A stretch of DNA of 49,270 nt from an uncultured Spirochaetia bacterium (lineage in GTDB: Bacteria; Spirochaetota; Spirochaetia; Sphaerochaetales; Sphaerochaetaceae): the NCBI GenBank assembly GCA_905236385.1, contig CAJOOY010000003.1, forward strand, positions 1 to 49,270, written 5' to 3'. Below the pieces are notes generated by a model, which had not been told where the DNA came from, ran no database searches, and saw nothing but the letters and a program-made list of their open reading frames with translations. Position 1 is the stretch's first letter, and each line of letters begins with the position of its first letter. The position numbers were made by a program, and so were the translations under genes. Positions 1-49,270 of this stretch are shown piece after piece.

Positions 1-41
1 GCCAGCACCGCGATTAAAAGTACTACTAATACCTTTTTCAT
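1..41 (-). CDS. Partial secreted or membrane protein (signal peptide start only)
   Basis: Only the first 13 codons are inside the window; the gene reads off the left edge. They encode MKKVLVVLLIAVL, a lysine-rich start followed by a hydrophobic core, as in a signal peptide. A GGAAG ribosome site lies two bases upstream of the ATG on this strand (44-48). The beginning resembles that of the LivK-type protein at 29060, so a periplasmic binding protein or lipoprotein is possible, but the product cannot be named. Confidence 0.6.
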   Translation of the reverse strand, partial: MKKVLVVLLIAVL

Positions 42-90
42 ACTTCCTCTATTAATTGAATTTCAAGGTTTTTGGATTTGGGCATAATGA

Positions 91-139
91 GGGTACTGAC
101 ATGCTTTATATATTGAGGATTTTGTAATGTTCAGTACCC
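91..139. repeat. 9-bp inverted repeat after the transposase gene
   Basis: GGGTACTGA at 91-99 is the exact reverse complement of TCAGTACCC at 131-139, separated by 31 bases. It begins six bases beyond the transposase stop codon. It could be a subterminal structure of the IS end or a transcriptional stop; there is no clear T-tract. Confidence 0.55.
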
Positions 140-144
140 TGAGC

Positions 145-1194
145 TTAGCGCTGCAGGGACATATCAAACGGCTTGTTCTTACTCAGCATGGTGTAGATTA
201 TGCAGGAGAGCTTACGGGCTGTGGCTATTATAGCCTTGCCGGAGCATTTGGAATCCTTGAGAGCATGGTAGCTTTTCATAAGACGGGTCTCTCCGGTGGT
301 TTCCTGCAATCTAACCATGGCAACAACGCATTGGACCAAAGCTGTACGGAGTTCCTTAGGACCACGCTTGGTAATCCTCCCATAGTAGGAGCTCTCATTT
401 GAGCTCTGGACCCATGGAACTATCCCGCAAAAAGAGGAGAATTGTTTTGCAGAACTAAAGCGACGGATGTCATCAGTGTAGGCACTGATTGTGCAGGCAT
501 TTACAATCCCTATGCCGGGGATGGTTTTAAGAAGTCTTACATTGTTATCCTGTAAGGTGAGCTCGGTAAGTTCCCTTTCAAGACTCTTTATTTGGGACTC
601 AAGAGCGTCCAGAGTTTTGAAGAGCATGTAAAGACTCTGTTTCAGCTGTGGGTTCTCAATGGACTGAGTAAAGCGTAGGCGCGCCTTGCGGCTCTGAAAC
701 TGGGAAAGCTGAGTAATTATTCCATAAGCAAGAAGAACCGCGTGAGCCTGGTTTTTTATGGCTGTACAATCGGAAACAAGAAGGGACCTAACCTTAAGAA
801 TGCGCCTTATGCCCTCGGAATAGGCAGAGCACAAGTGACTTTCGGGAAGCATGTCTTTTTCTAGAAAGTCTGCAATAGTGCGGGCGTCATTCTTATCTGT
901 CTTGTTTGTGCTGAGATTGACCACTTTAAAACGTAGAGTGTTGATGACGTGGCTCTCAAAATTCTGCCTGTCCATCTCAGTTTTGAAATACCTGGCATTG
1001 CCCGTGCTTTCAAAGGCAACTTTGATCCTGTAGTCCTTTAAAGTAAACTGCTGCAATCTTGAAGCAAAAGATGATAATCCTTCTGGGGAAAGGCAGTACT
1101 TTGTACCTTCTTCCATAACCTCTCCGTTCTTAAGAATGCAGGCAGTAAACTGGTTTTTGTGCAGGTCTATACCCGCGTAGATCTCTTTGGCCAT
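145..1194 (-). CDS. IS110-family transposase (DEDD recombinase)
   Basis: A 349-aa recombinase that moves the element using a RuvC-like DEDD site plus a C-terminal domain with a catalytic serine. Visible marks: the first acidic residue in AGIDLHKN near residue 10, the FESTG region, the KTDKNDART motif, and the C-terminal Transposase_20 block running from LKTIPGIG to SSYYGRITKRGPKELR, which holds the candidate serine. An in-frame ATG 75 bases further upstream (1269) exists, but ATG 1194 has AAAGGAG about ten bases before it and starts directly with the family N-terminus MAKEIYAGIDLHK, so it is preferred. The frame is intact, so the element may be active. Confidence 0.92.
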   Translation of the reverse strand: MAKEIYAGIDLHKNQFTACILKNGEVMEEGTKYCLSPEGLSSFASRLQQFTLKDYRIKVAFESTGNARYFKTEMDRQNFESHVINTLRFKVVNLSTNKTDKNDARTIADFLEKDMLPESHLCSAYSEGIRRILKVRSLLVSDCTAIKNQAHAVLLAYGIITQLSQFQSRKARLRFTQSIENPQLKQSLYMLFKTLDALESQIKSLERELTELTLQDNNVRLLKTIPGIGIVNACTISAYTDDIRRFSSAKQFSSFCGIVPWVQSSNESSYYGRITKRGPKELRTALVQCVVAMVRLQETTGETRLMKSYHALKDSKCSGKAIIATARKLSCIIYTMLSKNKPFDMSLQR

Positions 1195-1331
1195 AGCCTC
1201 TGCTCCTTTGCCCTGAAACGCGGATGATTTTACCTCATTCTCTATTCCGGTCTGGCAGCAGCCGACCATAGAAGGATACGATTACCGGCCGCCCATTCTC
1301 CAATTCGGATACATAATCCATTAAATTTGTC

Positions 1332-1351
1332 GGGCTCTGATTTCAGCGCCC
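1332..1351 (-). other. Imperfect hairpin between trkH and the IS
   Basis: On the minus strand GGGC-CTGA pairs with TCAG-GCCC around a two-base loop, with one G-A mismatch. It begins 13 bases beyond the trkH stop. AATTTAA occurs on both sides. No good T-run follows, so a trkH terminator is possible but not secure; it may belong to the IS end. Confidence 0.4.
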
Positions 1352-1363
1352 TTAAATTGTATC

Positions 1364-2821
1364 CTATCTTTTCCAGAAGGCACGTGAGAAAAGAACGTAC
1401 ACGGTAAAGAGCTCAAGCCTGCCGGCAAGCATGAGGAAGCTGTAGACCCACATGGTCCATGTAGGAAGAACTGAGAAGCTCTCCTGAACACCTATACTTG
1501 TAAAACCTATTCCTATGTTTCCAAGGGTGAGGATAGAGGTTGAAAGGCAGGTTGCCACATCTGCTCCTGAAAGGGAGATGATGACAGCTCCTAAGAGCCA
1601 GGTGAAGATGTAGATGGCAAAGAAGGCAAAGATGGAAGAGATGGTCTTGCTGTCTATGGGACCGCTGTTGTTGCGTATCTGATAGACTCCGGACGGATGA
1701 ATCTTCTGCCTTATGTTCTGGTTGCCTGCCTTGAGCATGGCGGAGATTCTGACAACCTTGATGCCTCCACCTGCAGAACCTGCACAGCCACCAATGAACA
1801 TGGTAAGTACCAGCAGAACTATGGTAAAGGAAGGCCAGTTAAGGTAGTTCGTAGTTGAAAATCCGGTAGTAGTCAGAATGGAAGCAACATGGAAGGCCAT
1901 GTAACGCAGCGCTGTTGGGAAGCTGTAGACATCTTTGAAGTTGAGGAAGATGGCTCCCAGGAACGTGGCAAGAGCGAAAATGGAGAAATACCAGCGGAGC
2001 TCACTGTCTGACAGACTCTCTTTCAGGTGGCCTGTGAATGCCCTGTAGTAAAGAGAGAAGTTAGTTCCAGCTATAATCATGAAGGCAGTGACTACCACAT
2101 CTACATAGGCGGAGTTGAAAGCACCGATGGAGGCGTTTTTGACGCAGAAGCCCGCAGCAGACATGGTGGAGAAGGTGACAGTTACGGCATCGTACAGACT
2201 AAGATTTCCAAGACGAAGGAAGAAAACCTGAAGAATTGAGAAGCCCAGATAAATACCCCACAGCAGAATGGCCGTTGTCCTGGTCTTTGGAGTAAGTTTG
2301 CCTTTTACGGGGCCAACGGATTCGGCTCCCATGAGATGGAAAGATCCGGCTCCTGCTCCGAGGGCGGGAAGAAAGGCTACAAAGAGTACGACAATTCCCA
2401 TGCCTCCGAGCCAGTTTGTCATGGATCTCCAGAAAAGAATGCTTTTAAAGCATGCTTCTATATTTGAAAGAGTGGTTGCACCGGTTGTGGTGAAACCGCT
2501 CATAATCTCAAAGTATGCTTTGGAGTAGCTTGTGAAGTTTCCTGAAAGTATTAATGGCAGGGCTCCGAATCCGGTTGAAACCACCCATGTCAGGGTTGTG
2601 AAGAGAAACCCATCACGCTGAGAGATTGTGGCCAGGGATTCATTTTTCAGAAGAATTGCCAAAGGAAGGTTTATGATGATTATGAGGGCTTCGGTAATCA
2701 GAAATGCGCGGACTGCAGTTGTTTCTTCAAAATGCAGGCCAACGTAGATGGGGGCTAGCATGAGGAAGGCTATGAAGAGTTCAATGAAGGCAAGAAGGCG
2801 GATAACTTTCTTTATGTGCAT
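1364..2821 (-). CDS. trkH: TrkH-type potassium uptake channel subunit
   Basis: A 485-aa inner-membrane protein of the Trk/Ktr superfamily, the K+-translocating subunit gated by TrkA. It has about ten to twelve hydrophobic segments and four M1-P-M2-like repeats. Filter-type loops are visible in FTTTGATTL (first), MSAAGFCVKN (second), TTTGFSTTN (third) and LGNIGIGF (fourth). The GGCAGSAGGGIKV stretch is conserved in TrkH. It overlaps trkA by one base (TGATG), so the two are translationally coupled. Its 3' end faces the IS110 element but the gene is complete. Confidence 0.93.
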   Translation of the reverse strand: MHIKKVIRLLAFIELFIAFLMLAPIYVGLHFEETTAVRAFLITEALIIIINLPLAILLKNESLATISQRDGFLFTTLTWVVSTGFGALPLILSGNFTSYSKAYFEIMSGFTTTGATTLSNIEACFKSILFWRSMTNWLGGMGIVVLFVAFLPALGAGAGSFHLMGAESVGPVKGKLTPKTRTTAILLWGIYLGFSILQVFFLRLGNLSLYDAVTVTFSTMSAAGFCVKNASIGAFNSAYVDVVVTAFMIIAGTNFSLYYRAFTGHLKESLSDSELRWYFSIFALATFLGAIFLNFKDVYSFPTALRYMAFHVASILTTTGFSTTNYLNWPSFTIVLLVLTMFIGGCAGSAGGGIKVVRISAMLKAGNQNIRQKIHPSGVYQIRNNSGPIDSKTISSIFAFFAIYIFTWLLGAVIISLSGADVATCLSTSILTLGNIGIGFTSIGVQESFSVLPTWTMWVYSFLMLAGRLELFTVYVLFSRAFWKR

Positions 2822-4173
2822 CAGACTTCCTTTCCTGAGAGCAGGTCCTGGATGAACATATTTGACTTGCTGAGATTTATGAGAACAAGTACATCTGAGG
2901 CTTTAATCTCGTAGGTACCTGAAGGAATGATGTTTGTTTTTGTTCTGGAATTTGTAACTCCACCAATTATTCCTTTATCCTTCATGTTTATATCCATGAG
3001 TTTTTTGCCAATGAGCGGAGAGTCCTGAGGCACTTCAAACTCAAAGGTCTCAAGGCGGCCGTCAAACATCTTATGTCTGCTGGATATGTTCTTGCCTTGC
3101 AAATATTTGAGAATGGAGTCTACGGTTACGTCCTGAGAAGAGATGAGGGAGTCTATTCCCATATGCCTGGCCATGCGGACATAGTCGGGATTCTTAATTA
3201 TCAGGGCCATGGCGTTCTTGATTCCCATGGTTTTGGCGTAACTGGCTGAGATGATGTTCAGCTCATCATTGTCGGTTATACAGACAATTACGTCGTTGTT
3301 CTCAAGGTTTTCCTGCGAGAAGATGCCTTCGTTTGTAATATTGTCATTAATAGTCAGGACGCCAGGGTATCTGGAAGAAATCTCATTGGCATAATCCGGG
3401 TCTTTGATTATGACAGTCGTGTTCTTTCTCTGGCGTTCGGTGAACTTGTGGAGCAGGAAGTCTGTGATCTTTGTTCCACCGACTATGCAGATCTTTCTGC
3501 CTCTCTTTTTCTTGGTCTCTTCTACGTGGAAGATGTTTTCCAGAGCTTCGTTGTCAGCTATGACGCCTAGGGTGTCTCCTTTTCTTATTACTGTGTCTCC
3601 ACTTGGGACTATTATTTCTTCGTCCCTGCTTATGGCGGCTATGAGGAAGTTCCCGTCAAATTCTTTGCGGATATTCTTTAGGGACATATCTTGATAGGGA
3701 GAGGAATCATCCACATAGACATTGTTCAACAAGAGGGCGGAGTGCTCAAACATGATGACATCTGAGTAGATGCCTTTATCAAGTTCCTTCCAGATATGCA
3801 GGGCCACTTCCTGGTAGGGGTTCACTATGTGCGAGATGCCCATGAAGGACTCGGTGTTTGTGTATGAGAGGTTTCTCACTGAGGCAATAGTTGTAGGGAT
3901 TTTGAAGTTTGAGGAAACTATCCCGCAGGAGACCAGGTTGGTTTCATCACTGCCGGTGAGGGCTATGAAGGCATCTGCGTCAGAGATCTCAAATGTATTT
4001 AGTTGGTCAATGTCTGTGCCGCTGCATTCATAGGCAAGACAGTCTACGCTGGTCAGTGCTTTAGCAACATTTGAAGGATTGTCATCTAATAAGATGACAT
4101 CGTTCTGTTCTTCAACAAGGAATCTGGCAAGTCTTATGCCACGCCTTCCGGCTCCTAGGATTACTATTTTCAT
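2821..4173 (-). CDS. trkA: TrkA potassium uptake regulator (two RCK domains)
   Basis: A 450-aa peripheral cytoplasmic protein that gates TrkH in response to nucleotides. It contains two RCK_N/RCK_C pairs: the first Rossmann glycine motif is KIVILGAGRRG at the N-terminus, with the acidic end of beta-2 in LLDDN; the second begins at KICIVGGTKITDF near residue 230. An in-frame start lies further upstream at 4215, but ATG 4173 gives the family N-terminus and has TATTAT exactly seven bases before it, which suggests a leaderless message. Coupled to trkH through a one-base overlap. Confidence 0.92.
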   Translation of the reverse strand: MKIVILGAGRRGIRLARFLVEEQNDVILLDDNPSNVAKALTSVDCLAYECSGTDIDQLNTFEISDADAFIALTGSDETNLVSCGIVSSNFKIPTTIASVRNLSYTNTESFMGISHIVNPYQEVALHIWKELDKGIYSDVIMFEHSALLLNNVYVDDSSPYQDMSLKNIRKEFDGNFLIAAISRDEEIIVPSGDTVIRKGDTLGVIADNEALENIFHVEETKKKRGRKICIVGGTKITDFLLHKFTERQRKNTTVIIKDPDYANEISSRYPGVLTINDNITNEGIFSQENLENNDVIVCITDNDELNIISASYAKTMGIKNAMALIIKNPDYVRMARHMGIDSLISSQDVTVDSILKYLQGKNISSRHKMFDGRLETFEFEVPQDSPLIGKKLMDINMKDKGIIGGVTNSRTKTNIIPSGTYEIKASDVLVLINLSKSNMFIQDLLSGKEV

Positions 4174-4180
4174 GTGTAAC

Positions 4181-4186
4181 ATAATA
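4181..4186 (-). promoter_or_regulatory. -10 hexamer for leaderless trkA
   Basis: TATTAT on the minus strand, ending seven bases before the trkA ATG, with no Shine-Dalgarno sequence between. The -35 region, if any, falls in the T-rich tail of the hsp20 terminator and is weak. Confidence 0.5.
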
Positions 4187-4204
4187 CACCCAATGGAGAA
4201 AATA

Positions 4205-4253
4205 AAAAAGAGCACCGCAGAAGGGCTTTTTAGGCTTGGTTTCTGCGGTGCTC
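4205..4253 (-). terminator. Rho-independent terminator of hsp20
   Basis: A perfect 13-bp stem, GAGCACCGCAGAA (4210-4222) with TTCTGCGGTGCTC (4241-4253) on the plus strand. On the minus strand it is followed by a T-rich run. It lies between the hsp20 stop and trkA, so trkAH needs its own promoter. Confidence 0.9.
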
Positions 4254-4298
4254 AGGTGTGCTTTACATAGGAATTTTTTTAGGAGGGTATGTGTTGCG

Positions 4299-4700
4299 TT
4301 ATTTAATCTTAACGCTGATCTTCTTTGGCTGCTCAACAGGCATCTTCGGAAGGGTGATGGTGAGAACTCCGTCTCTGAATTCTGCATCAATTGCCTCCTC
4401 GTTGATTCCTTCAGGGAGGCTGAAGGCTCTGTCAAACTCTACAAAGCTTCTTTCTCTGATAAGATACTTCTTGCCCTTATCTTCAGTAGCTTTCTTGTGA
4501 GAAGAGATTCTGAGCACATGCTTCTCAACGTTTACTTCAACGTCCTTCATGTCATAACCGGCAAGCTCTGCTTCCACGTAGAAAGCTTTCTCATCTTCAT
4601 ATACGTCTACTGACGGAATCTTATTGTTTCTGACTCCCCAGGTGCCGAATACGTCATTGAAGAATCTGTCAAAATCGTTTGTTGTGTTTAAATAGTTCAT
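4299..4700 (-). CDS. Hsp20/alpha-crystallin small heat shock protein
   Basis: A 133-aa cytoplasmic holdase chaperone. The alpha-crystallin domain runs from about IPSVDVYEDEKAFYVEAELAG to GVLTITLPK; the hallmark A-x-x-x-n-G-v-L motif is present as IDAEFRDGVL, and a C-terminal I-x-V motif (ISVKI) follows, as used for oligomer contacts. The longer ORF uses a GTG at 4712, but ATG 4700 has GAGGT five bases upstream and is chosen. Its upstream region carries a sigma-54-like promoter, a hairpin at the predicted RNA start and an upstream palindrome (separate entries), which suggests control by an enhancer-binding activator. Confidence 0.93.
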   Translation of the reverse strand: MNYLNTTNDFDRFFNDVFGTWGVRNNKIPSVDVYEDEKAFYVEAELAGYDMKDVEVNVEKHVLRISSHKKATEDKGKKYLIRERSFVEFDRAFSLPEGINEEAIDAEFRDGVLTITLPKMPVEQPKKISVKIK

Positions 4701-4729
4701 AGTGTACCTCACTTATTATTCTTTAATTT

Positions 4730-4749
4730 GTGTCCTTTTTGTTGGACAC
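4730..4749 (-). other. Hairpin at predicted 5' end of hsp20 mRNA
   Basis: GTGTCC (4730-4735) and GGACAC (4744-4749) form a six-bp stem around an eight-base loop. The predicted sigma-54 start site (about 4748) coincides with its first base, so the transcript would begin with the hairpin. It could protect the RNA 5' end or be an operator. Confidence 0.5.
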
Positions 4750-4757
4750 TTTCTAAA

Positions 4758-4775
4758 TAGCACTAAGCGTGCCAA
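4758..4775 (-). promoter_or_regulatory. Sigma-54-type -24/-12 promoter of hsp20
   Basis: The minus strand reads TTGGCACGCTTAGTGCTA. It matches the -24/-12 consensus TTGGCACG-N4-TTGCW with a single change (T to G in the -12 box), and the GG and GC doublets are in the required register, 12 bases apart. Start of transcription is predicted near 4748, leaving a leader of about 48 bases with GAGGT before ATG 4700. Confidence 0.6.
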
Positions 4776-4875
4776 GTTTTTTGTAAGTATTTGTAGTATA
4801 ATGTTTTAGTTTTGTTAGTGTTTGGTTTGAGGTGTTGGTTTGGGTGGTTTTTTGGAGTTATTGAGTGTTTTTAAG

Positions 4876-4911
4876 TGTGTCAGAAAGGCATATGTGTGTC
4901 AGTTTGACACA
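4876..4911. promoter_or_regulatory. Upstream activator-site candidate: direct repeat plus palindrome
   Basis: TGTGTCAG occurs at 4876-4883 and again at 4895-4902 (19 bases apart). The second copy forms a 17-bp palindrome with TGACACA (4905-4911), three bases between arms. It lies about 128-163 bases upstream of the predicted hsp20 start, a usual distance for enhancer sites of sigma-54 activators. It also lies 70 bases before maf, so control of maf is the alternative. Confidence 0.5.
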
Positions 4912-4946
4912 TGAGTTTGTTTGGGGTTGCAGTTTTGAGTCAATTA

Positions 4947-4975
4947 GGGACAAAAGAGCTTAAATGTAGTACTGT
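4947..4975 (+). promoter_or_regulatory. Promoter candidate for maf (leaderless)
   Basis: GGGACA (4947-4952), 17-base spacer, TACTGT (4970-4975), then six bases to ATG 4982. No ribosome site precedes the ATG. Confidence 0.35.
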
Positions 4976-4981
4976 AACTAT

Positions 4982-5599
4982 ATGGAAAAATGTCCCGTTT
5001 TGGATGTAGAACTTAAAAATAAGATAAAAAAGACCTTCCCAACTCTGGTTTTGGCCTCTCAGTCACCAAACCGGCTGAATATGCTCAGAGACTGCGGAGT
5101 AACTGTTATAGTCAGGCCTCAAGACATAAACGAGATCTGTGGTCTAACTGAGCCATCTGAAGTTGTCAGATTGATAGCTACCCAGAAAATGAGAAGGTAT
5201 ATGGGCTCTAGTTTGTTTGATTCTACTCTGCCAGCTGTAAGTGCAGATACACTAGTCTGCTTAGGCTCAACTTTACATGGGAAGCCTAAAGATGAAGAAG
5301 AGGCGGTCTCTATGTACCGGCTTCTTTCCGGGAAGAAGCACAGTGTACTTTCAGGACTGTGTATGTATCTGCCTGGCCGGGGGATGATGGAGAGCTGCTG
5401 TGTGGTCTCAGATGTTTATTTTAAAACTTTGAGTGAGAGAGACATAGAAAGATACATTTGCTCAGGCGACTACAAAGGTGTGGCCGGGGCGTACCGAATT
5501 CAAAGTCAAGGGTACACGTTAATGGAAAAAATAAGCGGAAGCCTGTCAAATATAATAGGGCTTCCGCTTGAAAAGATGCTTGAATTAGCTCTTCAATAA
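4982..5599 (+). CDS. maf: Maf-family nucleoside triphosphate pyrophosphatase
   Basis: A 205-aa cytoplasmic house-cleaning pyrophosphatase of the Maf/Ham1 fold. The N-terminal motif is LVLASQSPNRL (the usual form is S-x-S-P-R-R, so one arginine is replaced by Asn); ADTLV, KPKDEEEA and YRLLSGKKH follow, then AGAYRIQ and IGLPLEKM. AGAYRIQ differs from the common GAYGIQ. There are about 20 extra residues before the family start; ATG 4982 is accepted because a -10-like hexamer lies six bases upstream. The 3' end overlaps the converging OMP gene by seven bases. Confidence 0.88.
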   Translation: MEKCPVLDVELKNKIKKTFPTLVLASQSPNRLNMLRDCGVTVIVRPQDINEICGLTEPSEVVRLIATQKMRRYMGSSLFDSTLPAVSADTLVCLGSTLHGKPKDEEEAVSMYRLLSGKKHSVLSGLCMYLPGRGMMESCCVVSDVYFKTLSERDIERYICSGDYKGVAGAYRIQSQGYTLMEKISGSLSNIIGLPLEKMLELALQ

Positions 5600-6591
5600 T
5601 TGTAGCTTAGATCCGCTGTGAGCGTGATGGAGTCTGTGTCTATGGTCACGTATCCATTAGCTACAAGGCCTCTCTCAAGGGTATATGTGGCTCCAAGGAT
5701 CTGAATGAACTCTGTAATTCCGCCTCCGAGGCCTAGCGTTGTCTTTGAGTAGATGCTGCTCTTGTTTGTCAGTTCCAAATCTGCGTGGTTGACAATTAAT
5801 GTCTGAGCATACTTTCCGCCCTCAATTATAAAATTCAGGCTCAGCGCTTCTGTGAGTTTTCTAGTTCTTGAGTTTATCTCAACATCAAAATCTTTAAGAG
5901 CTGAGGCTGAAAAAACTAGTTCTGTCTTGGTTGAAGCGTCTTTATCATATATGTATGCAAAGTCTGCACCAGCGGAGATCTCTGCCCAGTAGGTAAGATC
6001 TGTTGCAGCTGAAATGCCAATTATCTTGTCTGTTGGATTGAAAACTATAGAGAGCCTAGCTTCATTAAGAACGTCTGAAGAGAAGCCTTTTCTTCCCTGA
6101 GCTCCAATCTTAAAAGTTTTATCATTATCCAAAGGCATGACGGCCTGTAGCTCTGAACTCCAGCCTTTATCAAATTCCTGAGAGGCTGAGATGGAGTACT
6201 CGTTATCTTCAGGTGTGATTATGTCTCCAATCAAGTAGCCGTCTATCTTTCCCAAGCCCCAGGTAGAGGGGTACTTTCCAGCCATGATGGTGAGAGTGTT
6301 GTCATCAAAGCTCTTCATCTTGTAGCTGGCAAAGATTCTCTCAAAGTCATATTCGGCGCTGGAGTTTGAAGATAGGGAAACTCTTCCTTTCACGTCTGCA
6401 TTAAAGTTTTTCTCTGCGTATGTTACTTCAACATAGGCCTGGGCCTCTGTTAAATCTGTTATTCCTTTGGTCTTGAAGGCTTTTGTTCCGCTTATGCTGA
6501 AATCTGTGCCAAAGTAGAAGTTAAAGTCTGCGAAGACTGGTGTAAGGATTGTTAATATTAAAAGAAGTGTAACAAAAGTTTTCTTTTTCAC
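5593..6591 (-). CDS. Predicted outer-membrane beta-barrel protein
   Basis: A 332-aa protein with a clear Sec signal peptide (KKKTFVTLLLILTILTPVFA) followed by alternating polar and hydrophobic beta strands, ending in an aromatic tail (LSYNY), typical of outer-membrane barrels. I do not recognise the family. The longest ORF begins further upstream, but a GTG at 6591 has AGGAGG seven bases before it and starts right at the signal peptide. Convergent with maf, seven-base overlap. Function (porin, channel or structural) cannot be told from sequence. Confidence 0.75.
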   Translation of the reverse strand: MKKKTFVTLLLILTILTPVFADFNFYFGTDFSISGTKAFKTKGITDLTEAQAYVEVTYAEKNFNADVKGRVSLSSNSSAEYDFERIFASYKMKSFDDNTLTIMAGKYPSTWGLGKIDGYLIGDIITPEDNEYSISASQEFDKGWSSELQAVMPLDNDKTFKIGAQGRKGFSSDVLNEARLSIVFNPTDKIIGISAATDLTYWAEISAGADFAYIYDKDASTKTELVFSASALKDFDVEINSRTRKLTEALSLNFIIEGGKYAQTLIVNHADLELTNKSSIYSKTTLGLGGGITEFIQILGATYTLERGLVANGYVTIDTDSITLTADLSYNY

Positions 6592-6670
6592 GTATGTTCC
6601 TCCTGAGGTGAATAATAAACTCAATTTTTAGGAGTGTCATTACTCTGGGATATAAATACTATAAATACGG

Positions 6671-7327
6671 CTATAGTAACTTTATAAGCTCATGAACTCT
6701 TGTTCCAGGAGCAGATTTTGACGGACTTTTGCCTTGGTTTAGTTCATTGAGTTTCTCGGCATTGACAATTGCCTGGGGCATGTATGGATGCAATATTTCA
6801 AAGATGTCTTCTCTGTTTTTTGTATACTTCCCTTTGCCGAGACGGACCAATATTTCAGTAAGTTATGGCCAATACTCTCTTCTATTTATATCTGAGTGGA
6901 AAAAGCTAAAATGAAGAAGGAACCACAGTTTGATGCATTGGTTTGACCAAACAGCATGATACTCAGTTTCTCCTCTTGTAGAAGTTTTGCACAAATTAAC
7001 AGTCTTGTTGATTCTTGATGATGGAAAATCATCAGTATCAAATACTATCCAAACGTGCTTGTATATGTTTGGGCTAAACTGGACAAGCTTCCAAGCTTTT
7101 TCAATTAAACTTACTGTATTATCTCCCTCTCCGTGAATATCCACTTGTATTCTGCCAGGATAACGAGAATTAATAGTATTCTTTATTGCGTTGAAGTAGG
7201 CTGGCTCTGTGTCTGTTCCTTCTGTAACAATTAGGTGATATTCTGGCTGGATTCTTATGTTTCTGTCCTTCCTTGGCATCATCCAGCCTTTCTTCAAATC
7301 GCTTTTTTTCAATGGCTTGTTACTCAT
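6671..7327 (-). pseudogene. RloB-like protein gene interrupted by an in-frame stop
   Basis: RloB-family (AbiLii-type, Toprim-like) proteins are encoded next to RloA ATPases. Codons 1-154 give a good N-terminus: IVTEGTDTEPAYF (catalytic Glu region, about residues 33-45), VFDTDDF (acidic cluster, 96-102) and WSNQCIKLWFLLHF. Codon 155 is TAA (6863-6865). The same frame then stays open for 63 codons to TAG at 6671-6673, and those codons read as the missing RloB C-terminus (LTEILVRLGKGKYTKN to APGTRVHELIKLL). Total length of 218 codons is normal for the family. A single base change or a sequencing error would explain it. ATG 7327 overlaps the rloA stop by four bases (ATGA). Confidence 0.82.
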
Positions 7328-8622
7328 TTCCAACCGTCCGAAAGCATATTTGAAAGATATGGGTCTGCACCATAGCGGCCTTCTAGATATTGCTTGTCAA
7401 AAGCCATAGTGGCTTTTATTCGCTCATTGCCTTCATTTCTGATTTCATAAAGAGAATAGATTTCACTTCCATGCTCAGGCTTCTCGTATGCAAACCATAT
7501 TTCATCTCTGCGGAAGATATAATTTTTCATTGTGGACAGATCATGTGAAGTGAAGAGCAGTTGTGCGCCCTTGCTGTTAATAGACTTGTTCTTGAAGAGA
7601 GAGATTATGTACCTCAGTAGTTTGGGGTGAAGCTTAGCATCTAACTCATCAACTATCACCAGCCTCCCTTCATTAAGTGCATTTAAAAGTATGGGAAGAA
7701 CAGATATAAGCTTTCTTGTCCCAGCAGATTCATCTTCATAGAAAAGCTCATAGCTTTTTCCCTTGACTGTTCTCTGCGTAACAATACGTTGTCTATCATT
7801 ATCAAAATAGAACTCGTTGACATCTATTCCTAAATCATTTAGTGCCTGTATGGACTTTTCATGAATAGAAGGCTCTTGAGGCATGAATACAGTTTTTTCT
7901 GTAGAAGGATTACCAAAGTTTATGGTGTAAACAGATTCAAACCATCTTTGAACTTCCGCAATAACTTGAATGTCATAGTTAATAGCCAGAAAAGTTAGGT
8001 ATGGCATTTTCGGGTTAACAGTTCTATTTATTGATGCCTTGCTGATGCTTTGACCAAGTATTATCTCTGATCTGTTTCTCTCAAATACTGCTCCAGTTTT
8101 CTTTCCGCCGATTGTTTTCCAGTGTAAAGACTCTCTGACTATTTCTTCTTCTAGCACTGACAGATTATACCTGTACTCATTTCCATTTACTCTAAAAAAC
8201 ACTTCAAAATCTGTTGGTTCATTTCTAGATTCATCATCGAGTAGGTATGGCAAGCAGTTGGTCCTTTCCTGGATTATGCCTCTCTGTCTGGACTTTCCTA
8301 ATTCATTTATTGGTTGAGACACCATTGATACAAGACAAGATAAGGCTAAGAGAAGATTTGTTTTTCCACCTCCGTTCGGACCATAGACTACTCCAACAGG
8401 CAGAAGAGGAGAATTATCATTAATGGAGATCAAAGAATCTTCGAATTCTCCAATTGAGGTGGCCTGAAAATCAAACACAGTCTCTTCTTTGTATGATCTA
8501 AAATTCTTAAACGTGAACTGACAAAGCATAATCTGAACAGAAGGGTTTGCCGCACCGCGTTCAATCTTGGAGATGTCTGACTGGTCAATGCCTGTTATTG
8601 CTGATAACTGTTTTTGAGACAT
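7324..8622 (-). CDS. RloA-type AAA ATPase with an N-terminal HTH stub
   Basis: A 432-aa ATP-binding protein of the AAA_15/AAA_21 group (RloA/AbiLi type), usually part of an anti-phage pair with RloB. Walker A is GPNGGGKT (residues 81-88), Walker B is RLVIVDELDAKLHP in the last third, and a LLFTSHD switch follows. The usual RloA start is at MLCQFTFKNFRSYK (residue 32). Here 31 extra residues precede it and form most of an XRE helix-turn-helix: SQKQLSAITGIDQSDISKIERG. The start at ATG 8622 is supported by GGGAGGT eight bases upstream; the internal ATG has no ribosome site. The HTH lacks its last helix, so it looks like a remnant joined in frame. Coupled to rloB by ATGA. Confidence 0.85.
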   Translation of the reverse strand: MSQKQLSAITGIDQSDISKIERGAANPSVQIMLCQFTFKNFRSYKEETVFDFQATSIGEFEDSLISINDNSPLLPVGVVYGPNGGGKTNLLLALSCLVSMVSQPINELGKSRQRGIIQERTNCLPYLLDDESRNEPTDFEVFFRVNGNEYRYNLSVLEEEIVRESLHWKTIGGKKTGAVFERNRSEIILGQSISKASINRTVNPKMPYLTFLAINYDIQVIAEVQRWFESVYTINFGNPSTEKTVFMPQEPSIHEKSIQALNDLGIDVNEFYFDNDRQRIVTQRTVKGKSYELFYEDESAGTRKLISVLPILLNALNEGRLVIVDELDAKLHPKLLRYIISLFKNKSINSKGAQLLFTSHDLSTMKNYIFRRDEIWFAYEKPEHGSEIYSLYEIRNEGNERIKATMAFDKQYLEGRYGADPYLSNMLSDGWK

Positions 8623-8683
8623 TGTCTTTACCTCCCTAAGCATCTACTGCTTAGCTTCTTCCAGGTTTTGATTTTTAGCTGTG

Positions 8684-8711
8684 TTGACATTGATGGCACT
8701 TATGTTTTAAA
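8684..8711 (+). promoter_or_regulatory. Promoter of tRNA-fMet
   Basis: TTGACA (8684-8689), 16-base spacer, TTTAAA (8706-8711), 13 bases before the tRNA. Confidence 0.5.
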
Positions 8712-8724
8712 GTACTAGTCGCAT

Positions 8725-8797
8725 CGCAGGGTAGAGCAGTTGGCAGCTCATCAGGCTCATAACCTGGGGGTCGTAGGTTCGAGTCCTACCCCTGCTA
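8725..8797 (+). tRNA. tRNA-fMet (CAT), initiator
   Basis: Folds as a cloverleaf with anticodon CAT at 8758-8760. Initiator marks: no Watson-Crick pair at 1-72 (C1 opposite U72), A11-U24 in the D stem, and G30G31/C39C40 at the foot of the anticodon stem, with A-U in place of the third G-C pair. CCA is not encoded. A strong hairpin terminator follows. Confidence 0.9.
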
Positions 8798-8799
8798 TA

Positions 8800-8836
8800 A
8801 AAAGGGATTTCTGGAATTAACAGAAATCCCTTTTTT
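8800..8836 (+). terminator. Bidirectional terminator after tRNA-fMet
   Basis: AAAAGGGATTTCTG (8800-8813) pairs with CAGAAATCCCTTTTTT (8821-8836). A-tract on one side and T-tract on the other, so it can also end the ATPase gene arriving on the minus strand. Confidence 0.88.
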
Positions 8837-8855
8837 GTCTTTGAAGCATCAATTT

Positions 8856-10211
8856 TCAAAGACAGAATGTCATATAAGGCGGAATGCAAACTATGTCTTC
8901 TTTCAGTAAGAGGTTCCTCGGATGAATAACATATGCAGAGGAAATCCTGCTCTTGAATTTTGACATGAACCTCTCCAGAGAGACCGTCGAGTAATTTGAA
9001 GATGACTTTACCTCGATTGGTATAATCTTTTCTCTGACCTTTCCACCTTCCGTGATTATAAAATCAATCTCAATGTCATTTCTGTGTTTATACTCATTGT
9101 AATTCGTGTAAAAATACGGACGATGTCCATTGGCGGTGAGCATCTGCATGATTGCATTCTCATACAGCATCCCTTCGTTGATTGATAGTTTATCAAAGAG
9201 AATGTTCCTGTAGAGATTTGTCTCTGTGATGTCATTCTCGCTGAAGGCATGACTTACAAGAAGTCCGGTATCCCCCATATAGCATTTGATGAAGGTTCTG
9301 TCTTCGTTCATTGCCAGACCAACATTCGGATCACTGCAGTTGAAGCATTGATTGCAGATCATTGAGTCTGCAAGCCAGAAGAACGAGTCCTCATAAGTAT
9401 CTGCCCTGGCATTTGAATCGAGACGTGAGAAGATGATGCGTTTCTCATGTTTTGAGAGAAAGGCCGGAATCTGGTCGAATGTAGCCTGAACCTTGGCTTG
9501 ATAATTTTTGCCTATCTTCCTGATATCTTCTCTGTACAGGTTGAGAATATCGCGCTTCTCCACATCTGATGCGCCAAAATCCTTGTCTTGTGAGATGAAC
9601 ACGTCTATGCTTTTTGGCATTCCGCCTACCAGAAGATACTGCCTGAACAAAAGCATGGCAGAGTTGTGAAGACCTTTTGGCAGGCTTTCTTTTTTCTCAT
9701 AGCATAATCTGATTACCTCGAGTATCTGCTCGTTTCCCAATGCCCAGCAGAATTCCTCGAAGTCCATAGGATACATTCTGATTTTTCTCTCCTCAGAGGG
9801 AATTGTGATATCTTTGACATTCTCTTTTATGGAAATCAGGGAGCCCGTTTCAATGTAATCATATCTGCCATCTGCCACAAAATACTTTATCAATTCTCTT
9901 GCATGAGGATACTTCTGCACTTCATCAAAGATTATCAACGATTCTCTTCTGTACAGTGGCGTATTGTATTCGGAACTCAAGACCATGAAGAAATTATCAA
10001 GCCTCTCTGAGTAATTCTCGAAGGCTTCAATTACAACACTGCTGACTTTGTTGAAGTCAATCAGGATGTAACTTTTATATTCGTTCTTTCCAAACTCTTC
10101 GACCACTGTTGATTTTCCTATTCGTCTTGCTCCTTCAATCAACAGTGCTTTGGTCCCTTTACAGGTTTTTTTCCAGTCGAGCAGCTTATCGTAAATCTTT
10201 CGCTTGAACAT
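8856..10211 (-). CDS. AAA ATPase with DUF4143-type C-terminus
   Basis: A 451-aa protein of the widespread AAA_14/DUF4143 group, cytoplasmic, function unestablished. Walker A is EGARRIGKST (about residues 26-35), Walker B is LIIFDEVQ (about 93-100), ETGS marks the sensor region, and the C-terminal part has a nuclease-like pattern IEIDFIITEGG...IPIEVKSS (D and E-x-K, as in PD-(D/E)XK folds). ATG 10211 has GAGG eight bases before it. The upstream region carries four copies of a 13-17 base repeat, one overlapping the predicted promoter. Part of the accessory island with rloAB; the gene shares a terminator with tRNA-fMet. Confidence 0.85.
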   Translation of the reverse strand: MFKRKIYDKLLDWKKTCKGTKALLIEGARRIGKSTVVEEFGKNEYKSYILIDFNKVSSVVIEAFENYSERLDNFFMVLSSEYNTPLYRRESLIIFDEVQKYPHARELIKYFVADGRYDYIETGSLISIKENVKDITIPSEERKIRMYPMDFEEFCWALGNEQILEVIRLCYEKKESLPKGLHNSAMLLFRQYLLVGGMPKSIDVFISQDKDFGASDVEKRDILNLYREDIRKIGKNYQAKVQATFDQIPAFLSKHEKRIIFSRLDSNARADTYEDSFFWLADSMICNQCFNCSDPNVGLAMNEDRTFIKCYMGDTGLLVSHAFSENDITETNLYRNILFDKLSINEGMLYENAIMQMLTANGHRPYFYTNYNEYKHRNDIEIDFIITEGGKVREKIIPIEVKSSSNYSTVSLERFMSKFKSRISSAYVIHPRNLLLKEDIVCIPPYMTFCL

Positions 10212-10229
10212 GCATTTTCCTCGATTTTA

Positions 10230-10257
10230 TTTTATCATGAAATACGAAAAGCGCAAG
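10230..10257 (-). promoter_or_regulatory. Promoter candidate of the DUF4143-type ATPase
   Basis: On the minus strand, TTGCGC followed after 16 bases by TAAAAT. The -35 hexamer is inside the first copy of the CGAAAAGCGCA repeat, so anything binding the repeat would block or help this promoter. Confidence 0.4.
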
Positions 10258-10364
10258 GTTAGTAATGCTCAAAAAATACGAAAAGCGCAGGAATATTGAT
10301 ACTTTATTGTTCTTTCCCGAAAAGCGCAGGGGTACATGGGCCGAAAATATACGAAAAGCGCAGG
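10241..10364. repeat. Four copies of a TACGAAAAGCGCAGG repeat
   Basis: Copies at 10241-10255, 10275-10291, 10318-10330 and 10348-10364 share CGAAAAGCGCA; three also have TA before it, and three are followed by GG. Starts are 34, about 39 and 34 bases apart. The spacers differ. It is not a CRISPR: the repeats are too short and too few. All copies lie in the same orientation upstream of the ATPase gene. Confidence 0.8.
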
Positions 10365-10401
10365 TTTAATTGTGTTGAGCTGTTCTTGTCCGGTCATTGG
10401 C

Positions 10402-10431
10402 TTGACTGTAGGTCTGATAAACAGGTACGAT
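10402..10431 (+). promoter_or_regulatory. Promoter candidate of the ABC exporter operon
   Basis: TTGACT (10402-10407), 18-base spacer, TACGAT (10426-10431). The ATG follows 22 bases later without an obvious ribosome site. Confidence 0.4.
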
Positions 10432-10453
10432 GATTAGCTAAAACGGGCTGTTT

Positions 10454-12169
10454 ATGAGACGAGTACTTTATTACGCAAAAACACAGTGGAAGCTCTATGT
10501 AATCACGCTTTTGAGCATGGTTGTGAGTGTGCGGATGTCTGCGCTTGGACCTCAGTTTGTGCAGAAGGTCGTGGACGTGTGCATTGTCGGAGGACAGGGG
10601 CAAATGTTTTTCTCACTCATTATCCCTCTTGTGCTCATATATGTTTTGCAGGGCGTGTTTTCGTACATCCATGAGTTTGCTTCGGACTGTATTTCTGCAG
10701 GCACGCAAAACCAGATGCGAAAAGATGTTTTCAGGTCCATTCTCGGTGAGGACCAGAGCTTTTTCAGGGATAATAATCCGGGAGAGCTCATGAGCCGCAC
10801 CAAGCAGGATATTGAGAATCTGGGGTTCGTCATGGGCTTTATTTCCATGTTTGCACTGCAGATTGTGGTACACGTGGTGTATATTACGTACTCAATGGTC
10901 AAGTACAACTTCATGGGTAGCATTCCAACTCTGGTAATCATGCCGATTATTGGGGTGCTGGCAATCATTTCTGAGCCTAAGGGGGATAAGCTTGCGGGCA
11001 AGAGGTCGGACGTGATAGCTGCCATGAACCAGAGCGCAAGTGAGACCCTCTCCGGCATCAGGACCGTTAAGGCCTTTGGACGAGAGGCTCATGAGGCTGA
11101 GCGTTTTGACAAGCAGAACAGGCTTTTCAGGCATTTTTCTCTGAAGCTGGACTTTTTGTGGACCGATTGGGGTTCTCCTATGAACGCCCTTGCCAGAATC
11201 ATGATGGTTGGCTCTGTGTTGTTCTCCGGCATTCAGGTAATCCGTGGAAACCTTACCTTAGGTCAGCTGACAGCCATAACTAACTACACTGCAGAGCTGT
11301 CCTGGCCCATGATGGAGGTAGGTTGGCTTCTTGCTGAAATCTCAACAGCAAGTGCTTCTTTGAGAAAGATTTCAGCCATTCTTGACCGTAAGTCTCATCT
11401 GCAAGAGGGACAAGTCCATCTGGATAAGGTCTCTGGAGATCTGGAGTTTGATCACGTGAGCTACGAGGTTGAAGGGCATAAGATTCTTCAAGATATTACG
11501 TTCCATCTTGAGAAGGGAAAGTCTTTGGGAATAATGGGAGCTACCGGCAGTGGTAAGACTACTATTACAAACCTGGCCATGCGCTTTATTGACCCAACCT
11601 CAGGCTCTATTCTCTCGGACGGGGTTAATCTGAAAGATATGGATCTGGACAGCGTTAGACGGGCAAAGGCTATAGTCACTCAAGATATCTTCTTGTTCTC
11701 TGACACCATCAAGGCAAACATGGAGAAGGGCCAGAGTGGAAAGCTCAGTGAGGATCAGATGAGATCTGCTGCAATGGATGCGGACGCGCATTCATTTGTC
11801 TCCCGGCTTCCTGAAGGCTACGAAACAGTTATTGGTGAAAAGGGAGTAGGACTATCGGGTGGACAGAAGCAGAGAGTAGCCCTGGCCCGTGCCTTTGCTT
11901 CAAACCGCCCACTGTTGATTCTTGATGACGCAACCAGTGCCCTGGATATGGAGACTGAGAAGTATGTTCAGAAGTCCATAAAGAAGAGAAAGGGCACAAC
12001 TTTGATGATTATTGCCCATAGAATTTCAGCTGTGAGAAACGCAGATGAGATTATTGTTCTGGAAGAGGGGAAGATAGCAGAGCGTGGAAAACACGAAGAG
12101 CTATTGAAAAAGAGAGGGCTGTACTACCAGACCTTTATTACCCAGTATCCTGATGAGGAGGTGCTCTGA
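10454..12169 (+). CDS. Heterodimeric ABC exporter, subunit with degenerate catalytic site
   Basis: A 571-aa half-transporter: about six membrane helices (residues 15-320) and an ABC ATPase domain (about 330-571). Walker A is GATGSGKTT, the signature is LSGGQKQR, and Walker B is LLILDDATSALD, with Asp where the catalytic Glu is normal. The partner gene has Glu but an altered signature, so the pair would have one working and one degenerate ATP site, as in TM287/288, BmrCD and LmrCD. Substrate is likely a drug or lipid-like compound but cannot be read from sequence. The TGA overlaps the next ATG by one base. No strong ribosome site precedes ATG 10454. Confidence 0.9.
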   Translation: MRRVLYYAKTQWKLYVITLLSMVVSVRMSALGPQFVQKVVDVCIVGGQGQMFFSLIIPLVLIYVLQGVFSYIHEFASDCISAGTQNQMRKDVFRSILGEDQSFFRDNNPGELMSRTKQDIENLGFVMGFISMFALQIVVHVVYITYSMVKYNFMGSIPTLVIMPIIGVLAIISEPKGDKLAGKRSDVIAAMNQSASETLSGIRTVKAFGREAHEAERFDKQNRLFRHFSLKLDFLWTDWGSPMNALARIMMVGSVLFSGIQVIRGNLTLGQLTAITNYTAELSWPMMEVGWLLAEISTASASLRKISAILDRKSHLQEGQVHLDKVSGDLEFDHVSYEVEGHKILQDITFHLEKGKSLGIMGATGSGKTTITNLAMRFIDPTSGSILSDGVNLKDMDLDSVRRAKAIVTQDIFLFSDTIKANMEKGQSGKLSEDQMRSAAMDADAHSFVSRLPEGYETVIGEKGVGLSGGQKQRVALARAFASNRPLLILDDATSALDMETEKYVQKSIKKRKGTTLMIIAHRISAVRNADEIIVLEEGKIAERGKHEELLKKRGLYYQTFITQYPDEEVL

Positions 12170-13947
12170 TGGCTGTAAATACATATAAAAAAGATGAAGA
12201 GTCTTTTGGCGGCAGCAAGAAAAACATTCTTTTAAGAGTCCTCTCTTATTATGCTGCATATAAGGCAAAGATAGTTTTTGTTATTTTCCTCATTCTGCTC
12301 AGCTCTCTGATAATCACGGTCATTCCCAAGCTTTCAGAGTACGCCATAGATGTAAATGTGGCCGCCTCTGATGTCCGGGGTCTGATCATTACCTGTTCTG
12401 TCTCCGCTGGCTTGAGCTTACTGCTGTGGCTGGTGATGGTAGTGAGGGAGAGAACGCTTTCTAAGATTACAAACGAGATAGTTTACAATATCAGAAAAGA
12501 GGCTTTTGACCACCTTGAGACCTTGAGCCTCTACTACTTTGACAGCCGTCCAACCGGTAAGATTCTCTCTCGCCTTATTAACGATGTATCTTCTCTTAAA
12601 GACATGCTGACCCGCCTTATTTCAGCCATCATCCCGAACGTGGCCATAATTGTCTTCATAACCATAGTTCTATTTGTTTCAAACGCAAGGCTGGCTCTTT
12701 CCGTTCTGATAGTCATTCCTTTCCTGGTTGTCTTTATCTACTTCATTACGGTCAAGGGCTTTGTGAACTGGGAGAACTTCAGAAAGAAGAGTTCAAACAT
12801 GAATGCCTACACTCATGAATCCTACACGGGCATCCGTGTTATCCAGGCCTTTGGTGCTGAGAAAGAAGCTACAGAGGAAGCTGACAGGGTTATGGATGAG
12901 GTGCGTGCCGGCTGGGTAAAGGCAGTCAGAAGAGCTGATTTATTAAATATAGTTATCTCTTGGAGCCAGGGACTTGGGTACTTTGTTCTCTACCTCTTTG
13001 CTGTCAGATGGCTCAAGCTTGGTGCTTCTTCTGTTGGAGAGCTGGTAGCTTTTGCCACCTACATGACACTCTTCTGGCAACCAATCAGAAGCCTGGCGGC
13101 CATGTACAACCAGCTAACAAACCAGATAACAGGAGCTGGGAGAGTCTTTGAACTGCTGGACACTGAGTCCATTCTCCAGGAAAAGGTCGGAGCAGGGGAA
13201 CTGGTTGTAAAAGAAGGGCGCGTTGAGTTTGATCATATTAACTTTGCCTACCCAGATGAGCCGGACGTGGAAATTCTCTCTGACTTGAGCTTTACCGCAG
13301 AACCCGGGCAGATGATAGCCCTTGTCGGTCCTACAGGAGCCGGGAAGACAACCATTGTAAACCTCTTGGTCCGCTTCTACGACCCGGTTAAGGGAACAGT
13401 TAGAATTGACGGACAGGATATCAGTGAAGTGACTCTTGCCTCTTTGAGGAGAAATATTGGGGTCATGACTCAGGAGCCGTTCCTCTTTGGTGGAACCATC
13501 CGCGAGAACCTTACTTACGGTAAGAGGGATGCAACAGATGAAGAGATAATCTCAGCCTGCAGACGCCTTGGACTTGAGGATTTTATTCTCATGCAAAGCG
13601 GTGGCTTGGACGCTCAGGTTAGCCAAGACACCATGAGCCAGGGACAGAAGCAGCTGATTGCTCTGGCCCGTACTCTGATAGCGGACCCGAAGGTGCTGCT
13701 GCTTGACGAGGCCACTTCCGCAATCGACACTCGCACTGAACAGCTTGTGCAGGCCGGTATGAGTATTCTCATGAAGGGCAGAACAAGCTTTGTCGTTGCC
13801 CATAGGCTTTCTACTATAATCAATGCCGACCGCATTATGGTCATAAGCCACAAAGGGATTGCAGAAGAAGGCACACACAAGGAGCTGCTGAAGAAAAACG
13901 GTCTGTACGCAGATCTGTACAATTCCCAGTTTGAAGAACTGGCCTGA
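12169..13947 (+). CDS. Heterodimeric ABC exporter, subunit with intact Walker B Glu
   Basis: A 592-aa half-transporter with six membrane helices then an ATPase domain: Walker A GPTGAGKTT, signature MSQGQKQL (the second position of S-G-G-Q is Gln), Walker B VLLLDEATSAID with the catalytic Glu. Together with the preceding protein it forms one consensus site (its Walker A/B plus the partner's LSGGQ) and one degenerate site. Start ATG overlaps the upstream stop (TGATG). A hairpin terminator candidate follows about 95 bases later. Confidence 0.9.
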   Translation: MAVNTYKKDEESFGGSKKNILLRVLSYYAAYKAKIVFVIFLILLSSLIITVIPKLSEYAIDVNVAASDVRGLIITCSVSAGLSLLLWLVMVVRERTLSKITNEIVYNIRKEAFDHLETLSLYYFDSRPTGKILSRLINDVSSLKDMLTRLISAIIPNVAIIVFITIVLFVSNARLALSVLIVIPFLVVFIYFITVKGFVNWENFRKKSSNMNAYTHESYTGIRVIQAFGAEKEATEEADRVMDEVRAGWVKAVRRADLLNIVISWSQGLGYFVLYLFAVRWLKLGASSVGELVAFATYMTLFWQPIRSLAAMYNQLTNQITGAGRVFELLDTESILQEKVGAGELVVKEGRVEFDHINFAYPDEPDVEILSDLSFTAEPGQMIALVGPTGAGKTTIVNLLVRFYDPVKGTVRIDGQDISEVTLASLRRNIGVMTQEPFLFGGTIRENLTYGKRDATDEEIISACRRLGLEDFILMQSGGLDAQVSQDTMSQGQKQLIALARTLIADPKVLLLDEATSAIDTRTEQLVQAGMSILMKGRTSFVVAHRLSTIINADRIMVISHKGIAEEGTHKELLKKNGLYADLYNSQFEELA

Positions 13948-13985
13948 TTAATTCTAACCAGATGGCCATTTGAGCGCCTTTAAAT

Positions 13986-14064
13986 CATGGTTATTATTAA
14001 CGGTGTGAATTTTTAGATGGTGATTTTTAACCATGAAGTGAAAATGGTTAAAAGTTGCCATTTT
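13986..14064. repeat. Cluster of ATGGTTA/TAACCAT dyads
   Basis: Three imperfect palindromes built on ATGGT...ACCAT lie in tandem: one near 13987-14003 (ATGGTTA...AACGGT), one near 14017-14033 (ATGGTGA...TTAACCAT) and one at 14041-14064. They could be operator sites for the promoter at 14100 or simply nested terminator hairpins. Confidence 0.4.
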
Positions 14065-14070
14065 TTTATT
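14041..14070 (+). terminator. Terminator candidate of the ABC exporter operon
   Basis: AAAATGG (14041-14047) pairs with CCATTTT (14058-14064) and runs into a T-rich tract. The stem is short and AT-rich, so efficiency is uncertain. Confidence 0.55.
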
Positions 14071-14099
14071 TTTCCTCCTGTCCTATATTTTGGGTGTGC

Positions 14100-14127
14100 T
14101 TGAGAAAAAAGGCACAAGTCTTATAGT
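14100..14127 (+). promoter_or_regulatory. Promoter of the 32-aa ORF and SGNH hydrolase
   Basis: TTGAGA (14100-14105), 16-base spacer, TATAGT (14122-14127). The CAGGAGG ribosome site begins a few bases after the predicted start of transcription. Confidence 0.55.
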
Positions 14128-14143
14128 CCAGGAGGATTTAAAA

Positions 14144-14242
14144 ATGTTTATCAAAGAGAGAAGGGACTTTTCAGTACTTTTAGAGCTTTTATTTTCACAG
14201 GCGTTTTGCGATCTTCTGCACGACATGGAAGAGGAAGGTTAA
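14144..14242 (+). CDS. Small ORF, 32 aa, coupled to the SGNH hydrolase
   Basis: Encodes 32 residues beginning MFIKERRDFSVLL and ending HDMEEEG. It has a very strong ribosome site (CAGGAGG, eight bases before ATG) and its own promoter directly upstream. It ends three bases before the SGNH gene start, and the purine-rich codons near its stop would serve as that gene's ribosome site. A leader peptide or coupling ORF is the simplest reading; an independent micro-protein (basic N-terminus, amphipathic middle, acidic tail) is possible. I recognise no family. Confidence 0.55.
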   Translation: MFIKERRDFSVLLELLFSQAFCDLLHDMEEEG

Positions 14243-14245
14243 GAG

Positions 14246-14932
14246 ATGACTTTGAGAGTAATTGGAGACTCCATTCTTAAAGGCATACAACCGAATATGG
14301 AGTCTGGTCGTTATGAAACGGTCAATACTATTGACTTTGAAGGTGCAACCGGCATGGTTGTTGAAAACTTCAGTAAGTTCGGTTGCACCGTTTTAAAAGG
14401 TTTTGAATTTACTAAGCGTCTTTTTGAGAAGGATCCGCAGTGCTCCTATGTGCTGATGGATTTTGGTGGAAACGACAGTGATTTTGACTGGGAGGCCATC
14501 TCTTTGGACCCGTACAGGGAGGCTTCTCATGATCCGAAGACAGATCCAGGGCTGTTTCTAAGTACATACAGCAGTCTTGTGGATTATATTAAGAGTTTTG
14601 GGTGTAAACCCATTCTCATGACCTTGCCGCCTATCATACCTAAGAGGTATCTGAAGTGGACATGTGAGAAAAAGAACCTGAACTATGAGAATATCATGAT
14701 TTGGCTTGATCAGGATTTAGGCAGAGTGAGTAAGACGCAGAAGGCGTATTCGGACATTGTGTCAGCGCTGGCGGCCTTTAAGAACATAGGGTGTATAGAC
14801 GTTAACGGGGCCTTTGCGGCTACAGGGAGCCCAGAGTCGTACATGAGTGTTGACGGGATTCATCCGAATTCAGCCGGGCAGCGTGTTATCCATAACTGCA
14901 TACGCCAGAGCTTCAGTACACTAACGGCGTAG
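14246..14932 (+). CDS. SGNH/GDSL-family hydrolase
   Basis: A 228-aa cytoplasmic-looking hydrolase (no signal peptide). SGNH block I is VIGDSILKG with the serine at residue 9; block III is FGGNDSD with the oxyanion Asn; block V is DGIHPNSAG with the Asp and His of the triad. Likely an esterase, lipase or deacylase; substrate unknown. It starts three bases after the 32-aa ORF and relies on it for its ribosome site, so they form one unit. Confidence 0.88.
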   Translation: MTLRVIGDSILKGIQPNMESGRYETVNTIDFEGATGMVVENFSKFGCTVLKGFEFTKRLFEKDPQCSYVLMDFGGNDSDFDWEAISLDPYREASHDPKTDPGLFLSTYSSLVDYIKSFGCKPILMTLPPIIPKRYLKWTCEKKNLNYENIMIWLDQDLGRVSKTQKAYSDIVSALAAFKNIGCIDVNGAFAATGSPESYMSVDGIHPNSAGQRVIHNCIRQSFSTLTA

Positions 14933-14945
14933 TTTTCTGTATACT
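14917..14945 (+). promoter_or_regulatory. Leaderless promoter candidate for 5-FCL
   Basis: TATACT (14940-14945) lies six bases before ATG 14952, with a weak -35 (TACACT, 14917-14922) 17 bases upstream. No ribosome site. Confidence 0.4.
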
Positions 14946-14951
14946 GCTCTC

Positions 14952-15464
14952 ATGCAGGAAAAAGACGCGCTGAGAAAGATTTACAAAGCAGAGAAGATAA
15001 ATGGGCGCATCTGGAAGGATTTCCCGGATGTGCCTTTTAATACTCTTCTCTCCTTCATTCCGCTTGAAGGGGAGGTGGATGTTAGGCCTTTCATGCTTCA
15101 GGCTCAAAAGAGAGGGCTCTGCGTGGCCGTTCCTACTTCTGACTACAGGTACTTTTCTATCCTGGACAGCTCTTGGGAAGAGAAGATTAAGAGGCTGGAG
15201 AACGGCACTTTTAGCGTTGATGGACCGACTCTGGACATAAGAAATCTCTCAGATGAAAAAGTTGTTATTCTGGTCCCTGCTTTGGCCTGTACAAAGAGCG
15301 GGTTGCGTCTTGGCCGCGGTGGCGGGTTCTATGACAGGGTTTTGTCTGTTCTGTCCAAATTCCCAAATGTGAAGAGTATCTGCGTGGTTCCTAAAGAGAG
15401 GATAGTTCAAACTCTTCCAGAAGAAGAGCATGACAGAAGAGTTTCTATGGTCATAGGCGTATGA
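14952..15464 (+). CDS. 5-formyltetrahydrofolate cyclo-ligase
   Basis: A 170-aa cytoplasmic enzyme (MTHFS/YgfA family) that converts 5-formyl-THF to 5,10-methenyl-THF using ATP. The family signature G-x-R-L-G-x-G-G-G-x-Y-D-R is present as GLRLGRGGGFYDR (about residues 117-129), and the end LPEEEHDRRVSMVIG matches the usual C-terminus. It is a little short compared with the common 180-200 residues, mainly at the N-terminus. Twenty bases after the SGNH gene, with its own -10-like box. A terminator shared with nifU follows. Confidence 0.87.
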   Translation: MQEKDALRKIYKAEKINGRIWKDFPDVPFNTLLSFIPLEGEVDVRPFMLQAQKRGLCVAVPTSDYRYFSILDSSWEEKIKRLENGTFSVDGPTLDIRNLSDEKVVILVPALACTKSGLRLGRGGGFYDRVLSVLSKFPNVKSICVVPKERIVQTLPEEEHDRRVSMVIGV

Positions 15465-15502
15465 AAAAGGCTACGAACTGTTTTTGGTTCATAGCCTTTT
15501 TT
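15465..15502 (+). terminator. Bidirectional terminator between 5-FCL and nifU
   Basis: AAAAAGGCTACGAAC pairs with GTTCATAGCCTTTTTT with one C-A mismatch in the stem. A and T tracts on the two sides fit both converging genes. Confidence 0.82.
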
Positions 15503-15517
15503 GTTTATAAGTATTAA

Positions 15518-16132
15518 TCAGCTTTTGCCGTAGATGTGGCGGAGCTCTTCAAAGATGTGCTCAATATTCTTCTTGCACTTTCCGCAGCCTGTGCCGTAGC
15601 CTGTGAGCTCCTGAAGCTCTTCAAGGGTTGTGGCCCTGTCTGTCTTTACCAGCTCTTCAATCTGCTGGTCTGTTACGTTTCTGCACTCACAGACAATCTT
15701 TGCTGTTGCATCTTTGTACGGATTGGGAAGGTTGTTCTTCTCAAGGTAGTCATCAATTGCTGCTCTAAGGGCCTTGTCTCCGAGAACTGAGCAGTGGAAC
15801 TTGTGCTCAGGAAGCCCGCCGAGGGCGTCTGTAATCATAGTTGGAGTTATATTGTAAGCTTCTTTGAGTGTCATGCCTTTAACCATTTCACTCATCATGC
15901 TTGTGGAAGCTATGGCGCTTGCACAGCCGTATGTGAGCCATCTTATATCTGCAATCTTGTCATTGAAGACCTTGATTCCAACTCTCATCTGGTCGCCACA
16001 GGCAAGAGAACCAACTTCACCAAATGCATCCGGCTCCCAGTTCTCATTCTTGTCCCAAATGTTTCTAGGATTCATGAAATGATCCTTAACTACATCTGTA
16101 TAAACCCAATCAGCCATAAAACTGCTGCTCAT
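15518..16132 (-). CDS. nifU: NifU-like Fe-S scaffold (IscU domain plus BFD-like domain)
   Basis: A 204-aa cytoplasmic scaffold for Fe-S cluster assembly. The N-terminal IscU/NifU_N domain has the three ligand cysteines: C45 in SLACGD (with Asp47), C70 in YGCASA and C114 in FHCSVLG. The C-terminal domain is a BFD-like [2Fe-2S] domain with C148/C150 (VCECRNVT) and C183/C186 (GTGCGKCK). The Nfu domain of classical NifU is absent. ATG 16132 has GAGGT five bases upstream. It follows nifS by 21 bases, giving a minimal nifSU pair; no nitrogenase gene is seen, so general Fe-S supply is likely. Confidence 0.92.
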   Translation of the reverse strand: MSSSFMADWVYTDVVKDHFMNPRNIWDKNENWEPDAFGEVGSLACGDQMRVGIKVFNDKIADIRWLTYGCASAIASTSMMSEMVKGMTLKEAYNITPTMITDALGGLPEHKFHCSVLGDKALRAAIDDYLEKNNLPNPYKDATAKIVCECRNVTDQQIEELVKTDRATTLEELQELTGYGTGCGKCKKNIEHIFEELRHIYGKS

Positions 16133-16153
16133 TTTTAACCTCTTAAAATCACC

Positions 16154-17317
16154 TTATCTGGTGGAAATCTCTCTGAGCCTCTTAATGATAGGAGGCAGAA
16201 CTTCTATTACATAATCAACTTCTTCATCTGTGTTGTAGCGTCCAAGGCTGAAGCGGATGGAGCCGTGGGCCAGTTCTACATCCAGACCACAGGAGAGAAG
16301 TACGTAGCTTGGTTCAAGGGATCCTGTTGCACAGGCTGAGCCGGTTGAAACTGCAACTCCGTACATGTCCAGCATAAGAAGTATGGACTCTCCCTCAGCA
16401 CTTGGGAAGGACACATCCAGTGTGCCCGGAAGGCAGTGCTCCTGACAGCCGTTGACTATGACATCTGGAATATTATTAATTATTCCTTCTCTCAGCCTCT
16501 CTCTCATTTCCCAGAGCCTGTCGTGCTCTTCCTTCAGCCCTTCTTTGGCTAGCTTTGCAGCCAGTCCCAGACCGTAGATAGAAACTGTATTATAAGTTCC
16601 GGCTCTTCTTCCGTGCTCCTGCTCACCGCCATGAATGTACGGCAGGAATGGGGCAGTGCTTCTGGTAAAGAGAACTCCAACTCCCTTTGGACCGTAGAAC
16701 TTGTGGCCGCTCATAGAAATATAGTCAACCTTCCACTTCTTTGCTGAAACCTCAATCTTTCCAATAGCCTGTGTGGCATCTGTATGCATGAGGGCCCCTG
16801 CTTTGTGTGCAAGCTCTGCTATTTTCTCAATATCCTGAATGGTTCCAATCTCGTTGTTTCCGGTCATGACAGAAACAAGTACCACATCCGGTCCCATGAG
16901 CTTCTCAAGCTCATCCATCCTGACTCTGCCTTCTGTGTCTACAGAAACCATGTCTACCTGAATTCCCTGAGTTCTCAGGTACTTTACAGTTTCAATGATG
17001 GAGGGGTGCTCAATAGTGGTGGTTATGATTCTGGAACCCTTCTTTTTCTCAATCAGGGATTTAGCTATAGAAAAAACAGTGTTGTTGGCTTCCGAAGCTC
17101 CGCTAGTGAACGTAATCTCAGAAGGGCTGCACTCAAGAAGGTCTGCAACATTTTTTCTTGCATCTTCCACAAGAGAGTTTGCAACTCTTCCAAAAGTGTG
17201 CATACTTGAGGCGTTTCCGTAGACGGAAGCTTCAACTTCTGCCATTTCCTTTACAACCTCAGGAGCTATCCTTGTGGTTGCATTGTTATCCATATATATT
17301 AATTTATTAGTACTCAT
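16154..17317 (-). CDS. nifS: Cysteine desulfurase (NifS/IscS family)
   Basis: A 387-aa PLP enzyme that takes sulfur from cysteine for the NifU scaffold. Marks: YMDNNATT at the N-terminus, the PLP-binding lysine K206 in SGHKFYGPKG, and the catalytic loop Cys C329 in TGSACATGS. The short loop insert is of the NifS/IscS (group I) type. The longest frame begins with TTG at 17326; ATG 17317 is preferred because a TTGACA-17-TAGCTT promoter places the RNA start at or next to it. There is no ribosome site, so a leaderless message is inferred. Confidence 0.93.
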   Translation of the reverse strand: MSTNKLIYMDNNATTRIAPEVVKEMAEVEASVYGNASSMHTFGRVANSLVEDARKNVADLLECSPSEITFTSGASEANNTVFSIAKSLIEKKKGSRIITTTIEHPSIIETVKYLRTQGIQVDMVSVDTEGRVRMDELEKLMGPDVVLVSVMTGNNEIGTIQDIEKIAELAHKAGALMHTDATQAIGKIEVSAKKWKVDYISMSGHKFYGPKGVGVLFTRSTAPFLPYIHGGEQEHGRRAGTYNTVSIYGLGLAAKLAKEGLKEEHDRLWEMRERLREGIINNIPDVIVNGCQEHCLPGTLDVSFPSAEGESILLMLDMYGVAVSTGSACATGSLEPSYVLLSCGLDVELAHGSIRFSLGRYNTDEEVDYVIEVLPPIIKRLREISTR

Positions 17318-17325
17318 CAACTGCA

Positions 17326-17354
17326 AAGCTAATGAATAAAAATGAAGGTGTCAA
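17326..17354 (-). promoter_or_regulatory. Leaderless promoter of nifSU
   Basis: On the minus strand: TTGACA (17349-17354), exactly 17 bases, TAGCTT (17326-17331), then eight bases to ATG 17317. Confidence 0.6.
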
Positions 17355-17392
17355 GTTTTTTACGATGATTGGAGTTAGTTTTGGGTAACTCT

Positions 17393-18319
17393 TCAGAAAG
17401 TGAACAGAACAAGGTCTGCACTTGTGCTTGATGCTACCGGCCTCTGGGGATGATAAACACCACCGTTGTTGTATATCCAGTCGTACAGGGAAGAGAGGGT
17501 TACTTCATTTCCGCTCTTGCATAAAACTGTGCCCAGGTATGGATTCAGAAGGCTTGAATCATCCCAGCCGAGAGCCTTGAGAAGCACACTGGTGAATTTG
17601 CTGTGATGGTATCCGGCAGATGAGGATGTGGTGTAGTAGCTGCTGGCAGTAAGAGCAAATATGTCAGGGTATGCAACATTTATCTCACTGTTAAGGAAAA
17701 CCCGGAATATGTCCGTATCTTCATAGAGACTGCTGTCTGAAGAAATGTTGTTCGGAGGAAGAGCTCCGCCGGAATAGCAGGAATCAAGGATTATCAGTTT
17801 TGTTCCAGGGATGGTGCTCAGATCCTCAAAAAGGTCTGTAATCCTGTACTCGTCATAAGTATGTCCGCTGTTTTGCGTGGCCAGAAAAAGGTCCTGAGTA
17901 AAGCCGTTTTCATAGGAGACTTTTGAACTGTTTGCTGAATCTCCATGGCCGCTGAAGTAGAAAACGGTTATGTCTGTCCCCATTGCTGTTTCCATAACTT
18001 CATTGATTGCGCTTTGTATGTTTGCAGTTGTTGGGGAAGAATAATCAGTTATCCCGTATTTGCTTATCTCTGAGGTGTCTGAGCCCAGAATGTAGTGAAT
18101 ATCAATGTTCCCTCCGCTGAGGCTTTCAAAGCATTTGGCAACCTGGACGGCATCGTCAATATCCTTGGAAAGGTCTGTCGGTGCAGAATCTTTGTAGTCG
18201 TAGCCAACGGCTATCATGTGGTACTTCCTGTTCTGGGCATAGGGGTCTGAGGAGCAGGAGATGAGGGTGAGGCTTATGAGTAAGAGGCAGATAAATGTAA
18301 GCAGTAGTTTCTTTCTCAT
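17393..18319 (-). CDS. Caspase-fold (peptidase C14-like) lipoprotein
   Basis: A 308-aa predicted lipoprotein: signal peptide with lipobox LISC, lipidated Cys22, then a caspase-like domain. The catalytic dyad is visible as H125 in VFYFSGHGD and C181 in LIILDSCYSGG, the standard spacing and context of bacterial caspase homologues (CHF/orthocaspase type). The DIDDAV stretch near residue 53 is the usual helix before the catalytic core. Being exported, it would act in the periplasm or at the cell surface. Start overlaps the preceding gene's stop by four bases. Last gene of a row ychF, lipoprotein, barrel-like protein, caspase-like protein; no terminator is obvious before nifS. Confidence 0.87.
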   Translation of the reverse strand: MRKKLLLTFICLLLISLTLISCSSDPYAQNRKYHMIAVGYDYKDSAPTDLSKDIDDAVQVAKCFESLSGGNIDIHYILGSDTSEISKYGITDYSSPTTANIQSAINEVMETAMGTDITVFYFSGHGDSANSSKVSYENGFTQDLFLATQNSGHTYDEYRITDLFEDLSTIPGTKLIILDSCYSGGALPPNNISSDSSLYEDTDIFRVFLNSEINVAYPDIFALTASSYYTTSSSAGYHHSKFTSVLLKALGWDDSSLLNPYLGTVLCKSGNEVTLSSLYDWIYNNGGVYHPQRPVASSTSADLVLFTF

Positions 18320-18867
18320 CTTCCACCTCCGTGTACGCTAAGGCCCACGCCAAAGCTTAAACCCAAAATATCTTTTCTATAGGTCATGTTGATTGGGAAG
18401 ATAAGACTTAAGTAGTCTTTGTCCGGATTCCCTAGTCTGTAGCCAACAGCTGTCTCTGCCGTGAAGGCAAGAAACTCGTCCTGGGAGTTAAAGTAGCTGC
18501 AAAAGAGCATGCGTGCCTTCAAAGAAGCCGTGAACCTGGAAGAGGGGAAACTGTACAGAAGCTTCAAGTTTGGTCCGTAAGCCACAAAACCCTTGAGGCA
18601 GAGGTTGTGGTAGGCTTGTGTCCTTGAGTTAAGAAAAACAGAAATGCCTGCAGTAACTGAGAGATTGTCAACTCTTATACCCAAATCCACGTCTGAAAAC
18701 ACTGATAGTCCAGCTCTTGCGCCACCAACGTTATTTAAATAGTCGGCAGTGGGAATATTCAAAGTACCGGTTAAGCCTATATCACCTTCCGCTTTAAAGT
18801 GCACATCGGCAGCGGCACTGAAAAGAAGAGAGAACAGTAGTATGATTATTAAAGTTATTCGTTTCAT
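18316..18867 (-). CDS. Small exported beta-rich protein, barrel-like
   Basis: A 183-aa protein with a signal peptide (KRITLIIILLFSLLFSAAA) and a mature part made of alternating beta strands rich in aromatic and small residues, consistent with a small outer-membrane barrel of about eight strands. I recognise no family. It ends in HGGGR rather than an aromatic residue, so the barrel reading is not certain. It lies between a lipoprotein gene (two bases upstream) and the caspase-like lipoprotein (four-base overlap), which suggests a joint envelope function. Confidence 0.68.
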   Translation of the reverse strand: MKRITLIIILLFSLLFSAAADVHFKAEGDIGLTGTLNIPTADYLNNVGGARAGLSVFSDVDLGIRVDNLSVTAGISVFLNSRTQAYHNLCLKGFVAYGPNLKLLYSFPSSRFTASLKARMLFCSYFNSQDEFLAFTAETAVGYRLGNPDKDYLSLIFPINMTYRKDILGLSFGVGLSVHGGGR

Positions 18868-18869
18868 GT

Positions 18870-19601
18870 TCAGAACTCACAATAGAAGTATATTTCTTCA
18901 TGCAGGAGCAGGAAGTCTATGAGCGGGAAGGTGAATTCCACGCTCTTCTCGGAAAGTTTTGTCCCGTTGGTACTGACTATGTCCATCGGGGTGTTGATGA
19001 TTATTCTGACGGAGGAAGCATCTATGCTCTCAGGGCCATCTTCCCCAAGAACAAAAGATACCAGATCCTTATAATCTTCCTCTGTCAGGTAATCGTACGG
19101 AGGATTGTTGTACTTTGGTCCCCAGACCTCAAAGTTCGGATCTGCGAGGAAGGGGAGGATGGAGGAAAGAACGTCATAATTCTCAAGACTGATTTTAAGT
19201 GTTAACCGGGTTCTGTTGTTTGAGCTCTTAAGAGTTATCAGATCCTGGTCTTTGTACTCTCCGCTGAGCTCTTCAAGAAGGAGGGTAAAGTCAGAGAAGT
19301 CAAACTCTCCGGTATATGAGTGCTCGTCTGTTTTTGTGAAAAGCACGTTCCCGGAGTAGGGACTTTCACTCAGCTTTCTGGCAAAGGACTCTATGGCAAC
19401 ATCTGTTACAGGATCATTTGAGCCTGAGTCTTTCCATGAAGAAAGATCCTCCAGAACTCCTTCAAAAAAGGAATCTGTTCTGATTGAGCTGAGGCTCGAG
19501 CCTGAGACTCTGTCATCCAGGTTCAGGTTTGAGGTAACCTGACATGAAACAAGAATAGAGAGTATCAGAATCAGAAACATGGCTTGGATAATCTTTCTCA
19601 T
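18870..19601 (-). CDS. Lipoprotein of unknown function
   Basis: A 243-aa predicted lipoprotein: MRKIIQAMFLILILSILVSC gives a lipobox LVSC at Cys20, followed by Gln. The mature part is acidic and serine-rich with no domain I can name; a stretch of beta strands fills the second half. A purine-rich ribosome site (GAAGGG) precedes the ATG. It begins 30 bases after ychF and is followed closely by the barrel-like protein and the caspase-like lipoprotein. Confidence 0.72.
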   Translation of the reverse strand: MRKIIQAMFLILILSILVSCQVTSNLNLDDRVSGSSLSSIRTDSFFEGVLEDLSSWKDSGSNDPVTDVAIESFARKLSESPYSGNVLFTKTDEHSYTGEFDFSDFTLLLEELSGEYKDQDLITLKSSNNRTRLTLKISLENYDVLSSILPFLADPNFEVWGPKYNNPPYDYLTEEDYKDLVSFVLGEDGPESIDASSVRIIINTPMDIVSTNGTKLSEKSVEFTFPLIDFLLLHEEIYFYCEF

Positions 19602-19631
19602 GGATTTCCCTTCATTTTTTCAGATGCTGAA

Positions 19632-20732
19632 TCAGACGTTGAATCTGAAGTGCATTATATCTCCATCCTGGACAACATATTCCTTGCCTTCCAGCCTGAG
19701 TTTTCCAGCTTCCTTGACCTTGGCTTCCGAACCGTATTTGAACAGATCTTCACAGCTGTAGACCTCAGCTCTTATAAAACCTTTTTCAAAATCCGTGTGG
19801 ATGACTCCGGCAGCTTGAGGAGCCTTGCTACCCGCCTTGAAGGTCCAGGCGCGGTCTTCATCGCTTCCTGCAGTAAAGAAGGTTCTCAGCCCTAGGGTTG
19901 CGTAGGCGGTTCTGATGAGGGCGTTCATGCCGCTCTCCTTCAGCCCCAGGTCCTCAAGGAACATGGCCCTGTCTTCTTCATCCATCTCCGCCAGCTCTGC
20001 CTCTGTCTTGCCACACATGCACACCACCGGAGCGTTCTCTGCGGTGGCTATAGCCTTAACAGTCTCAACAAAGGCGTTTCCGGTTGAGATAGAGCCTTCA
20101 TCTATGTTGCAAACATAAATTACGGGTTTCATTGTTATCAGGCACAGGTCCTTAATCATTTCGGCTTCTTCAGCTTCAGTGACAACAGAGCGAGCCGGTT
20201 TTCCGTCCTGAAGGGCGTTCATCAGCTTCTCGTAGATTGGAAGAAGAACAGCGTTCTCCCTGGCTTCTTTTGAAACCCTGTTTAATCGACTTTGCTTTTC
20301 ATAACGCTTAGTTACGGTCTCAAGGTCTGCCAGAGCAAGCTCAATGTTAATGGTTTCAATATCGCCCGCAGGGTCAACTTTATTATTCACATGTATGACA
20401 TCCGGGTTCTCAAAGCACCTCACCACGTGGGCAATTATTCCAACTTCCCTGATATTGGCAAGGAATTTGTTCCCCAGACCCTCTCCCTTTGAGGCTCCAG
20501 CTACCAGGCCGGCAATATCTACAAACTCCGTCACGGCCGGTATGACCTTGGCGGTTGGGATGAGGCTCACTATCCTGTCCAGCCTCTCATCAGGTACGTT
20601 CACCACGCCCACATTTGGCTCAATGGTGCAAAACGGATAGTTGGCGGCCTCTGCCGGTGCACTTGTCAGTGCTGAGAAGATTGTCGATTTCCCTACATTC
20701 GGTAAGCCTACTATTCCGCAATTTAAACTCAT
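19632..20732 (-). CDS. ychF: YchF/Obg-family ATPase
   Basis: A 366-aa cytoplasmic P-loop protein of the OBG family that prefers ATP, associated with ribosomes and oxidative stress. G1 is GLPNVGKST (residues 9-17), G3 is DIAGLVAGASKGEGLGN, G4 is the YchF form CNIDE, and the C-terminal TGS domain includes GFIRAEV and QDGDIMHFRFNV. Full length for the family. A TATAAT box (20763-20768) and an AGGAG site precede it; the promoter is divergent from that of rlmN. Confidence 0.95.
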   Translation of the reverse strand: MSLNCGIVGLPNVGKSTIFSALTSAPAEAANYPFCTIEPNVGVVNVPDERLDRIVSLIPTAKVIPAVTEFVDIAGLVAGASKGEGLGNKFLANIREVGIIAHVVRCFENPDVIHVNNKVDPAGDIETINIELALADLETVTKRYEKQSRLNRVSKEARENAVLLPIYEKLMNALQDGKPARSVVTEAEEAEMIKDLCLITMKPVIYVCNIDEGSISTGNAFVETVKAIATAENAPVVCMCGKTEAELAEMDEEDRAMFLEDLGLKESGMNALIRTAYATLGLRTFFTAGSDEDRAWTFKAGSKAPQAAGVIHTDFEKGFIRAEVYSCEDLFKYGSEAKVKEAGKLRLEGKEYVVQDGDIMHFRFNV

Positions 20733-20762
20733 CTGTCACTCCTGAATCTCTGATTGGGGAAA

Positions 20763-20802
20763 ATTATACAACATTGCTGTTTTTTTGCCCACTTGTTATT
20801 AT
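20763..20802. promoter_or_regulatory. Divergent promoters of ychF and rlmN
   Basis: Minus strand: TATAAT at 20763-20768 for ychF, with a weak -35 (TGGGCA, about 18 bases upstream). Plus strand: TTGCTG (20774-20779), 17 bases, TATTAT (20797-20802), then seven bases to ATG 20810 of rlmN. The two promoters face away from each other and nearly abut. Confidence 0.6.
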
Positions 20803-20809
20803 AGCGTTG

Positions 20810-21832
20810 ATGAAGACGTCTTTGATAGGCAAGAAGCCACAGGAAATTGAACAAGTCCTCCAGCTCAGAAAGAGCTTTCACGCTAGGCAAATCTACAAAT
20901 GGATCAGCCGCGGTGCTACTTCCTTTGACCAGATGACAGACCTGCCAGCTTCTCTCAGAGCCTCACTATCTGAGAGCGAGTTTTGCCTTTACACCACAGA
21001 AGTTGCCGCTGTCCAGTCGGACAGTGACGGCACTATAAAACTACTACTGCGTCTTTTTGATGAAAACGTGGTTGAGTGCGTTCTTCTTCATGATAAGTCC
21101 GACGGTTTAACTGCCTGCCTCTCATCCCAAAGTGGCTGCGCCATGGGCTGCCGTTTCTGCAGAACAGGCACACTGAAACTAAAAAGAAGCCTGACGGTTA
21201 GCGAAATCTGTGAACAGTTTCTGCTCCTCCAGGGCCGGTCTCCTGGTAAGATAGACCACGTGGTCTTCATGGGCATGGGAGAGCCGTTTGCAAACATAGA
21301 AAACGTTCTTTCAGCCATAGACTTTCTACACGACGAAGACGGAATAGGGCTAAGTATGAGGCGCATAACTATCTCTACCTGTGGTGTAGTTCCAGGAATA
21401 AAAGAGCTCACACTTCGCCGAGTTCCTGTAAAGCTAGCCGTCTCTCTTGTCTCAGCAGATGATACTACCCGCAGTTCCCTCATGCCCATTAATAAGGCCT
21501 ACAACCTCTCAACTCTCAAGGCCGCTCTCAAAGATTTTCAGAGTGTCAGCGGCAGGCGTTTTACTTTTGAGTACTGCATGATTCATGGTGTAAACATCTC
21601 AGACCAAGATGCGTTTAAGCTTGCCTCTTTCTGCAAGGGCCTAACAGTAGTTGTGAATCTTATCCCGTTTAACCCATGTCCGGAGCTGGAGTTTGTTACA
21701 CCGAGCAGGGAAGAGATAAACCACTTCTGCCGCAAGCTGGATGAGCTGAACGTGCCGTACACAATCAGAATCTCCCGTGGCCGAGGGATAAAGGGCGCCT
21801 GCGGACAGTTGGCTGGAAAGGTAAGCGGTTGA
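20810..21832 (+). CDS. rlmN: RlmN-type rRNA/tRNA (adenine-C2)-methyltransferase
   Basis: A 340-aa radical-SAM enzyme that methylates C2 of A2503 in 23S rRNA and A37 of some tRNAs. The cluster motif C-x3-C-x2-C is C110, C114, C117 (SGCAMGCRFCRTG). The methyl-carrying Cys is in the C-terminal ACGQLAG motif. GMGEPFAN is the SAM-binding GGE-like motif. The frame stays open upstream into ychF, but ATG 20810 gives the normal N-terminus and sits seven bases after a TATTAT box. No ribosome site: a leaderless message is inferred. Confidence 0.93.
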   Translation: MKTSLIGKKPQEIEQVLQLRKSFHARQIYKWISRGATSFDQMTDLPASLRASLSESEFCLYTTEVAAVQSDSDGTIKLLLRLFDENVVECVLLHDKSDGLTACLSSQSGCAMGCRFCRTGTLKLKRSLTVSEICEQFLLLQGRSPGKIDHVVFMGMGEPFANIENVLSAIDFLHDEDGIGLSMRRITISTCGVVPGIKELTLRRVPVKLAVSLVSADDTTRSSLMPINKAYNLSTLKAALKDFQSVSGRRFTFEYCMIHGVNISDQDAFKLASFCKGLTVVVNLIPFNPCPELEFVTPSREEINHFCRKLDELNVPYTIRISRGRGIKGACGQLAGKVSG

Positions 21833-21842
21833 AGCAGCCTAC

Positions 21843-23267
21843 TTAGTAGCCAATTACCACGCCTAGAACTATAAACAAAACTACCAATAATAGATTTATC
21901 AGAAAGAGGTTGCGAGCCTTCTTTATCCACGTGAAATAGTTCACTTCGATCATTGAAAGAGAGATGAGAAGCACTGGAGAAGTCGGGAAAATGACATTTG
22001 TATAGCCATCGCCAAAGGTGTAAAGAAGCACAAGCATCTGCTTACTCAAGCCCGTGTTGACCACTGCCAGCAGTCCCATGACAAGGATAGCCTTTGCCGT
22101 GGACGAGGAGATAAAAAACTCCAGCAGCAGCACTATCAGATAAATGGCCAGAGCAACCATAATCGGACTGCGGCCCTCAATCAGTGTGTTTATCTGGTGG
22201 ACTATGGTTGGCATAATGCCTCCACGGTCAAAAACGTACTTGATAGACGCAGCCAGAGCTATAAACACAGTTGTGGGTAGGGCGCCAAGTAGGCCGTGAA
22301 GGAAACTGGAAAAAGTAGTTTTTGCACTGTGGGAGGCCAGAACTCCCGCAATAAGCCCAAAAATCAGAAAGTAGGCTGTAAGAATTACAACCGTGTAGCC
22401 CCTGAGGCTTGATGAAAGAGAAGAGACTATGATCAGAGCCAAGGCGGTAAGCAGAAAGGCCGAGTAGATGTAGGCAGTTCTCTTGTCTTCTCTGGTTTCT
22501 TTCGCACCTCCAGTGGCCCTTGTGTCTTTTCTGGTCCTGTCGTGCTCTGCCGTCACGCTACTTTCTGGTTCCCTCTTAATCTTCCTTGTGTACGTAGCCA
22601 GGTACGCAATCAGCAGCCCGAACATGACCGCCGAAATCAGGATTCTGAACCAGAGGTGCTCAACCGGGTTGGCCCCTATAATCTGTGAGGCGAGCAGCAC
22701 CGTGAACGGGTTTGTGATGGCCCCGGCAAACCCGAAACCGCACGAGAGAATGCAGCAGATGAAGCCCGTAAATGAGTCATAGCCTAGGGCAATGCTCAAC
22801 GCCGTGACAATCGGCAGCATAGTCAGCATTTCTTCAAACAGTCCCAGAAATGCTCCAAAAGAGTAAAAGAGTAGCGACACCAGCACTAGCAGTGTCCACG
22901 GCCTATCTCTAAATCTCTCCGACACAGAACCAACAATAATCCTGACTCCGCCCACGTCATTCATCACCTGAAACGAGGCTGAAATAACAAACAGAAACAG
23001 CGAGAGCATAATCAGGGTAAGCCCATCAGAAGAGCCAAAAACAAGCACTGGAGCCAGTAACCCCCTCCAAATCTCTATTCCCTTCAAGTCGCTTCTTTCT
23101 GTGTACTCAAGGTAGTTCACACCACCATCTGGTAGCGTTCCAAAGCTCCCCTTAGGCACCACATAGGTGAGGACTATAGAAAACAGTAGCAGAGCCACAA
23201 GCAGGACCGAGACCTGCAAAAAAGTCTTCTTCGAAATATTAATCAACGTCTTTCTATCTGCTTTCAT
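21843..23267 (-). CDS. YfcC/DcuC-type carboxylate or basic amino-acid carrier
   Basis: A 474-aa inner-membrane protein with about 12 helices in two halves separated by a highly charged loop (residues about 235-265, rich in Arg, Glu and Thr). YfcC/DcuC-type (C4-dicarboxylate anaerobic carrier superfamily) patterns include EEMLTMLPI in the first half and FISSSTAKAILVMGL and SPVLLISLSM in the second. Substrate cannot be told. ATG 23267 has GAGGAGA five bases upstream and overlaps the stop of the preceding VTT/acyltransferase gene (ATGA), so the two are translationally coupled. It converges on rlmN with a ten-base gap. Confidence 0.82.
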   Translation of the reverse strand: MKADRKTLINISKKTFLQVSVLLVALLLFSIVLTYVVPKGSFGTLPDGGVNYLEYTERSDLKGIEIWRGLLAPVLVFGSSDGLTLIMLSLFLFVISASFQVMNDVGGVRIIVGSVSERFRDRPWTLLVLVSLLFYSFGAFLGLFEEMLTMLPIVTALSIALGYDSFTGFICCILSCGFGFAGAITNPFTVLLASQIIGANPVEHLWFRILISAVMFGLLIAYLATYTRKIKREPESSVTAEHDRTRKDTRATGGAKETREDKRTAYIYSAFLLTALALIIVSSLSSSLRGYTVVILTAYFLIFGLIAGVLASHSAKTTFSSFLHGLLGALPTTVFIALAASIKYVFDRGGIMPTIVHQINTLIEGRSPIMVALAIYLIVLLLEFFISSSTAKAILVMGLLAVVNTGLSKQMLVLLYTFGDGYTNVIFPTSPVLLISLSMIEVNYFTWIKKARNLFLINLLLVVLFIVLGVVIGY

Positions 23268-25123
23268 ATATCTCCTCTCTTCTTGGCCATCAGGTCCACA
23301 AGCAGGGCCCACCTGGCACACTGGCGTCTATTTTCAACTGGGTAGAAGTAGTGCAGTTCATTATTATGGTACAGCTCAAACTCCTCATTGCAAGAGAAAG
23401 CCAAAGCCGGCAAATCCTTCATATCTATAGTAAATCCGTCAGACTCTGTCCTGTAGCCAAACTCTTTGCTGTTCATAAAACACTCACCATTCTCCTTTCT
23501 CACAGGCCCACCGTTTTCACCAAAAATCTTGGTTTTAACCTTAGTTCTCAGCTCAAACTTGTCCAGCTCTTTTTCTTCTAGGTCTATTATGGCGTTGTAG
23601 TACTGATCTATACTTTCAATCTTCTTCTTTGCGTTTGTACTTGAGAATCTGTAGTCCACACCTATGCTTCTGCTAGTGCCACACGCGGTGCATACAAAGA
23701 CGTTCCCAACTCCCTTAGTAGTGTAGAGCTCACCACAGTCAGCGCACCTGTACAAAATGTTCTCAAGGCCCTTAGCTTTATTCTTCTGTTTGTAGGTATC
23801 TATAACGTGTTCTGAAGCATTGTTGTACAGCGTCTCTCTTATAATCCTGTCAAGCTCATCACTACTCATACCTTCGAGCTCTTGGCTCTTGATTACCTTC
23901 TTGACCGTCAGCTCTACTTTTGAATTAAAGCGCTTCTTTCTCCACTTGGGTTTTGCATAATAGGCTCCGTTTATTCTAACTAGAACCAAGTCTGCATGAA
24001 GCTTTTTGTAGAAGGCGGCACTGTCAGCCATGCTGTTGCTCTTCCCATCTGGAGAGAGTCTTCCCTCCGGGAAAATGACCACAGGAAAACCTTTTCTCAC
24101 AGTCCTGAGTATATCCATGGCCGGTCTGAACTCTTTAGTAAAAAGCTTCTTTGGAATAAACCCACCACCCTTGGCCAGGCGCTTCAAAATAGGTCTGGTG
24201 CAGTAAAACTCATTAACCAGGTAGCTTGGGTTTCTAGGGTGTGAGAGACGGGAAATGTAGTTAAAATCAGCAAATGATTCGTGGTTTGAAAGAACCACAT
24301 ACGGGGCTTCCACATCTTTCATCAGCTCTTCATCAATTCTGAGTTTTCTCGGCTTACCCTGCCATGTCCTAGCCAAAAAGACTGTAAACGCATAAACAGG
24401 GGAGTCCGGAGTTCCTTCGGTTCCTTTTAACATGTACTTTTTTATAAAGAAGGCAATGAGTGCAAACAGTAGAGCTGCAAGGGCAACAATTATGGTAATA
24501 AGTATCCACAGTGGTAGTTCATTTGAGATAAAGGCTGCTCCAGCAGCACCCATCAGGTTTGACACCACAATTGATGGGATTACACCAGTGACCACTGTGC
24601 ATATATACTTTTTATAACTTAACCTGGTTCCGCTACCGTAGTAACAGATGGCTCCAAACGGAATTAGAGGCATGAAGAAGAGTAGGTAAATAAGAAATGT
24701 TGTGTTTCTATTACTTACATTTGCCGAGATCCTCTCAATATTCTTCTTGTTCCTCTCATAGGCCTTATTGTTGAAATTAAATAGCCTTACCAGAACAAAT
24801 ATGATTGTAGCCCCAAGTCCTACGCCCAAATCGCAGAGCAATAAAGCAATTGGGAACGGATAGCTTAAACCACTGGAAATCTGAATAAATTCAGCTGGCA
24901 CAAAGATTACAACCATCTGCAGTGCCTCAATCAGCACGACCGATGCCATCCCCAGCACTCCCTTCTCGGACAACAGCCTAGAAGCTCCACTGGTGTCGTT
25001 CGCAATCTCCATTCTGATAAACGGAACCATTATCTCTTTTAGAAAAAATGAGAAGAGGAATATTATTGCCAGGAAGATGACAAAAAACAGACTCTTATCC
25101 CTTCCTTCGGATGAGACCTTCAT
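23264..25123 (-). CDS. VTT (DedA-like) - PlsC acyltransferase - zinc ribbon fusion
   Basis: A 619-aa multi-domain membrane protein. Residues about 10-225: hydrophobic helices with a VTT/SNARE-associated (DedA/TMEM41-like) core including the FVPAEFIQISSG re-entrant loop and FMPLIPFGAICY. Residues about 245-430: a PlsC/LPLAT acyltransferase with the H-x4-D motif NHESFAD and the FPEGRLSPDG motif. Next comes a zinc ribbon CADCGELY...CTACG and a C-terminal part I do not recognise. Each domain is known separately: VTT proteins move or scramble lipids, PlsC enzymes acylate lysophospholipids. Together they suggest linked acylation and flipping. The longer frame uses TTG at 25135; ATG 25123 is chosen because TTGAAA-17-TATTGT lies eight bases upstream. 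Confidence 0.85.
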   Translation of the reverse strand: MKVSSEGRDKSLFFVIFLAIIFLFSFFLKEIMVPFIRMEIANDTSGASRLLSEKGVLGMASVVLIEALQMVVIFVPAEFIQISSGLSYPFPIALLLCDLGVGLGATIIFVLVRLFNFNNKAYERNKKNIERISANVSNRNTTFLIYLLFFMPLIPFGAICYYGSGTRLSYKKYICTVVTGVIPSIVVSNLMGAAGAAFISNELPLWILITIIVALAALLFALIAFFIKKYMLKGTEGTPDSPVYAFTVFLARTWQGKPRKLRIDEELMKDVEAPYVVLSNHESFADFNYISRLSHPRNPSYLVNEFYCTRPILKRLAKGGGFIPKKLFTKEFRPAMDILRTVRKGFPVVIFPEGRLSPDGKSNSMADSAAFYKKLHADLVLVRINGAYYAKPKWRKKRFNSKVELTVKKVIKSQELEGMSSDELDRIIRETLYNNASEHVIDTYKQKNKAKGLENILYRCADCGELYTTKGVGNVFVCTACGTSRSIGVDYRFSSTNAKKKIESIDQYYNAIIDLEEKELDKFELRTKVKTKIFGENGGPVRKENGECFMNSKEFGYRTESDGFTIDMKDLPALAFSCNEEFELYHNNELHYFYPVENRRQCARWALLVDLMAKKRGDI

Positions 25124-25131
25124 GTCATCAG

Positions 25132-25160
25132 ACAATAAAACTTGATTAGACTATTTTCAA
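25132..25160 (-). promoter_or_regulatory. Leaderless promoter of the VTT-PlsC gene
   Basis: Minus strand: TTGAAA (25155-25160), exactly 17 bases, TATTGT (25132-25137), then eight bases to ATG 25123. No ribosome site. Confidence 0.6.
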
Positions 25161-25270
25161 TATAATTTTGAATAAAGTTTTATCCATTATCATGTGCCAC
25201 TACTTCACTATTTACTTCATTACCCGTGAAATTTTACAAGGCTTGGGCACTTTGCGGCGTCTAAGTAAGT

Positions 25271-26065
25271 ATGACAGATATTTTTTTAAAGTTTCTTAAA
25301 AGCTTACTTGCTTTATGTTCCCATTTGATGAAATACCTTGAAAAGGCCATCTCCCAGATGCCTGAGGGCTCAATTCATGTTACCGGCAACAAATCCAGGC
25401 TTTACACCTATCAATATGTTGATGGAAACAGAGTCTATCTGGGTAATGAAAACGAGGGTTTGAAAAAAGACCTCATACAAAAAGAGTACTTGAAAAACTT
25501 TCTTGGAGAGATTGAGAAAATTCATGAAATTCTTGCTGTTTCCGTCAAAAAATTGCAAGACATGAAAAAATTGCCATCTGCACTGGAAAGGATGGCTCCA
25601 GACAAGAGGGCTCTTGTAACTCCGTTTAAAATGGCAGATGCCAAAGATCCCAAGTGGAGCAGGACAAATGCAGGTAAAGCGGACAAGTCAACACATCCGT
25701 ACAAGACTGCCAAAGGTGACTGGGTCCGCTCTAAAACAGAAGTGATTATAGCTGACATGTTATTCATGTTGGGTGTGCCATACATTTACGAATGTCGTAT
25801 CACCATCAGAGGCAAGATTTATGAACCTGACTTTTATATACTCAACTGTTTAACAGGGCGGGTCGTCATCTGGGAACATTTAGGAATGATGGATGACCCA
25901 TCTTATTTGGCAAGGAATTCCCAGAAAATCATGGATTATCTTAGTGCCGGTTTAATATTTGGTAAGGATTTGATTTTCAGCACGGAAAGTGAGTCGGATA
26001 AGCTGAGAACTGAGGTAATCAGGAAGATGATAGACGATTATTGCCTTGGCTACGCCTGTATCTAG
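25271..26065 (+). CDS. Orphan protein with a PD-(D/E)XK-like nuclease domain
   Basis: A 264-aa protein with no family name I can give. The C-terminal half shows a PD-(D/E)XK pattern: a Glu in VRSKTEVIIADML, then YECRITIRGKIYEPDFYIL (the PD pair) and VVIWEHLGMMDD (E in place of E-x-K, followed by His). The N-terminal 120 residues look helical, with a YVDGNRVYLG segment that resembles a beta hairpin. Related predicted nucleases are common singletons in gut Firmicutes and spirochaetes. ATG 25271 has no clear ribosome site; ATG 25328 (residue 20) is an alternative. Stands alone between a divergent promoter and the 81-bp palindrome. Confidence 0.7.
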   Translation: MTDIFLKFLKSLLALCSHLMKYLEKAISQMPEGSIHVTGNKSRLYTYQYVDGNRVYLGNENEGLKKDLIQKEYLKNFLGEIEKIHEILAVSVKKLQDMKKLPSALERMAPDKRALVTPFKMADAKDPKWSRTNAGKADKSTHPYKTAKGDWVRSKTEVIIADMLFMLGVPYIYECRITIRGKIYEPDFYILNCLTGRVVIWEHLGMMDDPSYLARNSQKIMDYLSAGLIFGKDLIFSTESESDKLRTEVIRKMIDDYCLGYACI

Positions 26066-26095
26066 ATTCCAATTACACCACAAAAGATTATGGTT

Positions 26096-26176
26096 TGCAT
26101 TGAAACGGCTTGTTTTGAAGTGCTCTTCAATGAAAATTTCATTGAAAAAGCTCATTTTGACCGACGTTTCAATGCA
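26096..26176. repeat. 81-bp palindromic element, copy 1
   Basis: Outer arms are TGCATTGAAACG and CGTTTCAATGCA (perfect, 12 bp). The inner palindrome is TTCAATGAAA-A-TTTCATTGAA. Two 18-base spacers separate inner and outer arms. The whole is 40+1+40 bases and is symmetric about 26136. Copy 2 at 47416-47496 has exactly the same geometry. It lies between the converging nuclease-like gene and the tRNA-Arg terminator. Confidence 0.85.
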
Positions 26177-26216
26177 TCCAGGCCACTGCAAGACAAATCT
26201 CCAAAGCCAGGACTAT

Positions 26217-26240
26217 AAAAAAAGCTGCCAAACGGCAGCT
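26217..26240 (-). terminator. Terminator of topA - tRNA-Arg
   Basis: AGCTGCC (26223-26229) pairs with GGCAGCT (26234-26240) around AAAC. On the minus strand it is followed by a run of T. Confidence 0.88.
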
Positions 26241-26242
26241 AG

Positions 26243-26316
26243 TGATCCTTGCGCGATTCGAACGCACGACCCCTTCCTTAGGAGGGAAGTGCTCTATCCA
26301 GCTGAGCTAAAGGACC
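26243..26316 (-). tRNA. tRNA-Arg (CCT)
   Basis: The minus strand folds as a cloverleaf: acceptor GGTCCTT with AAGGATC, anticodon loop CTCCTAA with anticodon CCT (reads AGG), T loop TTCGAAT. CCA is not encoded. It starts 19 bases after the topA stop with no terminator between, so it is probably released from the topA transcript, and it has its own terminator. Confidence 0.92.
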
Positions 26317-26335
26317 AACAAAAAACATATTAAAC

Positions 26336-28798
26336 TTACTTCTTCAAAAGCTCAATAGCCTTTTCTCTTTCAAAGTCTTTGCATTTCTGCTCGTCGTGCT
26401 GGCATTCTTTAGGTAATCTATAGTTCTCCTTACCATGTTTCAAATAGTAGCCGTAACGACCAACCATGATTGAAAAGCTCTGTCCATTGTATTCACCAAA
26501 GTCTTTGACAACTTTAGCCTCAGTTGTCTTAGTGGCTTTAGGTTGAGTGAACAAAGCACGGGCAGTTGATTCATCCAAGGCAAAAAGTTCATCGTAGGTT
26601 TTTAGGTTTCTATAATCATTACCAGCATTGACAAATGGACCGTAACGACCAATATTGGCAGTAATAACTAGTCCATCCTCAGTCTTACCCAAGGTTCGTG
26701 GTAAAGTGAAGAATTCAAGAATACGTGAAGAGGGAACCTCTACCTTCAAAAGATTTGATGGAATTTTGAAACGTTTGACATCTGTAGAATTTGATGGTTC
26801 GCCAATCTGCCAGTAGTCTCCAAACCGGCCAGTACATCTATAGACATTTTGACCATCTTCAGTTGTAGCAACAACCGGGTTTGTGGCTTTTTCAGTTTCT
26901 TCAAAAAGACTGTCGATCATCTCATCAGTTACGTTTTGAGGAATCCATGTACGTGGAACACTCTTATTATTACCTTCACTGTTCTGAACGTACGGACCGA
27001 ACTGACCGATCAGTATACTGTGATCAGGACTTAGCTGAGGCAGTTTAATCTCTTTAACTTCTTTAGGGATTATAGTTTCACGAGCCTTCTTAACCTGTTC
27101 TTCAAGACCCTGTGGTCCTTCATAGAACTTCTTTAAGTAGTCAAGTTCAGTAATCTTACCTTCGGCTATGGAGTCAAGCTCGCTTTCCATCTCACTGGTA
27201 AAGTTGTACTGAATATACTGGTCAAAGTGCTCAAGAACCTGGATGACTGCAAAACCAGTGAAGGTTGGTATCAGGGCATGGTCAGAGACTGTAACGTAGT
27301 TCTTATCAATTATGTGCTCAATGATGGTTGCGTATGTTGACGGTCTACCAATCCCTAAAAGTTCCAGTTCTTTAACAAGAGAAGCTTCAGTAAATCTACC
27401 ACGTGGCATGGTCTCGTGCTTGGCCTCAGTTAAGGCTGAAAGGTTAAGGACGGTACCTTTTTCAAGAGATGGCAGAGTCAGTTCTTTGCCATTATTAGAG
27501 TCTTCATCTTCTACATAGAGCTTTCTAAAGCCCTGGTACTCGTACCTGGAGGCAGTGGCTTTGAAGAGGGCCTTGCCATCTGTGGTGCGGACATCTGCTG
27601 TAGAAGTAATCTTCTTTGCGTCCTTCATCTGGCTGGCAAGAGTTCTCTTGTAGATGAGTGTGTACAGGGAGAGATCTCTACCGCTCAAGAGCGTATCTTC
27701 AGGCGCCACAAAAACTTCTCCAGCCGGTCTGATGGCCTCATGCGCCTCTTGGGAGAGACTGCTCTTTGAAGCATAAAGGCGCGGCGCGGAAGAGACATGC
27801 TCGGCCCCAAACAGCGCTGTGGCAGCAGCAATAGCAGCCTTGGTCCCCTCACTACTGAGCGCTGGGCTGTCAGTCCTATGGTAGGTGATGAAGCCCCTCT
27901 CATAGAGGTGCTGCGCAATGCTCATAATCTGCTTTGCAGAAAGATGAAGCTTTATGTTTCCTTCCTGCTGTAGTGTACTGGTAGTAAAGGGCGCGTATGG
28001 CTTAATAGTAGAAGATTTTTCAGAAACTGCTTCAACAGTGTATACACAACCATTAAGAGCCTCTTTTACGCCCTGTACAGATGAAGAATTAATTAAAAGG
28101 AACTTCTCACTGTCTTTGAGCTTTCCAGTCTCTTTTTCAAAACTGTCCCCGGTTGCAACCTTCTTTCCTTCATATTCAACCAGCTCTGCCTTAATGCCTT
28201 CTTTAAAACTAGCCTCAAGGCTCCAGTATTCAGCCTTGGTAAAGGCCATTCTTTCTCTCTCACGGTCTACTATCAGACGCAAACCCGGAGACTGAACTCT
28301 GCCGGCACTGAGCTTTTTGTTCGAGAGTTTTGACCAGAGCACCGGGCTGATTGTGTAACCGTATAGTCTGTCCAAAACTCTTCTAGCCTCTTGGGCATGG
28401 ACCAGGTTCATGTCCAGTTCACGACCGTTTTCAAAGGCTTCAAGAATGGCCTTCTTTGTAATTTCATGGAAAACCATACGTCTGTAATTAATAGTTGGTT
28501 TGAGAACCTCAAGAAGGTGCCAGCTTATACTTTCTCCCTCGCGGTCCTCATCAGTTGCCAGTATGAGAGTTGTGGCATCTTTAAGCTCGGCCTTGAGCTT
28601 ATTGATTATGTCCTTCTTGCTGGAATCTATAATGTACTGTGGCTTGAAGCCGCCCTTTATATCTATACCCATTGAATTCTCGGGGAGAGCTCTGATGTGG
28701 CCCTTGCTTGCAATTACTGTGCAGTTGTTGCCGAGAAACTTTCTGATTGTTGTTGCTTTGGTAGGAGACTCTACAATAATTAAGGTCTTTTCTGCCAT
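26336..28798 (-). CDS. topA: DNA topoisomerase I (type IA)
   Basis: An 820-aa enzyme that relaxes negative supercoils. The N-terminal Toprim domain starts at KTLIIVESPTKATTI with the D-x-D-x-E motif in ATDEDREGE. The catalytic tyrosine is in GFITYHRTDS near residue 320. The C-terminus lacks the usual Cys4 zinc fingers; instead it carries several topoisomerase C-terminal repeats, seen as IGQFGPYVQNSEG, CTGRFGDYWQIG, TANIGRYGPFVNAG and MVGRYGYYLKHGKENYRL. ATG 28798 gives MAEKTLIIVES and has AAGGAGG about eight bases upstream; the 19 residues before it in the longer frame are not family-like. tRNA-Arg follows in the same direction. Confidence 0.95.
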   Translation of the reverse strand: MAEKTLIIVESPTKATTIRKFLGNNCTVIASKGHIRALPENSMGIDIKGGFKPQYIIDSSKKDIINKLKAELKDATTLILATDEDREGESISWHLLEVLKPTINYRRMVFHEITKKAILEAFENGRELDMNLVHAQEARRVLDRLYGYTISPVLWSKLSNKKLSAGRVQSPGLRLIVDRERERMAFTKAEYWSLEASFKEGIKAELVEYEGKKVATGDSFEKETGKLKDSEKFLLINSSSVQGVKEALNGCVYTVEAVSEKSSTIKPYAPFTTSTLQQEGNIKLHLSAKQIMSIAQHLYERGFITYHRTDSPALSSEGTKAAIAAATALFGAEHVSSAPRLYASKSSLSQEAHEAIRPAGEVFVAPEDTLLSGRDLSLYTLIYKRTLASQMKDAKKITSTADVRTTDGKALFKATASRYEYQGFRKLYVEDEDSNNGKELTLPSLEKGTVLNLSALTEAKHETMPRGRFTEASLVKELELLGIGRPSTYATIIEHIIDKNYVTVSDHALIPTFTGFAVIQVLEHFDQYIQYNFTSEMESELDSIAEGKITELDYLKKFYEGPQGLEEQVKKARETIIPKEVKEIKLPQLSPDHSILIGQFGPYVQNSEGNNKSVPRTWIPQNVTDEMIDSLFEETEKATNPVVATTEDGQNVYRCTGRFGDYWQIGEPSNSTDVKRFKIPSNLLKVEVPSSRILEFFTLPRTLGKTEDGLVITANIGRYGPFVNAGNDYRNLKTYDELFALDESTARALFTQPKATKTTEAKVVKDFGEYNGQSFSIMVGRYGYYLKHGKENYRLPKECQHDEQKCKDFEREKAIELLKK

Positions 28799-28877
28799 GT
28801 GTGCAACCTCCTTGACGCAATAAATAAAACTTACGCAGATTTTGCCATTTGTCAAGAATGATTTATTGAAGCGCTGA

Positions 28878-28916
28878 GCCTGTTTACTATATTATTAAGC
28901 GAACTGCCAAACAGGC
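28878..28916. repeat. Inverted repeat upstream of livK
   Basis: GCCTGTTT (28878-28885) and AAACAGGC (28909-28916) form an eight-bp dyad with a 23-base loop, about 50 bases upstream of the livK -35 box. Operator or remote terminator are both possible. Confidence 0.45.
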
Positions 28917-28963
28917 CGCATAAAAAAGCTATAAAAAGATTTTTTAATCGGGTATGCAGGTTA

Positions 28964-28992
28964 TTGCATAAAAATACGGTTTTCTGTATAAC
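28964..28992 (+). promoter_or_regulatory. Promoter of livK
   Basis: TTGCAT (28964-28969), 17-base spacer, TATAAC (28987-28992). Predicts an RNA leader of about 60 bases. Confidence 0.6.
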
Positions 28993-29023
28993 AGTTTTAA
29001 ATTCTTAAAATGAAAAAACTATA

Positions 29024-29043
29024 GGAACCTAAGGAAGGGTTCC
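29024..29043 (+). other. Hairpin in the livK leader
   Basis: GGAACC (29024-29029) pairs with GGTTCC (29038-29043) around TAAGGAAG. It ends five bases before the AGGAG ribosome site, so it could affect translation or RNA stability. Confidence 0.5.
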
Positions 29044-29059
29044 GTGTCAGGAGAAAAAT

Positions 29060-30208
29060 ATGAAGAAGTTTTTTGTAGTACTTCTGGTTGCTCTTGTTGC
29101 TGTCACTGCAGTTTTTGCCGGTGGTGCTAAAGAAGCAGCAACATCACAGGTCAAGATCGGATTTATCGGACCTCTCACAGGTGACTATGCTAACTATGGT
29201 GTACGTTGCTACCAGGCTGTTCAGCTTGCTGTAGATGAGGCAAACGCTGCTGGCGGTATTAATGGTGCTCAGATTATCCTTTATGCCGAAGACAGTGAAG
29301 GCGCTCCAGATAAGGCTCTTGCCGGTTTTGAGAAGCTTGTCAACAATGATAAGGTTTGCGCAATTGTCGGTGCTGTTCTTACAGGTGAGACTCTTGCAAT
29401 TGCAGAAAAGGCTCAGGAAGAGGGAATTCTTCTTATCAGCCCAAGTGCTTCAGCTGATGGAGTAACTGACATTGGTTCATATATTTTCAGAACAACTCCT
29501 AATGATGGTCTTCAGGGAAAGGTTGCCGGTTACTACTTTGCAAAGGTTCTCGGAATTAAGAATCTCGGTGCTCTGTATGCAAAGAACGATTACAGCCAGG
29601 GTCTTTATGAAGGTATGAAGGAAGCTTTTGAAGCAGCTGGTGGAAAGATTACTATTGCTGAGACATGTATGGTCGGCGACAAGGACTTCAAGACTCAGCT
29701 CACAAAGCTCAGAAATGCAAATGTTGAAGCTGTCTATATTCCTAACTACACAGCTGAAATGGCTCAGCAGCTCGAGCAGGCAGCTCAGCTTGGTATGAAC
29801 ATTCAGTTCCTGTCTGGTGATGGATTCACTGATGCTCAGATTTATGATCTTGCTGGAGATTTTGCTAATGGCGTTATCTACACAGGTCCAACTCCTGGTG
29901 CTGAGAACCAGACATTCATCAACAACTTCAAGAAGGCTTTCGGTGTTGATCCTGGTACATTCTCAACAAACGCTTATGACGCTGCAAATATTGTAATTAA
30001 TGCTATCAAGGCTGCTGGTACAAACAGATCTGCCATCAGAGATGCAGTTGCTGCAACCAAGGATTATGATGGTGTTCTCGGACTCATTAACTTTGAAAGC
30101 AATGGAGACATTGTAGCAACAACAGGTGTATACCTAGTACAGAATCAGGTTCCTGTATTCCAGGGCAACTACACAGTTGTTGACGGAGTCCTTAGCGAAG
30201 TTAAATAA
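29060..30208 (+). CDS. livK: Branched-chain amino-acid-type ABC substrate-binding protein
   Basis: A 382-aa periplasmic binding protein (type I fold, LivK/LivJ family). A Sec signal peptide ends VFA-GG; there is no lipobox Cys, so the protein should be a soluble periplasmic protein. VKIGFIGPLTGDYANYG is the family start, PSASADGV and FRTTPND frame the ligand-binding cleft, and ALYAKNDYSQGL opens the second lobe. AGGAGAAAAAT precedes the ATG. A terminator directly downstream, before livH, would make this component more abundant than the membrane parts. Codon use is markedly skewed to a few codons (for example GCT for Ala), as in highly expressed genes. Confidence 0.92.
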   Translation: MKKFFVVLLVALVAVTAVFAGGAKEAATSQVKIGFIGPLTGDYANYGVRCYQAVQLAVDEANAAGGINGAQIILYAEDSEGAPDKALAGFEKLVNNDKVCAIVGAVLTGETLAIAEKAQEEGILLISPSASADGVTDIGSYIFRTTPNDGLQGKVAGYYFAKVLGIKNLGALYAKNDYSQGLYEGMKEAFEAAGGKITIAETCMVGDKDFKTQLTKLRNANVEAVYIPNYTAEMAQQLEQAAQLGMNIQFLSGDGFTDAQIYDLAGDFANGVIYTGPTPGAENQTFINNFKKAFGVDPGTFSTNAYDAANIVINAIKAAGTNRSAIRDAVAATKDYDGVLGLINFESNGDIVATTGVYLVQNQVPVFQGNYTVVDGVLSEVK

Positions 30209-30235
30209 GTTTTTTAACTTAGTTGAATAAAACAA

Positions 30236-30267
30236 AGGTGCCGTTTGAACAACGGTGCCTTTTTTTG
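30236..30267 (+). terminator. Intra-operon terminator/attenuator after livK
   Basis: AGGTGCCGTT (30236-30245) pairs with AACGGTGCCT (30251-30260), two wobble pairs, then a run of T. Partial read-through would set the livK to livHMGF ratio. Confidence 0.8.
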
Positions 30268-30298
30268 TTATTCTTACAGAAATTGAAGGAGGTCTTCA

Positions 30299-31219
30299 GT
30301 GAGTTCTATTGCTGAGTTTTTCCAACATCTTGTAAACGGCCTTACCCTCGGTGGTATCTATGCCCTGATTGCGCTTGGATACACCATGGTTTACGGCATA
30401 CTTAAATTCATAAACTTTGCACATGGAGATATTCTTATGGTAGGTGCCTACCTGGGACTGTTCATTTTTAACTTTCTCAGAGGTGGTTCTGCTATGGGCC
30501 CGTGGTGGTTCGTTGCATTTATCCTTGCCATGCTTGCCTCCATGCTCATCTGTGCACTTCTCGGCATGACAATTGAGAAGCTGGCATACAAGCCGCTCAG
30601 AAAGGCTACCAGGCTTGCTCCGCTGCTTTCAGCAATAGGTGTCTCTTTCATGCTCTCCAACGGAGCTGCATGGGCTTGGGGTACTCAGAGCCGTAAGCTT
30701 GATTATCCTTTTGACAATACCCCGCTGAATGTTCTCGGTATCTCAATTGCTCCTCACCAGATTCTTATTCTGGTTGTTGCCACCATCATGATGGTTGCCC
30801 TGACTCTGTTTGTCAGCAAGTCAAGGATGGGAAAAGCCATGAGAGCAACCAGCCTTGATCAGAGCACGGCAAAGCTTATGGGTATAAACTCTGACCAGAT
30901 TATTTCACTTACATTCGGAATCGGTTCAGCCCTCGCAGCCTGCGGTGGTATGCTGATTGCTCTGGATGTTAAGGTTTACGCCACCATGGGTACCATGGTT
31001 GGTCTGAAGGCCTTTGTTGCCGCTGTCGTCGGTGGAATTGGAAATATTGGTGGAGCCATGCTCGGCGGACTGCTTCTTGGGTTGCTCGAGACCTTTGGCA
31101 TTGCCCTGCTGGGCATTCCTACCAGCTACAAAGACGCAATTGCTTTCGCTGTCCTGATAATTGTTCTTCTCGTTAAGCCTGAAGGAATTATGGGCAAGGC
31201 GGAAAAGGAGAAGGTCTGA
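30299..31219 (+). CDS. livH: Branched-chain amino-acid ABC permease LivH
   Basis: A 306-aa inner-membrane permease with about eight helices. LTLGGIYALIALGYTMVYGILKFINFAHGD is the LivH N-terminal hallmark (quoted here in parts: GGIYALIALGYTMVYG, INFAHGD). Starts with GTG 30299 after a strong GGAGGT site. The stop overlaps livM by one base (TGATG). Confidence 0.93.
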   Translation: MSSIAEFFQHLVNGLTLGGIYALIALGYTMVYGILKFINFAHGDILMVGAYLGLFIFNFLRGGSAMGPWWFVAFILAMLASMLICALLGMTIEKLAYKPLRKATRLAPLLSAIGVSFMLSNGAAWAWGTQSRKLDYPFDNTPLNVLGISIAPHQILILVVATIMMVALTLFVSKSRMGKAMRATSLDQSTAKLMGINSDQIISLTFGIGSALAACGGMLIALDVKVYATMGTMVGLKAFVAAVVGGIGNIGGAMLGGLLLGLLETFGIALLGIPTSYKDAIAFAVLIIVLLVKPEGIMGKAEKEKV

Positions 31220-32121
31220 TGCTGAATTTCTTCCTTCTTATTGTTATTTATGCGGGCATTTACGCCCTTATGGCCCTTGGCCAGAACATGATTACCGGGT
31301 ACGTGGGTATTTTGAGCCTCTGCCAGGCAGGTTTCTTTGCCGTGGGTAGCTACGTGACCGCTATCTTGAGCGTTAAACTTGGTTGGTCATTCTGGGCCAC
31401 CATTCCGGTGGCTGTGGTCCTCAGTGCACTGCTGGGCGTTCTGATCGGACTGCCGACTCTGCGTCTGAAAGGCGACTACCTGGCTATTGCCACTTTGGGT
31501 TTTGCAGAGATTCTCAGAACCGTCATCAACAACTGGGACAGCCTGACAAACGGACCGAACGGTATCAGCAGAATTCCAAAGGCTGAGATTTTCGGTCTTA
31601 CCATAAAGAGTAAGTATGCGTACATTGCCGTTATCTGGTTCTTTGTTTTGATTGTCTATCTGCTGTTTGAAAGAATTGCAAAGAGCCGAATGGGAAGAGC
31701 TTTGGAAGCCATCAGAGAAGATGAGATAGCTGCCTCTTCCATGGGTATAAATATAACAAAGTACAAGGTCTGGGCCTTTGCTCTTGGCGCTGCAGCAGCT
31801 GGCTTGGCCGGTTGTCTCCAGGCTCTGTACATTGGCTCCGTCATGCCGGGCACCTACGTGTTCATGGTCTCTATCATGGCCCTCTGTATGGTCGTTCTCG
31901 GTGGTATGGGAAACTTTGCAGCCGTTATCCTTGGAGCCTTCATTATCCAGCTTATCAGCTACTTCCCGCAGATGGTCGGGCTTTCAAATATCATCCCGGC
32001 CCAGGCAAGGCAGATCCTCTTTGGCCTGATTCTGGTCCTCATGATGATCTACAGACCGCAGGGAATCCTCGGTAGAAAAGAAAGAAAATACAGAAAAACA
32101 ACCAAGGAGGCCTCTAAATGA
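31219..32121 (+). CDS. livM: Branched-chain amino-acid ABC permease LivM
   Basis: A 300-aa inner-membrane permease, partner of LivH. Typical LivM motifs: YALMALGQNMITGYVGILSL near the start, GLPTLRLKGDYLAIATLGF and GRALEAIREDEIAASSMGIN in the cytoplasmic loop that contacts the ATPases. Shorter than E. coli LivM, which has an N-terminal extension; normal for most bacteria. Stop overlaps livG by four bases (ATGA). Confidence 0.93.
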   Translation: MLNFFLLIVIYAGIYALMALGQNMITGYVGILSLCQAGFFAVGSYVTAILSVKLGWSFWATIPVAVVLSALLGVLIGLPTLRLKGDYLAIATLGFAEILRTVINNWDSLTNGPNGISRIPKAEIFGLTIKSKYAYIAVIWFFVLIVYLLFERIAKSRMGRALEAIREDEIAASSMGINITKYKVWAFALGAAAAGLAGCLQALYIGSVMPGTYVFMVSIMALCMVVLGGMGNFAAVILGAFIIQLISYFPQMVGLSNIIPAQARQILFGLILVLMMIYRPQGILGRKERKYRKTTKEASK

Positions 32122-32912
32122 TTTTGCTTGAAACAAAAGGTCTCACCAGAGCCTACGGTGGTGTTGTGGCTGTAAACAGAGTTGACTTTACGGTCGAATC
32201 CGGGCTGATTACGGGTCTGATTGGGCCTAATGGCGCCGGTAAAACGACCTTGTTTAACAATATGACTGGCCTGGACGTTCCAACCTCCGGTAAGGTTTTT
32301 TATCAGGGTAAGGATATTACAGGTTATCCGGCTCATAAGATCTGCCGCCTTGGAATAGCCAGAACCTTCCAGAACATAAGACTGTTCAAGGAGCTTTCTG
32401 TTGTTGAAAACGTCATGGTAGGTCTGCACTTCAAAAACGGGGAAGGTAGCCGTTTTGCCCTGGCTCTCAAGAGCTTTCTCCGCCTTGAGGGTGAACAGGA
32501 GCAGATGTACAGAAAGGCCATGAAGTGGCTTGAGTTCTTCCATATGGAAAACATGGCTGAAGAGAAGGCTGGAAGCCTCCCTTACGGCTATCAGAGAGAG
32601 CTTGAAATAGCCAGAGCCCTGGCTACAGATCCGAAGATTCTCTTTTTGGATGAGCCGGCTGCAGGTATGAACCCGCAGGAGACTGAGTCTCTTATGCAGA
32701 CAATCAGGAGAATAAGGGATCTGGGAATTACCGTTGTTCTTATTGAGCATGATATGAAGCTTGTCATGAACATCTGTGACAATATTACCGTTTTGAACTA
32801 CGGCCAGAAGATTGCACAGGGTTCAGCTTCTGATATTCAGAAGGATCCAAAGGTTATTGAGGCCTACCTTGGTACTGATGACGACCCTTCAGATGACGAT
32901 GAGGACTTTTGA
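32118..32912 (+). CDS. livG: Branched-chain amino-acid ABC ATPase LivG
   Basis: A 264-aa ATPase: Walker A GPNGAGKTT (about residues 35-43), signature region SLPYGYQRELEIARAL, Walker B ILFLDEPAAGMNP, H-loop VLIEHDM. The signature differs from the usual LSYGQQR-type (Tyr-Gly-Tyr-Gln). A short, strongly acidic tail (DDDPSDDDEDF) ends the protein. AAGGAGG precedes the start, overlapping the end of livM. Confidence 0.93.
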   Translation: MILLETKGLTRAYGGVVAVNRVDFTVESGLITGLIGPNGAGKTTLFNNMTGLDVPTSGKVFYQGKDITGYPAHKICRLGIARTFQNIRLFKELSVVENVMVGLHFKNGEGSRFALALKSFLRLEGEQEQMYRKAMKWLEFFHMENMAEEKAGSLPYGYQRELEIARALATDPKILFLDEPAAGMNPQETESLMQTIRRIRDLGITVVLIEHDMKLVMNICDNITVLNYGQKIAQGSASDIQKDPKVIEAYLGTDDDPSDDDEDF

Positions 32913-32920
32913 GGCAGAGT

Positions 32921-33661
32921 ATGAGTGAACTTCTTAAAATTGATAATATAAGTGTTTCATACGGAAATATTGCAGCTCTTAAGGGCGTTTCCATGTCTGT
33001 CCAGGAAGGAGAGATAGTTTCTCTGATTGGAGCAAACGGCGCCGGTAAGAGCACACTCTTGAAATCTATTGTAGGTCTTGAGCCTCTGAAAGAGGGAAGC
33101 ATAAGCTTTAAGGGTGAGCTTCTCGGTCAGGCAACGGGTGGTCACTACAAGGGAGTGCCTACAAACCTTCTTGTCAGAAAGGGTGTGGCCTTGGTTCCGG
33201 AAGGACGCCGCGTTTTTGCTGACCTGACTATTGAAGAAAACCTGGATATGGGCGCCTTCATGGTCCGTGAAGAGGCTGTGGTCCAGCAGAGAAAGGAAGA
33301 GATGTATGAGTTCTTCCCGATTCTCGGCAACAGAAGAAAGCAGAAGTCCCGCTCCCTCTCTGGAGGGGAACAGCAGATGCTTGCTGTAGCCAGAGCTCTT
33401 ATGTCTAATCCGACCCTTCTTCTTCTTGATGAACCGGGCCTTGGTCTTGCCCCGCTGATTGTTCAAGATATATTCAACAAACTCACAATCATCAACCGTG
33501 AGAACAAGGTTACCATATTTATAGTTGAGCAAAACGCCCGCCTGGCATTGAAGTCTTCAGACATGGGCTACGTTATGGAGAACGGTAAGATAGTTCTCGC
33601 AGATAAGGCAAGCAGTCTACTGAAGAATGCTCAGGTAAGGGCTGCCTACCTTGGAGAGTAA
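32921..33661 (+). CDS. livF: Branched-chain amino-acid ABC ATPase LivF
   Basis: A 246-aa ATPase: Walker A GANGAGKST, signature LSGGEQQMLAVARAL, Walker B LLLLDEPGLGLAP, H-loop IVEQNA. The frame extends to a TTG at 32909, but ATG 32921 has GAGG seven bases upstream (overlapping the livG stop) and gives the family start MSELLKIDNISVSYG. Completes a full high-affinity uptake system with livK, livH, livM and livG. Confidence 0.93.
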   Translation: MSELLKIDNISVSYGNIAALKGVSMSVQEGEIVSLIGANGAGKSTLLKSIVGLEPLKEGSISFKGELLGQATGGHYKGVPTNLLVRKGVALVPEGRRVFADLTIEENLDMGAFMVREEAVVQQRKEEMYEFFPILGNRRKQKSRSLSGGEQQMLAVARALMSNPTLLLLDEPGLGLAPLIVQDIFNKLTIINRENKVTIFIVEQNARLALKSSDMGYVMENGKIVLADKASSLLKNAQVRAAYLGE

Positions 33662-33717
33662 GATTTCCGTGCCCGGTGCCGGATTGTATGCTAGAATTAT
33701 AGGGAGAGGTTAACACT

Positions 33718-34362
33718 ATGATTATTGAGAGACGTATGACCAGAAATCCCGTCACTGCTACTCCTGATATGAACATTCAGGATGCAAAAGAGCTGATGGT
33801 GAGAGAAAAGGTCCACAGGCTTCCTGTTCTTGATTCTGAAAAGAAGCTTGTCGGAGTTATTTCAGAGAAGGACATTCTCGAGGCAGCTCCTTCTCCTGTA
33901 TCAACACTCAGTGCATATGAGATGAACTATCTCATGAGTAAGCTTACAGTCAAGAAGCTTATGAGCAGGCATCCTGTAACACTGGATAAAAACGCTACAA
34001 TTGAAGAGGCAGCCCGCCTCATGATTGACCAGGACCTCTCCTGTCTTCCCGTTCTTGAGGACGGAAAGCTTGTAGGTATTGTCTCCAAGAGTGACCTCTT
34101 CAAGATTCTTATGGAGCTGTTCGGAGCCAGACACTTCGGAACACGTGTTGAATTCCTGGTAGATGACCGCAAGGGTGTTTTGGCAGATATAACAAGTGCT
34201 GTTTCAGGCAAGAACCTGAACATAGTTTCCTACGGAACATTTGCCGGAAATGATGAAAGCACCGCCATCTGTACCATGAAGATTCAGGGTGCAAAGCCCT
34301 CTGAGGTTCTTGATATTATGAAGCCCTTTGTAAAAGAGATTCTTGATATCAGAGAGGTCTGA
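33718..34362 (+). CDS. AcuB-like protein: CBS pair plus ACT domain
   Basis: A 214-aa cytoplasmic sensor-type protein. Two CBS motifs (residues about 1-55, RMTRNPVTATPDMNIQDAKE; and 78-130, LMSRHPVTLDKNATIEEAAR) form a Bateman module that binds adenine nucleotides, and an ACT domain (about 140-214) has the EFLVDDRKGVLADITSAV start typical of amino-acid-binding ACT modules. It follows livF by 56 bases and overlaps the next gene by one base. An extended -10 (TGCTAGAAT, about 33688-33696) may give it its own promoter. A role in sensing energy and amino-acid state for the Liv system is inference from position. Confidence 0.85.
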   Translation: MIIERRMTRNPVTATPDMNIQDAKELMVREKVHRLPVLDSEKKLVGVISEKDILEAAPSPVSTLSAYEMNYLMSKLTVKKLMSRHPVTLDKNATIEEAARLMIDQDLSCLPVLEDGKLVGIVSKSDLFKILMELFGARHFGTRVEFLVDDRKGVLADITSAVSGKNLNIVSYGTFAGNDESTAICTMKIQGAKPSEVLDIMKPFVKEILDIREV

Positions 34363-34769
34363 TGAAGCAGGATTTTGCGGATATCTATTCAAAGTGGGAA
34401 AGAAGCCACGATGAAGAGAGTGCCATAAGAAAAAAGACTCAGATAGAGGAGACACAGGAGGTGTCTCCAACTATTTCTGTCCTGCGCAAGATGCAGGTTC
34501 AGGACTCGCTGGATCTGCATATGAGAAAGCTTGAAGAGGCTGTTGATGCAACTAAGTCTTTCATAGATAACTCATGGCAGAAGAAGCTAAGGAAAATCCG
34601 CATAATAACAGGTAAGGGAATCCACTCTCCGAACGGAGAAGCTGTTCTCAGACCAGCTATTTTAGAAGTGATAAGGAACAACAACCATGTCAGAGAGGCG
34701 GAATTGAACCCACCTGCCTCAGAAGGTGGAAGTGGAGCTGTTGTTGTGATTTTGAAGGAAAACAAGTAG
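34362..34769 (+). CDS. Smr-domain protein
   Basis: A 135-aa protein with a MutS2-type Smr domain: QDSLDLHMRKLEEA holds the LDLH motif (the usual form is LDLHG) and IITGKGIHSPNGEAVLRPAI holds the TGKG-HS motif. Smr domains bind or cut nucleic acids, including mRNA on collided ribosomes. The 45-residue N-terminal part is charged and looks disordered. Start ATG overlaps the stop of the CBS-ACT gene (TGATG). Confidence 0.85.
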   Translation: MKQDFADIYSKWERSHDEESAIRKKTQIEETQEVSPTISVLRKMQVQDSLDLHMRKLEEAVDATKSFIDNSWQKKLRKIRIITGKGIHSPNGEAVLRPAILEVIRNNNHVREAELNPPASEGGSGAVVVILKENK

Positions 34770-34809
34770 ATAATTATACCGAGAAAGGAATTATAAGAGG
34801 TAAATATAT

Positions 34810-36033
34810 ATGAAAAAGTCTATTTTGAAAGAATACGCAAGATTAATCGCTGTTAAAGGGCTAAATGTTCAGAAGGGCCAGGATGTGTGGATCCGTTGCG
34901 ACCTGGACCAGCCCGAGTTTGTTCAGATGGTTGTTGAGCAGTGCTACAAGTGCGGCGCAAAGGAAGTTCTTGTTGACTGGAGCTACCAGAGCCTGGCTAA
35001 GATTCACTACCGCTACAGAAAGACTTCAGATATGGGTAGGATCAAGGCCTGGCAGGAAGAGAAGCTGAAGTATCAGGCTGAGGCTATACCTTGCCGCCTC
35101 TTTATTGAAAGTGAAGACCCGGATGGACTTAAGGGAATTAATCAGAAGAAGGTCGCGGATGTAAGACGAATGCTCTATCCGACACTGAAGAAGTATAGAG
35201 ACACATGGGAGAACAAGGACCAGTGGTGTATAGTTGCTGTTCCCGGTGAGAAGTGGGCTAAGAAGCTCTTCCCTGAGCTGTCAAAAAAGCAGGCTGTTGA
35301 GAAACTCTGGGAGGCTATTCTTTCAACTGCCAGAGTTACTGAAGACTCTGTTCAGTCATGGATTGAACACAATGCAGATCTCAGAAACAGATGTGAGTAT
35401 CTTAACTCACTCGGACTTGAGGAGCTTATTTACAAGTCTTCAAACGGAACAGACTTTAGAGCCGGACTAATTGAAAGAGGCCGCTTCTGCGGCGGAGAAG
35501 AGAGGAGCCTGCAGGGTATTTGGTTTAATCCGAACATTCCGTCCGAAGAGTGCTTTACAACTCCTATGCGAGGAAAGGCTGAAGGGATAGTCTATGCAAC
35601 TAAGCCGCTCAGCTACCAGGGCCAGCTTATTGAAAACTTCTGGATCAGATTCAAAGACGGAAAGGCAGTTGAATGGGATGCTGAGAAGAATAAAGAACTA
35701 CTGACCAAGATGATTACCATGGATGAAGGCTCAGCCTACCTCGGTGAGTGCGCCTTTGTTCCGTTTGACTCTCCTATTAACAACTCAGGCATTCTTTTCT
35801 ACAACACTCTCTTTGATGAGAACGCAACCTGCCACTTAGCTCTTGGAATGGGCTTCCAGGACTGTATAGAAGGCTATGAAGAGCTGGGCCTTGAGGAGTG
35901 CAGAAAGCTTGGTGTGAATGACTCAATGATCCATGTTGACTTCATGATTGGAAGTAAGGATCTGAGTATTAAGGGTAAGTGCCGGGACGGAAGAGTTGTA
36001 GATATCTTCAAAGACGGAAATTGGGCATTCTGA
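34810..36033 (+). CDS. M29-family metallo-aminopeptidase
   Basis: A 407-aa cytoplasmic aminopeptidase of the thermophilic/AmpS-PepS family (peptidase M29). Likely metal ligands in order: Glu in NIPSEECF, Glu in YLGECAFVP, His in ATCHLALG, and the IHVDFMIGS block near the C-terminus with His and Asp. Full length. GAGGT precedes the ATG by nine bases. It follows the Liv transport operon and may supply or recycle amino acids. One-base overlap with mnmA. Confidence 0.9.
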   Translation: MKKSILKEYARLIAVKGLNVQKGQDVWIRCDLDQPEFVQMVVEQCYKCGAKEVLVDWSYQSLAKIHYRYRKTSDMGRIKAWQEEKLKYQAEAIPCRLFIESEDPDGLKGINQKKVADVRRMLYPTLKKYRDTWENKDQWCIVAVPGEKWAKKLFPELSKKQAVEKLWEAILSTARVTEDSVQSWIEHNADLRNRCEYLNSLGLEELIYKSSNGTDFRAGLIERGRFCGGEERSLQGIWFNPNIPSEECFTTPMRGKAEGIVYATKPLSYQGQLIENFWIRFKDGKAVEWDAEKNKELLTKMITMDEGSAYLGECAFVPFDSPINNSGILFYNTLFDENATCHLALGMGFQDCIEGYEELGLEECRKLGVNDSMIHVDFMIGSKDLSIKGKCRDGRVVDIFKDGNWAF

Positions 36034-37118
36034 TGACTAAGGTACTTGTAGGTATGAGCGGAGGAATAGACTCCTCCGTTGCTGCTTATCTTCTGAAGCA
36101 GCAGGGATACGATGTAACAGGTGTGACCATGGCCATCTGGAAAGAGGGCAGGGAGTTCCACGGGGATTTAAATGCAAACGCCTGTTTTGCTCCCTCTGAG
36201 ACCAAAGACATAAAGAAGACGGAAGAAATCTGTGAGAGTCTGGGAATTAAGCACATGACTCTGGATATCTCAGAGCTTTATGAGCGAATTGTTCTTGGAA
36301 ACTTCAAGTCCGAGTATCTGGACGGAAGAACCCCAAACCCATGTGTTTGGTGCAATCAAAAGATAAAGTTCGGAGCCATGGTTGAAAGAGCCAGAGAGGC
36401 GGGGATTGAGTTTGATTATTTTGCAACCGGTCACTATGCAAGAATAGAAAAGCAGCAAAACGGCAGGTATGCGCTTCTGAGAAGCACGGACCTTTCCAAG
36501 GACCAGAGCTATTTTCTCTACAGACTGAGCCAGAAGCAGCTTTCTGAGACACTTTTTCCTCTTGGTGGCATGACGAAGAAAGAGGTTAGAGAGATAGATG
36601 TGTCTCTTGGCTTTCACCCTGCGGGCATGACTGAAAGTCAGGACTTTTACAGTGGTAGCTACTCAGACTTACTGGATGTGGAGCCTAAGGTTGGAAATAT
36701 AGTTAACAAAGATGGGAAGATTTTGGGCAAGCACAAGGGTGTATGGAACTACACCATAGGCCAGAGAAAGGGTCTAGGAATAGGAGCTGAGAGGCCACTT
36801 TATGTAACAGAACTGAGAGTTAAGGCAAACGAGGTGGTTGTTGGTTTTGAAGAAGAGACTAAGGACGTATCTGTTACAGCTTCTCAGATAGTCTGGGGCG
36901 CAGTGGAGACCATAGAAAAAGAGATAGAGGTTTCTGCCAAGATCAGAAGCGCAGGCCTTTCTTATGAGTGTAAGGCCTCTCTTACTGAGGATGGAAAAAT
37001 CAAAGCCGTATTCAAGAATCCTGTAAAGGCTGCAACCTGCGGACAGAGCCTGGTGCTCTATGATGGAGATAATGTTCTCTGTGGCGGAATAATTGAAGAT
37101 AAAGAGCGCCTTATATAA
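36033..37118 (+). CDS. mnmA: tRNA 2-thiouridylase MnmA, variant cysteine set
   Basis: A 361-aa enzyme that thiolates U34 of Lys, Glu and Gln tRNAs. PP-loop VGMSGGIDSS (residues 6-15), ATGHYAR, KDQSYFLYRL and IGQRKGLGIG are all as in the family. The first cysteine region reads TPNPCVWCN (C104 and C107), where the E. coli form has D-x-x-C. The second catalytic cysteine, normally in D-S-T-G-I-C-F-I (E. coli C199), is missing: the aligned stretch is ESQDFYSG with Tyr206. C51 in NACFAP is another candidate. ATG 36033 overlaps the aminopeptidase stop (TGATG); an earlier in-frame ATG at 35979 lies inside that gene. Confidence 0.9.
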   Translation: MTKVLVGMSGGIDSSVAAYLLKQQGYDVTGVTMAIWKEGREFHGDLNANACFAPSETKDIKKTEEICESLGIKHMTLDISELYERIVLGNFKSEYLDGRTPNPCVWCNQKIKFGAMVERAREAGIEFDYFATGHYARIEKQQNGRYALLRSTDLSKDQSYFLYRLSQKQLSETLFPLGGMTKKEVREIDVSLGFHPAGMTESQDFYSGSYSDLLDVEPKVGNIVNKDGKILGKHKGVWNYTIGQRKGLGIGAERPLYVTELRVKANEVVVGFEEETKDVSVTASQIVWGAVETIEKEIEVSAKIRSAGLSYECKASLTEDGKIKAVFKNPVKAATCGQSLVLYDGDNVLCGGIIEDKERLI

Positions 37119-37127
37119 GCCAAAGTA

Positions 37128-37613
37128 TTAAGCTTTCATTACTACAAACTTGTTCAAGGGGTACTGAATTAGGGCTGAAGAGGTCTGACAGATAATCTTT
37201 ACTACAATTGCTCCAGCACCAGAGCCGAGGGCGGAGTAAATGCCTGGCCCTATCAGGGACGGAAGCCACATGACAAAAACGTAGGTCCCCAGGACCATGA
37301 GCGTGTAGAGAAAGGCACTGAGGAGGGCATTGTTCTTAGCCTTAAAAGTGTATTTTCGTTGGACAATGAAATTTGTGATTTGAGCCGCTGCGTACGAGAT
37401 GGCCATGGAGAGGAAGGCGCAAAGGCCTCCGTTGGCAGAGGTGTAGTTGAAAATGAACCAGACTACGGGGGAGGAGCCGACTCCTTTGAAGAGGACGTAG
37501 TTGCACAGGGCAAAGACCAGGAACTCAACCACCGAGGCTATCAGGCCCAAAACAAGAAATTTTAGTAGCTGGTACAAGTCAGCGTGCTTTTCAGTGAAGG
37601 TTTTAAAACCCAT
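37128..37613 (-). CDS. GtrA-family membrane protein
   Basis: A 161-aa inner-membrane protein with four hydrophobic helices and the GtrA/DPMS pattern (LLKFLVLGLIASVVEFLVF at the first helix; TNFIVQRKYTF before the third). These proteins are thought to flip lipid-linked sugars. No glycosyltransferase is next to it. The frame extends to 37658, but ATG 37613 has AAGGGG nine bases upstream. It overlaps the MBL gene by 11 bases and converges on mnmA. Confidence 0.87.
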   Translation of the reverse strand: MGFKTFTEKHADLYQLLKFLVLGLIASVVEFLVFALCNYVLFKGVGSSPVVWFIFNYTSANGGLCAFLSMAISYAAAQITNFIVQRKYTFKAKNNALLSAFLYTLMVLGTYVFVMWLPSLIGPGIYSALGSGAGAIVVKIICQTSSALIQYPLNKFVVMKA

Positions 37614-38262
37614 AGTTACCCCTTTCTTCGCCAATGGTTGTGGTTCTGTCGTGGCCACTTAAAACTACCGTTTCCGGGTCCAGGCAGAGCAGGCGGTTAA
37701 GGGAAGCTTTCATGTCTTCCATGCTTCCGCCAAGGTCTGTCCGCCCATGGCTGCCGCAGAACATGGTATCTCCGGAGAAGAGGATTTTTTCTTTCTCGTC
37801 CAAGAGACAGATGGAGCCCTTTGTATGCCCTGGTGTGTGCAGCACCTTAAAACCGAATATTTCATCCCCGTCTTTTAATAAAACTTCAGCCGGAGGAACT
37901 GAGAAGGAAGGCTCTGAGACCGGGGAAGAATTATAGTAGGGGCCTAAGCCGCGCTTTGCAATTTTTATTATCTCTTCTGGATCATAGTTCTCATTTTCTC
38001 CGATACAGACCTTTGCAGATGGATAAGAGGCCTTGAGGGCACTTAGGGCCAGTAGGTGGTCAAAGTGGGCGTGGGTGAGAAAAATATAATCAAGAGGCCC
38101 GTCTGTACGGGAGAGGGCAGATAAAATAACCCGGATATCATCACCCGGGTCAATTACTGCTTTGTGAGTTTTTCCGTTTGAATCTGTTCTGAAGAGGCAG
38201 TAGCAATTAGTTTGCAACATGCCGGTCTGCAGACAGTTAATCTTCAAACTCTTAGTCTGCAT
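37603..38262 (-). CDS. Metallo-beta-lactamase-fold hydrolase (glyoxalase II-like)
   Basis: A 219-aa cytoplasmic hydrolase. The binuclear metal site is complete: THAHFDH, TPGHTKGS, FSGDTMF and SGHD. This is the GloB-like (YcbL) subgroup, probably a thioester hydrolase. It lies within an overlapping row with the RNA-binding protein gene upstream (11 bases) and gtrA downstream (11 bases), so the three are expressed together. Confidence 0.9.
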   Translation of the reverse strand: MQTKSLKINCLQTGMLQTNCYCLFRTDSNGKTHKAVIDPGDDIRVILSALSRTDGPLDYIFLTHAHFDHLLALSALKASYPSAKVCIGENENYDPEEIIKIAKRGLGPYYNSSPVSEPSFSVPPAEVLLKDGDEIFGFKVLHTPGHTKGSICLLDEKEKILFSGDTMFCGSHGRTDLGGSMEDMKASLNRLLCLDPETVVLSGHDRTTTIGEERGNYGF

Positions 38263-38725
38263 TCTTTTCCTTGCTTGGACTCATCTTGACCTTGCGGCCC
38301 TTGAATTCCTTGCCGTTGACAGCTGAAACAACTTTTTCAGCTACCTGTGGGTCAACAATCACAAAGGAAAAATTCTGCTTGAATACAATTGAGAGTATCT
38401 GAGAACTCTCAATTCCCGACTCCTTGCATACAAAAGCTGCAAGATCCTTAACTGTAGCTCTGCTCTGGCGGCCAACATTCATATAAAGTGATGAACCGTT
38501 CTCAGTAGGACGAACCTGGCCTCTCGTGTGAGGTCTTCTGGAGTTCAGAGAACCCTCTGCCTTGAGGTAGAGATAAGCTGAAAAGTACCCGCGCATGGTG
38601 AAAGGAACGTTCTTTTTAATAAGCTTCTTGAGTTCTTCAAGTTCCTGCGGATTGTTATAAAGCTTCATCTCAGCCACGAGAGACCTAATTGCCTTAGCTT
38701 TTTCTTCGGCTGATATTTCAGACAT
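38252..38725 (-). CDS. Stand-alone DbpA-type RNA-binding domain protein
   Basis: A 157-aa protein. Residues about 78-150 match the C-terminal RNA-binding domain of DbpA/CsdA DEAD-box helicases: SLYMNVGRQSRATVKDLAAF, SFVIVDPQVAEKV, GKEFKGRKVKM. No helicase domain is present. The N-terminal 45 residues are helical and charged (AEEKAKAIRSLVAEM), followed by a basic Arg-rich linker. It could act as an RNA chaperone or recruit a helicase. AGGAGTGACAA precedes the ATG; the same 14 bases occur before ychF. Confidence 0.82.
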   Translation of the reverse strand: MSEISAEEKAKAIRSLVAEMKLYNNPQELEELKKLIKKNVPFTMRGYFSAYLYLKAEGSLNSRRPHTRGQVRPTENGSSLYMNVGRQSRATVKDLAAFVCKESGIESSQILSIVFKQNFSFVIVDPQVAEKVVSAVNGKEFKGRKVKMSPSKEKNAD

Positions 38726-38785
38726 TTGTCACTCCTGAATTATTTGCCACAGTATAACGGATTTATTTTGTTAAGAAAAGTATGG

Positions 38786-38791
38786 TAGACT
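38786..38791 (+). promoter_or_regulatory. -10 box for the leaderless coiled-coil gene
   Basis: TAGACT, ending seven bases before ATG 38799. The -35 region (TTATTT at 38763-38768) is weak. No ribosome site. Confidence 0.4.
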
Positions 38792-38798
38792 ACAAGAC

Positions 38799-39917
38799 AT
38801 GAGTGTTTCGAGTGCTGAGATAGACAAGTTAAGAAAGGAAGCTGAAAAGTCCAAAAAAGCCCTCTGTGATCTCTATGCAGACCTAGGTGCTGTGGCATGC
38901 ACATACCACAGGGCTATTAACTGCACTGACAGCAACGGAACATACTCAGACATCTGTGAAGTGGCCGAAGAGAGAGACGCAATTGCTGAGCGCATAAGTC
39001 AGATTAAGGGTGCCGTAAGTGCCATAAACGAGAAAGACAAGAGCTTACAGCAGACTTCCAGGACTATAAACCGCATGGACGAGAGGCTGAACACCCTCAT
39101 TTCCTCCCTTGGAGCTGTTGCAACAGAGATGTACAGCGCCGGCTTTCTTCCTCAGGAGTTTGAAAGGTACATGAAGCCCTATATAGAGTATGAAAAGCGC
39201 CTGAGGGATTTAGAGAGCAAGGTTGAGGCGGATAAGGAATCAAAAATAGGGAACCTGGTATCCACTTTAAGAAAAAAGAAGGCAGAAAAGTACCGCCAGA
39301 GCCTGGACTCTGTCTTTGCCGAATGTGGAAAAAGGCTCTATAACAGCACAGCCCTTGGGCACATTCCAGGAGTTAGGGCTGAAGAGATTTGTAAAGAGAT
39401 TTTAGAAATCAAAGAGCAGAAAAAGAACTACAGAAAGAGTCTAGGAGACACTAAGTCGGATATAAGCAAGACCCAGGAATCTTTGAAGGTCATGGGAGTT
39501 TTGGGAGAAGAGAAGATAACTCTCAGAGACCTGGAAGGGAGATTAGAGAACGTGGATAGAGAGCTAAGTACCCTGTATGAAGACTACGGAAGAATAATCA
39601 GTCCGACCATGGACGAGTGGCTGGACAGCTCTGCTCCTGAAGATTTGAAAAACGCCTGTAATCATGTTTTAAACGGCATGAGGAACATAAAACAGCAGGA
39701 GCTGAACATTCAGTTTCTTGAGCTTGAGCAGCAGGTTGAGCTGCACACCTCCCGCAAGGAGGACTTTGACGCACAGGTTCTGCAGCTTGAGAGCCAGAAG
39801 AGCCTTATAGACAGGCAGATAGCCGAACTGAAGTCAAAGTCCTCAATTGAGAGCAGGGCCGTCTCTGATCTGAAGCAGAGGCAGGTAGATATAAGTATTG
39901 AGTATAGGACACTATAA
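38799..39917 (+). CDS. Coiled-coil protein of unknown function
   Basis: A 372-aa protein rich in Glu, Lys and Leu with long heptad-like stretches (about residues 1-35, 65-105, 145-170, 210-265 and 305-370), no signal peptide and no membrane helix. A cysteine-containing segment with AVACTYHRAINCTDSNG interrupts the first coil. I recognise no family. It is followed after 19 bases by mscS and a small membrane protein in the same direction, so it may act at the membrane. Confidence 0.75.
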   Translation: MSVSSAEIDKLRKEAEKSKKALCDLYADLGAVACTYHRAINCTDSNGTYSDICEVAEERDAIAERISQIKGAVSAINEKDKSLQQTSRTINRMDERLNTLISSLGAVATEMYSAGFLPQEFERYMKPYIEYEKRLRDLESKVEADKESKIGNLVSTLRKKKAEKYRQSLDSVFAECGKRLYNSTALGHIPGVRAEEICKEILEIKEQKKNYRKSLGDTKSDISKTQESLKVMGVLGEEKITLRDLEGRLENVDRELSTLYEDYGRIISPTMDEWLDSSAPEDLKNACNHVLNGMRNIKQQELNIQFLELEQQVELHTSRKEDFDAQVLQLESQKSLIDRQIAELKSKSSIESRAVSDLKQRQVDISIEYRTL

Positions 39918-39936
39918 AGTGTTATAGGATAAAGAT

Positions 39937-40761
39937 ATGCAGGAATTGATTGAACAGTTTAAAGAGTTTTTCTCATTATCGGCTCTGAATATTCTGGTCA
40001 TGGTTGTTATAGTTGTTGCGGGCTTTTATGCGCTGAGAAAACTGCTCTTGCTGCTGAAGTTTTCGCTCATTAGCAGCCGGCTTGATAACTCGCTTGTGAA
40101 CTTTGTGCTTACGGCCGTGAAGATTGTTGTTTACACGCTGTTTGTATTGCATTGCATGTCAATGATGGGGATAGCTGTTACGGGTTTTGTGAGCGCCATT
40201 TCAGCTGTCACGCTGGCCATAGGCCTGTCCATCCAGAACGTCATTGCCTCCGTTGCAAACGGCTTGATGATAGTCTCTACCAGACCTTTTAAGGTCAATG
40301 ACTTTGTGGATATTGATGGCATTTCAGGTACTGTCCAGGAAGTTACCCTCATGCATACCATACTTAATACTCCGGACAATAAGCACGTCTTTGTCCCGAA
40401 CAGCAAGGTTTTCGGTTCCCAGATCACAAACTACTCAACCAACGATCTCAGGCGCCTGGATGTCCTCTATGACGTGGATTATGAGAGTGATGTTGAGCAG
40501 GTAAGAAAGATACTTCTTGACTATGCTCTTTCACACCCGCTTGTTTTGAAAAACCCTGCCCCAGCTGTGCACTACGCAGCAAGTAAAGATTCTTCCATAA
40601 CCTTCACCCTCAGAGTCTGGGTCAAGAATTCAGACTACTGGCCAGTTAACTGGGATCTGCAGGAAGAGAACTTCAAGAACCTGGTCAAGGGAGGTGTGAC
40701 CATCCCGTTCCCACAGGTTACTCTCAGCTACAGAAGTGATGATAAGGAGGCAGGAAAATGA
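39937..40761 (+). CDS. mscS: MscS-family small-conductance mechanosensitive channel
   Basis: A 274-aa inner-membrane channel that opens under osmotic down-shock. Three helices occupy about residues 15-105; the third, pore-lining helix is SAVTLAIGLSIQNVIASVANG, with the Gly/Ala pattern of MscS and the conserved Gln-Asn. The beta domain contains RPFKVNDFVDIDGISGTVQEV and the family's PN motif in VFVPNSKVF. Normal length. AGGAT lies eight bases before the ATG. The stop overlaps the next gene by four bases. Confidence 0.92.
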   Translation: MQELIEQFKEFFSLSALNILVMVVIVVAGFYALRKLLLLLKFSLISSRLDNSLVNFVLTAVKIVVYTLFVLHCMSMMGIAVTGFVSAISAVTLAIGLSIQNVIASVANGLMIVSTRPFKVNDFVDIDGISGTVQEVTLMHTILNTPDNKHVFVPNSKVFGSQITNYSTNDLRRLDVLYDVDYESDVEQVRKILLDYALSHPLVLKNPAPAVHYAASKDSSITFTLRVWVKNSDYWPVNWDLQEENFKNLVKGGVTIPFPQVTLSYRSDDKEAGK

Positions 40762-41228
40762 ACCAGGCATTTTTTGATTTACTTCCGGAAGCCATTTTCT
40801 GGCTTGTCCTTCTGATTGTTTCTATTATTCTGGTTAAGAAAACAGGTTTCTCAAAAAAGCCTCTAAATACTGCCAGAAACAGCATCTTGAGTATGAATAA
40901 GAAGATGGATGAGTTTTTCACTCCGGATACTGAGAAAAAGCGCTTTGTTAAGCCTACAGGACTGAAGGTTCTTGCAGAGGGAAGAAAGATTACTTCTATC
41001 TCCAAAGATGCCAAAAAGGCGCACGATGCCCTTGCTGTTTTCTGCTATGACAACAGGCTGAACAAGGAGAGCGCCGAAACACTTAAAACAGTGGATACAG
41101 TAATGGATCTTCTGTACAAACTCTCCAAGAATGTTTTCAGCAATGAAAAAGACTACAACAAAGCCCTCTCTTCCCTGATGAAGGAAACTGACAGGGCTGT
41201 AAAACAGATACAGGATATAGTGAAGTAG
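40758..41228 (+). CDS. Single-pass membrane protein of unknown function
   Basis: A 156-aa protein: one hydrophobic helix (about residues 12-28), then a basic linker and a helical cytoplasmic domain. No family recognised. It starts inside the mscS stop (ATGA), so it is translationally coupled to the channel and may be an accessory factor. Confidence 0.72.
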   Translation: MNQAFFDLLPEAIFWLVLLIVSIILVKKTGFSKKPLNTARNSILSMNKKMDEFFTPDTEKKRFVKPTGLKVLAEGRKITSISKDAKKAHDALAVFCYDNRLNKESAETLKTVDTVMDLLYKLSKNVFSNEKDYNKALSSLMKETDRAVKQIQDIVK

Positions 41229-41233
41229 CAGTA

Positions 41234-41262
41234 TTGCTCAAAGTCAAAACTTCAACTATTAT
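41234..41262 (+). promoter_or_regulatory. Promoter of tRNA-Leu and patatin gene
   Basis: TTGCTC (41234-41239), 17-base spacer, TATTAT (41257-41262), eleven bases before the tRNA. Confidence 0.6.
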
Positions 41263-41273
41263 TTAGAAGATTT

Positions 41274-41357
41274 GCCGAAGTGGCGGAATTGGTAGACGCG
41301 CTAGACTCAAAATCTTGTGTCCGCGAGGATGTACGGGTTCAAGCCCCGTCTTCGGTA
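41274..41357 (+). tRNA. tRNA-Leu (CAA)
   Basis: An 84-nt class II tRNA: acceptor GCCGAAG with CTTCGGT (G1-U72 wobble), anticodon loop CTCAAAA with anticodon CAA (reads UUG), a long variable arm, and the T loop TTCAAGC. CCA is not encoded. Only 24 bases and no terminator separate it from the patatin gene. Confidence 0.92.
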
Positions 41358-41381
41358 AACAGGTCTATTTAGGAGCCGTTT

Positions 41382-43202
41382 GTGAAAAAGCTAGCTCTTT
41401 CTTTCCTGCTTGTTGTTTTTGTTCTCACAAGTCTTCCTGCTCTGGATGATTCTCTGTTTTTAAGTTCCACTCCCATAGTCTACGGAGAAGAAGACTTTAT
41501 CCGTAGGGTTGAAGAGAAGGCCGGGGACAGGGAGCCGGTCGGACTGGTCCTCACTGGTGGCAGCGCACGAGCCCTGGCGCACATAGGTGTTCTCAGGTAT
41601 CTGGAAGAAAACTCAATAGTTCCGGACTTTATTATTGGAAACTCCATGGGCTCCATTGTGGGACTACTGTACGCATACGGCCTCTCTCCGGATCAGATAC
41701 TCTACATTTTTGAGTCTGTAGACATAGGCTCCCTGTTTGACCTAAACCTCCCAGTGGGCCAGGGCCTAGTTTCAACTGACAGGTTCATTAACTTCCTCAA
41801 GTCCTACCTTGGAGAAGAGGTGAGACTGGAAGAGCTGAAGATTCCAGTAATAGCCATGTGTGAAGACCTGGTTACCAAGCGCTCTGTTCTTCTCTGTGAG
41901 GGAGACTTTTACACAGCTCTTTTAGGCTCTTTTGCTCTTCCGGTCTACTTTTCAAGTGTCAGCAGCGGCGAGCACCTCTTGGTGGACGGTGGAATAGCAA
42001 ACATAGCCCCGGTGAACTTTGCTTACAGGTACACAGATAACGTAATAGTTTCAACTACCTTCTATTCAAACCCGGATTTGAATCTGAAAAACGCCATAAC
42101 AGCCTTGAATGTTTCCATAGACATAGGAAAGAGAAGGTCCGGTATGAGTGAGATTCTGGAGCACCCGGAGCTTACTTGGATAAGGTGTAATGTAGAGAGT
42201 TTTTCATTTATGCAGTTCTCTGCAGGCCTTGAGCTGGCTCAGCGTGGTTACGAGTCCTGTTTTGAAGTCTCTGAAGAGTTAAGCAGGTACTCTAATGAGG
42301 GCGTAACTGAAGAACTCTTGGCTTTCCGAGTGGCCATGGACGAGAAGATAGAAAAAGAGACTGTTGGCTTTGGCGTTTTCAACTTTGCCCCCTCTAGGTC
42401 TTTCTCTTTCAGCGCTCCTATAATTGAAGGCAAGTCCTTTGGACGTGGGTCAGAGATGTCTTACTACAGAGATGACACTTCTCTAGGAACAGGTATAAAG
42501 ATAGCTAAGGGTGGGTTTACTGGCCTTTTGACAGTTGGCGGAGTTTTCAGCCTAGATACTGAAAACTTCTACATAAAGCCAGTACTGTCTGTGGATTTAA
42601 CTGAGATCTTTTTAACCCGTTTTGAACTGAAAGGAAACTTCTCTTGGTACTTTGATAAGAGCTACAGTGGAATCCAGAGCCTTAGGTACGTTTTTAGTGT
42701 GCCTGAAAACCTCTTCTTGTCCTTTGGGGAAAAGTTTGAAGCTTATTCATCAAAGCCAATCATTATCTCTCTCTTCGCTGAGCTTGGTTATGATAATGAG
42801 TCTTTCAATTCCTCCCTAGAAATCCAGGGAGGCTACATGGGCTCTTCTCTATTTGGAGTAGTTAACGGTGGCCTTGATTTTGTTATTCCTAACACAGCTT
42901 TTAGCGCGGAGACTGAGGCTACTGTCCTGTTTAAAGAAAACTCTACTTACACAGAAGGCGGGTTACACATTTCATACAACATGGAAGGGGATTTTACATT
43001 TGGAGAAATGTTCATCTTCTCTGAAACAAAGGTAGGCCTCTACGCTCTTGCCTCTTCTGAAAAGCCAATTATCAGCGAGGCTGGAGTTTCGTTTAGTACA
43101 AATATGGGATTAATAGGTTTGAGAAATATTCCTATAAATGTACTTTTAGGTTATAAGTTTGATACAAACACTGTGCACTTTGCATTTAAGACACAGCTTT
43201 AA
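41382..43202 (+). CDS. Patatin-like phospholipase with a beta-barrel-like C-terminus
   Basis: A 606-aa exported protein. Signal peptide 1-20 (ends LPA). Patatin domain about 50-300: oxyanion loop LTGGSARALAH, nucleophile S88 in GNSMGS, Asp202 in VDGG. Residues about 330-606 are alternating beta strands ending in AFKTQL, fitting an outer-membrane barrel. The plan resembles PlpD-type (type Vd) autotransporters, but I see no clear POTRA domain between the two parts. GTG 41382 has AGGAG seven bases upstream. No terminator lies between tRNA-Leu and this gene, so it may share the tRNA promoter. Predicted role: lipolysis at the cell surface or secretion of the lipase. Confidence 0.87.
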   Translation: MKKLALSFLLVVFVLTSLPALDDSLFLSSTPIVYGEEDFIRRVEEKAGDREPVGLVLTGGSARALAHIGVLRYLEENSIVPDFIIGNSMGSIVGLLYAYGLSPDQILYIFESVDIGSLFDLNLPVGQGLVSTDRFINFLKSYLGEEVRLEELKIPVIAMCEDLVTKRSVLLCEGDFYTALLGSFALPVYFSSVSSGEHLLVDGGIANIAPVNFAYRYTDNVIVSTTFYSNPDLNLKNAITALNVSIDIGKRRSGMSEILEHPELTWIRCNVESFSFMQFSAGLELAQRGYESCFEVSEELSRYSNEGVTEELLAFRVAMDEKIEKETVGFGVFNFAPSRSFSFSAPIIEGKSFGRGSEMSYYRDDTSLGTGIKIAKGGFTGLLTVGGVFSLDTENFYIKPVLSVDLTEIFLTRFELKGNFSWYFDKSYSGIQSLRYVFSVPENLFLSFGEKFEAYSSKPIIISLFAELGYDNESFNSSLEIQGGYMGSSLFGVVNGGLDFVIPNTAFSAETEATVLFKENSTYTEGGLHISYNMEGDFTFGEMFIFSETKVGLYALASSEKPIISEAGVSFSTNMGLIGLRNIPINVLLGYKFDTNTVHFAFKTQL

Positions 43203-43230
43203 TGGAATAGACAGTCAATGGAGGAAATGA

Positions 43231-44601
43231 ATGGCTGAGAATAGAGAGAGTTTCAAGTCCAGACTAGGATTCTTGATGGTCAGCGCAGGTTGCGCAATCG
43301 GAGTTGGAAACATTTGGAAGTTCCCTTGGCTTTGTGGTCAGAACGGTGGTGGAATCTTTGTTCTTTTCTACCTGGTTTTTCTTGTAATTATGGGAATTCC
43401 TATCATGTCCATGGAGTTTGCTGTAGGTAGAGCTTCAAAGCGCTCCAGCGTTGAGGGTTTCAAGGCTCTTGAACCACAGGGAAGTGGCTGGCATGTTTAC
43501 GGATACTTCTCACTTGCCGGAAACATTCTTCTCATGATGTTCTACACATCCGTAGCCGGTTGGCTGATTAACTACTGCTTCAAGTTCCTCACAGGCTCTT
43601 TCTCATCCACTATGAGCCAGGGCGAAGTTGCCTCTGTATTTACAGGCATGCTCGGTTCAACCTCTCAGTCCCTCATCTTCATGGCTATTGCAGTAATAGC
43701 TGGAGCTCTTGTTTGCTACCTGGGAGTCAGAAAGGGTGTTGAGAAGATAACAAAGGTTATGATGACAGGCCTTTTGGTTCTGATTGTTGTTCTTGCCTTC
43801 CACAGCCTAACACTGAAAGGTGCTCTTGATGGAGTTAAGTTCTACCTGGTTCCGGACTTTAAGAAAGCTGCAGAGATCGGCTACAACAACATAATAGTTT
43901 CAGCCATGAACCAGGCCTTCTTTACGCTTAGCCTTGGAATTGGCGCCATGGAAATCTTTGGCACCTACATGGATGACAAAAAGACTATTGGAGGAGAAGC
44001 TGTAAGAATTACAGTTCTGGATACACTGGTTGCACTCCTTGCCGGTCTCATCATCTTCCCGGCTTGTTTCAGCTTTGGAATTAACCCGGGAGCCGGCCCA
44101 GAGCTTATCTTCATCACTCTTCCGAACGTCTTTGTTAACATGAGCCTTGGAAGAGTTTGGGGAATCTTGTTCTTCCTCTTCATGGTCTTTGCAGCCATGA
44201 GTACTGTTATTGCCGTTTTTGAAAATATAATTGCTTCTTTCATGGACCTTCTGCATTGGTCAAGAAAGAAGAGCACAATTGTTACCTGCATTGGTATTTT
44301 GATTCTTTCTCTTCCTGTTGCCCTCGAGTACAACGTTCTTGAAGGCTTCCAGATTCTCAGAGGAAGAGGTCGCGGCCCACTGGATTCATGGGACTTCCTG
44401 GTCAGTAACCTCCTTCTGCCAATTGGTTCATTAATCTTCCTCATGTTCTGCTGCTCAAAGGCAGGCTGGGGCTATGACAACTTTATTGAAGAGTGTAACA
44501 AGGGTGATGGGCTCAAGTTCCCGAAAGGCAAAGTCATCAGATTCTACTGTAAGTTTGTCATTCCTGTTCTCATTCTCTTCATTCTTGTCATGGGTCTTTG
44601 A
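43231..44601 (+). CDS. NSS-family sodium-dependent amino-acid transporter
   Basis: A 456-aa inner-membrane symporter of the neurotransmitter:sodium family (LeuT fold). The unwound first helix is GCAIGVGNIWKFPW, followed by NGGGIFVLFYL; helix 6 includes NQAFFTLSLGIGAMEIFGTYM. About 11 helices, the usual number for bacterial MhsT/Tyt1-type members. Substrate is probably an amino acid. GGAGGAAATGA precedes the ATG. Its stop overlaps the next start by one base. Confidence 0.92.
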   Translation: MAENRESFKSRLGFLMVSAGCAIGVGNIWKFPWLCGQNGGGIFVLFYLVFLVIMGIPIMSMEFAVGRASKRSSVEGFKALEPQGSGWHVYGYFSLAGNILLMMFYTSVAGWLINYCFKFLTGSFSSTMSQGEVASVFTGMLGSTSQSLIFMAIAVIAGALVCYLGVRKGVEKITKVMMTGLLVLIVVLAFHSLTLKGALDGVKFYLVPDFKKAAEIGYNNIIVSAMNQAFFTLSLGIGAMEIFGTYMDDKKTIGGEAVRITVLDTLVALLAGLIIFPACFSFGINPGAGPELIFITLPNVFVNMSLGRVWGILFFLFMVFAAMSTVIAVFENIIASFMDLLHWSRKKSTIVTCIGILILSLPVALEYNVLEGFQILRGRGRGPLDSWDFLVSNLLLPIGSLIFLMFCCSKAGWGYDNFIEECNKGDGLKFPKGKVIRFYCKFVIPVLILFILVMGL

Positions 44602-45785
44602 TGAACGCTATTCTTCCTTCTACAAAAGCCCGTGCCCTTTGTGCGGACCTTTTTAGGGAGATTAAAAACAGCTCTTATATGTCCACCTGCTTAAAACGTA
44701 TGGTGGGCATTTTATTGTGCACAGACGGTACTGTCTATAAAGCAGTCTCGGGTAAGTTTGAAAAGGCTCTGCAAGAAGGCGGGTTTGTGGATCCAGCCTA
44801 CAGTGTAGAAGAGTACACACAGGTTCTTGAAAAGTACGATCTTCTTATTAAAGCTGACAAGAGAAAACTAATTAATGGGGATTTGTCCCGAGAGTGCTGG
44901 GAAAAGCTAAAAACCCTCTACACCTTCCACTGCGCAGATGGTTCTGTCAGGTCTTTAAGTGAAATTTTTCCAGCCGCTCCTTCCGGCACAGGGGACTGCT
45001 GTGCTCCAAAGCTGCTGAATAAGTGTTACAAAGAGGGTAAAAAACCCTTATCTATGGCTGAGTTTGTCTTTGACCCAGAAGTGGATCTTAAGTTTTTTGA
45101 TCCGTGTGACAGCCGCTGTAAACCCATTTTAAAAGCCATAATTGGCTTAGATGTTATCTACTGTGATGAAGAGATAATAGTTGTAAACAAGCCTTCTGGG
45201 TTACTTGCAATTGAAGGTAAGGGGCCCGAGAAGCATGACTGCGTGGCTTCCAGGGTGAGAAACTTCTATGAGCCCTGCATCCAGCAGCCGTGTGTTCATA
45301 GACTGGACCAGGCTACGAGTGGGCTGATGGTTCTGGGCCTAACTGAAGAGGCACACCGGATACTGAGCAGGGACTTTGAAGAGAGGAAAGTCAAAAAAAC
45401 TTATGAGGCTGTGGTTGTCGGAAAGATTAAGGAAAAAGAAGGCACAGTAGATATGCCCCTTCGACCTGATATAGAGCACAGGCCAGTTCAGATAGTTGAC
45501 TATGAAAATGGTAAGAAGGCTGTCACGCACTGGGAGAGAATCAAGACTGATAACCGCTTTGGTCTTGAGTGCACCAGACTGAAACTGGAGCCTGAAACAG
45601 GAAGGACACACCAGATACGGGTGCACCTCGCTCAAGCGCTTAACTGTCCTATAGCGGGGGATAACATTTATGGTGGGCCTGAAAAGGCGCTCTTTGACCG
45701 GCTTCTGCTGCAGGCGAGGGGGCTTGAATTTACGCACCCGACTACTGGCTGCCGGCTGTCATTTGTCTTGGAGCGCGACTTCTGA
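44601..45785 (+). CDS. RluA-family pseudouridine synthase with an N-terminal extension
   Basis: A 394-aa enzyme that isomerises uridine in rRNA or tRNA. The catalytic block is PCVHRLDQATSGLM with the Asp, preceded by VVNKPSGLLAIEG and followed by KKTYEAVVVG and GRTHQIRVHLAQA. The first 185 residues are an extension without an S4 domain that I can see; it is Cys-containing (GDCCAPK, DPCDSRCKP). ATG 44601 overlaps the NSS stop (TGATG). The 3' end overlaps the converging MATE gene by 27 bases. Confidence 0.87.
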   Translation: MNAILPSTKARALCADLFREIKNSSYMSTCLKRMVGILLCTDGTVYKAVSGKFEKALQEGGFVDPAYSVEEYTQVLEKYDLLIKADKRKLINGDLSRECWEKLKTLYTFHCADGSVRSLSEIFPAAPSGTGDCCAPKLLNKCYKEGKKPLSMAEFVFDPEVDLKFFDPCDSRCKPILKAIIGLDVIYCDEEIIVVNKPSGLLAIEGKGPEKHDCVASRVRNFYEPCIQQPCVHRLDQATSGLMVLGLTEEAHRILSRDFEERKVKKTYEAVVVGKIKEKEGTVDMPLRPDIEHRPVQIVDYENGKKAVTHWERIKTDNRFGLECTRLKLEPETGRTHQIRVHLAQALNCPIAGDNIYGGPEKALFDRLLLQARGLEFTHPTTGCRLSFVLERDF

Positions 45786-47144
45786 CTCTTCCTCCTTGGG
45801 GAAAATATTGCCCTTCAGGTAGTAGATGATGAACAGCAATCCGGTAACAATCCACGAGAACGGGTAGACGGTGATAACGCCATAGAGGCCTTCAACGCGC
45901 GGGGTGACCACTTGCAGCCACAGAATCCTCAGCCCACAAATACCCAAAACGCTGATCAGGGTCGGAATGAGGGCCTTTCCCGTGCCTCTTATGGCGCCCG
46001 AAAGCACCTCTATACAGATAAAAGTAAAGAAGAACGGGGCAATGCAATTCATTATCTGAACGCCAATCTCTATTACGTTTTCATCGGACGTGAACAGGTA
46101 GTAGCACTGGCGACCGAAGGTGAGGAAGATAAACTCAATAACTGCTGTAAAAATGAACGAGAGTATGATGGTGTCTGTAACGCCCTTTCTGGACCTCTTC
46201 ATATGCCCAGCCCCGTAGTTCTGTCCGACAAAGGTTGTTATGGCCACACCGAAGGCGTTTATAATCATCCAGTAAACTGCGTCCAGTTTTCCATAAGCAG
46301 CCCAAGCGGCAGCCGAATCTGTTCCAAAGCTGTTGATTGAGCTTTGAAGTAGTAGGTTACTTATGCTGTACATAATGCTCTGAATACCGGCCGGAAAACC
46401 TATATACAGTGTCCTCTTGAGCATGTCTTTTTCAAATCTGATTTTCTTAAATTCTAGGCGGCAGCAGTCTTTTCTTCTTTTAAGAGCTATCAAAACCATG
46501 GCCAGTGGTACACACTGGCTGAGAACTGTGGCGTAAGCTGCCCCTCTGATTCCCCACTTCAATAGTCCTACAAACAGCAGGTCCAGCACTACGTTTGTTA
46601 AACAACCGACAATCAAAAAGTAGAGTGGGTGCCTACTGTCTCCAAAGGCTCTGAAGATGGCTGAGCCTATGTTGTACATGACAGTAATCAAAGCCCCGCC
46701 AAAGTATATGTGCATGTACTGCACAGCCAGGGGCAAAATGTCTACCGGTGTGTTTATGGCCAGTAACAGTGGCTCAGATAAGAAGTAGCCAGCTACAGAG
46801 ACTAATAGGCCACTGGTTATGGCTAGGGCCATGGCGTTATGAACAGCTGAGGAGATTTTCTCTTCATCTTTAGCACCATAATACTGGCTGATAATAACTG
46901 TGGCTCCACTGGATAAGCCAACAAAAAAGCCAATAAGTAAGTTACAGGCAGTAGCTGTTCCACCACCTACGGCAGCCAGAGCTTCTTTGCCCAAGAACTG
47001 GCCTACAATAATAGCATCTGCTGTATTGTAGAGCTGCTGGAAGAGAGTTCCGAACATGATGGGGAAGAAGAACTTCAGTAGTTGCTTCCAGATGACGCCT
47101 TCTGTAATCCCGTTATAAGAAATACCTGTACTTGTCTGCTTCAT
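45759..47144 (-). CDS. MATE-family multidrug/Na+ efflux protein
   Basis: A 461-aa inner-membrane antiporter with 12 helices in two similar halves. Family marks: FFFPIMFGTLFQQLYNTADAIIVGQFLG (parts quoted: TLFQQLYNTADAI, IVGQFLG), GLSSGATVIISQYYGA, and the second-half equivalents GFPAGIQSIMYSISN and AITTFVGQNYGAGH. The frame extends upstream to a TTG at 47210; ATG 47144 gives a normal N-terminus. Neither start has a good ribosome site. Convergent overlap with the RluA-family gene. Confidence 0.9.
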   Translation of the reverse strand: MKQTSTGISYNGITEGVIWKQLLKFFFPIMFGTLFQQLYNTADAIIVGQFLGKEALAAVGGGTATACNLLIGFFVGLSSGATVIISQYYGAKDEEKISSAVHNAMALAITSGLLVSVAGYFLSEPLLLAINTPVDILPLAVQYMHIYFGGALITVMYNIGSAIFRAFGDSRHPLYFLIVGCLTNVVLDLLFVGLLKWGIRGAAYATVLSQCVPLAMVLIALKRRKDCCRLEFKKIRFEKDMLKRTLYIGFPAGIQSIMYSISNLLLQSSINSFGTDSAAAWAAYGKLDAVYWMIINAFGVAITTFVGQNYGAGHMKRSRKGVTDTIILSFIFTAVIEFIFLTFGRQCYYLFTSDENVIEIGVQIMNCIAPFFFTFICIEVLSGAIRGTGKALIPTLISVLGICGLRILWLQVVTPRVEGLYGVITVYPFSWIVTGLLFIIYYLKGNIFPKEEESEVALQDK

Positions 47145-47212
47145 ATTTGCCTGTTTATTTGCCTGTATATTTATCCAGGCAATAATGTCATTTGTTTTCT
47201 GAAATATCAAGA

Positions 47213-47242
47213 TTGACTAAGTGTCTGCACATTTAGTATACT
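47213..47242 (+). promoter_or_regulatory. Promoter of tRNA-Val
   Basis: TTGACT (47213-47218), 18-base spacer, TATACT (47237-47242), eleven bases before the tRNA. Confidence 0.6.
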
Positions 47243-47253
47243 CATTTCTGTTC

Positions 47254-47325
47254 GCACGGCTAACTCAGCGGGAGAGTGCCACCTTGACGTGGTGGAGGTC
47301 GAGGGTTCAAACCCCCCGCCGTGTA
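47254..47325 (+). tRNA. tRNA-Val (GAC)
   Basis: Acceptor GCACGGC with GCCGTGT (G1-U72 wobble), anticodon stem CCACC/GGTGG with loop TTGACGT and anticodon GAC, T loop TTCAAAC. The T stem has one A-C mismatch. CCA is not encoded. Confidence 0.87.
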
Positions 47326-47330
47326 AATAG

Positions 47331-47358
47331 AGCAGCTTCAGATGAGGCTGCTTTTTTT
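47331..47358 (+). terminator. Terminator of tRNA-Val
   Basis: AGCAGC-TTCA-GA-TGAG-GCTGCT (47331-47352) forms a long stem with a two-base loop, followed by a run of T. Confidence 0.88.
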
Positions 47359-47361
47359 ATT

Positions 47362-47403
47362 CTGCTGGACCTGCTGGACCTGCTGGACCTGCTGGACCTG
47401 CTG
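47362..47403. repeat. Tandem repeat of CTGCTGGAC
   Basis: Four exact copies of the nine-mer and a partial fifth, directly after the tRNA-Val terminator. It is a micro/minisatellite; a reading frame through it (Leu-Leu-Asp repeats) has no start or coding context. Confidence 0.85.
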
Positions 47404-47415
47404 AAGTGCAAAAAA

Positions 47416-47496
47416 TGCATTGAAAATGACTTATTTTTGCTTCATTTCAATGAAATTTTCATTGAAACGGCTCGTAAAAAAGGGATTTTCAATGTA
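47416..47496. repeat. 81-bp palindromic element, copy 2
   Basis: Outer arms TGCATTGAAAAT and ATTTTCAATGTA (one mismatch), inner palindrome TTCAATGAAA-T-TTTCATTGAA, 18-base spacers: the same 12-18-10-1-10-18-12 geometry as copy 1 at 26096. The block CATTGAAACGGCTYGT is shared with the left arm of copy 1. It lies between tRNA-Val and the converging MFS gene. Confidence 0.85.
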
Positions 47497-47514
47497 TTAA
47501 GGTACTTAGTGACT

Positions 47515-48741
47515 TCATTTATACAGGGCTGGGTAGGCTTTTTTGTCTAGAACTGTAAGTAGTGCGCAGAGTATAAGCGAGACTGACAAAATGCAGATAA
47601 CTATGGTCCAAGATGTGGCTGGGCCTTGGTTGTCATAAAAATAACCTAAAACAAGCATCAGTGTGCCTGATAAAATGCTCTGAGCTATGGACATGATCCC
47701 ATTAATCCTACCTCTATGACTTGCTGGAATTCTTGTAGTCAGGTACGGTCCTTCAGTAAATATCATCATTATTTCACCTAGTGTGAATAGGAACATGGCC
47801 AGGTAGTAAAAACCTACTGTGCCTCTGAAGACTAAGAAGGTGATAAAGCCAAGTAGTAAAAAGGTGTGGCCCATTAGGGCTTTTTTGGTTGGGACCACTT
47901 TGTGGAAGATTCTTGTGAGAATGGGCGTGAAGAGAACTACTATTATGCTGTTGAGGCTTGAGACTGAACCGTAGATTACGGCCCCGTTTTCACCGTGGAG
48001 GTTTCCCATGTCTAGGGGCATGAGATAACCGTACTGGCCGTAAGCGCCCCAATAGAGCATCATGATAAAGGCGTAGAGAAGAATAAGTTTGTTTTGTTTT
48101 AGGACCGTAAGGAGAGAGGCCTGGTCCTGGCGTTTTTGGTATTCGCCACCCTCATCAGTTTCCTCAACTGGCGTTATGTCTTTGATAAGCAAGAAGATAA
48201 GTATGGTTGAGACGGCTATTGAGACGCCACTTGAGAGGAAGGCCACCCACAGGTAGTTTTCAAAAAGCAGGCCGGCAATGGTGGGCGCAAAGACCAGGCC
48301 CATGTTCATGCCAAGGTACTCGAGGGAGTAGGCGCGCTCTCTGTCTTTTGAAAGTGAGAGGTCGGCGACTAAGGAGTTGTAGGCTGGGTATTCTAATTGC
48401 TGGACGGCGCCGGCGACCATAACCATGATAACTGTAAAGATGGAGACGGGCAGGATTGAGCAGGTTATGTAAAAGAATATGGAGATAAGATCGCACCAGA
48501 CTATTACCATCTTCTTGTTAAATCTGTCAGCCAGCTTGCCGCCAATGGCGCTTGCGGGGAGGAAGACCAGGCCCGAAGCAACGGAGATTAGAGCTATCTG
48601 AGTTGCGTTCATGCCGAGCTTTCTGCTTAAGATGAGGGTAAGCAACGGCCAGACCATGGAACCGAGGCTTGTAACTATTCTTCCAAAGAAAAGCACGTAG
48701 ATCTCTCTTCTAAGACCCTTGTACTGTGAAATCAGCGTCAT
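47515..48741 (-). CDS. MFS transporter (efflux-type)
   Basis: A 408-aa inner-membrane protein with 12 helices. The loop between helices 2 and 3 is GGKLADRFNKK (MFS motif A), and the second half has the matching TRIPASHRGRINGIMS loop. Likely a drug or metabolite exporter. ATG 48741 is the first in the frame; TTGCAC-17-TATCAT lies eight bases upstream, so the message would be leaderless. A TetR-type gene is divergent from it and probably was its regulator, but is now broken. Confidence 0.88.
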   Translation of the reverse strand: MTLISQYKGLRREIYVLFFGRIVTSLGSMVWPLLTLILSRKLGMNATQIALISVASGLVFLPASAIGGKLADRFNKKMVIVWCDLISIFFYITCSILPVSIFTVIMVMVAGAVQQLEYPAYNSLVADLSLSKDRERAYSLEYLGMNMGLVFAPTIAGLLFENYLWVAFLSSGVSIAVSTILIFLLIKDITPVEETDEGGEYQKRQDQASLLTVLKQNKLILLYAFIMMLYWGAYGQYGYLMPLDMGNLHGENGAVIYGSVSSLNSIIVVLFTPILTRIFHKVVPTKKALMGHTFLLLGFITFLVFRGTVGFYYLAMFLFTLGEIMMIFTEGPYLTTRIPASHRGRINGIMSIAQSILSGTLMLVLGYFYDNQGPATSWTIVICILSVSLILCALLTVLDKKAYPALYK

Positions 48742-48749
48742 GGAAAAAG

Positions 48750-48778
48750 ATGATAGAGATTTGGGGTGTTGTGTGCAA
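48750..48778 (-). promoter_or_regulatory. Leaderless promoter of the MFS gene
   Basis: Minus strand: TTGCAC (48773-48778), exactly 17 bases, TATCAT (48750-48755), then eight bases to ATG 48741. Confidence 0.6.
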
Positions 48779-48897
48779 GTGAGGAAAGAAATCTGACGTG
48801 TGCTGATGAGGCGACAAGCTCTCGTGTAATTGTTTGTGCGACAAAAGTAGCTTGATAGTACTAAAATAGCGTGTAAGTATTTTCAAGCAAGGTAAAA

Positions 48898-49056
48898 ATG
48901 CCCGGAAATCAGAAAGCAGATGATTATTTGAAAGAGTGCATGGCAGATGCGCTTATTGAGCTTATGAAAACTAAGCCTTTTGACAAAATCACTATAGATG
49001 AGATAGCTCAGATGGCTGAGGTGCACAGAACCACGTGGTTCAGAAACTTTTCATAA
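48898..49056 (+). pseudogene. TetR-family regulator, truncated to its DNA-binding domain
   Basis: Only 52 codons remain. They encode the TetR helix-turn-helix: LIELMKTKPFDKITIDEIAQMAEVHRTTWFRNFS (quoted parts: KPFDKITIDEIA, VHRTTWFRNFS). Intact family members continue with S-K-x-E and about 120 more residues of ligand-binding domain. Here the frame meets TAA straight after RNFS, and what follows looks like the end of an insertion element. AAGGT precedes the ATG. Divergent from the MFS gene, so it probably regulated that exporter before disruption. Confidence 0.8.
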
Positions 49057-49087
49057 ATAAAATCCTTTCTGTTGTTGTAGGCGGAAA

Positions 49088-49109
49088 CCCACTGCCTTTG
49101 GGCGGTGGG
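49088..49109. other. Subterminal hairpin of the IS605-type element
   Basis: CCCACTGCC pairs with GGCGGTGGG through nine pairs (one wobble) around TTTG, about 35 bases inside the presumed left end. No T-tract follows, which argues against a terminator. Confidence 0.6.
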
Positions 49110-49160
49110 AGGAGCCTTATAAATTCGTAGCCATCAACCTTATCGAATCCTTCAAATATA

Positions 49161-49189
49161 TTGACCTTCACTAATGAATAGTGTAACAT
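49161..49189 (+). promoter_or_regulatory. Promoter candidate of the tnpB-like gene
   Basis: TTGACC (49161-49166), 17-base spacer, TAACAT (49184-49189); GAGGTG then precedes the ATG. Confidence 0.5.
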
Positions 49190-49220
49190 ATATTTAGTAA
49201 AATATCTATGAGGTGAATTT

Positions 49221-49270
49221 ATGGAACAGATGACAGTTACGGCTAAAATTCAGATATCCGTTAATGCAGA
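49221..49270 (+). CDS. Partial TnpB-like (IS605 OrfB) protein
   Basis: Sixteen codons are inside the window: MEQMTVTAKIQISVNA. The start M-T-V-T-A-K-I-Q-I resembles the N-termini of clostridial and spirochaetal TnpB/OrfB proteins, RNA-guided nucleases carried by IS200/IS605 elements. GAGGTG lies six bases upstream. The identification rests on a short segment plus the hairpin and insertion context. Confidence 0.5.
   Translation, partial: MEQMTVTAKIQISVNA

Follow-up and report, generated by a model that had tools for sequence, protein, structure and literature searches.

A gene for a small outer-membrane beta-barrel and a gene for a caspase-fold lipoprotein seem to form an ancient two-gene envelope module in the class Spirochaetia. 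On the explanation that we favour with moderate confidence, the lipoprotein is an active Arg/Lys protease that the barrel docks and controls in the outer membrane. We studied the pair starting from a 49,270-nucleotide stretch of one contig of an uncultured Spirochaetia bacterium (the window), in which the two genes follow a gene for an LppM-like lipoprotein (Table 1). Discussion of bacterial caspase homologues has mostly placed them in the cytoplasm, in cell death or defence, and the pair suggests that they do envelope work too. In most Sphaerochaetaceae, caspase homologues belong to a conserved envelope gene set with a near-invariant active site and lipid anchor.

Table 1. Features of the barrel-caspase locus, in window coordinates.
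Feature	Position	Strand	Basis or remark
LppM-like lipoprotein, 243 aa	18870..19601	-	PF21946, 25.2 bits; neighbour of the conserved pair, not a member
Eight-stranded outer-membrane beta-barrel (predicted) with signal peptide, 183 aa	18316..18867	-	AlphaFold2 model, Foldseek, HMM
Caspase-fold (C14, metacaspase-type) lipoprotein, 308 aa	17393..18319	-	PF00656, PDB profile matches, Foldseek
Codon of lipobox Cys22 (LISC)	18254..18256	-	Column Cys in 112/114 relatives
Codon of Asp56, predicted S1-pocket Asp (TbMCA2 Asp95 equivalent)	18152..18154	-	Asp in 114/114; aligned with the NDV Asp of AtMC4
Codon of catalytic His125 (SGHG)	17945..17947	-	His in 113/114
Codon of Asp179 (DSC; TbMCA2 Asp211 equivalent)	17783..17785	-	Asp in 113/114
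Codon of catalytic Cys181 (DSCYSG)	17777..17779	-	Cys in 112/114
ychF (context), likely ancestral neighbour of the LppM-like gene	19632..20732	-	ychF adjoins the LppM-like gene in L115-L118, without the pair

The three open reading frames (ORFs) lie on the minus strand as the sequence-only reading had described them, with a two-base gap between the LppM-like ORF (ending at 18870) and the barrel ORF (starting at 18867), and a four-base overlap of the barrel stop codon with the caspase ATG at 18316-18319. In translation, the LppM-like protein carries its own lipobox (LVSC, Cys20). Between 15518 and 20732 the genes ychF, LppM-like, barrel, caspase, nifS and nifU are co-directional with short gaps, and they may be read as a single transcript in the window's genus.

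Loci were found through C14 matches in 150 related genomes, and about 100 of them were fetched and their genes called. In the class Spirochaetia, mostly Sphaerochaetaceae, a caspase-family gene immediately follows the barrel at 102 of the 107 testable barrel loci (non-truncated barrels with enough downstream sequence), and at 84 of these its start codon sits at exactly -4, the four-base overlap. The loci counted were selected partly by the caspase; one subset was selected by the barrel where Pfam showed no C14 match, and there a caspase relative was still the next gene in most. Because the arrangement recurs so widely, it is not a chance one, and the earlier proposal that the caspase has a dedicated barrel partner is borne out, although translation by itself could account for coupling this tight. 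Most often the genes run ABC permease, ATPase, barrel, caspase and uvrB, with uvrB on the opposite strand and the transporter of thiamine type, as judged by its substrate-binding protein. Locus comparison also revealed duplicated variants, barrel-caspase-barrel-caspase and barrel-caspase-caspase. At one Sphaerochaeta locus (L140 / L161) the first caspase gene behind the barrel is fragmented and further copies come after it.

The barrel profile matched 109 of the 150 relatives. Among these are members of at least some fifteen further families of the class, in a few cases with weak scores; in a sample spread evenly over the phylum, strong matches were restricted to the window's family. The matches are to Sphaerochaeta, Pleomorphochaeta, Bullifex, Candidatus Ornithospirochaeta and further Spirochaetales, which makes Sphaerochaetaceae the most likely family of the window. 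Of around 33 caspase loci from outside the spirochaetes, none had the barrel alongside. Some genomes of the same family lack the pair, so it is not essential there. Carriers in culture include Sphaerochaeta halotolerans and Bullifex porci, which makes an extracytoplasmic caspase role directly testable.

The caspase protein belongs to family C14 by its match to PF00656 (43.5 bits, cut-off 21.4), and its profile matches in the PDB are to plant and yeast metacaspases and to TbMCA2. Its AlphaFold2 model (pLDDT 83, pTM 0.84) has the caspase-haemoglobinase fold, with metacaspases as the best Foldseek matches (AtMC9 on top, E 3e-12; TbMCA2, E 2.5e-7). The Pfam search of the protein returned no C25 (gingipain) match, and it is not assigned to that family. 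The signal peptide and lipobox place the caspase domain outside the cytoplasm, with the folded part starting about ten residues past the lipid anchor. The window alone had been read as encoding a caspase homologue that is exported, lipid-anchored and intact in its His-Cys dyad, and these features are kept far beyond it.

Across 114 aligned caspases, the exceptions in the key columns of Table 1 are few: both at the lipobox Cys are gaps, those at Cys181 are one truncated sequence and one Ala, and the single one at Asp179 is truncated. Asp56 and Asp179 correspond to Asp95 and Asp211 of TbMCA2, which are S1-pocket residues (PMC4357240), by a mapping made through alignment with AtMC4, not from a co-crystal. 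The two would provide the acidic S1 pocket, for a basic P1 residue, of metacaspases and orthocaspases, and from these residues Arg/Lys specificity is predicted. Since the lipobox Cys, His, Cys and S1 Asp pair are near-invariant, the family is probably an active, membrane-tethered, metacaspase-type (Arg/Lys) protease under strong selection. One locus (L063) has a pseudo-caspase, with Lys and Ala replacing His and Cys, as a single dead copy upstream of an intact pair, before rather than after the barrel. Downstream of the lipobox Cys (the 18248-18256 region in the window), Glu occupies +2 in 78 of 144 rows and Leu occupies +3 in 90 of 144, repeats included; the window's caspase has Ser-Ser at these positions. 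The conserved residues are possibly a sorting signal.

The barrel ORF has no Pfam match; barrels of relatives match OMP_b-brl weakly. AlphaFold2 predicts eight strands behind a signal peptide (pLDDT 94.1), and Foldseek finds NspA as the top PDB match of the model (E 1.4e-6), along with OmpA, Ail and OmpX. The model thus points to an outer-membrane barrel of the eight-stranded size class. A profile built from barrels of other genera scores the window's barrel at 98.7 bits, and with a profile of the barrels of the window's family, most of those from other families reach 26-72 bits, against no more than 14 for reversed controls; on these profile scores, the barrels are one sequence family. Polar or charged residues are conserved at positions 46, 51, 53, 83, 164 and 166, at the rim that is predicted to face outward if the termini are periplasmic, which is a hint and nothing firmer as regards partnership. 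The outer half of the strands showed no difference in overall conservation from the periplasmic half (p 0.24), and so we dropped barrel conservation as a guide to whether docking is at the surface or on the periplasmic side.

From the co-encoding, the lipobox and the intact active site, together with folds predicted with good confidence, we infer activity, partnership and substrate as follows. The lipid-anchored caspase homologue would act outside the cytoplasm and cleave after Arg or Lys; the barrel would dock and control it in the outer membrane, by confinement or switching; and the protease so confined or switched would process particular envelope or secreted proteins. Tree distances of barrel and caspase have a partial correlation of 0.30 with three neighbour genes controlled (permutation p 0.001), compared with 0.38 for the permease-ATPase pair and 0.15 for barrel and ATPase, which weakly backs the partnership. 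An 'export device', one of the roles offered by the sequence-only reading, is improbable here, since a folded 30-kDa domain would not fit through the narrow inside of an eight-stranded barrel.

The pair could instead be an enzyme and its ward, the caspase trimming or degrading the barrel, for quality control or to shed loops, and the gene coupling balancing enzyme with substrate. We consider this rather unlikely. It would suit coupled genes in a 1:1 ratio, and also a barrel that evolves faster than its neighbours (median tree distances: barrel 3.8, permease 1.7, UvrB 0.6). However, barrel-caspase-caspase loci have two or three caspases for one barrel, and in the barrel alignment no conserved basic position could be recognised as a cleavage site, although the rim does keep two arginines, R51 and R164.

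It is also improbable that the caspase is a surface enzyme working on extracellular proteins, in nutrient proteolysis or peptide defence, with a barrel that helps to bring it to the surface or keep it there. Surface exposure is common among spirochaete lipoproteins, and the conserved polar and charged positions of the barrel lie at its predicted extracellular rim; yet threading would need a wider pore than a barrel of this size offers, and the loci hold no nutrient-uptake genes with the pair save the thiamine-type ABC transporter.

The LppM-like lipoprotein is very unlikely to be a third subunit of a functional three-gene operon, the unit proposed by the sequence-only reading. The two-base gap in the window, a tight adjacency in a second genome of the genus too (G001) and the lipoproteins, of a different family, that follow a paralogous pair in the window's genome would all fit such a unit. 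But the LppM-like gene is present in 121 of the 150 genomes across the class, nearly always as a single copy, and was seen next to a pair in no genus but the window's (G000, G001), so the three-gene operon is local; in relatives whose pair sits elsewhere, the gene adjoins ychF. Conservation of the three-gene order in related spirochaetes had been set in advance as the test, and only its barrel-caspase part held; as a conserved unit, the three-gene operon is ruled out by synteny. As a member of the LppM family the protein falls slightly short, since its score against the mycobacterial LppM domain lies under the PF21946 cut-off of 27. Most likely the pair moved behind ychF and the LppM-like gene in the window's genus, in which case the lipoprotein would be a bystander, joined to the pair once it had relocated there.

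A defence or programmed-cell-death effector, after the manner of cytoplasmic bacterial caspases, is rejected as barely credible: its one point is a weak PADLOC caspase match (31.5 bits), whereas the signal peptide makes the caspase extracytoplasmic, the genes in conserved synteny are housekeeping ones (uvrB and those of the thiamine-type transporter) and not defence islands, and no sensor, effector or toxin partner was seen at the loci.

The spirochaete family shares with bacterial metacaspases and orthocaspases (MEROPS C14, PF00656) the fold, the His-Cys dyad and the S1 Asp pair; it differs in its conserved lipoprotein anchor, its constant barrel partner and its single-domain build, without STAND, sensor or effector domains. 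A 2012 survey of prokaryotic caspase homologues lists OmpA-domain genes in 14 metacaspase operons, multi-metacaspase operons in four groups only, none of them the window's group, and many possible signal peptides (PMC3501461), and no spirochaete barrel pair was found in the text consulted. We found no named system with the pair in the openly searchable literature, in line with the sequence-only reading, which knew of none for the three-gene set. Within the literature searched, the pair would be new as a variant of the C14 caspase homologues.

The barrel shares its eight strands, about 160 mature residues and a signal peptide with NspA, the OmpA N-domain, OmpX and Ail (Foldseek E 1e-6 to 1e-4), and differs from them in lacking a Pfam family and in having, almost without exception, a caspase gene directly after it. 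Gingipains and PorU (clan CD, family C25, type IX secretion) are surface proteases with barrel partners. The spirochaete pair may be analogous to them in combining a putative clan CD surface protease with a barrel; however, the profile and fold matches of the window's caspase are to C14, not C25, and no type IX secretion genes were noticed at the pair's loci. More speculatively, and with doubt prevailing, the pair might be a spirochaete-specific outer-membrane maturation system, in which a lipid-anchored metacaspase sits on an eight-stranded barrel of its own and cuts exported proteins after Arg or Lys; sortase or PorU-type processing would be its functional counterpart.

Genes downstream of the pair were considered as conserved substrates and rejected, the apparent ORFs being mostly alike and placed opposite uvrB, and therefore read as uvrB antisense. 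A genuine barrel-caspase-lipoprotein-lipoprotein subtype is limited to the window's genus and genera close to it. Another contig of the window's genome carries a second pair of barrel and caspase genes (G000:C23; L002 / L053), with a divergent barrel (27 bits) and two more lipoprotein genes after it. The same four-gene set occurs in two loci of the same genus (L034, L035), and L039 and L062 have sets like it. In seven loci of one genus (L061, L066, L079, L094, L130, L136 and L137), the gene 3' of the caspase encodes a small membrane protein (about 125-156 aa).
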